Assembly (NCBI GenBank): GCA_030645295.1
Contig: JAUSMG010000398.1
Coordinates: 1-40,683 of the forward strand
Source: Saprospiraceae bacterium
GTDB taxonomy: Bacteria; Bacteroidota; Bacteroidia; Chitinophagales; Saprospiraceae
Reading direction: 5' to 3'
Length of the DNA stretch: 40,683 nucleotides
Positions 1-40,683 of this stretch are shown here, piece by piece. Below the pieces are notes generated by a model that did not search any database, was not told the DNA's origin, and worked only from the letters and a program-made list of their open reading frames with translations. Position 1 is the stretch's first letter. Every line of letters starts with the position of its first letter. A program made the translations under genes and the position numbers.

Positions 1-2
1 CA

Positions 3-635
3 AATGGAACTCGTGACACTACCTTTGGTGACCAGGGCGTTGTGTACTTTACAGAAATTGAAGACCCAACGGAGGGGATAGGGATAAAGGTTTTACCCAA
101 CGGGAAAACCCTTGTTGGCATTTCAAGTTTTTATGGAAAGAACTTCTACATCGCTCAACTTCTTCCCGGCGGAGTAAGAGATTCGACATTTGGTGTAAAT
201 GGAGTTTACAAACACCTGAACAAGGATTTCAGGGCCCGGACAATGACTCTCACGGCCAACATGCTTACAGTTTCTGGTAGAGAGGAATCCAACTCCAGTT
301 ACAATAAAATTCTTCTCCTCCGCTTCCTCCTGGATTTGTCCGTCGGCACATTCAACCCCGAAAACGCAGCCGACCCTACCCTTTGGATATACCCCAATCC
401 TATCTCCGAGCAGTTCACCCTGGAATTCGGGCTTACCCAACAAGCACAGGTAAGCGTGCAATTGTTTGATTTACAGGGCAAATTGGTTCAATCGCTGGTT
501 CAAAATCAATCGTTTGAACAAGGGGAACATGCGTTGGGGCTTCACTGCCCGGGGCATCTTCCTGCTGGTAATTATATATTGACCCTGGAAGTCGCAAGTA
601 AAAAGATGACGAGTGTGCAGGTTGTGAAAAAGTGA
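3..635 (+). CDS. Secreted delta-60 repeat protein with T9SS type A sorting domain, 3' part
   Basis: The frame is open from the first bases of the window, so the 5' end of the gene lies outside. The visible N-terminal part carries delta-60 (DUF5122-like) repeats: NGTRDTTFGDQGVVYF, and again RDSTFGVNGVY about 50 residues later. Repeats of this kind usually form beta-propeller-like secreted domains. The last ~85 residues are a T9SS type A sorting domain: LWIYPNPISEQFTLEF, then FDLQGKLVQSL, then PAGNYILTLEV and the closing VQVVKK. By family knowledge this domain directs passage through the SprA channel and surface attachment or release. Ligand and role are unknown. The sprA gene lies ~18 kb away in the same window. 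Confidence 0.88.
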   Translation, partial: NGTRDTTFGDQGVVYFTEIEDPTEGIGIKVLPNGKTLVGISSFYGKNFYIAQLLPGGVRDSTFGVNGVYKHLNKDFRARTMTLTANMLTVSGREESNSSYNKILLLRFLLDLSVGTFNPENAADPTLWIYPNPISEQFTLEFGLTQQAQVSVQLFDLQGKLVQSLVQNQSFEQGEHALGLHCPGHLPAGNYILTLEVASKKMTSVQVVKK

Positions 636-686
636 AAAATCGGCATGAATCAGGAGTAGTAATGTGCGTTCCAAATGACATACAAA

Positions 687-826
687 CCACGTAGTGGTGA
701 CTCCGTTTAAAGAAAACGAATTACCCACATTTTTTTGAGCCGCGTAGCGACGGCACCGTGTCACCACTACGCGGCTCCAATCTATTTTCATTGTCGGATC
801 CTATAAACGGAATCGCCACTACGTGG
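687..826. repeat. Nested inverted-repeat element (~140 bp, REP/MITE-like)
   Basis: An outer arm at 687-711 pairs with 802-826 (22 of 25 positions; the terminal CCACGTAGTGG is exact). An inner perfect pair lies within it: GAGCCGCGTAG at 738-748 and CTACGCGGCTC at 768-778. The inner and outer right arms also resemble each other directly (CCACTACGCGGCTC against CCACTACGTGGCTC). The element fills the gap between the T9SS gene and the HAD gene. It has no credible coding frame. Such symmetry suggests a dispersed REP- or MITE-like repeat, or a strong hairpin acting as a two-sided terminator. Copy number elsewhere cannot be seen from here. Confidence 0.75.
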
Positions 827-865
827 CTCTTTACCTCGAAAAACACAGGTTAACCGTGGTTTGCA

Positions 866-1522
866 TTAAACCTGTTGGTGCGCAGATTCGAATGGCGGCA
901 ATAATCGCATTCCTGCCAGCCGCTCCTCGATCTCCGTCCCTGGCTCATGCCAAACCCCCTGAATCCCCACTTGATTGGCCGCTTCCACATTTTCTGGCAA
1001 ATCATCAAAGAACACCGTCTGCTCCGGTAATATCTCTGCATCTGCCAGCACATACTCGAACGCTTCGCGTGTGGGCTTCCGCAATCGGATGAGGTGAGAG
1101 AAATACACCCCATCGAAGTGTAGTGACTCGTATTCGACCAAGCCGTGTTCGCGCAACATATAATCGACTATCCAGCGCTCATGCAAGTCATTGATATTAC
1201 TGAGTAAGAACACTTTATAGCGTTGGCGCAAGCGGATCAACAGCTCAAAACGGTGCTTTGGCATCCCGATGAAAATGGCGTTCCAGGCCGCAATGACCTG
1301 TTCCGGCGCAAGTGCAGGCTCAGAAGCCTGACAAAGTTTTTCTACAAACTCATCTGTACTGAGTCCGCCTGTTTCGTACAGTTCAAACACCCGCTCCCGT
1401 AGGAGTTTTTCTCTGGCTGCGATAAAATTTTCGCCCAGCAGGATTTTCATTTCCCGCTCAAAAGCAGCCAGATCAAGGTCAAAAAGTACGTTTCCAAAGT
1501 CGAAGATGATATTGCGGATCAT
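866..1522 (-). CDS. HAD-superfamily (IA, YihX-like) phosphatase
   Basis: 218 residues from an ATG directly before IRNIIFDFGNV; the open frame extends upstream, but only from a TTG and through a tandem repeat, so this ATG is preferred. HAD motif I is IFDFGNVLFD with nucleophile Asp8. The usual second Asp is replaced by Gly-Asn, as in the YihX/epoxide-hydrolase-N-terminal-like branch. Motif II is LLSNIN (Ser108), motif III is the Lys149 in LRKPTREAF, and motif IV is FFDDLPENVEAA (Asp173, Asp174). Residues ~15-90 form the helical cap. Likely a cytosolic phosphatase of a small phosphorylated metabolite such as a sugar phosphate; the substrate cannot be read from sequence. A possible -7 box (CATATTTG on the minus strand, 1628-1635) lies ~105 bp upstream. 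Confidence 0.9.
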   Translation of the reverse strand: MIRNIIFDFGNVLFDLDLAAFEREMKILLGENFIAAREKLLRERVFELYETGGLSTDEFVEKLCQASEPALAPEQVIAAWNAIFIGMPKHRFELLIRLRQRYKVFLLSNINDLHERWIVDYMLREHGLVEYESLHFDGVYFSHLIRLRKPTREAFEYVLADAEILPEQTVFFDDLPENVEAANQVGIQGVWHEPGTEIEERLAGMRLLPPFESAHQQV

Positions 1523-1528
1523 GTGTTT

Positions 1529-1624
1529 AATGTGGTCAATATGTTTCCCTCCTTCGTTAAAACTTCGGCGGGTAAAAATGTGGTCAATGTGGTTCCCTCC
1601 GTTGGTAAAGGTTTGGCTGGCAAA
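1529..1624. repeat. 48-bp tandem duplication in the leader of the HAD gene
   Basis: Copies at 1529-1576 and 1577-1624 match at 38 of 48 positions; both begin AATGTGGTCAAT and contain CCCTCC. It lies immediately upstream of the HAD start codon, in the presumed 5' untranslated region. The period is 16 codons, so the minus-strand frame stays open through it. Confidence 0.7.
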
Positions 1625-1744
1625 GCGCAAATATGGCACCAACCTTCATAGTTTGGAGTTTATCGATCATAGTTTCTGGTTTATAGTTCATAGTTCATAG
1701 TTGATTCACGACCTTCGCCCCTGCATTTTCAAACGGCACAAGCA

Positions 1745-3415
1745 ATGGCGAAAAAATCGACACCGCAATCCAATAAATCCGGCAAAAAAGAACCCACGGG
1801 CACTACAGATTCCACCGAAAAATGGCTTCCATGGGCTTTAGCCGGACTGGCTTTTATCCTGTACAGTACGGGCTTCGGCAACCAAATGGTGGGTATGGAC
1901 GACCACTCCGCTACTGTCGACAATCCTGCGGTCAAGGATTTTCTGATCTTTGGAGGCTTCAACCTCGGCATGTACGCCCCACTCACCTGGATCGGCTACC
2001 AAATATCGTACATCCTCGGTAAGGAGAGTCCTCAAATGTACCACCTCCTTTCCGCGCTGGTCCATGCCATCAACGTGGTGCTGGTGTTCAAACTCTTTCG
2101 TCGGTTGGATAGCAACGTGACGGTGTCGGCGTTAGTTGCCTTGTTTTTTGCCATCCACCCGCTCAATGTGGAGGCCGTCGCCTGGATCGCCGGGTTCAGT
2201 ACGCCGCTTTTTTCTATGTTCAGCCTGTTGGCGATGAACTATTATGTCCGGCACACCAAGGAAGAGGAGGGCGGTTTTGGCAAAAACTACTGGCATGCGC
2301 TCACCATGTTCCTGCTCGCCTGCCTGGCCAAATCGGCGGCAGTTACCCTGCCACTTACATTGCTCGTACTTGATTTGTGGAAAAAACGCGGCTTTTCACC
2401 GCGGGTGTTGCTTGAAAAAGCTCCGTTTTTCGCTATTTCACTTGGTTTTGGTCTCCTCACGCTCTACTCGCGTCAATACGCTGGCCAACTCGATCAGCCT
2501 GCCGATTTCACGATTTTTGATCGTGGCCTGATGGCTTGCCATACCGTGCTTTTTTATTGGAAAAAGTTACTCATGCCAACGGGTTTGAGCATCTGGTATC
2601 CATTTGAAAAAACAAATGGCGTCTGGAGCTGGGATTATTTAGCTGCGCCGGTTATCTTGTTCGGTATTCTCTTTGCCGCATGGCGAAGCCGACAGGCAAT
2701 GCCTTTGTTGTGGATCGGGATTTTGTTCTATTTGTCCAACATCGTGCTGTCACTCCCCTGGTCCACATTCGGAACCTTTGAATTGCGCTCTGATCGCTAC
2801 AACTACCTGGCCGGGCTCGGTATTTTTGTCATAATTGCTGCTTTGCCCGATTATTTGAAAGAAAAACGCCCCTCCTGGTCTGGCGCCGCCTGGGCCGTGA
2901 TCCTGGGACTGGCCTTTATTTGGCTCGTCACCTCTGCCCTCCGCATCCGCGATTGGAAAGACACGATGACCCTGATCGACAAGGCAATAGCCGCCACCGG
3001 CGACAATCATGGCAAAGCTTATCTCTGGCGCGGAATGGCCTACGGCAAGGCCAGTGATGCGCAAAAAGCCATCAAAGATTTCAGCCTTGCCTTGCAGAAA
3101 AACGATGAGCTCTACGAGGCCTACAAATTCAGGGGCAATATTTTTGGGATGATGAAAAACTACGAGCAATCAGTGACCGACCTCACAAAATTTCTGGAAC
3201 ATTACCCAATTGAAGTGCCTGAATTGTACTACCGTGGACTTTACTACGCCAATCTTGAACGCAACCAGGAAGCAGTTGCCGATTTTAACCGCGCATTGGA
3301 ATTGGATTCCACTTTTGCACGGGTCTATCGCGCACGGGGCAATTGCTATCTGAAATTGGGTGAAACGGAGAAGGGAAATGCAGATCTGGCGAAGTGGGAG
3401 AGTATGCCGAAGTAG
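1745..3415 (+). CDS. Multi-spanning GT-C-type membrane protein with C-terminal TPRs (TMTC-like)
   Basis: 556 residues. After a charged cytosolic start (residues 1-27) come about ten hydrophobic segments up to ~residue 400. The first periplasmic loop has the acidic pair in GMDDHSATVDNPAV (residues 50-63), the position of the catalytic acidic residues in GT-C transferases. The stretch FFAIHPLNVEAVAWIAG (~134-150) is typical of TPR-linked TMTC-like proteins. Residues ~415-550 contain at least three tetratricopeptide units (KAYLWRGMAYGKASDAQKAI; LYEAYKFRGNIF; ARVYRARGNCYLKLGETEKG). The family is thought to move sugars from polyprenyl-phosphate donors onto acceptors; acceptor and sugar are unknown here. 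Single gene, convergent with nadB. Confidence 0.8.
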   Translation: MAKKSTPQSNKSGKKEPTGTTDSTEKWLPWALAGLAFILYSTGFGNQMVGMDDHSATVDNPAVKDFLIFGGFNLGMYAPLTWIGYQISYILGKESPQMYHLLSALVHAINVVLVFKLFRRLDSNVTVSALVALFFAIHPLNVEAVAWIAGFSTPLFSMFSLLAMNYYVRHTKEEEGGFGKNYWHALTMFLLACLAKSAAVTLPLTLLVLDLWKKRGFSPRVLLEKAPFFAISLGFGLLTLYSRQYAGQLDQPADFTIFDRGLMACHTVLFYWKKLLMPTGLSIWYPFEKTNGVWSWDYLAAPVILFGILFAAWRSRQAMPLLWIGILFYLSNIVLSLPWSTFGTFELRSDRYNYLAGLGIFVIIAALPDYLKEKRPSWSGAAWAVILGLAFIWLVTSALRIRDWKDTMTLIDKAIAATGDNHGKAYLWRGMAYGKASDAQKAIKDFSLALQKNDELYEAYKFRGNIFGMMKNYEQSVTDLTKFLEHYPIEVPELYYRGLYYANLERNQEAVADFNRALELDSTFARVYRARGNCYLKLGETEKGNADLAKWESMPK

Positions 3416-3420
3416 GGATT

Positions 3421-3502
3421 TTGGACTGTAGGACATTGGACTGTAGGACATTGACTGGTGGACAGTCCAATGTCCAATGTCCAATATCCAACAGTCCCAC
3501 AG
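3421..3502. terminator. Repeat-rich hairpin between convergent genes (likely two-way terminator)
   Basis: A perfect tandem 15-mer, TTGGACTGTAGGACA, occurs at 3421-3435 and 3436-3450. It is followed by inverted copies in the form TCCAATG and CAGTCCC. GGACATTGGAC (3431-3441) pairs perfectly with GTCCAATGTCC (3465-3475). The tract fills the gap between the stop codons of the TPR membrane protein and nadB, so a terminator for both strands is plausible. No clear U-tract follows. Confidence 0.5.
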
Positions 3503-3505
3503 TCC

Positions 3506-5116
3506 CTAAAGCACCGAATACTCCACAAACGGCAGTTGCTCCGGATAGTCCGTGGTATAATGTAAACCCCGGCTTTCGCGGCGGTGCGAGGCCGAACGGG
3601 TGATGAGGTAGGCTACGGTGATAAGGTTGCGAAGTTCCATCAATTGGGGACTGATGGTGGTGGTTTTGTAGAGTTCCTCCGTTTCCTGATAAAGCAGGTA
3701 AAGGCGATCAAGCGCCCGTTTTAAACGCACATTGGAGCGCACTATGCCGACATAATAGGACATGATGTCGCGCAATTCCTTCAACCCTTGGGTAATAAGC
3801 ACCATTTCCATCGGATCTGTAGTGCCTTCGGCATTCCAGTCGGGAACACCTTCCTGAAATTCCCAACCGTCCAATTTCCCCACAAGGTCGTGTGCCACCC
3901 GATGGGCAAACACCATGCCTTCGAGCAAGGAATTGGATGCAAGCCGGTTTGCGCCATGCAAGCCTGTGCTCGTACACTCACCCGCTGCATACAACCGATG
4001 GATACTGGTATGCCCGTATTGGTCCACCAATACGCCGCCACAGGTGTAATGGCAGGCCGGAACGATCGGGATCATGGCTGTCATCGGGTCTATGCCGATA
4101 CTTTTGCACTTTTCATAAATGGTGGGAAAGTGCGCCAGAAATCCTTCTTTATCCAAATGACGGCAGTCCAGATACATACATTCTGTACCTCGTTTTTTCA
4201 TTTCCGAGTCAATGGCACGGGCTACTATGTCGCGTGGCGCAAGGGAAAGACGAGGGTCGTAATGCTGCATAAACTCCTCACCCTCAGCCGTTTTTAAGAT
4301 TCCGCCAAAGCCCCGCACGGCCTCTGAAACAAGAAAGGAAGGGTTATCGCCCGCCGGGTTGTAGAGGGATGTAGGGTGAAACTGAATGAATTCCATGCCT
4401 TCCACCCGGCCTTTGGCACGGTAGGCCATCGCTACCCCGTCGCCGGTGGCAATGACCGGATTGGTCGTGGATTTGTAGACCTGTCCGGCTCCGCCGGTGC
4501 AGAGCACTGTCACCCGGGCCAGGATGGTATCAATGTCGCCATTTTGCTTGTTGAGCGCATAACAACCATAGCATTCAATGCCCGGTGTGACGCGGATCAC
4601 CATGCGCCCCAGATGGTGCTGCGTGATGAGATCAAGGGCAAAGCAGTGTTCGGATATGGTGATGTTGGAATATTTTTTGGCCTCTTCCATGAGGGTGCGC
4701 TGCATTTCCCAGCCGGTCAGATCTTTGTAGTGGAGGATTCGGTGCTCGGAGTGGCCGCCTTCCCGGGCAAGATCGTAATCCGTAGAGCCTTTTTCTTTGT
4801 CAAAATGCGCGCCCCAGCCAATGATCTCGCGAACCCGTTCGGGGCCTTCTTCCACTACAATGCGCACAATATCCTCTTTGCATAGACCATCGCCCGCATC
4901 CAAAGTATCCGCAATGTGCTTTTCAAAATTGTCTTTTTCAAGATCCCACACGGCGGCCACTCCTCCCTGGGCATAGCGGGTATTGCTTTCGCCCTCCACC
5001 GTTTTGGTGAGTACAAGTATTTGTCGATCAGAAAATAAGCGGGAAGCCTTGATGGCAAAGGTCAGTCCGGCGATGCCGGAGCCGAGTACGAGGATGTCTG
5101 TTTGGGTGCGTGTCAT
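3506..5116 (-). CDS. nadB: L-aspartate oxidase
   Basis: 536 residues from the ATG before TRTQTDILVLGSG; the frame is open further upstream, but the FAD-binding beta strand should sit near the N-terminus. Oxidises L-aspartate to iminoaspartate, the first step of de novo NAD synthesis, in the cytosol with FAD. Seen: the dinucleotide-binding GSGIAG (12-17), RYAQGGVAAV, the family stretch EGGHSEHRILHYKDLTGWEM, HPTSLYNPAG, LAPRDIVARAID, and the FAD-binding end GECTSTGLHGANRLASNSLL. A fumarate-reductase-type C-terminal helical domain follows. Length is normal. The quinolinate synthase partner nadA is not in this window. Succinate dehydrogenase SdhA is the main look-alike, but length and the RLASNSLLE block favour NadB. 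Confidence 0.96.
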   Translation of the reverse strand: MTRTQTDILVLGSGIAGLTFAIKASRLFSDRQILVLTKTVEGESNTRYAQGGVAAVWDLEKDNFEKHIADTLDAGDGLCKEDIVRIVVEEGPERVREIIGWGAHFDKEKGSTDYDLAREGGHSEHRILHYKDLTGWEMQRTLMEEAKKYSNITISEHCFALDLITQHHLGRMVIRVTPGIECYGCYALNKQNGDIDTILARVTVLCTGGAGQVYKSTTNPVIATGDGVAMAYRAKGRVEGMEFIQFHPTSLYNPAGDNPSFLVSEAVRGFGGILKTAEGEEFMQHYDPRLSLAPRDIVARAIDSEMKKRGTECMYLDCRHLDKEGFLAHFPTIYEKCKSIGIDPMTAMIPIVPACHYTCGGVLVDQYGHTSIHRLYAAGECTSTGLHGANRLASNSLLEGMVFAHRVAHDLVGKLDGWEFQEGVPDWNAEGTTDPMEMVLITQGLKELRDIMSYYVGIVRSNVRLKRALDRLYLLYQETEELYKTTTISPQLMELRNLITVAYLITRSASHRRESRGLHYTTDYPEQLPFVEYSVL

Positions 5117-5120
5117 GACG

Positions 5121-5128
5121 CAAACATA
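5121..5128 (-). promoter_or_regulatory. Possible -7 box of nadB
   Basis: TATGTTTG on the minus strand matches the Bacteroidota consensus TAnnTTTG exactly. It ends only four bases before the chosen nadB ATG, so it would give an almost leaderless mRNA. It may be chance, or the start may lie slightly downstream. No good -33 TTTG is seen at the usual distance. Confidence 0.3.
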
Positions 5129-5199
5129 AGAAGAGGCTGCCAATTCACCGATACCCCACCGCAATCACACTACTGCCCGGTTCATTAAACAGGAACAGG

Positions 5200-5880
5200 T
5201 TACTTAAGCCCCTGCACCACCGCCAGTACCAGGATCACCTGCTCTTCTTCCGGTGAAAGGTTCCGCAGCATGGTCACCGCCCGGGGGATGGGCGACACGG
5301 CACGCGCCCCATTGGTGATGGTAGCGGCCTCGCTTTGACCCAGCAGCACGGGCCACTGGCGAAGTTCGGGGTCGGTCTCCTGTTTTGCCAGCATTCGACT
5401 TTGTTTGCCACTGGACAGCAGCACGCCATCCACTAAAACGGCGTAAGGCTGGTCGTTTTGCCAGATTTCCGTTTCTTTTCCTTTTTGCCTGAAAACGAAC
5501 TCTTTATCAATCGTTTTTGCGACAACGACCGCAGTTTTGCCGCTTTTTTGCCCTGCAAATACCATTACAGGTTCTTGATAAATAGTACTGAAAAAACCTT
5601 CAAAGATGGGATCGCGCCAACCTCCCTTTTTCAGGATCTTCGGTTTCAACGAAAGATGGGCAAGGGTTTCGGCATCGCAAGCCTTGAGCATTTCAGGCAT
5701 CCCTTTGGTAAGGGGGCGCTTCGTCAAGCGCCCGCGCAGCTTTCCCAGCAATTCTTTCCAGGCCCGCGAGGCAGGATTGAAGGCAATATTGCTCAGCACA
5801 CTGGCAATAAAGAAAAATATCCCGGTGATGAATAGCCCCACCAAAAGGGCGGCAAAAAGTAATCGGAGTAATGCGGCCAT
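5200..5880 (-). CDS. Membrane-anchored protein of unknown function
   Basis: 226 residues. One long hydrophobic segment at residues ~3-32 (ALLRLLFAALLVGLFITGI) would anchor it in the inner membrane, perhaps as a signal anchor or two short helices. A basic stretch follows (KLRGRLTKRPLTKG). The soluble part contains a beta-rich segment (EPVMVFAGQKSGKTAVVVAK; FVFRQKGKETEIWQN; YAVLVDGVLL). GQKSGKT resembles a Walker A loop, but no Walker B or ATPase context follows, so I do not call a nucleotide-binding protein. The family is not recognised. A clear -7 box sits 13 bp upstream, and the gene is divergent from hppA with 179 bp between the starts. Downstream is nadB on the same strand, which has its own putative -7 box. 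Confidence 0.75.
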   Translation of the reverse strand: MAALLRLLFAALLVGLFITGIFFFIASVLSNIAFNPASRAWKELLGKLRGRLTKRPLTKGMPEMLKACDAETLAHLSLKPKILKKGGWRDPIFEGFFSTIYQEPVMVFAGQKSGKTAVVVAKTIDKEFVFRQKGKETEIWQNDQPYAVLVDGVLLSSGKQSRMLAKQETDPELRQWPVLLGQSEAATITNGARAVSPIPRAVTMLRNLSPEEEQVILVLAVVQGLK

Positions 5881-5893
5881 GTGTTTTTTGTTG

Positions 5894-5901
5894 CAAAAGT
5901 A
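5894..5901 (-). promoter_or_regulatory. -7 promoter element of the membrane-anchored protein
   Basis: TACTTTTG on the minus strand matches TAnnTTTG exactly, 13 bases before the ATG at 5880. The same octamer serves hppA on the opposite strand and recurs before the genes starting at 27360 and 36961, which supports a shared housekeeping sigma-factor site. Confidence 0.6.
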
Positions 5902-6009
5902 GGGACAAAGCTTCGCTGGTTTGGTGTGCTTTTCGGGTTTGTTGGACCAAAACGACCAGATATCCTGCGAACTTTCAACTTTAGTACACCCAGAAAGATT
6001 CTTTCTCTA

Positions 6010-6017
6010 CTTTTGCA
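6010..6017 (+). promoter_or_regulatory. -7 promoter element of hppA
   Basis: TACTTTTG, an exact TAnnTTTG match, 42 bases before the hppA ATG. A weak -33 candidate (CTTTAG, around 5979-5984) lies ~25 bases upstream. Confidence 0.6.
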
Positions 6018-6059
6018 CCCGTTTTTTACAAACTTTCACGTCAAAACAAATTTAAAGGG

Positions 6060-8522
6060 ATGAGCTCTCTGGTTTACTTATTACCAATCTTCGGGGTCGT
6101 AGGTCTCGTGTATATGTTTTTCCTCCAGAAATGGGTGACAAAACAAGACGCAGGCGACGAAAAGATGCAAGGCATCGCCAAGCACATCGCTGATGGCGCA
6201 ATGGCATTCCTCAAAGCCGAATACCGCATCCTCGGCATTTATGTGGTTATTGCCAGCATTCTACTCGGCTGGCTCAGTACACAGGCCGACACAAGTCACC
6301 CGCTGATCGTGGTGGCATTCATCATTGGCGCATTTTTCTCGGCACTGGCCGGCAACCTCGGGATGCGCGTGGCCACAAAAGCCAACGTCCGCACCACCCA
6401 GGCCGCCCGCACCAGCCTTACCAAGGCCTTGAAGGTGTCCTTTCACGGCGGATCTGTAATGGGTCTTGGCGTGGCAGGTTTGGCCGTGATAGGATTGAGT
6501 GCTTTGTTCGCTATTTTCTATGTCTATTTCATGGGCGGCACTTACGGTGCTGATGGCCCTCGCACCATGACCAGGGTACTCGAAGTGCTGGCGGGTTTCT
6601 CGCTGGGTGCTGAGTCCATTGCGCTTTTTGCGCGCGTGGGTGGTGGTATCTACACCAAAGCCGCCGACGTAGGCGCTGACCTCGTGGGTAAAGTCGAAGC
6701 TGGTATTCCGGAAGACGATCCTCGCAACCCTGCTACCATCGCCGACAACGTGGGCGATAACGTGGGCGACGTGGCTGGTATGGGCGCCGACTTGTTTGGC
6801 TCTTATGTGGCTACCGTGCTTGCAGCCATGGTACTCGGCAACTCTGTTATCCGTGATTCTGGCGGTATTGATGATGTATTTGGCGGCATCGGTCCTATTC
6901 TTTTACCGGTCATGATCGCTGGCCTCGGCATCCTGTTCTCCATTGTGGGCATGCAATTTGTGCGGATCAAAGACGGCACTGAAGCCGACTCCAACACCGT
7001 TCAGCGTGCGCTCAACACCGGCAACTGGGTGAGCGTTATCCTCACCGCAGTAATTTGTTTTCCGGTGATCAAGTGGATGCTGCCAGAAACCATGACCATG
7101 CGTTTCTTTGGTCAAGGCTCGCAGATCATCAGCAGCACCAACGTTTTCAACGCGACTATGGTGGGCCTTATCGTAGGCTCCCTGATCTCAGCCATTACCG
7201 AATACTACACAGGCCTGGGTAAAAAGCCGGTGATGGACATTGTTCGCCAATCGGGCACCGGCCACGCTACCAACGTTATTGCTGGTCTGGCTACGGGCAT
7301 GATGTCGACCTGGATGCCTATAGTGCTGTTCTCCGGCGCGATCTGGTCGGCTTACGAACTCGCTGGTTTCTACGGCGTAGCCATTGCAGCTTCTGCCATG
7401 ATGGCGACTACAGCCATGCAATTGGCCATTGACGCATTTGGCCCTATCGCCGACAACGCAGGCGGTATCGCTGAAATGAGCGAACTGCCTAAAGAAGTGC
7501 GCAACCGCACCGACGTACTCGACTCTGTGGGCAACACCACCGCTGCCATCGGCAAGGGCTTTGCCATCGCTTCAGCGGCTTTGACGGCCCTCGCGCTGTT
7601 CGCGGCCTACGTGGATTTCACAGGCATCGAAGGCATCAACATTTTTAAAGCAAAAGTGCTCGCCGCATTATTCCTCGGCGGCATGATCCCGGTGGTATTC
7701 AGCGCCTTGGCCATGCAGAGCGTGGGCAGAGCAGCGATGGACATGGTAGAAGAAGTTCGTCGCCAGTTCCGCGAGATCCCGGGTCTTTTGGAAGGTACGG
7801 GCAAAGCCGAATACGAAAAGTGCGTAGAAATTTCGACCAAGGCCGCGCTCCGCGAAATGCTGGCGCCGGGCCTTATCACCATAATTACCCCAATTCTGGT
7901 GGGTTTCATCATGGGACCTGAAGCATTGGGTGGCTACATGGCGGGCGTAACTGTGAGCGGTGTAATGTGGGCAATTTTCCAGTCGAACGCCGGTGGCGCC
8001 TGGGACAATGCGAAAAAATCGTTTGAAAAAGGTGTTGAGATCAACGGCCAGATGTACTACAAAGGCTCTGAGCCGCACAAAGCCGCTGTTACCGGCGACA
8101 CCGTGGGCGACCCTTTCAAAGACACTTCCGGCCCTTCGATGAATATTTTGATAAAACTGACCTGCCTGGTTGGCCTGGCCATCGCGCCCATTTTGGGCAA
8201 CCACGGTGCTGATGGCAGCAGCGGCAGCTCAAGAGATGACATCAAAATGTATATCCGGGAAAACCGCCTTCCACCCGGCCAGAGCGAGCCACCGAGAGGC
8301 AGCCAGCCTTTGCCGCCAAATATGCGGATGGAACAACCTGTTAATCAAGGGACAGGCTCAGTGCCCGCAGAAGGTGGCGCCCAACCCATCGGCACCTCCC
8401 CCAATGGCGCTAGATCTGTGCTTACACCAGAACAAAAGCAGGCGCTGCTTAAACAAATGCAGGAGCAACAGAAAAAGCAGGGAACGAATTCACAGTCCAC
8501 GCAACTTCCGCCTAAGAATTGA
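6060..8522 (+). CDS. hppA: K+-dependent membrane-bound pyrophosphatase (ion pump) with C-terminal tail
   Basis: 820 residues with about 16 membrane helices. Hydrolyses pyrophosphate in the cytosol and pumps H+ and/or Na+ across the inner membrane. Seen: substrate loops [20 protein letters not shown] (194-213) and [17 protein letters not shown] (229-245), and further conserved loops to ~residue 680. [10 protein letters not shown] (491-500) has Ala495 and Gly498 where K+-independent enzymes carry Lys and Thr, so the enzyme should need K+. The gate glutamate common in helix 6 of other subfamilies is absent (LFGSYV, 245-250), while helix 5 carries Glu185 in GAESIALF. From memory this arrangement matches Flavobacterium-type K+-dependent H+ pumps; ion choice is inference. 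Residues ~715-820 form an unusual hydrophilic Pro/Gln-rich tail. Confidence 0.95.
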
Positions 8523-8551
8523 GCACAGGAAAATAGTTTGATCTGATTACC

Positions 8552-8586
8552 ACCGCCCCATCCCGTACTTTTCGAGATGGGGCGGT
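8552..8586. terminator. Hairpin between convergent hppA and T9SS gene
   Basis: ACCGCCCCATC (8552-8562) pairs perfectly over 11 bp with GATGGGGCGGT (8576-8586), with a 13-base loop. It lies 30 bp after the hppA stop and 30 bp before the stop of the minus-strand gene. No U-run follows on the plus strand; on the minus strand the trailing sequence is mildly A/T-rich. Confidence 0.6.
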
Positions 8587-8615
8587 TGGGCTTGTGTGCA
8601 GGTCTCCACATCAAA

Positions 8616-9530
8616 TCACACTTTAACAAACTTGTATACGACTGGGCCGTTTTGGCCTACATACAACGAGATAAAGTAAATGCCAGGCGAAAGCCCCTTG
8701 GCATCAAATTGAACTGCACCCGCTGAAATTATAAATGGACAAGCAACCAATCTACCAGTCATATCGCTTGTGGTCGCTTTTACGTCGAGATATGGGTGAA
8801 TGTCTATTGAAAATTGCTCCCTGACTGGATTGGGTTTTAATACGCCTAAGCCAAACATTGGCTCAGTTTTTATATTAATTATATTAGAATCATTACAAGG
8901 GCCCTCACTGAATATCTCAAGGAAAAATCCTGGAAGCATTTTTAATCCTTGTCCATCTACTTCTTTTTCAACGAAGAGTCGATTCCAGCAACCACTCGCG
9001 GGCGGCGGAACTGCAAAGTCCTCTATAAATACAGAGGAGCTACCCAGACAATAATAATCGCACACATTCCACCATTGTTGTAAGAAGAAAATATTCCATT
9101 CAGGGGATAGAACAACATTTTTACAGTTGCCGATCCCAATGGGAAACTTGGTGCTATCATAAGTCATTGAAATAGGAGGGTACTTGGCGTTTATCACAAT
9201 TTTTCCTATTGAAGACACTCCACAAGTTAAGCCCGGTATTATTTCGTAATGCCCGATGATTTTCTTAATCGTTCTTTCTTGTGAATCCCCCCTGTGCATA
9301 GCTCTTACTTCAAAAACACTATCAAAAGGTGTAGTAAGTAATAGCTCTCCAAATTGTGGATTCAGGTGCTGAGATGAGGCACTCGTATCATAGCCTATCA
9401 CAAGCGTATCGCGATGGCCGATGGAGTCCTGAAAATATAAAGAGGTCTGAAAAAATGGCGTGAGTTGAGCAACAGCAAGCAGGGGACAAGTCATGAGACT
9501 TGCCAGCAAGACGCGGGTAAGTAAGTTCAT
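8616..9530 (-). CDS. Secreted protein with T9SS type A sorting domain
   Basis: 304 residues. Signal peptide at 1-22 (LLTRVLLASLMTCPLLAVAQ). The middle (~25-220) is not recognised. It looks beta-rich and contains several cysteines (GLTCGVSSIG, GNCKNVV, CDYYCLG, SGCWNRL) that could form disulfides after export. Residues ~228-304 are the sorting domain: FGLGVLKPNPVREQFSID, then DMTGRLVACPF, then LSPGIYFISLYV and the end VYKFVKV. This predicts export through SprA. The 20 kb to the right also holds two larger sorting-domain proteins on the same strand. Confidence 0.85.
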   Translation of the reverse strand: MNLLTRVLLASLMTCPLLAVAQLTPFFQTSLYFQDSIGHRDTLVIGYDTSASSQHLNPQFGELLLTTPFDSVFEVRAMHRGDSQERTIKKIIGHYEIIPGLTCGVSSIGKIVINAKYPPISMTYDSTKFPIGIGNCKNVVLSPEWNIFFLQQWWNVCDYYCLGSSSVFIEDFAVPPPASGCWNRLFVEKEVDGQGLKMLPGFFLEIFSEGPCNDSNIINIKTEPMFGLGVLKPNPVREQFSIDIHPYLDVKATTSDMTGRLVACPFIISAGAVQFDAKGLSPGIYFISLYVGQNGPVVYKFVKV

Positions 9531-9856
9531 GACTCAAAATTTTAGTATGTTTTTGGTGTAAATGGCGTCATTAAAAATCGCCCGTAGGGTGTAATTTCCG
9601 TTAGAGGGGCTACCAGTCTGGAAGTCCCGTTGCTGTTCCACCAAAGATTCTTTCATAATCTTGTAAATTTTGACGGTAAAAACATTTTGTAAAGCTTCGA
9701 AAATGCAAATTGGGCAAATGTTTTGACATTTTGCACCGAAACAAACCTTTTTCGGTATTTTACCGTTTCCCCCCAGAGATATTGACACCTTTGCTTACCA
9801 GCCACTTTCAACCTGATACTTGTAACTCAATACTTGAAACCCAGTACACCCAAATC
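9531..9856. other. Divergent intergenic region
   Basis: Some 326 bp between the T9SS gene (-) and the patatin gene (+). It is A/T-rich. A minus-strand frame of ~41 codons (ATG near 9656, stop at 9534) ends right before the T9SS start, but has no recognisable content. No exact TAnnTTTG was found; CATTTTG- and TATTTTA-like stretches near 9726-9765 are only weak promoter candidates for the plus-strand gene. Confidence 0.4.
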
Positions 9857-12088
9857 GTGACCTTTTTCCGCCAGATCTACTACTCCTTTCCTGTTCGCCT
9901 GCTGGTGTTGCACCTGCGCAACCACCTGGTTCTGTTGCTGATATGGTTCATTCTTGCAGCGTTCAGTACCGGGACGGCAGGCCGGTTTTTCGGAATGCAC
10001 TACCTCATGCTGACCCCGGAATACCACGGCCAGGTTAACTTCTGGAGTTTTTTTCTGAGTGGACTTACCTTTGGCGGACTGGTGATGGTCTGGCACCTCA
10101 CCTCCTACCTGCTTTCTTCCAATCGTTTTCCTTTTTTGGCTACATTGGGTGCGCCGTTTACCAAGTTTTGCCTCAACAACAGCCTTGTTCCTTTGGCCTA
10201 TTTAGCCGTGTGGCTCACCGGCACCACCTGGTTCCAATGGCACGATGAGATGATCACTTCCAGCGCCGAGATCGTCTGGAACGTTGGCGGTTTTCTATTG
10301 GGCACCGCCGCCATTACGGGTATCCTGGCAGCCTATTTTCACCTGACCAACAAAGACCTCAATTCTTTCCACTGGACGCCCCGCCCGGGCAGCCCTTTGC
10401 TCTTTAACCAACGTCTTCCAACCGTCCGCGAGATCCAGATGGGCGTAACCCGTTGGCGTGTAGACACTTATCTGACCGAACGTGGTCGCCCTCGCCTTGT
10501 GCGGAGCGTGGCCCATTACGATCCACGGGTGCTGGAGCAGGTGTTCCGCCAAAACCACTGGAACGCCGTGGTGGTGCTGATCACCGCGCTCTTTTTCCTG
10601 ATGGTGCAAGGCGCGTTTATGGACAGCTCCTGGGCGCGAATCCCAGCAGGCGCGACCTTATATTTATTTGCAAGCATTGTTATGGGGCTTTTTGGCGCCA
10701 TTCGTTTTTGGTTTCGTCAATGGGGCACTGCGGTGTTTTTGGGACTCATCTTTACCGTGAATCTGCTCACGGGCTGGGGACTTTTCAATTATCGAAACCG
10801 CGCCTACGGTCTTGATTATCAAAAGGAAAACCGCGCAGCATACCACTACGCAGCGTTTGAAAAAATCAATTCGCCCCAAAATATCGCCATAGACCGCGCC
10901 AATACCATCGGGATCCTGGAAAACTGGCTCGCCAAAAACCGAACGCCCGAGAATCCACGCCCCAAAATCCTGCTCGTCTCGGTCAGCGGCGGCGGCCACC
11001 GTTCTGCACTGTGGACCATGCAGACCCTTCAAAAAGCCGATATCGCCACCGGAGGCAAACTCCTGCGGCAGACCGCCCTCATCACCGGGGCATCCGGCGG
11101 CTTGCTTGGCGCGGCACACATTCGCGAAGCCATGCTCCGCCATGCGGATGGCGACCGGCTGGCCCCCCAGGATCCAGGTCTTATTGACGATATGGGCCAG
11201 GACCTGCTCAATGCGGTCAGCTTCGCTGTGGTGACCAACGATCTGTTTTTCCCGATTTCAAGTTTCCGGTCCGGCAATTTTACCTACCGCAAAGACCGGG
11301 GCTATCTTTTTGAACACCAACTGAACGAAAATACGCACGGCTTTTTCCAGAGAAAAACGGCGGAGTATCGGCAACCAGAGCAGGAAGCCAAAATCCCCAT
11401 GCTCATCGCAAGTCCTTTTGTAATGAACGATGCGCGGCGGATGCTGATCAGCCCGCAAGGCGTGAGCTACCTCATGCAACCCGATGCCGGACGCCTGGCC
11501 GCACAGGTCGAAATAGATGGGATAGACTTTGGACGGTTTTTTGCCGACCAGCAGGCCGATAGCCTCGCGTTCAGCAGCGCTATGCGCATGAGCTGCACCT
11601 ACCCGTTTATCCTCCCAAACGTCTGGCTGCCCACCAACCCCGCGGTAGAAGTCCTCGATGCTGGCTTCCGGGACAATTATGGGCTGGGCTTGTCCATTCG
11701 CTTCGCTCATGTATTCAAGGACTGGATCCGGGAAAACACGGGCGGTGTGGTCTTTGTCCAGATCCGTTGCTGGGACAAGATCCACGCCATTAATCCGAGC
11801 GACGACAAAGGCGTTTTTGAAAACATGCTCACCCCGGCAGAAGCCTCCGGGGGCAATATGACGGATATTCAAGACTTTGAACAAGACAATGCACTCGCGC
11901 TCCTGAACGATGCCCTGGGTGGAAACCGCGTGGAAATGGTGCGATTTCACTACCGACCGGTGCGCAAAAACAGGGAGGCCTCGCTCAGTTTCCACTTAAG
12001 CCGAAGGGAAAAACTGGATATTTACGAGGCCTTTTATACGGCTGATAATCAGGCCAGTGTGAAAGCGCTGAAGCAGGTTTTGCGTTGA
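9857..12088 (+). CDS. Patatin-like phospholipase fused to an N-terminal multi-spanning membrane domain
   Basis: 743 residues from the GTG before TFFRQIYYSFPVR. No ATG precedes the first membrane helix; the frame is open to ~9710 but only from non-ATG codons, so the start is uncertain. Residues ~20-330 hold about six or seven hydrophobic helices. The C-terminal half is a patatin domain: SGGGHRSALW (oxyanion glycines 378-380 with Arg382), nucleophile Ser413 in GASGG, and the dyad Asp601 in DAGFRDNYGLGL. All three catalytic elements are intact, so lipid acyl-hydrolase activity is likely, facing the cytosol or membrane surface. Unlike the RssA/NTE forms, no cyclic-nucleotide domain is present. 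Single gene, convergent with the next one. Confidence 0.87.
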   Translation: MTFFRQIYYSFPVRLLVLHLRNHLVLLLIWFILAAFSTGTAGRFFGMHYLMLTPEYHGQVNFWSFFLSGLTFGGLVMVWHLTSYLLSSNRFPFLATLGAPFTKFCLNNSLVPLAYLAVWLTGTTWFQWHDEMITSSAEIVWNVGGFLLGTAAITGILAAYFHLTNKDLNSFHWTPRPGSPLLFNQRLPTVREIQMGVTRWRVDTYLTERGRPRLVRSVAHYDPRVLEQVFRQNHWNAVVVLITALFFLMVQGAFMDSSWARIPAGATLYLFASIVMGLFGAIRFWFRQWGTAVFLGLIFTVNLLTGWGLFNYRNRAYGLDYQKENRAAYHYAAFEKINSPQNIAIDRANTIGILENWLAKNRTPENPRPKILLVSVSGGGHRSALWTMQTLQKADIATGGKLLRQTALITGASGGLLGAAHIREAMLRHADGDRLAPQDPGLIDDMGQDLLNAVSFAVVTNDLFFPISSFRSGNFTYRKDRGYLFEHQLNENTHGFFQRKTAEYRQPEQEAKIPMLIASPFVMNDARRMLISPQGVSYLMQPDAGRLAAQVEIDGIDFGRFFADQQADSLAFSSAMRMSCTYPFILPNVWLPTNPAVEVLDAGFRDNYGLGLSIRFAHVFKDWIRENTGGVVFVQIRCWDKIHAINPSDDKGVFENMLTPAEASGGNMTDIQDFEQDNALALLNDALGGNRVEMVRFHYRPVRKNREASLSFHLSRREKLDIYEAFYTADNQASVKALKQVLR

Positions 12089-12135
12089 ATTAAATCGTGA
12101 AACCAGAGACCAGTTGGGTATAAAACGTTGTGCGC

Positions 12136-15069
12136 TCAAATCTTCACCACTTTCCCTACGTACCAAGCCTTACCATGGCTACCAAGGATCGTCACTACAT
12201 AACTCCCGCCTGGTAAGTCCCGCAGGTCAAGCGTCATAATCGCAGAAGCCATCGACTCACTCCGAATCACCCGGCCCGAGGCATCCGAGAGCTCTACCTG
12301 ACATTCTTCCGGAACTTCAGAAAAAACGATTTTCACCCAATCCACCGCCGGATTGGGGTAGATCATCAAGGCCAGTCCATCAGCCTCCTCCGTGCTACTG
12401 ATCATCTGCTCCACCACCACCTCGGCCACTGCTGCACAACCGTTTTCGTCCGTCACCGTCACCGTGTAAGTGCCCGCGTTGAGGCCCGCGATGGCCTGCG
12501 TAGTGCTGCCTTCTTCCCATTCAAAATAAAAAGGCGACGTGCCCCCGGAGATCGTGGTCACCACTGCCGCGCCGTTGGCCGGGTTGGTCTGGGTCTGTGC
12601 ACTGCTGCCCATACCGACCACGAGTAAACCTGGCTCGGTCATGGCCGGGAAAGTATTGGAGGCGGTGCAGCCATAAGCGTCCGTGACCGTCACCGAGTAG
12701 TTGCCCGGTCCCAGCGGCTGAGCGATGGAATCTGTGCCCGGCCAGCCATCCCATTGCCACTGAAACGGTGCTGCGCCCGTGGCCGGGGTAAGCGAAAGCC
12801 AGCCATCTGCCGCAGCGAAGCAGGAGATGGTCTGGCCGCCGATCATGGGTGTGAGCATACCCAGCAGGGCGATACTGGCCGAAGCAGAGTCCTGACAACC
12901 GTTGGCATCTACCACCGTGAGGGAATAATCTCCGGGCTGCTGCTGAAGGAGAAGCGCAGTATCTGCCGCACTGGGCAGCCAGGTATACTGGAAAGGCGCG
13001 GTCCCACTGACCACCGAAGCGGAGAGCGAACCGCCGGTGGTGGTTCCGCACTGCACATCCGTAGAAGCAAGGGCAAGGGATGGCTGTGGGGCGGATGCCA
13101 CCACTACCGTATCCAGGATTTGACGCCCGCTGCCATCGGTGATGGTGAAGATGTATGGGCCAGGCGGCAGGCCGTTGAGTTCCGGGCCGTTGCCAGCCTG
13201 GGGCGACCAGTCATAAGTGTATGGCTCACAGCCGAATACGGGGCTTACGGAGATACTGCCGTTGGAAGCGCCTAAACAAGCGGGTTGCACCAGCGGCTCG
13301 GCGGCTAAAGCGAAAGCGGGCGACTCGTAAGCGCCAATGTCTACGGTACCTTCCTGAATACGTGGATTCCCGACTATATCCGTTAGGATGCCTGCGGCAG
13401 CTAAATTGGAGCCTGCGTTAATGAGGGGGGAGCAAGGAAGCAGGGAGTAGTCGTGGTTGGCGGTGTCGCGGAAGAGGGGGTCGAGGTTGAAGAGGTTGTT
13501 GGGGCCGCAGATTGCTTTTTCGCAAAACAACGTATCATCATAGGAACAATTATTCGTGTAAGCGACAACGCTCTGGGTATTAGGCCCTGTTATGTTGTTC
13601 CCATTGAACAAGCAGTTGTCAAAGTTCGCACTCGCGCCATTCACGCCAATTAAAAAGTATTTGATATTGCAATCAATAAAATTGCAGGAGGAAAAAACTG
13701 GCTGATTGTTGTTCCTTTGAACATTTATTATCCCATTCAGGAAGGTTGATTTTTCAAAAATTACATCCGTAAAAAGTGCTACTTCTGCTTCTCCAGCATG
13801 AAAAATGCCAATACCTCCAATATTTTTAAAAACGGTTCTATCATAATGGGTTTTGTTTATCCCATCTGCTTCAGATACAAATACATTCGGGACATTAATA
13901 ATTGTATCTTTCTCATAAATCAAATTAGAAATTCTGTCCCCCGATATGATTCCTCTTAAAAAAAAATGGTCCTCAAATCTGCTTTCGATAATTCGGAGGT
14001 AACTGGAAGGAGTGTTTAATAGGTCATATTGTATTTCATAACCCGGACTTCTGACAAAAGTGCTGCCCTGAATCAACACCTCTTGACAGGGTAACCCGTT
14101 TTGATTCAAAAGTGACAAAGCTCCAGACCAACTTTGAGTATCGTTTTCTTCAAACCTGCAATCTATTACACGAGCCATACCCCCTTCCGGTCGGCCAATT
14201 CGCAATGCAGCGCCCCCGCCCCCACTCAAACCCTGGTTTTTTACAAAATTACAGCCCTGAACATCCAACCAACTGTCTACGTTAGCATCTTGAAAGTAAA
14301 GCCCACCACCATTTCTGCTTGCTTTATTCTCCCGGAATATACAACCTACGAAATCGGGCCGCTCAAGATCGCTGTTTCCTACGCGGGCAATGCCTCCGCC
14401 GTCCTGACCAGCCGCGTTGCGCTCAAAAACACAGTCCTTGAAAGTAGGCGCTGCGGCAAAACTCCCAGCTCCGTTTACGTACACTGCCCCCCCGTGGTTC
14501 CGAGCGATGTTACGCTCGAAGCGGCAATTGCTGATCATAGCGAATGCTTCCCAGTCGGCCATGATGTAGATCGCGCCCCCACTGCGAGACGACGAAGTAG
14601 CCAGTCTGTCATTAAAGGGATATCCTGCATTACCAAACCGAAAGACAAAGCCATCTACTATGGTCAGGCTGTCGGGGTTATCCAGATAAAGGATCGTATA
14701 ACTGTTGTCCGAGCTGTCACTGGATATTCCAATGTCGCCGCTCAGTATGGCGGGATGAGCCTGCCAGTTGCGTTGGTCCAGACTTGTTTCCGTTCCATTA
14801 AAGCCTCCGTAAAGTAGTACTCCACTGGGCAGGTTAAATGAACTGTCCCGGTTATTGTTGGCAGTAGGAAGGTAGGAGCCTTCTGCCACCCAAACCTCTG
14901 AGCCCGTTTGGACGAATTGCAACGCAGTTTGAAGGTTTGTAAAAGCATCGGCCCAAGAAGTGCCATTGTTGCCGCCCACAGCGGACGCATGGACATAGAG
15001 TCGATTTTGGGCAGAAACGACGACAGAAGCACCCAAAAGGACTATAGCAAGGAAGGATTTGTTTTTCAT
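12136..15069 (-). CDS. Surface protein: right-handed beta-helix, SprB-like repeats, T9SS sorting domain
   Basis: 977 residues from the ATG of a clear signal peptide (KNKSFLAIVLLGASVVVSAQ); the open frame extends upstream without signal-like sequence. Residues ~22-60 (RLYVHASAVGGNNGTSWADA) open a parallel beta-helix region running to ~520, with the asparagine-, serine- and glycine-rich turns expected of one. A choice-of-anchor-Q-like end (SPLINAGSN, DIGAYESPAF) follows at ~540-583. Four Ig-like SprB-type repeats (~585-890) each show the pattern G-x-x-x-P-(Y/F)-x-(Y/F)-x-W and the end PGxYxxTVTDxxGC. Residues ~893-977 are the type A sorting domain (MIYPNPAVDWVKI, DASGRVIRSE, LPGGSYVVTILG). Adhesin-like; function beyond surface display is inference. 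Confidence 0.88.
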   Translation of the reverse strand: MKNKSFLAIVLLGASVVVSAQNRLYVHASAVGGNNGTSWADAFTNLQTALQFVQTGSEVWVAEGSYLPTANNNRDSSFNLPSGVLLYGGFNGTETSLDQRNWQAHPAILSGDIGISSDSSDNSYTILYLDNPDSLTIVDGFVFRFGNAGYPFNDRLATSSSRSGGAIYIMADWEAFAMISNCRFERNIARNHGGAVYVNGAGSFAAAPTFKDCVFERNAAGQDGGGIARVGNSDLERPDFVGCIFRENKASRNGGGLYFQDANVDSWLDVQGCNFVKNQGLSGGGGAALRIGRPEGGMARVIDCRFEENDTQSWSGALSLLNQNGLPCQEVLIQGSTFVRSPGYEIQYDLLNTPSSYLRIIESRFEDHFFLRGIISGDRISNLIYEKDTIINVPNVFVSEADGINKTHYDRTVFKNIGGIGIFHAGEAEVALFTDVIFEKSTFLNGIINVQRNNNQPVFSSCNFIDCNIKYFLIGVNGASANFDNCLFNGNNITGPNTQSVVAYTNNCSYDDTLFCEKAICGPNNLFNLDPLFRDTANHDYSLLPCSPLINAGSNLAAAGILTDIVGNPRIQEGTVDIGAYESPAFALAAEPLVQPACLGASNGSISVSPVFGCEPYTYDWSPQAGNGPELNGLPPGPYIFTITDGSGRQILDTVVVASAPQPSLALASTDVQCGTTTGGSLSASVVSGTAPFQYTWLPSAADTALLLQQQPGDYSLTVVDANGCQDSASASIALLGMLTPMIGGQTISCFAAADGWLSLTPATGAAPFQWQWDGWPGTDSIAQPLGPGNYSVTVTDAYGCTASNTFPAMTEPGLLVVGMGSSAQTQTNPANGAAVVTTISGGTSPFYFEWEEGSTTQAIAGLNAGTYTVTVTDENGCAAVAEVVVEQMISSTEEADGLALMIYPNPAVDWVKIVFSEVPEECQVELSDASGRVIRSESMASAIMTLDLRDLPGGSYVVTILGSHGKAWYVGKVVKI

Positions 15070-15098
15070 GAGAGAGCAGTGGAAAAAATAGGAAAATA

Positions 15099-15129
15099 CC
15101 CGTCCTGCGACTATGAGCCGCAGGACGGG
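15099..15129 (-). terminator. Rho-independent-type terminator after the dockerin/cohesin-like gene
   Basis: On the minus strand a perfect 11-bp stem (CCCGTCCTGCG at 15119-15129 with CGCAGGACGGG at 15099-15109) and a 9-base loop are followed by a T-rich stretch (TATTTTCCTATTTTTT). It starts 23 bp after the TAA of the gene at 15152 and ends 30 bp before the next minus-strand ATG. The two T9SS genes are therefore probably separate or attenuated units rather than a simple operon. Confidence 0.78.
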
Positions 15130-15151
15130 AGCGTTAAAACCGTTTACCGCT

Positions 15152-18076
15152 TTATTGTCGGATAAAGGTACCTGTGGACTTTTGCTTGTCAAAACGCAGT
15201 TCCCAGTGGTATACACTGTTGGGCCAAGAGGCCGCCTCTGGTACATAGACTTGCGTCGGACCGGTTTCCATGCCAAGGTCACGCCACCACATCCGGCGGC
15301 CAAAGGCGTCAAAAACCGTTATTTGAGCACGATGCGGCTGTGGCAACGCTACGATGTCAAATACCACTTCGCCGGGACTTGGATTGGGGCGGCAGCGCAC
15401 CCAAACGGGCAATTCAGGTTGATTCTTTTCTTCTCTCATGCTGCTTGCTTCTGTCTGAAGGGAATATGCAGTCCCTTCTTGAGCCCAGCCCAGGTTGGGC
15501 ATCAGGCTTTCGTCTATACTCAGCAATATCTCATTTTCGGAGAAGTCCTGCTTGACCCTAAAAGTCAGGTTGAACAATATTTGTCCGGGCATCAGCAATT
15601 CCTCCTCCAATGCGTCCGTCTGGGCGAACCATGAGGTTCGAATGATGCCCTCATTCGATTGTGCCAGATTGAAATTTTCCCCTGAAAGGCCGGGGGCATC
15701 GCCCAAAGAAGGACTAATTAGTTCCAACACTGTTGGATCAAATCGGAAGGCCGATTGAAAGGCAATAAGCGGGACTTCTCCTCCAGCATGGACTGGGAGG
15801 GTGTAATAGTCGCCGCTTTTTAAGGCAACTCGCCTTGGCTCTCTCAAGGGGTATGGATCCGCCGGGCGTTCGAAAGCATGACAGTTATTAGGATTGAGAG
15901 GATTTGGGTTTGGGCTATAGCAGTCCGTGATGGCCGTATAGTTGACATCTCCAATTTTTATCCCTATAAAATCTACGAGCGTATCAGGAAGGGCTGATAT
16001 TGTATCCTTTTCTGGGAAAGAAGTTTGAAAAGGGTTGCTTAGGTTCGGGAATTCGAAAGATTCTGGTACAAATCTCCAAGAAGTATTCATTGGAAGCGAA
16101 TCATAAATACCCAAAATCAACTTCCGAATCTCTATTATGTCGAAGGAGGTAATCGAGCCTGTCTTGTTCGCATCAGCCGCGATCATTTTGTAAGGGGAGT
16201 CAAATCTTGCACCCAAAATATGCTGAGAGATTAGCACAAGGTCGTAAGTGGTCACGCCATTGAGGGGATTGTCATTTCTAAAAGGAGTTACCTCATATGA
16301 CCCTGCAGTTGCTATATCACATATACACCCAGTGGTAAAAGGTTCGCATGGAGCATTACCTAGTCCGTCACGACCTGTAACCACAAATGTATTGCAAGTT
16401 GTATCGACTGCGACTATTTCTACAAGGACTTCCTCAATCCAGCAACCTAGCTCAGTGGCTATATCGCCCCGTATGAAATTTTCCATCATCGGGCTGCAAT
16501 AAGGAAAAACCGAAACAGTGTCCAAAATAGGCTGACAAACACTGCTGTCTGGGCGCAAAAGGGTCATTTTTCGGACTGTAGCCCCTTGAATGCAGCCTGA
16601 TGGCGCATCGAAGGTGACCACAATACGGGCATTGTTGGACACCGTGATGGGCGATCCGACATTGATGCACAGTTCTACGGTATTGCCACTATAATGGTGA
16701 CAGCCCGCGTGACAAAGGACCGGATCGTTTCCAGATCCAGGGCAACTTAAGCCCTCCAAAGCAACGTCAGCAATAGAAACCCCGTTGTCCATATCAAAAC
16801 TTAATATTGATCTTAATTGATTGAATTGCAATGAGTTACCATAAGCAAGTGTGTCCCAACTAAGGGTCGCATATACCTTCAAGGTGCTGCAATCTTCCAG
16901 GTCTTCTTCAGTACTGATATTAAAATTGAAATCTTCCGAGCATACCGGCATCTCAGAGACGGAACAATTGGCAGAAGTACCCGAACCGGTTTGGATGGCT
17001 CTACACCCTGAATTTGACCCTCCGATCAGCCTTATCCTGCCCGGTACGAGCGTCGCCACAATCGTGTAGCCCTGGCAAAGGACCGGTGGACGATATATCC
17101 TGATCGTTCCCAGCTGAATGTCCGTGCCAAATAATGGCGACCATGATTGAGCCGTGTAACGCAGTTTCACTACATATTGTCCTGTGGCCTCATTGTACTT
17201 TATCATAATATTTGGGCTGGTCCCTGCCAAAATATCGATAAATTCTGGTGCTGCAAAAAAGCCATCCTGTGCATTGGTGCTAATCACAATCGCAAAATCA
17301 AAAAGGCTAATGTCCATGCCAGCAATCGAAGAACTGACTGTTACGGGCAAGTCAACATACTCTTCTGGTTGACAGTTCATATTGCCCAGCGAAATCGAGA
17401 ATGCAGTGTTCGCCACGCTTGGCATTGGGTATATAGTCTTCGAAACGTCGGAGCAGTTACCAGAACAGCTATCTTCTGCACTATAGTAGGTAAAATCATT
17501 GCAGCTAATACCCAAACTGTCTCCAGGAAAAGCATCTACTATTATGCTGAACAAATGCCCATTGCTTAAAAATGCTTGGAAAGGTATATTGGGAGTGGTG
17601 TCGCCGGCAGCAGCAGAGATGTGAAGTGTAACCTCATCTTCGTCTAATTTTGTCTCGTAACTGCCATCTGGTATAGAAGAAAGGTAGCTTGCCAAACAAT
17701 TCTCAGTACCAGCCAAGTTAATAGCGGATGCCACCGAATTGGAGCCTCTGGTCAATTTTAAAGAAATATAGAGTTCTGAATATGCAAGGTTAAAGTTGCC
17801 ATTATTGGGAAGATCAATGGAGTCCTGTGCATCGTTGGCACGAAGAAATACCTCATATTCTATCCGTTCACAATTAATTGGTCCTGAGCAGCAATAGGTG
17901 CATGCGGCCCCATCATTACTTCCAGTATATGGGCGTGGGGTTATCACAACAGTTAATTGTCCGCAATTTACAAGATAAGGTGTGTGAGCGAGGACATTAG
18001 TGGCACACGACAAGAAAGCAAGCAGCACAATCGTTGCCCCCCCCCGTTTCTTCCAGAAGAAAATTCTGTATGACAT
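15152..18076 (-). CDS. Large secreted protein with dockerin type I and cohesin-like regions, T9SS-sorted
   Basis: 974 residues. Signal peptide ~1-30 (GGATIVLLAFLSCATNVLAH). Residues ~30-590 are beta-rich and contain many cysteines, often in short-spaced pairs (CTYCCSG, CHAGCHH, CICD), so disulfides are likely. Residues ~595-665 look like a dockerin type I pair: NDNPLNGVTTYDLVLISQHI and ADANKTGSITSFDIIEIRKL, with the D/N-x-D/N-x-G spacing of calcium loops. Residues ~747-865 resemble a cohesin-like sandwich (LPVHAGGEVPLIAFQSAFRF, then FDPTVLELI). Residues ~887-974 form a T9SS sorting domain (RCRPNPSPGEVVFDI, FDAFGRRMW, NSVYHWELRF, GTFIRQ). Both partner folds on one chain suggest calcium-dependent self-assembly, which is inference. 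Confidence 0.85.
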   Translation of the reverse strand: MSYRIFFWKKRGGATIVLLAFLSCATNVLAHTPYLVNCGQLTVVITPRPYTGSNDGAACTYCCSGPINCERIEYEVFLRANDAQDSIDLPNNGNFNLAYSELYISLKLTRGSNSVASAINLAGTENCLASYLSSIPDGSYETKLDEDEVTLHISAAAGDTTPNIPFQAFLSNGHLFSIIVDAFPGDSLGISCNDFTYYSAEDSCSGNCSDVSKTIYPMPSVANTAFSISLGNMNCQPEEYVDLPVTVSSSIAGMDISLFDFAIVISTNAQDGFFAAPEFIDILAGTSPNIMIKYNEATGQYVVKLRYTAQSWSPLFGTDIQLGTIRIYRPPVLCQGYTIVATLVPGRIRLIGGSNSGCRAIQTGSGTSANCSVSEMPVCSEDFNFNISTEEDLEDCSTLKVYATLSWDTLAYGNSLQFNQLRSILSFDMDNGVSIADVALEGLSCPGSGNDPVLCHAGCHHYSGNTVELCINVGSPITVSNNARIVVTFDAPSGCIQGATVRKMTLLRPDSSVCQPILDTVSVFPYCSPMMENFIRGDIATELGCWIEEVLVEIVAVDTTCNTFVVTGRDGLGNAPCEPFTTGCICDIATAGSYEVTPFRNDNPLNGVTTYDLVLISQHILGARFDSPYKMIAADANKTGSITSFDIIEIRKLILGIYDSLPMNTSWRFVPESFEFPNLSNPFQTSFPEKDTISALPDTLVDFIGIKIGDVNYTAITDCYSPNPNPLNPNNCHAFERPADPYPLREPRRVALKSGDYYTLPVHAGGEVPLIAFQSAFRFDPTVLELISPSLGDAPGLSGENFNLAQSNEGIIRTSWFAQTDALEEELLMPGQILFNLTFRVKQDFSENEILLSIDESLMPNLGWAQEGTAYSLQTEASSMREEKNQPELPVWVRCRPNPSPGEVVFDIVALPQPHRAQITVFDAFGRRMWWRDLGMETGPTQVYVPEAASWPNSVYHWELRFDKQKSTGTFIRQ

Positions 18077-18119
18077 TTGAAAATTGTTTTTAAGTTTGAT
18101 AAAAAGATTGCCTTACTCA

Positions 18120-18495
18120 TTGTAACACAGGTTGCAATGGTTTAAGATAAAGAGAAAAATTTGCTCGCCGCTTTAGCCGCCATAGACTTGCCAAAGGTGG
18201 CACCTTGGCTTCGGGGCAAGACACCAGCGCTGCGGCGCCCCGAGTACTCGGGGCCACACGAGAAATAGCATTGAAAATCATGCTGAACAGGCGCTGAATT
18301 TTTTTATCCGCCGTAGTTTCAACGAAGGAGGAAAAACGCCTGAATAATAAATCACGGATTAGTTCGAAGAAGTCGCGGTTCGGATGAACTTTAATCCGCA
18401 GGGAGCGGATCAGGGTTCTCGTCGGTCGTTGTCGGGAGTCGCTAAAAACCGCTTTTGGCGGCCATAGAATCAAGTATACACTATAAATATTCAAG
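18120..18495. repeat. Palindrome-rich intergenic element
   Basis: This gap between the dockerin protein and the barrel remnant holds a perfect 18-bp palindrome at 18237-18254 (GCCCCGAGTACTCGGGGC). A near-palindrome lies at 18191-18208 (CCAAAGGTGGCACCTTGG). Two related segments also occur: CGCTTTAGCCGCCATAGA near 18169 and CGCTTTTGGCGGCCATAGA near 18451. A minus-strand frame of 125 codons spans it (18117-18494), but its composition is Arg/Leu/Ser-rich, without domain or signal. I read the stretch as a dispersed repeat or decayed mobile sequence, not a gene. No promoter is apparent. Confidence 0.5.
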
Positions 18496-18622
18496 AACCA
18501 TTTAACTGGTTCATGCCAAGGTGGAGCAAATATAGCAATGGCCCATTTACAACCAAGTCTAATGCAAGAAAATTAACCTCGTATGTCGGATTCTGGCAGT
18601 TGGCGCCTGGGTTTGAAAGCCC

Positions 18623-19033
18623 TTACCAATGCCAATTCGCCCCTGCACTAAAATACGCGATGCCGTGCTCGTTCCAGTTGCTGCCGTTATTGTAGCACAG
18701 GTTCAGACCGGCTTCCAGGGTCAGTTTGCGCCAAACCCTGACTTCTGCCCCCAGAAGGCTTGGGATATACCAGCTGCCGGTTCGTTCAAAAGAATACTCT
18801 ACAAAGTTTCGGTTTTCAAAGGCATAGTTCCCCATCATAAACCCTGATTCGAAGAAAATGTCCAGCCGATTGGAGGATTCCCGCTTTGCAGGATGCAGGA
18901 GGTAGCCCCGCGCCCATACCCCTGCCATGTAGAAATTTTGAGCGGGAGTTTCAAAATTACGCGCCCGGACAAATCGAGACTGGATGCCTGCGTACAAATG
19001 CCGGGTGATCGAAATGAAATAAAAAAACCGCAA
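18623..19033 (-). pseudogene. Remnant of an outer-membrane beta-barrel protein
   Basis: About 136 codons, opened only by a TTG that lies inside a repeat unit. Extending upstream reaches an in-frame TAG near 19061 without any ATG, and there is no signal peptide. The content is amphipathic beta strands: RHLYAGIQSRFVRARN, RLDIFFESGFMMGNYAF, WYIPSLLGAEVRVWRKLTL, and the end AYFSAGANWHW. A terminal aromatic residue after alternating hydrophobics is the usual beta-signal of outer-membrane barrels. The sequence looks like the C-terminal half of a small barrel whose 5' part has been lost, possibly replaced by the repeats at 19026-19133. A truncated but expressed protein cannot be excluded. Confidence 0.45.
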
Positions 19034-19133
19034 AACATAAAACCAGAAAACGAGTGCCTCCTATCGGTTTTACATTTTGCGGGTTCCCGGTTTTATATTT
19101 TGCGGTTCTCCTGTTTTATATTTTGCGGTTTAA
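19026..19133. repeat. 23-bp tandem repeat with an inverted copy, downstream of sprA
   Basis: Three direct copies with period 23 begin at 19065, 19088 and 19111, consensus CGGTTTTATATTTTGCGGTT plus three bases. An inverted copy lies at 19026-19046. The inverted and direct copies can fold into a hairpin just after the sprA stop codon (19138, minus strand), so a terminator role is possible. Confidence 0.65.
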
Positions 19134-19137
19134 AAAA

Positions 19138-22100
19138 TTAATTCAACGAGAACTGCACCGTTACCCCCGTATTCAGGGTCGTGATCGGGAAGGACTGCGA
19201 GGTCTTCGGTACCGTTTTGCGGTAATCTGCAAACAGGCGCAGTTTGAGCCGCTTGTTGAGCGCGTATTCCACCTGCGGGTTAAGGCTGATGGTGCGTGCG
19301 CCCCGGGTGGGTTGCGCTGCGTTCGGGCTATCCAGAATGTGCGCAATGGTAATGTCGTCGCGCACCTCAAAATCGAACTTGAAGTTCAGGTCGTTGGCCG
19401 AGCCACCCGAGCCTCCTGTTGGCGGCGCTGGCGGTGTGGTTGACTTCTTCTTCTTGTTGCTCTTTTTCTTCTTCGATGATTTACCATCCAGATTCTTTTT
19501 GCCGGTGAGGAATGGAATGTTCACATTCTTCATCCGGTATCCAAAGCCAAGCGTGTAGCCGCTGCTTTTGGTTTCAGACAACTGATAATCAATGAACGAC
19601 ATAGAAAGGGTCCGCGCTCTTTTAACGTCGGCCTTGAAGGTCATTTCGTTTTTCAGCTTCACATCAATACCAAACAAAGGCTGAAACTGCTCATTGATCA
19701 CCACCTGCGGAATTTCATACCGGGCGGTGTAGTTGAAGTTCAGGTTGTAATTATCGTTGTTCGTATCATAACGATTGGCGTCGTCGTAGAAAATATCCGT
19801 ATTGTACGAATTCACCGTTAGCGTGTTTTTGTACCCGTGGGATATTTGAATGCTCGAAAAGACGTTTTTTAAATTGCCCAATTTGGAAAGGCCGTTGTAG
19901 GTCAGTTTCCAGTTGGGCGCAGGCATGGTTTTGAAAATGTCCATTCCGACGCTATTCGGGTCTCTTTTCGTGTATGCCGCCAAAAATGCCGGAATCAGCA
20001 CTTCCTGGTGAATGCGCCCATAGCCTTTTTTATACCCGTCGTCAATCGAGTGTGTCGAATCTAAGGGGAGCCCATTTTCGCGGGCCAAACGATCCGAAAT
20101 GATGGGGCGATATGATTCGTACCGCGTGAATAGCCCGGCGATGTCTTTGTTGAACATCGTATTCATTGCTATGAACGAGATCGTATAACTGCCCAGATCA
20201 CGCGCAGCACGGTGTTCAAATCCAACCGAATCAGGATCTAAATTGAAAATCTGGTCTTTATAAAGTACTGTACTGTTCCGACTGTACTGCTTATTGGCCG
20301 TCAATTCTACGCGAAAATCTCTGAAAGGCTCCACCGTTACCCCCATATCCAGATTCTGCGTGTAGTTTTTCATTACCTGCTGATTGAGCTCCGGACGATG
20401 GGTAATGTTTCCGGCAGCGCCCATTTGGTCGAGGTAGGCCCTGTCGGCCTCCTGAAAACCGGTTACAAATCCCCAACCCGGCGCATCAAATCCTTCGCTA
20501 AGGCCCATGAGTTTGGTTTCGGGCGTAAAGCCGGGGATCACATTGTTCCGGTTTTCAGAATACGTGAAACGGGCTTTCCGCACGAGCATGAGCGGCCGCA
20601 ATGCAATGCGCTCGGCCAGGGTTGGTATACGCTCTTCTTTCTTCTTGTCCTTGCCTTTTTTGTCTTTGGCATCCTTGTCTTTAGCGGGATTGGCCGGATC
20701 GGCGCCGGATGGATTCGGACGTGTGCGGGTAGGGCGACCCGTCACAGGATCAATGCCTCCCGGAGCGCCCGGCAGCGGTGCGCCCGGAGGATTCATGGTC
20801 CCGGGGTTGCTAGGGTCTGTTGGCGTAGGTGGTTTGGTTGGGTCATTGCGATCGTTGGCGCCGTCTTTGCCTTTTCCACCAGGGGCGGTACCACCGTTGT
20901 CTTTGCCACCACTGGCAGGATTGGCGCCCGGGCGACCCCCACGGTCCGGGTTCGGACTTGAGCCATTGCCATCATTGCCTGTGCCTCGGCGACCGGCAGG
21001 CTTACTGCTGTTGTTGCCACGGTTTCCACCCGCTACAGGCTTTCCGGGCTTGTTGATCTTGGAGAGATATTTACTCTTGTTGTAGAGCGTCTCCATATTA
21101 AAGTCACCGTTGATCTGGCGGACGTTATTGTTTTGGATGGTATTGCCCAGGTTTCGCGAGTTCTCAAAATCATAGAATTGTTTAGCGTCAAGATTTTGCA
21201 ACTTTAAAGACTGCGCCGTCCAGGTGTAACCTGCTGTGTAGGAGGCCTTCATGTTGACAAAATCCAACATAGGGATCTGCTTGAAGGGCAGGGTCCAGTT
21301 GAGGCTCGCATTGTGGGTGTAGCCTTTCGGGCGGCCCAGACTTTTGAGGTTGGTCAAAATACTGTCGCGGCGTTCCTGACGGGTAACCCGTGGGCCGCCT
21401 TCCGATTCGTATTCCAGCGGCTCGTCGATGAGGCTCCTGGCAGTGGCATCAAAATTAAAGCGAAGTGCTTTGGAGATGTCCCAGCCAAGATCGTAGTTGC
21501 GCTCCCAGGTAAAACGGCGGTTGTAGTAGGTATTCAGCGATGCATCTTCACCTGCAAAACGATAGGTCGTAATGCCTTCAAAGCGCTCCAGATTCGTATT
21601 GAACCCATAGGTATTGGGTACTGGATTGAAGTTGAAATCGGTGATGAATTTCAGGTACTTGTCCTTTTTGATCAACTTTTTGAACGGCGTAATCGGCTTC
21701 ATACCCGTTCCATATTGCCAGTCCAAACCGCCTTTATACTGTTTCTGCCGGTCGCTGAGAATAAACGGTGTGCGTTTTTCCTGCTCGTTATAAGCATAGG
21801 TGACGCTGAAGTTTTCAATGTTCCAGGGCAGCGGGACTTTCCTTGGTTTGCCGCGCCGTTCCTTGCGGACATTGGTAAAGTTGTAGCCTTTCACCACCGT
21901 TATGTCCTGTGCGCTGGTGCGGATGCTATCCCGCGCCACTGCATCGTTGGTTTCGCGGAGCTTGTCTTTCAGTTTGATGTCGAGATCGTAGGGATCGTAT
22001 TCCGGGTTGCGGGTGATGTTGGAATATTGAGCATAGAACGGGATCTTCAGCCCTGATTTTTCGGGTAAGAGTTTTCCGAGTTCAATATTTGTGGATACAT

Positions 22101-25100
22101 CATATTGCATCACTTCCTCGCGTTGGCGCTGGGCCAGTTTCTCTTCAATACTGCCCCACCCAATACCGGTATAGTTGGCCGCAAGGGCTACGCCACCAAG
22201 ATCAGCCAATTTCATGTCTACCCTCGCCAGGCCGGCAAAACCGCCTTTTTCATTGAAGCCGCTCAATCGCAGTTCGTTGATCCAGGCCTCCACACAGTGG
22301 GGAAGCATTTCCGGATCGCTGTTGCGCACCCCGATCATGATGCCTTTGACATAGCCGAGATTGGGGTTGCCCAATATTCGCACACGCGCCTCCGGATTGT
22401 CCGGGTCAAAGCCGACAAAGGCTTTGTCTAAAATCGCATTTGGGTCGGCGTTGCGCTGTTTTTTTACTTCAGTCAGGAGTTCCAGCGGGAAGTCGAAGTT
22501 GTTTCTCCAAACCTCCTCCTTGTACGCTCTGCTGTCCGGGTTGCCATTCAGATTGGTTGGATCCGAAATGACCAGCGGGAGCTCATATTCATAGTAGTTG
22601 CGCGTGTAATCCGAACCCATCCGGATAAAGATCTTGAGGTCGCTGGAGTCAAGTACCTCATTGTTTATTTCCTCGGCGTGCGCAAACATTTTCATGCGTT
22701 TGAACTGGCGCAGATCCATGTTCAGGCTTTTGAACACTGCACGGGCGTCGCAGTGTTTCAGGCTGCAAATGGTCATTGCGAGCGATTGCTCATTTTGCAG
22801 GATATCGGGGAAAGCGCCCACGGACTGCTCACGCTGAATGCCAAACGGGATGGTATAATTGAAGGGCATCCGGGCAGAATTCTCCTCGATGTTCACGGCG
22901 TTCACGTCGAAGGGGATGGGAGGAGGATTGCCCACACCGTCAAATCCGCAACCTTCCAGATTTTGCTTGAAGCGACGCCATTGGTTGCGCCCCAGTTCGA
23001 GGGTGGCAAAACGGAAGGTAGTGCGCTCGTCAAAGCCTTTCCAGAACATACGAATGAATCGTACAGAGCGGAAATCCTCGATTCCACCTACACTTTTACG
23101 CGCCTTATCGTCGAGCGGAATTTTGAAGCGGTACCAGATATATTCACGACCATCCTTGGTAAAGTTCACCGTATTGGTGATGTATTCAGAGATCGCCGGG
23201 TCGTTCTCGTCGATCACTTCCTGACCATTCAGGAAGGTTTTTTTCAGGTCAATTTTGTACCGGAAATACGCCTCGGTCTCGTTCAGCGAACGGTCGCGGT
23301 TCAGGTCTTCCTGGTCGGGGTAATTGGTGCTGGAGGGGTTTTGGTTGTCCGATTGGTTTACCGGGGAGTTGCCCTGTTGGTTGTTGAATTTGCGGTAACG
23401 GTTCAAAAGACCGGGACCACCGGGCGCCTGCGGGAATGAATTGTCGCGAAAATAGACAAAGTCGTCGTTCGAAGGGTCGGCCTCCACAGAAGCTTTGAAA
23501 TTGGGAGAAAGTATTGTACTGGGAGTATTTTGAATCAATTGATACCACTCCCCGATTTCGCCAAAAGTCTTCTCCATTTCATTGTCAAGTCCGTCAAGGC
23601 CCACGTCTTGCTGAATGCGGCTTGCTTCGTTGTTGTCAAATGCATTTACGATCGGCGCCTCGATCGGCACACGGCCCCAGGGGGAAATATCGGTCGATAC
23701 GTTGTTCGTGCCCGTCGGGAGGCCGTTTTCAAAAAACTGCCGGGAGTCACGCATCACATCCTCCGAAATGGAGCCCAGGTCTATGTACATCTGGCCTGCC
23801 TGCGACACTTCTTCATCGGTTTTCCCCATGTAAGGGTTGAGCATCCAGAATTCGATAAATTCGATGTTAGAGGCTTCGAAGTCGTTGGTATTCAACTCTT
23901 TCATAAAACCTGCCCAGCGGGATTCGGGCAAATTGAGTTCCCCGTTGGTATTCAAACCTGCTGAAGTGGAGTAGCCCGTAGGAATTTCAAAGTTGTAAGG
24001 GCCGCGCTCCCGGGGGTAGATCGTCACGTCCAGCGGGCGCAGGCTGGACTGCTCAAAAGGCGTCAGCTGGCGGTTCGGGAAGATGTCCTGATATTGAATA
24101 AGGCGGGTGTAGGGGTTCACACCATCTTCCTGGTCGCGAGCGCTGGGGTCGGAAATGTACCAGGAAAGTCCCGCCCGGTTGGCACTCAAGGAAAGGGTGG
24201 TATTGGACAGATCGGATTCCGGGAAAAGCGCCAGGTCGCCCTGCGGCACAGAAGCGATCACCCATTGGTTGAATTGGGTGGTAAGCGGAATGTTGGCCGT
24301 ACTTCCTTCAAAATCATCGAGATACACCGTTCCGCCCTGGTCGCCGCCCTGGTTGATGGCGCGGTTGTGGCCTGGCTGCAACACGGCTACTTCAGCCTGT
24401 GCCGAGATGGAGGAAGGCTCTTTGGTAGAGATGAGTGGAAGTTTGTCGATGAGTTTGGTCAGCCAGGGCGCATCTTTTGAAATGCTGAAATCGAGGCCGT
24501 AGACCTTGTTGTTGATGGGATCGTCGCCAAAGTTCACTTTTTGGGTGAGCGGGCGCTCAAACAAATTCATGAATGTGGCGCCCACACTCAGGTCCTTGCT
24601 AAAGGCATAATCAAACCGCGCCCCGACCATGCTTCGGCTCTGGAAGCCAAAAAAGGTATTGTCTTCAAAACTTACGTTCACACTCTGCCCCGATTGGAGG
24701 ATCGCGTCGTTCAGGATACGCACCTTACCAATGTTGTAGTCGATGGAATAGTCAATGCCCTCGCGCAGTGGCGAACCACCGGCCGTAACGCGCACCGATC
24801 CGGGCGGCAGGTTGAAGGTGCCGAGCGATATTTCGGACGAAACGCTCGATTTGTAGGTGCCACGCAGCATGAACCGGTTCAGCTGCTGGTATTCCCGCGC
24901 CACAAAGGTGGTACTGTCGTAGAGTTGCTGGTAAATTAACTGGTTGAATAACTTGGTAGAATCGTTGGCAGAAATGATGCCGCCATTGGCAGTCTTGAGC
25001 TTGTTGTACAAATCACTACCAAACGGCTCCAAAACCGGGAACATGATCCGGCCAGACCTAAGGTTGATGGTAATGCCCGGTATAAAGTCAAAAATACCAT

Positions 25101-27084
25101 CAGGACCAGGGTCGCCCTGCAAGTTGAGGTTGTCCAGATTAAAAACCTGAAGCAATGGGCGGTTTTTCAAACCATCTGGAATCAGTGGACCGTCGAGGAA
25201 ACGCTTTTGGCCATAACCCGGATCTTCATAGTAAATATCAAAGCGGAATTCCTGGGGATCCACATTGGCGGTACCCACGGCGTACACGTTTTTCATCATA
25301 AGATCCCAAATGGGGTACTTGACGTTGGCCGTGGTACTTTTCAGCATTTTCAGGAACAACACGTTGGTTTTCAGAGTGTCCTCAGAACTCTTTTTGGGCA
25401 CCTCGTCTGAAAATTCACCAATTTTGTAAGGTGTACCATTGTAGGTATACGACAGTGCTACCCCCACCACCTGGTCGGGTTGAACGTTCAGGTTGATGCT
25501 GACGAAGCCAAGTTGTTCGTTGTAGGAATATTCCTGGGAGGAAAGCAAGCGGGCGTTCATTTTTTCAAACTCCCGGATCTGCTTCATGCCATTCATATTG
25601 ACAGGCGTTGCAAATGCTGGCCCGGTCAGTTTGCTCACCACCCGGTCACTGAAACGCATCTGTGGGTCGTTGCTCAATTCATCCAAAATCTTGCTATAAA
25701 GCCCGTTGTTTTGGTTGGCAGGGAGTGCATTGCCATAGATATCCTTACCCGGCGGGTTGAGGATCGCCCAGGAGGAGTCCGCCATTCTGGAAGGCAGGGC
25801 TTCGCCCAAATCGGCGAGCGGCACTACGTCGCGGGTATTCTGGAATTCCTGTTTGTCGTTCGTGATCCAAACCTCCATCCGGGTGATGTTGAACAGCGAT
25901 TGCGGCACCGGCAGGCATTTCATGGCCGGCTCGAATTGATCCCGGTTCCAATGGCTCACAAAAAAGTGGCGGTTTTCGTCGTATTCGTCGATCGGCTTCT
26001 CAAAGGTCTGCACCTGGGAGCCGCCTTGTATTTTGAGACTCTGTTGTTTGGAACGCTGCTGGCTCGCCACAAGGGTCGTGCGAAGGTGACCAAATTTCAT
26101 TTCTGTCTTGATACCGAACAGGTTCTGCGCGCCTTTTATAAGGTTGGAGCGCAGGGGCATGGATACGTTGCCGGCTTCTACGCTCTGAATGATCTCGTCT
26201 TCCGAGAAACCCTTCGTATCGTAGTTGATCTTCATCTGGTTGTCAAAATCGAAGGTCGCCTGCGTGTTGTAGTTGAAGTTGAGGTTAAGTTTTTCACCGA
26301 TTTTGCCCTGGGCGCTCATGTTGATGTCCATGTCAAAATCGAAGTTACCGTTGGTCTGCTGGCGAAGGGTCAGGATGGGGTTTTGTATCTTTTGCCAATC
26401 ATATCCGAAGGTCAGGTTGATGTTGCCCTGTGGTTTGATGTCGACATTGGTGCCGCCAAAAAGGCGGTCGATCAGCGAATTTTTGAAATTGAATTTCGAA
26501 ACCGGATCACTGGTACCATCGGCGCTTTTGCCATCGGCAGATACAACACCTTGCAAACGGTCGAAGTAATCGCGCTGCTGCTGTTCGTCGCGCCATTGCA
26601 CGTATTCCTCAAAAGACATGTAGGTGGGAGCCCGGTAAAAGTCGTCTCCAATGCGCTCTGTGATGATATACATATCGGATGCAGCATCGTATTCCACCTG
26701 CCGTTCAATGACCTTTGGGTCGCGCAGATCCACGGGATTGTTGCCACCTGCGTTGATAAAATCGTCGTAACGCTCGCTCAGAGGGGGGAAGGTGTCGAGG
26801 GTTGCAGTGGCAGTAGCAGTGGGCAGTGGCAGTAGGCTCCGGGCACTGGTGGGTGCTGCCGACTGCGACTGCCACTGCCTATTGCCACTGCCACTGCCAC
26901 TGCCACTGCCACTGCTACTGCTACTGCTACTGCTACTGCTACTGCCTACTGCCACCGGCCGTTCGCCATCAGGAAAAAAGAGGGTAAGTACGTTATCGCG
27001 CACGACATCGGGGTAAGCGAAGGCATATAGTGCGCAAACAGAAAACAGGGCGATCGCCGCGAGAAGGCTGTTCTTCTTCGTCAT
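19138..27084 (-). CDS. sprA: T9SS outer-membrane translocon SprA (Sov)
   Basis: 2,648 residues from the ATG before TKKNSLLAAIALFSVCALYA, which begins the signal peptide; an upstream in-frame TTG is less likely. SprA is the giant single-chain beta-barrel through which T9SS cargo crosses the outer membrane. Family hallmarks seen: YDDFINAGGNNPVDLRDPKVI near residue 105; INLTFGYDWQKIQNPILTLR, the repeated LNLNFNYNTQATFDFDNQMK; GQAEVAVLQPGHNRAI-like plug region with YLDDFEGS; and alternating beta strands to the C-terminus VTVQFSLN. Flavobacterium SprA is ~2,400 residues. The extra length comes from a Ser/Gly tract (47-67), a Gly/Pro/Asn/Lys-rich insert (~2008-2150) and a Lys-rich segment (~2528-2555). 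It likely exports the four sorting-domain proteins of this window. Confidence 0.96.
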   Translation of the reverse strand: MTKKNSLLAAIALFSVCALYAFAYPDVVRDNVLTLFFPDGERPVAVGSSSSSSSSSSSGSGSGSGSGNRQWQSQSAAPTSARSLLPLPTATATATLDTFPPLSERYDDFINAGGNNPVDLRDPKVIERQVEYDAASDMYIITERIGDDFYRAPTYMSFEEYVQWRDEQQQRDYFDRLQGVVSADGKSADGTSDPVSKFNFKNSLIDRLFGGTNVDIKPQGNINLTFGYDWQKIQNPILTLRQQTNGNFDFDMDINMSAQGKIGEKLNLNFNYNTQATFDFDNQMKINYDTKGFSEDEIIQSVEAGNVSMPLRSNLIKGAQNLFGIKTEMKFGHLRTTLVASQQRSKQQSLKIQGGSQVQTFEKPIDEYDENRHFFVSHWNRDQFEPAMKCLPVPQSLFNITRMEVWITNDKQEFQNTRDVVPLADLGEALPSRMADSSWAILNPPGKDIYGNALPANQNNGLYSKILDELSNDPQMRFSDRVVSKLTGPAFATPVNMNGMKQIREFEKMNARLLSSQEYSYNEQLGFVSINLNVQPDQVVGVALSYTYNGTPYKIGEFSDEVPKKSSEDTLKTNVLFLKMLKSTTANVKYPIWDLMMKNVYAVGTANVDPQEFRFDIYYEDPGYGQKRFLDGPLIPDGLKNRPLLQVFNLDNLNLQGDPGPDGIFDFIPGITINLRSGRIMFPVLEPFGSDLYNKLKTANGGIISANDSTKLFNQLIYQQLYDSTTFVAREYQQLNRFMLRGTYKSSVSSEISLGTFNLPPGSVRVTAGGSPLREGIDYSIDYNIGKVRILNDAILQSGQSVNVSFEDNTFFGFQSRSMVGARFDYAFSKDLSVGATFMNLFERPLTQKVNFGDDPINNKVYGLDFSISKDAPWLTKLIDKLPLISTKEPSSISAQAEVAVLQPGHNRAINQGGDQGGTVYLDDFEGSTANIPLTTQFNQWVIASVPQGDLALFPESDLSNTTLSLSANRAGLSWYISDPSARDQEDGVNPYTRLIQYQDIFPNRQLTPFEQSSLRPLDVTIYPRERGPYNFEIPTGYSTSAGLNTNGELNLPESRWAGFMKELNTNDFEASNIEFIEFWMLNPYMGKTDEEVSQAGQMYIDLGSISEDVMRDSRQFFENGLPTGTNNVSTDISPWGRVPIEAPIVNAFDNNEASRIQQDVGLDGLDNEMEKTFGEIGEWYQLIQNTPSTILSPNFKASVEADPSNDDFVYFRDNSFPQAPGGPGLLNRYRKFNNQQGNSPVNQSDNQNPSSTNYPDQEDLNRDRSLNETEAYFRYKIDLKKTFLNGQEVIDENDPAISEYITNTVNFTKDGREYIWYRFKIPLDDKARKSVGGIEDFRSVRFIRMFWKGFDERTTFRFATLELGRNQWRRFKQNLEGCGFDGVGNPPPIPFDVNAVNIEENSARMPFNYTIPFGIQREQSVGAFPDILQNEQSLAMTICSLKHCDARAVFKSLNMDLRQFKRMKMFAHAEEINNEVLDSSDLKIFIRMGSDYTRNYYEYELPLVISDPTNLNGNPDSRAYKEEVWRNNFDFPLELLTEVKKQRNADPNAILDKAFVGFDPDNPEARVRILGNPNLGYVKGIMIGVRNSDPEMLPHCVEAWINELRLSGFNEKGGFAGLARVDMKLADLGGVALAANYTGIGWGSIEEKLAQRQREEVMQYDVSTNIELGKLLPEKSGLKIPFYAQYSNITRNPEYDPYDLDIKLKDKLRETNDAVARDSIRTSAQDITVVKGYNFTNVRKERRGKPRKVPLPWNIENFSVTYAYNEQEKRTPFILSDRQKQYKGGLDWQYGTGMKPITPFKKLIKKDKYLKFITDFNFNPVPNTYGFNTNLERFEGITTYRFAGEDASLNTYYNRRFTWERNYDLGWDISKALRFNFDATARSLIDEPLEYESEGGPRVTRQERRDSILTNLKSLGRPKGYTHNASLNWTLPFKQIPMLDFVNMKASYTAGYTWTAQSLKLQNLDAKQFYDFENSRNLGNTIQNNNVRQINGDFNMETLYNKSKYLSKINKPGKPVAGGNRGNNSSKPAGRRGTGNDGNGSSPNPDRGGRPGANPASGGKDNGGTAPGGKGKDGANDRNDPTKPPTPTDPSNPGTMNPPGAPLPGAPGGIDPVTGRPTRTRPNPSGADPANPAKDKDAKDKKGKDKKKEERIPTLAERIALRPLMLVRKARFTYSENRNNVIPGFTPETKLMGLSEGFDAPGWGFVTGFQEADRAYLDQMGAAGNITHRPELNQQVMKNYTQNLDMGVTVEPFRDFRVELTANKQYSRNSTVLYKDQIFNLDPDSVGFEHRAARDLGSYTISFIAMNTMFNKDIAGLFTRYESYRPIISDRLARENGLPLDSTHSIDDGYKKGYGRIHQEVLIPAFLAAYTKRDPNSVGMDIFKTMPAPNWKLTYNGLSKLGNLKNVFSSIQISHGYKNTLTVNSYNTDIFYDDANRYDTNNDNYNLNFNYTARYEIPQVVINEQFQPLFGIDVKLKNEMTFKADVKRARTLSMSFIDYQLSETKSSGYTLGFGYRMKNVNIPFLTGKKNLDGKSSKKKKSNKKKKSTTPPAPPTGGSGGSANDLNFKFDFEVRDDITIAHILDSPNAAQPTRGARTISLNPQVEYALNKRLKLRLFADYRKTVPKTSQSFPITTLNTGVTVQFSLN
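26884..26945. repeat. Hexanucleotide microsatellite inside sprA
   Basis: On the coding (minus) strand the tract is a run of AGCAGT units followed by GGCAGT units. It encodes eleven serines and then alternating Gly-Ser just after the signal peptide. The unit is six bases, so slippage changes length without breaking the frame. Related CAGTGGCAGTAG sequence continues irregularly at ~26808-26840. Confidence 0.85.
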
Positions 27085-27330
27085 TTTCAAAAAAGCAGGA
27101 TGGTTCAATTATGTGTGCTTGTTGATCAGAGGAGATGTTTATTGGGAATAATCGGGCAGATAAAGAATCCCTGATCACTCCAATGAACGATTTCAACCAT
27201 TCAACAAATCAATTTGCCGGTGTTGGCGCCCGGCGTATGGATTATTAGTGGGTCAATGACGCGGGTATGAAAAGAATGGTTGCCTTAGGGAGGCTTGATT
27301 TAGGGCCCATTTTTTAGCATTCAGATTTCT

Positions 27331-27338
27331 TACTTTTG
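27331..27338 (+). promoter_or_regulatory. -7 promoter element of the Wzz-like gene
   Basis: TACTTTTG, exact TAnnTTTG, 21 bases before the ATG at 27360. The remaining divergent gap to sprA (27085-27330) shows no exact box for sprA and no other clear signal. Confidence 0.6.
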
Positions 27339-27359
27339 CGCTTCTTTTAAAATTCAATT

Positions 27360-28478
27360 ATGAGCAACCGCGACAACCTCCTCGGTGTTTTGGGGACGAT
27401 TTACCGATGGAGAAAAGCCCTCCGAAATGCCTGCCTCATCGCGCTGGTCGGAAGCATTGGCATCGCGCTGTGGATGGATACCTATTACAAGGCGAACACC
27501 ATCTTCTATCCCAGCAATCAGGACCTTTCAAAACCTGAGCTGATCTTTGGCGCAATGAGCAAGGTGACCGAGTATTTTGGCACGGATAAAGATGTGGACC
27601 GACTTTTGGAAATCGCCTCCAGCAATGAGTTGGTGGACTACATGATCGGGCGTTTTGGGCTTTTCAACCATTACGATATTGACTCCTCGAGCCATGAAGG
27701 GCGGTATTGGGCCCGCTTGAAGTTCCGCAACCTTTATGTGGTGCAGAAAAACCGCAATGATGCCATTGAATTGACCATTGAGGATACCGACCCTCAAATG
27801 GCTTCTGACATGGCAAATGCCGCCCGCGAAAAAATTGATGAAATAGCGCAGCGTCTTACCAAAAACAACCAGGCGCAGATCCTCGCTTCGTATGATTCTA
27901 ATATCAAGCGTAAAACGACCGAACTGATGCGGCTCGGCGACAGTGTGCGCGATGTGCAATTGCAGTACAATATCTACAGTGGCGGCGAACAAGGCGAACA
28001 ACTTTCCGAACAACTCACCCGGGCGGAAAATGACATTGCCCGTAACCGCGCTCGCCTGGAGGTATTGGATGGGAACCCGCTCATCCCACTGGACACCATT
28101 GAATACATTAAAGCGAACCTTCGGGGCGCTACCCGCCAACGCGAAATGTTGCTTTCACATAGTTCTAAAAACGGCCCTTTAAGCATCCGGGATTACAATG
28201 AAGGGATCGGGAAAGTCTCCATCGCCAACGACTTGCACAACCAGGCCCGCAAACAACTCAGTTTCGACTTAGAACGCTACAACCATATCCTGGCCGCCTA
28301 CAACACCAATATCCCTTCGATCCAGATCGTCGAAATGGCCGAACCACCTTTGATGAAGAACCGCCCGCGCCGCAGCATCATCGTGGTTGGCGCTGTGATG
28401 GCAGCCTTCCTATTTACACTTTTTGCGGCTTTTTTGGCGGATGCTTATCGGGATGTGAATTGGAAGGAGTTGCAATAG
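27360..28478 (+). CDS. Wzz/chain-length-determinant-type polysaccharide co-polymerase
   Basis: 372 residues. One membrane helix at ~24-42 (ACLIALVGSIGIALWM) and a second at ~339-360 (SIIVVGAVMAAFLFTLFAAF) flank a large periplasmic part. The proline-rich approach to the second helix, MAEPPLMKNRPRRS, is typical of Wzz proteins. The middle (~160-300) is rich in charged heptad-like helices (KRKTTELMRLGDSVRDVQLQ; QLTRAENDIARNRARLEVL), as expected for the coiled-coil body that sets O-antigen or exopolysaccharide chain length. No C-terminal tyrosine kinase is fused. The O-antigen ligase/polymerase gene follows after 157 bp that contain a strong hairpin. Inner membrane; the exact polymer is unknown. 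Confidence 0.88.
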   Translation: MSNRDNLLGVLGTIYRWRKALRNACLIALVGSIGIALWMDTYYKANTIFYPSNQDLSKPELIFGAMSKVTEYFGTDKDVDRLLEIASSNELVDYMIGRFGLFNHYDIDSSSHEGRYWARLKFRNLYVVQKNRNDAIELTIEDTDPQMASDMANAAREKIDEIAQRLTKNNQAQILASYDSNIKRKTTELMRLGDSVRDVQLQYNIYSGGEQGEQLSEQLTRAENDIARNRARLEVLDGNPLIPLDTIEYIKANLRGATRQREMLLSHSSKNGPLSIRDYNEGIGKVSIANDLHNQARKQLSFDLERYNHILAAYNTNIPSIQIVEMAEPPLMKNRPRRSIIVVGAVMAAFLFTLFAAFLADAYRDVNWKELQ

Positions 28479-28498
28479 TTTACGGGGGCGCAACAGAG

Positions 28499-28585
28499 TT
28501 TCACGCAACGGCGCAACGGCGCAACGCTGTTTCAAAAAACGATAATCTTTCAAAAAACGTTGCGCCGTTGCGCCGTTGCGTGAAA
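28499..28585. repeat. Long perfect inverted repeat between the Wzz-like and O-antigen genes
   Basis: A 28-bp arm at 28499-28526 is perfectly complementary to 28558-28585. Each arm is itself built of GCAACGGC-type tandem units. The 31-base loop carries the direct pair TTTCAAAAAACG and TTTCAAAAAACG-like. A further TTGCGTGAAAACCCC copy follows at ~28592. The very stable stem could attenuate or terminate transcription before the downstream gene. It could also be a dispersed repeat. Confidence 0.8.
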
Positions 28586-28635
28586 ACCCCGTTGCGTGAA
28601 AACCCCTCATTTTATCCTTCGCACAATTTTCAATC

Positions 28636-30081
28636 TTGAAGCTTTCTACACTCACAGGAATTCCAAAAGGCCACCCACAGGGGCGGTTGGTGGCAGCATT
28701 TATGGCCTTTAGCCTACTTGCCATTTTTGCGGGATTATGGTTGGAAATGACCTGGTTGACCCTGCTACCGGTGGGACTAGCAGTGATATGGCTTGCTTTG
28801 GTGGATGTTCGGAAGGTTTTTTTCCTGATGGTGGGTTGCATTCCGCTCTCTACGGAGTTGTCGTTGCCGGGCGGTTTGGCCACTGATCTGCCTTCAGAAC
28901 CTTTGATGTGGTTGCTCACCCTGGCGGGCGTGGCCTGGTTTTCACGAAACTGGCGGCAAGTGGATGTGCGCTTTTTCCGTCACCCCATTACGCTGGCGCT
29001 TTTTGCCCATTTGTTTTGGCTCATGGTTTGTGTGGCTACTTCTCAAAATTTTCTCATTTCCTTCAAATCCCTGCTCGCCAAAGGCTGGTATGTCGTGGTC
29101 CTGTACTTTTGGGCAGCGCGTTTTCTGAATACAGAACGCGATTTCAAAGCCCTGATGTGGTGGTTTTTTGTGCCCTTGTTTTTTGCTACCCTCACGGTGA
29201 TTTGGCGGCATGCAGGCTATAATTTTTCATTCGAGAGCATCAACGGTTGCTTGGAACCGTTCTTCCGCAACCATGTGATGTACGCCTGTTTACTGGCAAT
29301 TTTTCTGCCATTTGCCTGGTATGGAACCTACTGGTACCAGCGTTTTTCAGGAGCATGGTGGCTTTTGATACTGGGTGTGCTGGTGTTTTTAATCGGTATC
29401 TATTTTGCCTACACCAGAGCGGCCTATGGCGCACTCGTACTGGCGGTTGGCGTATATTGGGTGGTCCGCTGGCGGTTGATGAAAGCCGCTTTGGTTGCCG
29501 CTGCTTTGGGTCTTGCTTTGTTCTTCACTTTTCTTGGCACCCGCGACAACTGGCTTTTGTTTGCCCCCGAATACGAAAAAACCATTTCGCATCAACGTTT
29601 TGACCGGCTGCTGGAAGCCACTACCAAGCTGGAAGACATCTCCACGATGGAGCGCGTGTATCGTTGGGTGGCTGCGACGTACATGATCAAAGAACGCCCA
29701 CTACTCGGTTTTGGCCCTGCTACTTTTTACACCCACTACAAAAACTATACGGTTACCAGTTTTCGCACCTACGTTTCCGACAATCCGGAGCGTTCCAGTA
29801 CCCACAATTATTTCCTGATGGTGGCGGTGGAACAAGGTTTACCCGGACTGCTTTTTTTCCTGCTGTTTTGTGTGGTCGTGATGTTGAAAGGCGAATCAGC
29901 TTACCACCTCACCCGGGACCGCAGTACGCGCGTCGCCCTCTTGTCTGCCTTGCTTTGTTTTGTGCTCATCAACATCCTGATGCTGATGAATGATTTTATT
30001 GAGACCGATAAAATTGGTTCCTTGTTTTTCATTTCGGTGGCTATATTGGTGAATATTGATTTGAAGAATAGGGAGGGGTAA
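28636..30081 (+). CDS. O-antigen ligase/polymerase family membrane protein (WaaL/Wzy-like)
   Basis: 481 residues from a TTG start (KLSTLTGIPKGH); the first in-frame ATG would cut into helix 1, so TTG is preferred although unusual. Ten or more hydrophobic helices. The large periplasmic loop (~310-400) contains RVYRWVAATYMIKERPLLGFGPATFY and then SSTHNYFLMVAVEQGLPGLLFFLLF, the Wzy_C-type pattern of G-x-G-x-x-T-F and H-N-x-x-L. Such proteins join or ligate polysaccharide units at the periplasmic face of the inner membrane. Its neighbour is the Wzz-like gene, suggesting the pair sets polymerisation and chain length. Distinguishing ligase from polymerase is not possible from sequence alone. T9SS cargo in this phylum is often fixed to A-LPS, a possible functional link. 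Confidence 0.85.
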   Translation: MKLSTLTGIPKGHPQGRLVAAFMAFSLLAIFAGLWLEMTWLTLLPVGLAVIWLALVDVRKVFFLMVGCIPLSTELSLPGGLATDLPSEPLMWLLTLAGVAWFSRNWRQVDVRFFRHPITLALFAHLFWLMVCVATSQNFLISFKSLLAKGWYVVVLYFWAARFLNTERDFKALMWWFFVPLFFATLTVIWRHAGYNFSFESINGCLEPFFRNHVMYACLLAIFLPFAWYGTYWYQRFSGAWWLLILGVLVFLIGIYFAYTRAAYGALVLAVGVYWVVRWRLMKAALVAAALGLALFFTFLGTRDNWLLFAPEYEKTISHQRFDRLLEATTKLEDISTMERVYRWVAATYMIKERPLLGFGPATFYTHYKNYTVTSFRTYVSDNPERSSTHNYFLMVAVEQGLPGLLFFLLFCVVVMLKGESAYHLTRDRSTRVALLSALLCFVLINILMLMNDFIETDKIGSLFFISVAILVNIDLKNREG

Positions 30082-30088
30082 TTGGGTG

Positions 30089-30120
30089 ATTGGGGTCATT
30101 GGTCATTGGGGTCATTGGTC
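30089..30120. repeat. Tandem 16-bp repeat
   Basis: Two perfect adjacent copies of ATTGGGGTCATTGGTC, with partial units on both sides (ATTGGGTG before, ATTGAAAA after). It starts eight bases after the O-antigen gene stop. No hairpin. Confidence 0.8.
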
Positions 30121-30191
30121 ATTGAAAATCTGGTGTCCTGCCGGATAAAAAATCAAAAAGCAGGAACGCGCTGATATTGACAAAATATCCG

Positions 30192-30199
30192 TATTTTTG
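30192..30199 (+). promoter_or_regulatory. -7 promoter element of the small HNH-partner gene
   Basis: TATTTTTG, exact TAnnTTTG, 19 bases before the ATG at 30219. A TTGA stands 12 bases upstream (30177-30180), closer than the usual -33 spacing. Confidence 0.55.
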
Positions 30200-30218
30200 C
30201 ACATAATAAGCATGTTTT

Positions 30219-30623
30219 ATGTCAGAAGCATCTGCCCAATCTGTATTGTCTGCCCACGGCTTTCCGTCCGGTTTAAGCGATCTCCCTTTGCCAGAGTTAG
30301 AACATCTGGCGCAGGAATTGGACGCAGTTATTGCTCAAAAACGCAAAGCGAATCGGAAGCCCAGCGAAGGGGAGTTGCTTTTGCTGATTAATACGACCGT
30401 TTTGAGTGCTGAGGAGCGGTCGCGCTATTGGGTTTTGGCTGAAAAATTGGAAGCAGACCAGCTTACGGATGAGGAGCATCAAGAGTATATGGAATTGGTA
30501 GACAAGGACGAAAATTTGCGCAACAATCGCTTCAAATTATTGATTGAACTTGCTCAACTGCGCAATATTGCCCTGCCTAAATTGATGGAAAACCTTGGCC
30601 TAGCTCCAGTGTTCAATGGCTAA
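30219..30623 (+). CDS. Small charged helical protein, partner of an HNH nuclease gene
   Basis: 134 residues. Helical, charged and soluble: LPELEHLAQELDAVIAQKRKA at ~27-47, then LLLLINTTVLSAEERSRYWVLAEKL, and the C-terminal LIELAQLRNIALPKLMENLG. I recall similar small proteins coded directly before HNH endonucleases in cyanobacteria and Bacteroidota, where start and stop codons overlap; no function is established that I can name. Here the stop overlaps the start of the broken HNH frame by eight bases, so the two were translationally coupled. A clear promoter box precedes it. It could be a nuclease regulator or accessory; that is inference. Confidence 0.75.
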   Translation: MSEASAQSVLSAHGFPSGLSDLPLPELEHLAQELDAVIAQKRKANRKPSEGELLLLINTTVLSAEERSRYWVLAEKLEADQLTDEEHQEYMELVDKDENLRNNRFKLLIELAQLRNIALPKLMENLGLAPVFNG

Positions 30624-30777
30624 GATACCAACAGCATTGCGGAGTTTGGTAGCAGAGCGAGCAAAAGGGAGATGTGAATATTGCCTTTGCCCAGCGGCGC
30701 TTTCTCCCGATTCCTTCCCGATTGACCACATCATTCCTGTCAGCCTTGATGGGAACCACTACTTCTTTTTAATTTAA
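30616..30777 (+). pseudogene. 5' fragment of an HNH endonuclease gene
   Basis: 53 codons starting with ATG inside the end of the preceding gene. The translation starts AKIPTALRSLVAERAKGRCE and has the first zinc-type pair Cys20-x2-Cys23 (CEYC). The HNH core start DHIIPVSLDG (Asp37, His38) follows. It then runs into NHYFFLI and a TAA. The second half of the domain (the N and final H, and the second Cys pair) is missing, and I see no continuation in any frame of the next 140 bp, so the rest is deleted. A nuclease this short could not be catalytically complete. Confidence 0.75.
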
Positions 30778-30919
30778 CGGCAATACCCATTAAATGTGTC
30801 CCATATTACGCCCATTATTGCCACTTCTGCCCAATTTGTTGCTGCAATTTTAAAACCCAAACCAGACCTTAGCGTTTCATTGCCTCAGTAGCAACAAACC
30901 CAGTTGCCAGTACAACAAT

Positions 30920-33900
30920 ATGAGCCTACCCGACTTTTCCCTCCGCCGCCCCGTATTTGCCACCGTGATGAGCATTCTCATCGTATTCTTTGGTGTGGTG
31001 GGCTATACTTTTTTGGGTGTACGCGAGTACCCTGCCATTGACCCACCGAACATCACGGTGCGCACCAATTATACGGGCGCAAACGCAGAAGTCATTGAAA
31101 GTCAGGTAACTGAACCGCTCGAACGGGCCATCAACGGCATTGCGGGTATTCGCACTATCTCCAGTTCCTCCGCGCTTGGCAACAGTAATATTACGGTCGA
31201 GTTCGACCTTAGTATCGATCTCGAACAGGCCGCCAACGACGTGCGCGACAAAGTAAGCCAGGCCCAACGCAACCTCCCGCAGGACATCGATGCACCACCT
31301 GTGGTGACCAAGGCTGACGCCAGTGGCGACCCCATTCTTTTCGTACCCATTCAGAGCAGCACACGCAGCATCATGGAACTCTCGGACTACGCTGAGAACG
31401 TTATCCGGGAAAAAATCCAGACCATTCCAGGCGTGTCGGCGGTCAATGTTTATGGGTCCAAACTCCCTTCCATGCGGCTTTGGATGGATCCCGCCAAAAT
31501 GACCGCCTTCGGGATCACTGCACAAGATGTACTGTCGGCACTCGACCGCGAAAACGTAGAACTTCCTGGAGGCAAATTGCGTGGCGATGCGACTGAGCTG
31601 ACCGTGAAAACCTTTGGCCGACTGCAAACGGAGGATGAGTTCAATGACATGATCATCCGGCAAGTTGGTAGTAGCACGATTCGTTTCAAAGACATTGGCG
31701 AGGCGGTTTTAGGCCCTGAAAATGAAGAGACTGGAGCGCGGCGCAACCTCGTACAAGGGGTATCACTGGCCGTAATTCCGCAACCCGGAAGCAACTGGGT
31801 GGAAGTTACCGACGAATTTTACCGTCGCTACGAACAGATTCAAAAAGATCTCCCGTCCGACATTGTGATGAGCGTGGGCATTGACAAAAGTCGTTTTGTG
31901 CGCCGAGCCATCAGTGAGGTGACGGAAACGCTTTTTATCGCTATCGGGCTGGTCGTGCTCATCATTTACCTATTCTTCCGGGACTGGATCATTGCACTCC
32001 GACCGCTCATTGACATTCCGGTCTCACTCCTTGGCGCGTTCTTTTTGATGTGGCTTTTTGGCTTCAGTATCAATGTGTTAACACTGCTTGCCATCGTGCT
32101 CGCTACCGGTCTCGTAGTAGATGATGGAATTGTAGTCACGGAAAATATTTTCAAAAAACGAGAGGCAGGCATGGACAAATGGACGGCGGCGCGGGAAGGC
32201 ACGAAGGAGATCTTTTTCGCGGTCATCAGCACCTCCATTACCCTCGCAGTGGTATTTATCCCGGTCATATTCCTACAGGGCTTCACCGGGCGACTGTTTC
32301 GGGAGTTCGGTATTGTAGTGGCTGGCGCCGTGTTGATCTCTGCGTTTGTCTCGCTTACCTTGACCCCTGTGTTGAACGTTAAACTGGGAGGCAACATAAC
32401 GAAACACGGTAAGTTTTACCACGCTACCGAACCCTTTTTTAAGGGCATGGACCGGGTATACGGCAATGCACTGCGCTCCTTTATGGGTTTTAAATGGATA
32501 AGTCTGGTGATACTTGCCGCTTGTTTTGGTTTGATCTGGTATTTTCAGGGAACGATCAAAAGTGAACTCGCACCGCTGGAAGACCGCAGCATTATCCGTA
32601 CCACCGTGACCGCACCAGAAGGCACCGACTACGATAAAATGGAAAGGATCATCTATGATCTTTCAAAAAAGGTAATGGACTCGATCCCTGAACACAAGAT
32701 GGTATTCGGTATTGCCGCTCCGGGCTTTGGTGCGGGAAGTACCAACTCGGGATTCGTCAGTCTACTGCTCACCGACCCTCAGGAGCGGGCGCGCAGCCAA
32801 ATGCAGATTTACAGTCAATTGCTGACCATGACCAAAAAAATGCCAGAGGCACGGATGTTCCCCAGCCAGGAGGAAACCATCACCGTTGGCTTTGGACGTG
32901 GGCTGCCCATTCAGTACGTAATACAGACTTTGGATTTTGAAAAACTGGAAACGGTCGTCCCAAAATTTCTCGAAGAAGCGCGGAAAGATCCTGTTTTTGC
33001 AAATGTGGATGTGAATTTAAAATTCAACAAGCCAGAACTTCAAGTCAACATTGACCGGTTGAAGGCAGCGGAATTGGGTGTGAGTGTGCTTGACGTGAGC
33101 CAAACGTTGCAGCTCGCGCTCTCCGGGCGGCGATTTGGCTACTTTCTCCAAAATGGCCGACAGTACGCGGTGATCGGTCAGGTGGATCGCTCCAACCGCG
33201 ACGAACCGCTCGACCTTGCCGCACTTTATGTCCGAAGCAACCGGGGTGAAATGGTGCAACTCGACAATATCGTGCACTTTGAGGAAACCAGCAATCCGCC
33301 GCAATTATATCATTTCAATCGCTACAAATCAGCTACAATCAGTGCAGCCCCTATCCCCGGGAAAACCCTCGGTGAGGGCCTCGAAGTAATGGAACGCATT
33401 GCTGCCGAAGTACTCGACGATTCTTTTGAGACCGATCTGAGTGGCCCCTCCCGGGATTTTCGCGAGAGCAGCGGCAACACTTCCTATGCGTTCATGCTGG
33501 CACTCATGCTCATTTACCTGATCCTCGCTGCACAGTTTGAGAGTTTCCGCGACCCACTTATCATCATGTTAACCGTGCCGCTTGCCATCGCAGGGGCGTA
33601 CCTGAGTCTCGCCATCACGGGCAATACCTTCAATATTTTTTCCCAAATCGGCATGATCATGCTCATTGGTCTGGTAACGAAAAACGGGATTTTGATTGTC
33701 GAGTTTGCCAACCAAAAACGCGATTCAGGCATGCCCAAAAGAGAGGCTGTGTGGGAGGCAGCCCAGGCCCGACTCCGACCAATCCTGATGACCACACTTG
33801 CCACGGCACTCGGCGCCCTGCCCATCGCCATGTCCTTTGGAGCAGCCAGCACCAGTCGCATCGGCCTTGGGGTGGTAGTGGTAGGCGGTTTGATGTTCTC

Positions 33901-33988
33901 CCTGGTGCTTACACTGTTCGTCATTCCGGCCATGTACTTGTTTTTAAGCGGGAAAAAGCGAAATGCAGCGCCCTGGAGTAAGGAGTAA
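30920..33988 (+). CDS. RND-family efflux pump subunit (AcrB/HAE1-like)
   Basis: 1,022 residues, a normal length. Inner-membrane proton antiporter that moves drugs or lipids towards the outer membrane. Twelve helices: the first at ~10-30 after SLPDFSLRRPVFATVM, a cluster at ~335-490, one at ~535, and a cluster at ~860-1010, with two large periplasmic loops between. Proton-relay acids Asp401-Asp402 are in GLVVDDGIVVTENIF and Lys921 in LVTKNGILIVEFANQ. Family repeats are clear: YPAIDPPNITVRTNYTGAN, ALRPILMTTLATALGALP. Its usual partners, a periplasmic adaptor and an outer-membrane factor, are absent on both sides, so they must be coded elsewhere. The 142 bp upstream have no recognised promoter box. 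Confidence 0.93.
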   Translation: MSLPDFSLRRPVFATVMSILIVFFGVVGYTFLGVREYPAIDPPNITVRTNYTGANAEVIESQVTEPLERAINGIAGIRTISSSSALGNSNITVEFDLSIDLEQAANDVRDKVSQAQRNLPQDIDAPPVVTKADASGDPILFVPIQSSTRSIMELSDYAENVIREKIQTIPGVSAVNVYGSKLPSMRLWMDPAKMTAFGITAQDVLSALDRENVELPGGKLRGDATELTVKTFGRLQTEDEFNDMIIRQVGSSTIRFKDIGEAVLGPENEETGARRNLVQGVSLAVIPQPGSNWVEVTDEFYRRYEQIQKDLPSDIVMSVGIDKSRFVRRAISEVTETLFIAIGLVVLIIYLFFRDWIIALRPLIDIPVSLLGAFFLMWLFGFSINVLTLLAIVLATGLVVDDGIVVTENIFKKREAGMDKWTAAREGTKEIFFAVISTSITLAVVFIPVIFLQGFTGRLFREFGIVVAGAVLISAFVSLTLTPVLNVKLGGNITKHGKFYHATEPFFKGMDRVYGNALRSFMGFKWISLVILAACFGLIWYFQGTIKSELAPLEDRSIIRTTVTAPEGTDYDKMERIIYDLSKKVMDSIPEHKMVFGIAAPGFGAGSTNSGFVSLLLTDPQERARSQMQIYSQLLTMTKKMPEARMFPSQEETITVGFGRGLPIQYVIQTLDFEKLETVVPKFLEEARKDPVFANVDVNLKFNKPELQVNIDRLKAAELGVSVLDVSQTLQLALSGRRFGYFLQNGRQYAVIGQVDRSNRDEPLDLAALYVRSNRGEMVQLDNIVHFEETSNPPQLYHFNRYKSATISAAPIPGKTLGEGLEVMERIAAEVLDDSFETDLSGPSRDFRESSGNTSYAFMLALMLIYLILAAQFESFRDPLIIMLTVPLAIAGAYLSLAITGNTFNIFSQIGMIMLIGLVTKNGILIVEFANQKRDSGMPKREAVWEAAQARLRPILMTTLATALGALPIAMSFGAASTSRIGLGVVVVGGLMFSLVLTLFVIPAMYLFLSGKKRNAAPWSKE

Positions 33989-34000
33989 GGCTTGACCCGA

Positions 34001-34023
34001 TGTGGTCACAAATTGTGACCACA
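34001..34023. promoter_or_regulatory. Perfect 23-bp palindrome upstream of the ORF6N gene (candidate operator)
   Basis: Arms of TGTGGTCACAA and its exact complement flank a central A at 34012. It ends three bases before the ATG at 34027, so a bound protein would cover the ribosome entry region. The core CACAA-A-TTGTG recurs in a second palindrome inside the gene (34239-34265). Autoregulation by the ORF6N protein is my inference. Confidence 0.65.
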
Positions 34024-34026
34024 CCA

Positions 34027-34683
34027 ATGGAAACTCAAATTATCCAATCTAAAATCCACACCCTACATGGTCATCGTGTAATGCTGGACTTCGATCTTGC
34101 TGCTCTTTACGAAGTTGAAGCCCGTGCCCTCAACCAAGCTGTAAAACGCAATCTGAGAAGATTCCCTCAAGACTTCATGTTTCAACTCTCGGCAGAGGAA
34201 TGGGAAATGTTGCGGTTGGAAACAACTCCAACATTAACTACCTCATCACAAATTGTGATGAGGTATCCAAAAGACCGAGGGCTACGTTACAAGCCCTACG
34301 CTTTCACAGAGCAAGGAGTTGCTATGCTTTCTTCAGTTTTGCGCAGTGACAAAGCCATTGACACTAACATTGCCATTATGCGAGCCTTTGTTGAACTACG
34401 CCACTACGCCCTTACATATAGCGAATTGGCGCAAAAAGTGGCCGAATTGGAAGCTAAAACTGGTAAAGACATCGCCGACATCCACGAGGTCCTGCGGTGG
34501 CTTGGCGAAGAAAACCAATCCCGTGCCGCTGAAATCACTGCCCTCGAACCAACTTCCCTCTGGTTGGGAAAATCGCCGCGCTATCGGATTCAAAACGGAG
34601 AACTGAAATCTATAGAAATTGGTAGCAACTTAAGTCACCGGTTCTATACTTTGGCTCAAAGTCCTACCTTCGCGCTATGTTAA
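34027..34683 (+). CDS. ORF6N-domain DNA-binding protein, apparently frameshifted at the C-terminus
   Basis: 218 residues from the ATG before ETQIIQSKIHTLHGH; an in-frame ATG at 34000 overlaps a palindrome and is less likely. The ORF6N domain fills residues ~5-120: GHRVMLDFDLAALYEVEARAL, AVKRNLRRFPQDFMFQLSAEE, YAFTEQGVAMLSSVLRSDKA. A coiled region (ELAQKVAELEAKTGKDI) follows. ORF6N proteins occur in phages and bacterial genomes and are thought to bind DNA. The last ~30 residues (LWLGKSPRYRIQNGELK) do not look like the family. The neighbouring frame instead reads NRRAIGFKTEN and stops at 34606, the expected family ending. One indel near 34560 would explain this, and produces the 7-base overlap with hemC. 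Confidence 0.85.
   Translation: METQIIQSKIHTLHGHRVMLDFDLAALYEVEARALNQAVKRNLRRFPQDFMFQLSAEEWEMLRLETTPTLTTSSQIVMRYPKDRGLRYKPYAFTEQGVAMLSSVLRSDKAIDTNIAIMRAFVELRHYALTYSELAQKVAELEAKTGKDIADIHEVLRWLGEENQSRAAEITALEPTSLWLGKSPRYRIQNGELKSIEIGSNLSHRFYTLAQSPTFALC
34239..34265. repeat. Perfect 27-bp palindrome inside the ORF6N coding sequence
   Basis: Arms of TACCTCATCACAA and its exact complement flank a central A at 34252. It encodes TSSQIVMRY. The inner eleven bases are identical to the core of the upstream palindrome at 34001-34023, and the centres lie 240 bp apart. A 13-bp perfect arm under codon constraint is unlikely by chance. Confidence 0.7.
34647..34654 (+). promoter_or_regulatory. Possible -7 box of hemC
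   Basis: TACTTTGG matches TAnnTTTG at seven of eight positions, 22 bases before the hemC ATG. If the ORF6N gene originally stopped at 34606, this box would lie in a genuine intergenic gap. Confidence 0.35.
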
Positions 34684-35570
34684 AAATAGGCACCCGTGGC
34701 AGCAAACTCGCTCTTTGGCAGGCAGAATTCACCCAAAAGGAACTCAGCCGTATCGGCGTGGAGAGCGTATTGGTCATCATTAAAACGCAGGGCGATCTAG
34801 TGCAGCACCTGGGTTTTGACAAATTAGAAGGCAAAGGTTTTTTTACCAAAGAAATTGAAGACGCACTCCTGCGGGGTGAGGTCGATCTGGCGGTGCACTC
34901 TATGAAAGACTTGCCGACACAGTCACCCGCAGAAGGCGGACTCTGCATTACGGCCGTTTCATACCGGCACAATCCCTCGGATCTGCTCATCATCCGAAAA
35001 GAATCTTATTCGGGAAATGCACTTTTAAAACTGGCGCCCAACGTCACAGTTGGCACCTCGGCAAATCGTCGCAAAGCACAATTACAAGCTTATCGTCCCG
35101 ATGTACAACTTAAAGATATCCGCGGAAACGTACCCACCCGCCTCGAAAAACTCCGCTCCGGAGATTTTGATGCCATTTTTCTCGCCGCTGCCGGCGTGGA
35201 GCGTTTGGGTTTGGATATGTCAGATTTTGAAGTACTGGAATTGCCCGCACGCGAGTTTGTACCCGCTCCCGCACAAGGTGTTCTGGCATGGCAAACGAAT
35301 CGCGATGATACGTCTACCCGACTCATTTTGAAGCAATTACACCACCCGGAAGTTTCTGCCTGTACCAATGTTGAACGCAAGGTACTCCAACTCATGCAAG
35401 GTGGCTGTCAACTACCACTCGGCGCGTTCTGCGAGCGGGATGCTGCCGGGAATTACCACGCCTTTGCCGCCTGCGAGATCGAAGGACAGCTGCGCCGGAC
35501 GCGGCTTTCTTCCAGTACAAGTTTTGGGATGGCGGAAAAACTGGTGCAGCAATTGAGATCAGCGGGTTAG
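34677..35570 (+). CDS. hemC: Hydroxymethylbilane synthase (porphobilinogen deaminase)
   Basis: 297 residues. Joins four porphobilinogen molecules into hydroxymethylbilane in haem synthesis; cytosolic. Seen: start LKIGTRGSKLALWQA, LEGKGFFTKEIEDALL, DLAVHSMKDLPTQ, RRKAQLQAYRPD, IRGNVPTRLEKL, LAAAGVERLG and PAPAQGVLAWQ. The dipyrromethane cofactor attaches to Cys244 in GGCQLPLGAF. Length is slightly short but complete. It overlaps the end of the ORF6N frame by seven bases, and its TAG overlaps the stop codon of the convergent thioredoxin gene by four bases. Other haem genes are not in the window. Confidence 0.96.
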   Translation: MLKIGTRGSKLALWQAEFTQKELSRIGVESVLVIIKTQGDLVQHLGFDKLEGKGFFTKEIEDALLRGEVDLAVHSMKDLPTQSPAEGGLCITAVSYRHNPSDLLIIRKESYSGNALLKLAPNVTVGTSANRRKAQLQAYRPDVQLKDIRGNVPTRLEKLRSGDFDAIFLAAAGVERLGLDMSDFEVLELPAREFVPAPAQGVLAWQTNRDDTSTRLILKQLHHPEVSACTNVERKVLQLMQGGCQLPLGAFCERDAAGNYHAFAACEIEGQLRRTRLSSSTSFGMAEKLVQQLRSAG

Positions 35571-36961
35571 TTCTCTCCAAAGATCTCCTTCAACTTTTCG
35601 TCCAATTGAGCCCCACGCAAATTCCGGGCAATGATTTTCCCTTCCCGGTCAATAAGCAAGGTTTGTGGAATTGAAGTGACAGAATAAAGCGCCGCATGGG
35701 AACTCTGCCAGCCTTTCAGGTCGCTGATATGGTGCCAGGGCAAGCCGTCTTGTTTGATCGCGTTGCGCCAGGCGTTGATTTCACGGTCGAGGCTTACCCC
35801 CAGAACGTCAAAGCCTTTGCTGCTGTATTTGTTGTAACTGGCTACCACATTGGGGTTTTCTTTGCGGCATGGACCACACCAGCTGGCCCAGAAGTCAATC
35901 AACACTACTTTTCCGCGCAACTTTTTGAGTGAGTATTGACTGCTGTCCGGGGTCATACCCGCAAGATCCGGGGCTTCAAATCCAGTCATGAAGGTGGAAG
36001 ATTTTCTCAATTCCATTTCCATGGCGGGTATTTCGCCCAGGTTTTTCGAAGTATACAGGTCAATATACTTTTTTGCCATGCTTGGGTATTGGGGGCTATT
36101 GTTCCCCTTCAGAGCGGCCACAATGCCTCCAAGTGCCATCCGGTAAGTAGCGCTCGCGGAAGGGATCCTGGCCAGATGGACCTCCGCCAATTTTATTGCT
36201 TTCTCATGGGCGACGCCCCTTTGTAATTGCGTGGCAATGAAGGATTCAAATGCGTTGTACACTTCAGGTATCTGCTCAAAAGCCTTGTCGCTCAGATCAG
36301 CCCAACGGAAGAATTCCTTGCCATAAAATTCAGCTTCTGCCCCGCCTTGACCTGCATAGTCTGGGGTGAGTTGGAGGCAAGCCGTACGCCACAGAAGCGG
36401 ATTGGCCGTTTTGAGTGAGTCGAGGAAGCGTATTTTACGCTGTTCAAGTTGTGCAACGCGCTCTTCCGAAGTACGACGCATCGTGCCCGTAGATTGGTTG
36501 AACTGAGCCCGCACTTGTGTGCTTTCGGTGGTAAATTGCGTGAGCCGTTCCTGAAGGGTTTCCAAAGCCTTGTTGGCCGGTGAATTCACGGTACGCGCTT
36601 TGTGCATAAACTGCGTGTTACCCCACAAAGTCACTTGTTTTTCTTCCCCTAATATGATTTTAGCGGTGGATTGCTCATTGGCCCCGACGCTATAAAAACG
36701 CGCTGGGCTCGCAGGCACGGTTAGCACATAAGCACTGTCGGCGCCACTTTTACCGGCACTTGCTACCATTTGTTTGGCCAGGCCTAAATTTTCATACAGA
36801 TATACCTTGTCGGCACTTCCTTGGGTACCGTAAAGGCGGCAAGTGAGTGTGACTGTACCAGCGCTTTTAGTGGGCGACTGAGCAGGTTTTGCAGCCGTGT
36901 TTTTTTGAAAAGCCCACAGTGAAGCGGGTAGAAACAATGCGGCGAGAAGCAGTTTTTTCAT
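35567..36961 (-). CDS. Exported TlpA/ResA-like thioredoxin-fold protein
   Basis: 464 residues. Signal peptide ~1-18 (KKLLLAALFLPASLWAF). Residues ~30-120 form a small beta domain like DUF4369 (VTLTCRLYGTQGSADKVYLY). A helical middle (~125-320) follows, rich in charged residues. The thioredoxin domain spans ~325-464: LAGMTPDSSQYSLKKLRGKV, then WASWCGPCRKENPNV with the redox pair Cys362/Cys365, the cis-proline Pro432 in SIPQT, and LIDREGKIIARNLRG. This architecture is common in Bacteroidota periplasmic disulfide reductases. The partner is unknown; disulfide handling for the cysteine-rich exported proteins nearby is plausible but unproven. Promoter box TACTTTTG sits 34 bp upstream. Confidence 0.9.
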   Translation of the reverse strand: MKKLLLAALFLPASLWAFQKNTAAKPAQSPTKSAGTVTLTCRLYGTQGSADKVYLYENLGLAKQMVASAGKSGADSAYVLTVPASPARFYSVGANEQSTAKIILGEEKQVTLWGNTQFMHKARTVNSPANKALETLQERLTQFTTESTQVRAQFNQSTGTMRRTSEERVAQLEQRKIRFLDSLKTANPLLWRTACLQLTPDYAGQGGAEAEFYGKEFFRWADLSDKAFEQIPEVYNAFESFIATQLQRGVAHEKAIKLAEVHLARIPSASATYRMALGGIVAALKGNNSPQYPSMAKKYIDLYTSKNLGEIPAMEMELRKSSTFMTGFEAPDLAGMTPDSSQYSLKKLRGKVVLIDFWASWCGPCRKENPNVVASYNKYSSKGFDVLGVSLDREINAWRNAIKQDGLPWHHISDLKGWQSSHAALYSVTSIPQTLLIDREGKIIARNLRGAQLDEKLKEIFGEN

Positions 36962-36995
36962 GTCTGGTGAAATCCTTTTTTTATCAAAATTGGGG

Positions 36996-37003
36996 CAAAA
37001 GTA
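36996..37003 (-). promoter_or_regulatory. -7 promoter element of the TlpA-like gene
   Basis: TACTTTTG on the minus strand, exact TAnnTTTG, 34 bases before the ATG at 36961. Confidence 0.6.
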
Positions 37004-37115
37004 GCCTATTGTTGGGCAGGAAATCCGAAACGAAAAGTTAATTTGAATTTAGGCATCGAATCCTTGCGTGAATCAAGGTCGCTTTAAATTTTATGCAACA
37101 ACCTTTTGAAAAAAG

Positions 37116-37162
37116 TTGACATGTAAAATTTAACACACATAAATTTGGTTAAAGTTTTACAT
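37116..37162 (+). promoter_or_regulatory. Candidate promoter with overlapping operator, upstream of the exporter cassette
   Basis: TTG at 37116-37118 and TAAATTTG at 37140-37147 have 21 bases between them, fitting a Bacteroidota -33/-7 promoter. The -7 box is flanked by an inverted repeat: ATGTAAAATTTAAC at 37121-37134 and GTTAAAGTTTTACAT at 37148-37162, complementary but for one extra base. A repressor there would block the promoter. The transcript would run right, through the CCCGCAT tract, to the exporter 365 bp downstream, leaving a long leader. No known gene lies between. Confidence 0.5.
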
Positions 37163-37270
37163 TTCAGAAGAAAAGTCTTGCATGTTCGAGAAATGTCCAA
37201 TATATTTGAATCCTAAAGTATTGGCTTTCTTTGTTTTTTATCATAAACCGCTCCTTTGACATGAAAACAG

Positions 37271-37340
<70 letters not shown>

Positions 37341-37526
37341 TGAGCCTCCAAAGTTCGCCTTTTTCGTTGATTTATGCAAGTGTCAGAACGGAAAAAACTC
37401 CGCCTATGACCCCATGGCTTTCTCATAGCCTCGATATTCCCTTACTGTGACGGCTTTACTATTTGGATTTCGAAGTCTCGTTCGAAATTTACATAATCAA
37501 TTATTCTCAAGCACCAAAAATACGCC

Positions 37527-39782
37527 ATGTCCCCCAGTTTCCCCTTTTACCGACAACGCGATGCCATGGATTGCGGCCCAACCTGCCTGATGATGGCCGC
37601 CGCCGCGCATGGCCGACAATATCCCTTGACTTACTTGAGAGAACGCAGTTACCTGAGCCGCCAAGGCGTATCTGCGCTGGGCATCATGGAAGCCGCAGAG
37701 GCCATTGGATTTCGGGCTATGACCGTAAAAGTGCCCTTTGACACAGGCGAGGATACCGCTTGCCTGTTGAATGCCCCGCTTCCTTGCATCGCGCACTGGA
37801 ATCAGCAGCATTTTGTAGTTATTTATAAAGTCAACCGCCACCATATCTGGATCGCAGACCCTGGTGCAGGAAAATTCAAACTTACTCGGAAAGACTTTGA
37901 AAAATCATGGCTGAGCGATGCCGATCAGGGAGTTTTGATCCTTTTGGAGCCTACCCCAGCGTTTTACCAACGGGATAGCGTTCCATCAGACAAAAAAGCC
38001 CGTTTCGGCGTTTTATTGGAATATGTGCGCCCCCACCGACGCTTGATTTCACAGTTGCTTATCGGTATGGCTTTGGGTAGTCTGCTGATGCTCATTTTTC
38101 CCTTGTTAACGCAGAGCATCGTTGATTTTGGCATTGACAACCACAACATCGGCTTTATTTACCTGGTATTGCTGGCCCAATTGATGTTGTTTTTTAGCCA
38201 AATCGTCGTGCAGTTTCTGCAAAGCCGGATTTTGTTGTTCATCGGTACTCGGATCAATGTCTCCATGGTCAGCGACTTTTTGGCAAAACTGATGCGCCTA
38301 CCCATTGGCTTTTTCGACACTAAGATGACGGGCGACCTTATGCAACGCATTGGCGATCAGGGGCGAATCGAAGCTTTCCTGACACAGTCTGCGCTGCCCG
38401 TAATGTTTTCAGCCTTCAACTTCGTGGTGTTCAGCGCCATCCTCTTGCTGTATAATGTCACGATTTTTGGCGTTTTTGCTTTAGCGGCTGCCCTTTATAT
38501 CACCTGGATCGCATTTTTTCTGCGCCGTCGCAAAGAGTTGGATTATACACGCTTCCGGCAGGCGGGTGAAAACAACAACACCCTCATCGAATTGATACAA
38601 GGAATGCAGGAGATCAAATTGCAGGGTTCGGAGCGGAAGCGGCGCTGGTTATGGGCAGGCATTCAAGCGCAACTCTTTCACACCAGCCTCCGTTCACTCA
38701 ACCTGGCCCAGTGGCAGGAAGCAGGCGCGGGTTTTATCAACCAAAGCAAAAATATCATCATAATCTTCCTTGCCGCCAAATCCGTAATAGACGGACAGAT
38801 GACCCTCGGGATGATGCTGGCCACCCAGTATATGGTGGGGCAGCTGGATGCTCCCTTACAGCAGTTTATCACCTTTATCCGTTCCGCGCAAGATGCTAAA
38901 ATCAGCTTGGAACGCATGAATGAGATACACGAGGTACAGGATGAGGGAGCTTCTACTTTACATGCCTTTGCGCAGCGCATATCTTCCCCCTCTGAAGGAG
39001 ACCAGAAGCGCGCTGCCATCCATCTTGAAAACCTTTCCTTCCGCTACAATACCTTGCATGATGACGTACTCAAAGACATCAATCTCTGTATTCCGCAAGG
39101 TAAGATCACGGCCATTGTGGGCACCAGCGGCAGCGGCAAAACCACCTTGTTAAAACTCCTTTTGGGCTTTTATCAACCTACTAAAGGAAATATCAGTATT
39201 GGCGCTACTCCGCTGGCCTCCATAAACCCTGCTGAATGGCGCAAATGCTGCGGTACCGTCATGCAAGACGGTTTTATTTTTTCGGATACCATCGCCAATA
39301 ACATTGCAGAATGCGACGAATATCCAGACAATGCCAAATTGCTCCATGCGGTAGACATGGGGAATATTCGCTCCTTCATTGATACACTTCCGCTCCGGTA
39401 TAATACCAAAATTGGGGCGCAAGGCAACGGTATCAGCCAGGGACAGCGCCAGCGTTTATTGATTGCACGAGCCGTTTACAAAAACCCGGAATACCTGTTC
39501 TTTGATGAGGCTACCAATGCTCTGGATGCCAATAACGAACGGGCCATTGTGGAGAACTTGCAATCGTTTTATCGTTCCCCCTCTCCACTGGGGATGGGCC
39601 GTGATGGGGCAGCTAAAACCGTTGTCATTGTGGCACACCGCCTGAGCACTGTACGCCATGCTGACCAGATTGTGGTACTAGAAAATGGCAGTATTGTAGA
39701 ACAAGGTACGCATGATACATTGGTGGCCAGAAGAGGGGCCTACTATGATTTGGTAAAAAATCAGCTGGAACTTGGCTCATGA
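37527..39782 (+). CDS. Peptidase-containing ABC transporter (C39; double-glycine peptide exporter)
   Basis: 751 residues. It should cut a leader after Gly-Gly and export the released peptide across the inner membrane. C39 peptidase at ~8-130: Gln10, catalytic Cys16 in MDCGPTC, His95 in NQQHFVV and Asp111 in IADPGAG. Exporter membrane domain at ~165-460 with six helices. ATPase at ~500-751: Walker A GTSGSGKT (532-539), a degenerate signature ISQGQRQ (636-642), FFDEATNALDA and the switch His704 in VAHRLSTVR. Two short linker insertions look atypical: SSPSEGDQ (~484-491) and SPSPLGMGRDG (684-694). No HlyD-like adaptor follows in the window. The HTH gene and a precursor peptide lie directly downstream. 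Confidence 0.94.
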   Translation: MSPSFPFYRQRDAMDCGPTCLMMAAAAHGRQYPLTYLRERSYLSRQGVSALGIMEAAEAIGFRAMTVKVPFDTGEDTACLLNAPLPCIAHWNQQHFVVIYKVNRHHIWIADPGAGKFKLTRKDFEKSWLSDADQGVLILLEPTPAFYQRDSVPSDKKARFGVLLEYVRPHRRLISQLLIGMALGSLLMLIFPLLTQSIVDFGIDNHNIGFIYLVLLAQLMLFFSQIVVQFLQSRILLFIGTRINVSMVSDFLAKLMRLPIGFFDTKMTGDLMQRIGDQGRIEAFLTQSALPVMFSAFNFVVFSAILLLYNVTIFGVFALAAALYITWIAFFLRRRKELDYTRFRQAGENNNTLIELIQGMQEIKLQGSERKRRWLWAGIQAQLFHTSLRSLNLAQWQEAGAGFINQSKNIIIIFLAAKSVIDGQMTLGMMLATQYMVGQLDAPLQQFITFIRSAQDAKISLERMNEIHEVQDEGASTLHAFAQRISSPSEGDQKRAAIHLENLSFRYNTLHDDVLKDINLCIPQGKITAIVGTSGSGKTTLLKLLLGFYQPTKGNISIGATPLASINPAEWRKCCGTVMQDGFIFSDTIANNIAECDEYPDNAKLLHAVDMGNIRSFIDTLPLRYNTKIGAQGNGISQGQRQRLLIARAVYKNPEYLFFDEATNALDANNERAIVENLQSFYRSPSPLGMGRDGAAKTVVIVAHRLSTVRHADQIVVLENGSIVEQGTHDTLVARRGAYYDLVKNQLELGS

Positions 39783-39809
39783 CCCATAATATTCATTATT
39801 CCAAAAACT

Positions 39810-40145
39810 ATGAACATCTTCACCGATCTTTTCCTGCTCCAAAGGATTGACAACCTCATACGTACCCGTGCCACAGGCACCCCAATCCAACTTGCAGAGC
39901 GACTGGGTATCAGCGAACGCAAGCTCTACCGATTGATGGGCGACTTCCGTGATCAGGGCTTTCCGATTGCTTATGACAAGCAGGCGGACACCTATTATTA
40001 TTCCGAACTAGTGAAAATTGAGTTTTCAATCCTGGTAGGACAGGAAAATCTGATGACGATCCGGGGCGGCGAAAAAAAGTTTGATATTTTTTCTGGACTG
40101 ACGGATTTTGGCAGGGAGTGGCCGGACTTTTGTAATGCTTCCTGA
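39810..40145 (+). CDS. Small HTH (DeoR/WYL N-terminal-like) regulator
   Basis: 111 residues. A winged-helix motif at ~8-66: LQRIDNLIRTRATGTPIQLA, ERLGISERKLYRLMGDFRDQ (recognition helix), then the wing FPIAYDKQADTYYYS. The C-terminus, KKFDIFSGLTDFG and beyond, has no sensor domain. Such stand-alone HTH proteins are frequent beside peptide-export ABC transporters in Bacteroidota. It starts 27 bp after the exporter stop, so it is co-transcribed. It is the natural candidate to bind the inverted repeats before the exporter, as inference. The peptide gene begins 115 bp downstream. Confidence 0.8.
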   Translation: MNIFTDLFLLQRIDNLIRTRATGTPIQLAERLGISERKLYRLMGDFRDQGFPIAYDKQADTYYYSELVKIEFSILVGQENLMTIRGGEKKFDIFSGLTDFGREWPDFCNAS

Positions 40146-40179
40146 TCTTTTGCAGTTCGCGCGAGTGATAGGTTGGGAG

Positions 40180-40201
40180 GCCGGGAATATTCCTACCCGG
40201 C
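40180..40201 (+). other. Small hairpin between the regulator and peptide genes
   Basis: GCCGGG (40180-40185) and CCCGGC (40196-40201) form a six-bp G/C stem with a ten-base loop, in the 115-bp gap. It may be an attenuator or an mRNA-stabilising stem. No U-run. Confidence 0.35.
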
Positions 40202-40260
40202 TCGAATCTGTGAGGAGGAGGGCGATTGAAAAGAGGGAAGGTGTTTTCAATTTTATTATT

Positions 40261-40497
40261 ATGAATTTCGAAAAAATTTCGAACAAAAAATTTGCAGCCT
40301 TTAAGCAAAGTGAAGTGGTCAATCCAATTTTAATATCTGGCGGTTGGACTGATACTGATGCGGGTGGTGATCATGATCGGTTTCAAGCCACAGGAGCAGT
40401 AACTGATTACCAACAGACTGGTGATGGATCAACATTTACACAAGATCAACAAACTAGCAACGACTCAGGCGATACCAATAATGGACCTGGGTATTGA
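40261..40497 (+). CDS. Double-glycine-leader precursor peptide (bacteriocin/RiPP-like)
   Basis: 78 residues from the ATG before NFEKISNKKFAAFKQ; the frame is open upstream but without gene-like content. The leader (1-28) has the pattern of Bacteroidota GG-type natural-product precursors: basic and hydrophobic, KKFAAFKQSEV, then NPILISGG. Cleavage after Gly28 by the C39 domain encoded 2 kb upstream would release a 50-residue core starting WTDTDAGG. The core has no Cys and no Lys, about nine Asp, many Thr/Ser/Gln/Gly, and ends NNGPGY. It contains a loose duplication: DYQQTGDGSTFTQ and DQQTSNDSGDT. No modification enzyme is visible. It could be an unmodified toxin, a signal, or a substrate of an enzyme outside the window. 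Confidence 0.75.
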   Translation: MNFEKISNKKFAAFKQSEVVNPILISGGWTDTDAGGDHDRFQATGAVTDYQQTGDGSTFTQDQQTSNDSGDTNNGPGY

Positions 40498-40504
40498 TGT
40501 TGAA

Positions 40505-40537
40505 TTTCAGGTTTATATAGGATTATAAAACCTGAAA
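40505..40537 (+). terminator. Hairpin after the precursor peptide gene
   Basis: TTTCAGGTTT (40505-40514) pairs perfectly with AAACCTGAAA (40528-40537), with a 13-base loop, seven bases after the peptide stop. No U-tract follows, but position and symmetry suit an end of the cassette transcript. Confidence 0.55.
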
Positions 40538-40605
40538 ATGCAAAGCGTATATATGATTGGCAGGTCAAATTTCAAAAGTAATAAATTTTGTTTTTTTACC
40601 CATGG

Positions 40606-40683
40606 CTCATACCATTAACCTGATGGTATCTCTCGAAAAATCTGAGTTTTTTCGCTTAAGTTGTTTAACATCAGTGGTATGAG
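40606..40683. repeat. Inverted repeat at the window edge
   Basis: CTCATACCA (40606-40614) is exactly complementary to TGGTATGAG (40675-40683), and a further TGATG/CATCA pair lies inside with a small bulge. It may continue beyond the window, for example as the end of a mobile element or a long stem. The 68 bp before it (40538-40605) show nothing recognisable. Confidence 0.5.

Follow-up and report, generated by a model that had tools for sequence, protein, structure and literature searches.

The window, a stretch of 40,683 nucleotides from a Saprospiraceae bacterium, is an entire contig (C255 of genome G000), and three genes lie on the plus strand at its right end, the last stop codon being 186 bp from the end of the contig. 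The original prediction placed an exporter, a helix-turn-helix (HTH) regulator and a small peptide here, on one strand and separated by 27 and 115 bp, and these coordinates are confirmed. The features of the locus are as follows.

37527 to 39782, plus strand: C39 peptidase-containing ABC exporter, 751 aa (Pfam domains, catalytic residues, homologs)
39810 to 40145, plus strand: short winged-HTH protein (111 aa) whose C-terminal part bears a double-glycine leader signature (family comparison, Pfam, model)
40035 to 40070, plus strand: leader signature V-12 G Q E N L-7 M T I-4 R G G in the HTH gene, GG codons at 40065 to 40070
40098 to 40114, plus strand: candidate operator palindrome CTGACGGATTTTGGCAG within the HTH gene near its 3' end, imperfect; CTGCCA-N5-TGGCAG in relatives
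40125 to 40132, plus strand: candidate -7 promoter box GACTTTTG of the peptide gene, likewise inside the HTH gene close to its 3' end (comparison with relatives)
40180 to 40201, plus strand: GC hairpin upstream of the peptide gene, in its 5' untranslated region (alignment by eye, similar in relatives)
40261 to 40497, plus strand: putative graspetide-type precursor, 78 aa, leader 1-28 ending in ISGG, core 29-78 (leader motif, composition, homologs)
40505 to 40537, plus strand: hairpin after the peptide gene (inverted repeat in the sequence)

In the exporter, a C39 domain with its catalytic Cys, His and Asp is fused to an ABC transporter; PF03412 (C39), PF00664 (ABC membrane) and PF00005 (ABC ATPase) all score above the Pfam cut-off. 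Residues Q10, C16, H95 and D111 are present, so that the predicted triad of Cys16, His95 and Asp111 is intact and the exporter looks active. Matches at E<=1e-100 occur in 43 of 60 genomes, its own counted, and no HTH gene of this sort follows the two next most similar exporters, L068 and L069. The peptide sequence bears out the predicted leader ending in ISGG; the cleavage region reads NPILISGG/WTDTD, and the core contains 12 Thr/Ser, nine Asp and no Lys. No Pfam or NCBIfam family matches the precursor at E<=1, nor do the profiles of the known Bacteroidota precursor families PF14406, TIGR04139 and TIGR04149. The peptide frame is nevertheless conserved beside homologous exporters, with one homolog in the same position in genome G254 (58% identity, E 1.5e-16) and a second, aligned, in G306 (locus L067). 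The match between exporter type and substrate signature on which the original prediction was built stands, an active-looking C39 exporter being found together with a GG-leader precursor. The genes were also said to end in a hairpin: the inverted repeat at 40505-40537 exists, but it lacks a following T run and is absent from the terminator scan output.

A probable missing half of the cluster

In three relatives (L062, L066 and L067) the gene order is exporter, HTH, peptide, one further gene, ATP-grasp, SPASM and HlyD-like. The ATP-grasp ligase model TIGR04192 scores above its cut-off in all three, and the SPASM protein model TIGR04193 does so in L066 and L067. The genome of the window contains one such ATP-grasp match (E<=0.001), truncated by the right end of another contig, C214, with SPASM and then HlyD-like genes lying inward of it. 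The truncated ligase gene scores 269.4 bits against TIGR04192 (cut-off 230) and the SPASM protein 333.8 bits against TIGR04193 (cut-off 175), and both would belong with the genes of the window. Between C255 and C214 the middle of the relatives' gene order is missing; the final 186 bp of C255 have no second copy in their own genome at E<=0.01.

The three genes therefore most likely make up the opening half of a grasp-with-spasm (graspetide) cluster, and the other half, comprising the ATP-grasp ligase, the SPASM protein and the HlyD-like adaptor, most likely lies across the assembly gap on C214. By its sequence and surroundings the peptide appears to be of a known but poorly studied, graspetide-type kind. 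Because the cluster is most likely of the grasp-with-spasm type, the peptide is probably cross-linked prior to export, and a mature product starting at Trp29 would probably not have the mass of the bare peptide. What was described as a compact export cassette is thus correct in that the exporter and the GG-leader precursor belong together, but is most likely the cut-off first part of a larger cluster. As seen in the window, a contig end can make a modified-peptide cluster look like a simple bacteriocin cassette.

The double-glycine tail and its C39 neighbourhood

The short winged-HTH gene is present where the original prediction put its regulator, but two features of it had been overlooked, namely a double-glycine signature of its own and a promoter-like box. 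Its tail carries V-12, L-7, I-4, G-2 and G-1, that is, the hydrophobic residues at -12, -7 and -4 followed by Gly-Gly that characterize C39 substrates, and residues L81, I84, G86, G87 and E88 are invariant in 8 of 8 sequences. A search with this protein as query returned 10 related loci only. HTH_11 (PF08279) is recognized at E<=0.001 in 35 of 55 family members with a GG or AG tail, and in the window member only at E 0.033. In the AlphaFold2 model the tail (79-86) is predicted as a weak strand, not a helix, with pLDDT of 62 and 47 for the blocks, and Foldseek gave no match to the model at E<=0.001; its weaker matches are mixed, with several DNA-binding regulators and also DnaD and methyltransferases.

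Among 90 short HTH proteins, 53 carry a GG no more than 30 aa from the HTH domain, compared with a mean of 15.8 and a maximum of 28 in 2000 shuffles. Position -4 is L, I, V, M or F in 49 of the 53 (taking the best GG where two exist), and position -12 is hydrophobic in 46/51; at -7 this holds in only 22/51, the figure for tails overall being 34%. The glycines are kept while their codons differ at the third position.

A leader-like tail is associated with a nearby C39 gene across Bacteroidota HTH proteins. The first sample comprised 91 loci and 90 HTH proteins, since the HTH frame of L063 continues into a long protein and contributes no entry. Counting GG or AG, a C39 gene lies within 4 kb of 45/56 tailed and 5/34 untailed proteins, and the triad was read as intact in 42/45; the 11 tailed proteins with no C39 gene within 4 kb include some at contig ends. 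In the material as a whole, L174, L198, L200 and L286 are untailed proteins adjoining a C39 gene. Defining the tail by plain GG gives 42/53 versus 8/37, and by a hydrophobic residue at -4, 44/55 versus 6/35. Where 4 kb is present on both sides, the counts are 28/31 and 4/22. Seven of the 90 (the window, L061, L062 and L064-L067) had been found via the exporter; without these, L084 and L089, and again with both flanks present, 22/25 tailed and 5/23 untailed proteins are near a C39 gene. Taking one protein per 50%-identity cluster, with both flanks present, leaves 11/13 versus 1/10, which we prefer to the looser 13/14 versus 1/10, in which short-flank loci were retained only when a C39 gene was found.

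The second sample was held out only in part, because the tail, though not the neighbourhood, was known beforehand for 7 of its 40 places, including four of the eight tailed ones; 34 places came from a new search and six were unused places of earlier searches. Here a C39 gene lies within 4 kb in 6/9 tailed (the exceptions being L262, L289 and L290) versus 1/32 untailed proteins counting GG or AG, in 5/8 versus 2/33 for plain GG, and in 4/7 versus 1/22 for GG or AG with both flanks present. Furthermore, in 11 genomes with both kinds of HTH protein, nine differ in the expected direction, two are equal and none is reversed; in five of the nine (G254, G247, G218, G494 and G125) the untailed copy is flanked by 4 kb in each direction, and in the rest it is nearer a contig end. 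L173 and L229, whose GG or AG is not leader-like, were set by hand as untailed in the tree, cluster and within-genome counts; under the strict rule G125 would leave this comparison. The HTH tree, from which L167 was excluded as from the identity clusters, is poorly resolved, and its two supported pairs are too few for a test of independence.

DNA signals, a proposed mechanism and its alternatives

To our knowledge, little is known about the control of Bacteroidota peptide clusters. Inside the last part of the HTH gene of the window lies GACTTTTG, a candidate -7 promoter box by the consensus for such boxes. A palindrome with arms of at least 6 followed by [TG]AnnTTTG occurs in 19 of 54 tailed loci, against a mean of 0.18 and a maximum of 2 in 100 runs of plain shuffles. 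The same combination, the shuffles covering the tailed loci, follows 9/35 untailed HTH genes, and this argues for a regulator and not for coupling to an exporter. Two mismatches at the DNA level in its palindrome keep the window out of the 19, and in its clade L065 has neither palindrome nor box. On the supporting side, two palindrome pairs of L067 are altered on both sides. In 12 of 13 close pairs the synonymous difference per site after the GG codons (0.12-0.56) is lower than in the HTH part, as would fit an overlapping DNA signal, the counts resting on 13-30 codons in related pairs. Rfam gave no family at gathering score; four matches in the region fall short of it, the best at E 0.095. One match, to DUF3800-VI (21.9 bits against a gathering score of 35), overlies the 5' hairpin; no assignment is claimed.

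The gene content, the leader motif, its association with C39 genes and the palindrome and promoter-like box of the relatives are the observations from which our preferred reading starts. The precursor would be bound via its leader, and the ATP-grasp ligase, together with the SPASM protein, would introduce the cross-links; the C39 domain would then cut the precursor after Gly28 and the product would be exported. The HTH protein would act as a local regulator on the palindrome over the precursor promoter, which lies within the last part of the HTH gene itself. Since its C-terminal tail mimics a double-glycine leader, the C39 domain could bind or cleave it, and this is the most likely way in which precursor transcription would be coupled to export. 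Spare export capacity may capture or trim the regulator, accumulating precursor may compete with the HTH tail for the same groove, and the transcription of cargo would thereby be matched to export capacity. That half a grasp-with-spasm cluster is combined here with such a leader-mimic regulator seems to us an evenly balanced proposition. We hold somewhat more tentatively, at just under an even chance, that a widespread class of Bacteroidota winged-HTH regulators carries a leader mimic read, and perhaps cut, by the adjacent C39 domain, the exporter then acting as a sensor too and controlling the transcription of its own cargo genes, which are often exchanged.

Other explanations can be given for the tail. 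The HTH protein could itself be a precursor, with the HTH as leader and the residues after GG as an exported signal peptide freed by the C39 domain. These residues mostly number 11-32, which is the size of peptide pheromones; they are conserved within some subclades, such as LDGT-I-S-LL in L285, L288 and L289, and across the family their mean local similarity score (15.1, against 14.2 for shuffled tails) lies slightly above all 20 shuffles. However, this excess is small, tails of one or two residues exist, including that of L157 beside a C39 gene, and in the clade of the window tail conservation coincides with the promoter-like box and the low synonymous change; we keep this explanation as an unlikely alternative. 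That the HTH protein is an ordinary local regulator, its GG being a chance or structural feature unconnected to C39, is unlikely: the family is widespread, many members have no GG, and the poorly resolved tree leaves room for common descent behind the association, but the association was found in two samples and within genomes, and the glycines are retained despite the codon variation.

RiPP recognition elements are winged-HTH domains, and the protein has a predicted winged-HTH fold, so that it could serve the maturation enzymes as a leader-binding partner or chaperone and not be a DNA-binding regulator. The winged-HTH nature of these elements is touched on in the excerpt of PMC10352776. We consider this role distinctly improbable, because members of the same HTH family occur at C39 loci from which both tested maturation families are absent, the palindrome and box lie behind the HTH gene, and the structure matches are weak and mixed. 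A complete three-gene cassette for an unmodified bacteriocin-like peptide would agree with the fit between exporter and GG leader, but is scarcely credible and was rejected, because in close relatives sharing this precursor a single gene separates it from ATP-grasp and SPASM genes, and corresponding pieces lie at the end of C214 in the same genome. Under the preferred reading, a regulator bearing an exporter tag would be a testable link between export and transcription, and its tail a marker for locating precursor clusters and a reason for the exporter and HTH genes to persist while the cargo changes.

Comparison with known systems

Among the matches listed from the open-licence literature, no title or abstract opening refers to a double-glycine tail on an HTH protein or transcription factor. 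In the excerpt of PMC10352776, an HTH gene is mentioned for the Bacteroidales cluster BGC3, which lacks a C39 exporter, and no GG tail is described there. Roles of Gram-negative C39 exporters beyond toxin export are treated as an open question in the part of PMC10986499 consulted. That text also describes the HetC-HetP pair of Nostoc, likewise a C39 exporter adjoining the gene of a regulatory protein, and its authors raise the export of HetP-derived peptides as a question; unlike in the window, other protein families are involved, and according to that part the vicinity of hetC yielded no double-glycine gene.

Taken together with the end of C214, the locus shares with grasp-with-spasm clusters (TIGR04192/TIGR04193; branch 5 in the excerpt of PMC8939145; graspetide group 14 in that of PMC13097080) the ATP-grasp and SPASM genes and a GG-leader precursor, and the C39 exporter and HlyD, named in these excerpts among common associates, occur likewise here. 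It differs from the known systems in that its precursor matches no Pfam or NCBIfam model at E<=1, and the typical regulator of branch 5 is an OmpR-type response regulator, a GG-tailed HTH protein being undescribed for that branch in the same excerpts.

In LahT, a PCAT, the C39 domain seats leader residues V-4, L-7 and L-12 in a groove and still cuts a substrate retaining only the last 13 leader residues (PMC6363468, in the part consulted). The exporter of the window has the same Gln, Cys, His and Asp, with equal Q-C and H-D spacing, and the signature at -12, -7, -4, -2 and -1 is shared; in contrast to LahT, the better match to this signature here is a DNA-binding-type protein, and the LahT-bound leader is helical whereas the HTH tail is modelled as a weak strand. 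The HTH protein has its domain in common with short HTH_11 winged-helix proteins, but members of its family are extended at the C terminus by a segment bearing the leader signature and measure 88-138 aa versus 70-100 aa.

The cassette and the tail of its regulator

The three genes lie where the original prediction had placed them, and the spacings of 27 and 115 bp were found again:

37527-39782, + strand, C39 exporter (751 aa)
39810-40145, + strand, HTH protein (111 aa)
40261-40497, + strand, peptide precursor (78 aa)

The exporter comprises C39, membrane and ATPase domains, with the predicted triad (C16, H95, D111) in place together with Q10, and the leader of the 78-residue peptide does terminate in ISGG. 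The proposed terminal hairpin is present as an inverted repeat (40505-40537), but no T run stands behind it. The window is the whole of contig C255, which breaks off 186 bp downstream of the peptide. Upstream of the exporter is a perfect inverted repeat, ATTTCGAA-N6-TTCGAAAT (37467-37488); in seven relatives, the approximately 260 bp preceding the exporter contain neither TTCGAA nor any 7-base repeat. A short ATCCCGC tandem repeat (approximately 37265-37340) also lies upstream of the exporter. The same genome encodes a second C39-type exporter (contig C3, 3044-5224; 55% identity), and the HTH protein is the sole member of its family there.

The HTH protein itself carries a double glycine, reading ILVGQENLMTIRGG|EKKFDIFSGLTDFGREWPDFCNAS around it, and L81, I84, G86, G87 and E88 are invariant in all eight close members. 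In the C39 domain of LahT, according to PMC6363468, the groove accommodates leader residues V-4, L-7 and L-12, varied residues are tolerated past the cut site, and a substrate having only the last 13 leader residues is cleaved. The HTH protein (I-4, L-7, V-12, GG) is hydrophobic at the same three positions, and the precursor reads S-12, P-7, I-4, GG; by this yardstick, the HTH protein would be the better C39 substrate of the two. Tailed HTH proteins, those with a leader-like GG or AG tail, are 88-138 aa long versus 70-100 aa for untailed ones, and cleavage past GG would yield something close to an untailed HTH. AlphaFold2 (10 sequences) modelled residues 3-64 with confidence as a winged HTH, with a weak hairpin at 70-86 followed by disorder at the end. 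A leader that is helical when bound is neither proved nor excluded by this model. Foldseek returned no match to it at E<=0.001; its weak hits include both DNA-binding regulators and other winged-HTH proteins.

Co-occurrence of the tail with C39 exporters

The query for the searches was limited to the HTH domain region (A2, residues 1-66), which contains no GG, and the downstream sequence was then read. The first sample contained 90 short HTHs at 91 loci (7 found via the exporter, 3 via a related-locus search, 80 places from the upper part of match lists). GG occurred within 30 aa of the HTH domain in 53 of 90, against a mean of 15.8 and a highest value of 28 in 2000 shuffles; L, I, V, M or F occupied -4 in 49/53, -12 in 46/51 and -7 in 22/51, the tail average being 34%. 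Under the GG-or-AG rule, C39 lay within 4 kb of 45/56 tailed versus 5/34 untailed HTHs, a difference that persisted where 4 kb was present on both sides (28/31 versus 4/22) and with one HTH per 50%-identity cluster and full flanks (11/13 versus 1/10). In a second sample (40 loci, 41 HTHs), for which four of the eight GG tails were known beforehand and their neighborhoods were not, the counts were 5/8 versus 2/33 with plain GG (Fisher 0.0014) and 6/9 versus 1/32 with AG included. Among 11 genomes with both kinds, nine had C39 near the tailed copy only, two showed no difference and none the reverse. In five of the nine (G254, G247, G218, G494, G125), the untailed copy has 4 kb of flank on either side, and in the remaining four it lies closer to a contig end; L173 and L229 were classed as untailed by hand, their GG or AG not being leader-like, and a literal reading of the rule would remove G125. 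The C39 triad was read as intact in 42/45, the other three rows being gapped or misaligned there. The HTH tree (66 columns) resolves too poorly to establish independence of the association.

Exchanged cargo and a probably divided grasp-with-spasm cluster

Conservation of the peptide and of the gene order had been proposed as a check. All eight closest loci (the window, L061-L067) have exporter, HTH and GG peptide in that order, but with differing peptides. Among the family's 298 genomes, a peptide match at E<=1 turned up in 67; judged on sequence alone, just two are convincing, the own genome and G254 (E 1.5e-16). A third, weak match (G015, E 4.9e-4) begins 47 bp downstream of a same-family HTH gene, with C39, ATP-grasp and SPASM genes near. 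Exporter matches at E<=1e-100 occurred in 43/60 genomes, and the two loci next in exporter similarity (L068, L069) lack an HTH of this kind. In the window clade, exporter and HTH are retained, and the cargo gene downstream of them is swapped. At L061, L062, L064-L067 and L089 the cores are wholly different; cores vary from graspetide-like to Cys-rich and Gly/Thr-rich, resembling a cargo-exchange site. At L063 (the place of L087; HTH at ~7388, minus strand), the HTH-GG frame reads through, in frame, into a protein of 463 aa that has a signal-like stretch and by eye resembles the secreted protein encoded downstream at L062 and L067.

L062, L066 and L067 continue past the peptide with one gene, an ATP-grasp ligase, a SPASM protein and an HlyD-like gene. 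The ligase exceeds the TIGR04192 cut-off in all three and the SPASM protein that of TIGR04193 in two, the L062 gene being split; the L062 HlyD scores under its curated cut-off. This L062 SPASM gene apparently forms two adjacent frames (2523-3143 and 3222-3689; 206 and 155 aa), by frameshift or decay, and matches TIGR04193 from the 155-aa piece only. The CxxxCxxC radical-SAM motif is absent from three of three SPASM proteins (L066:3034-4164, L067:13313-14482, L082:9990-11309), which retain a C-terminal cysteine run. The own genome has one such ATP-grasp gene, truncated by the right end of contig C214 so that roughly 50 N-terminal residues are lost; further into the contig come genes for a SPASM protein (439 aa) and an HlyD-like protein (435 aa). 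The simplest reading is a single cluster split by an assembly gap, the physical link being inferred; the exporter and GG peptide of the predicted cassette stand, but its completeness most likely does not, given the ATP-grasp, SPASM and HlyD-like genes in relatives and on C214. Ester rings are graspetide chemistry, and the 50-aa core (12 Thr/Ser, 9 Asp, no Lys or Cys) would suit them. This chemistry appears in PMC13097080, and grasp-with-spasm clusters are already known (its group 14; branch 5 in PMC8939145).

A possible operator in the regulator gene, and precedents

Post-GG tails are only a little more alike than shuffled ones (15.1 versus 14.2, above all 20 shuffles), the shortest having 1-2 residues. 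Comparison of 13 close pairs showed few amino-acid changes in the HTH part (pN 0.006-0.18), where synonymous difference is saturated in eight; downstream of the GG codons, over short stretches, synonymous difference is lower in 12/13 (0.12-0.56; dN/dS 0.31-1.35), as expected from a DNA-level signal. The alignment shows CTGCCA-N5-TGGCAG, then GANNTTTG or TAAATTTG, resembling the -7 box of Bacteroidota promoters, then a hairpin upstream of the peptide start. Two palindrome pairs are altered on both sides in L067 (one sequence), the window copy is imperfect, and L065 has neither palindrome nor box. Inverted repeat plus box occurs at 19/54 tailed loci versus 0.18 in plain shuffles, and at 9/35 untailed loci; TGC(C/A)A-N3-7-T(G/T)GCA occurs in 10/55 tailed and 3/35 untailed regions of 240 nt (background 0.006-0.008 per 240 nt). 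Because of the palindrome, box, consensus enrichment and low synonymous difference, the end of the HTH gene probably contains both an operator and a promoter for the gene that follows, in much of the window clade and some distant loci. By eye in the alignment, the 5' untranslated region of the cargo gene contains a GC hairpin (CGGG..CCCG; window 40180-40201), seen at the same place in L061, L062, L064 and L084.

From the motif and the association, we infer that the exporter's C39 domain may bind or cut the HTH tail, while the HTH would bind its own palindrome across the cargo promoter; cargo transcription would then keep step with export, with feedback of either sign. For an exported HTH tail, the best candidate is a subclade (L285, L288, L289; the places of L146, L145, L147) whose EIFGG leads into a conserved ...LDGT(L/I)ISLL tail. 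The L290 HTH stops exactly at its GG.

No NCBIfam model matched more than two of 55 tailed HTHs, those being generic regulators, and no title or abstract among the papers listed in the literature search dealt with an HTH with a double-glycine tail. The nearest published idea to an exporter-read regulator tail is HetC-HetP of Nostoc, for which the authors of PMC10986499 ask whether peptides derived from a regulatory protein could leave via the C39 exporter.
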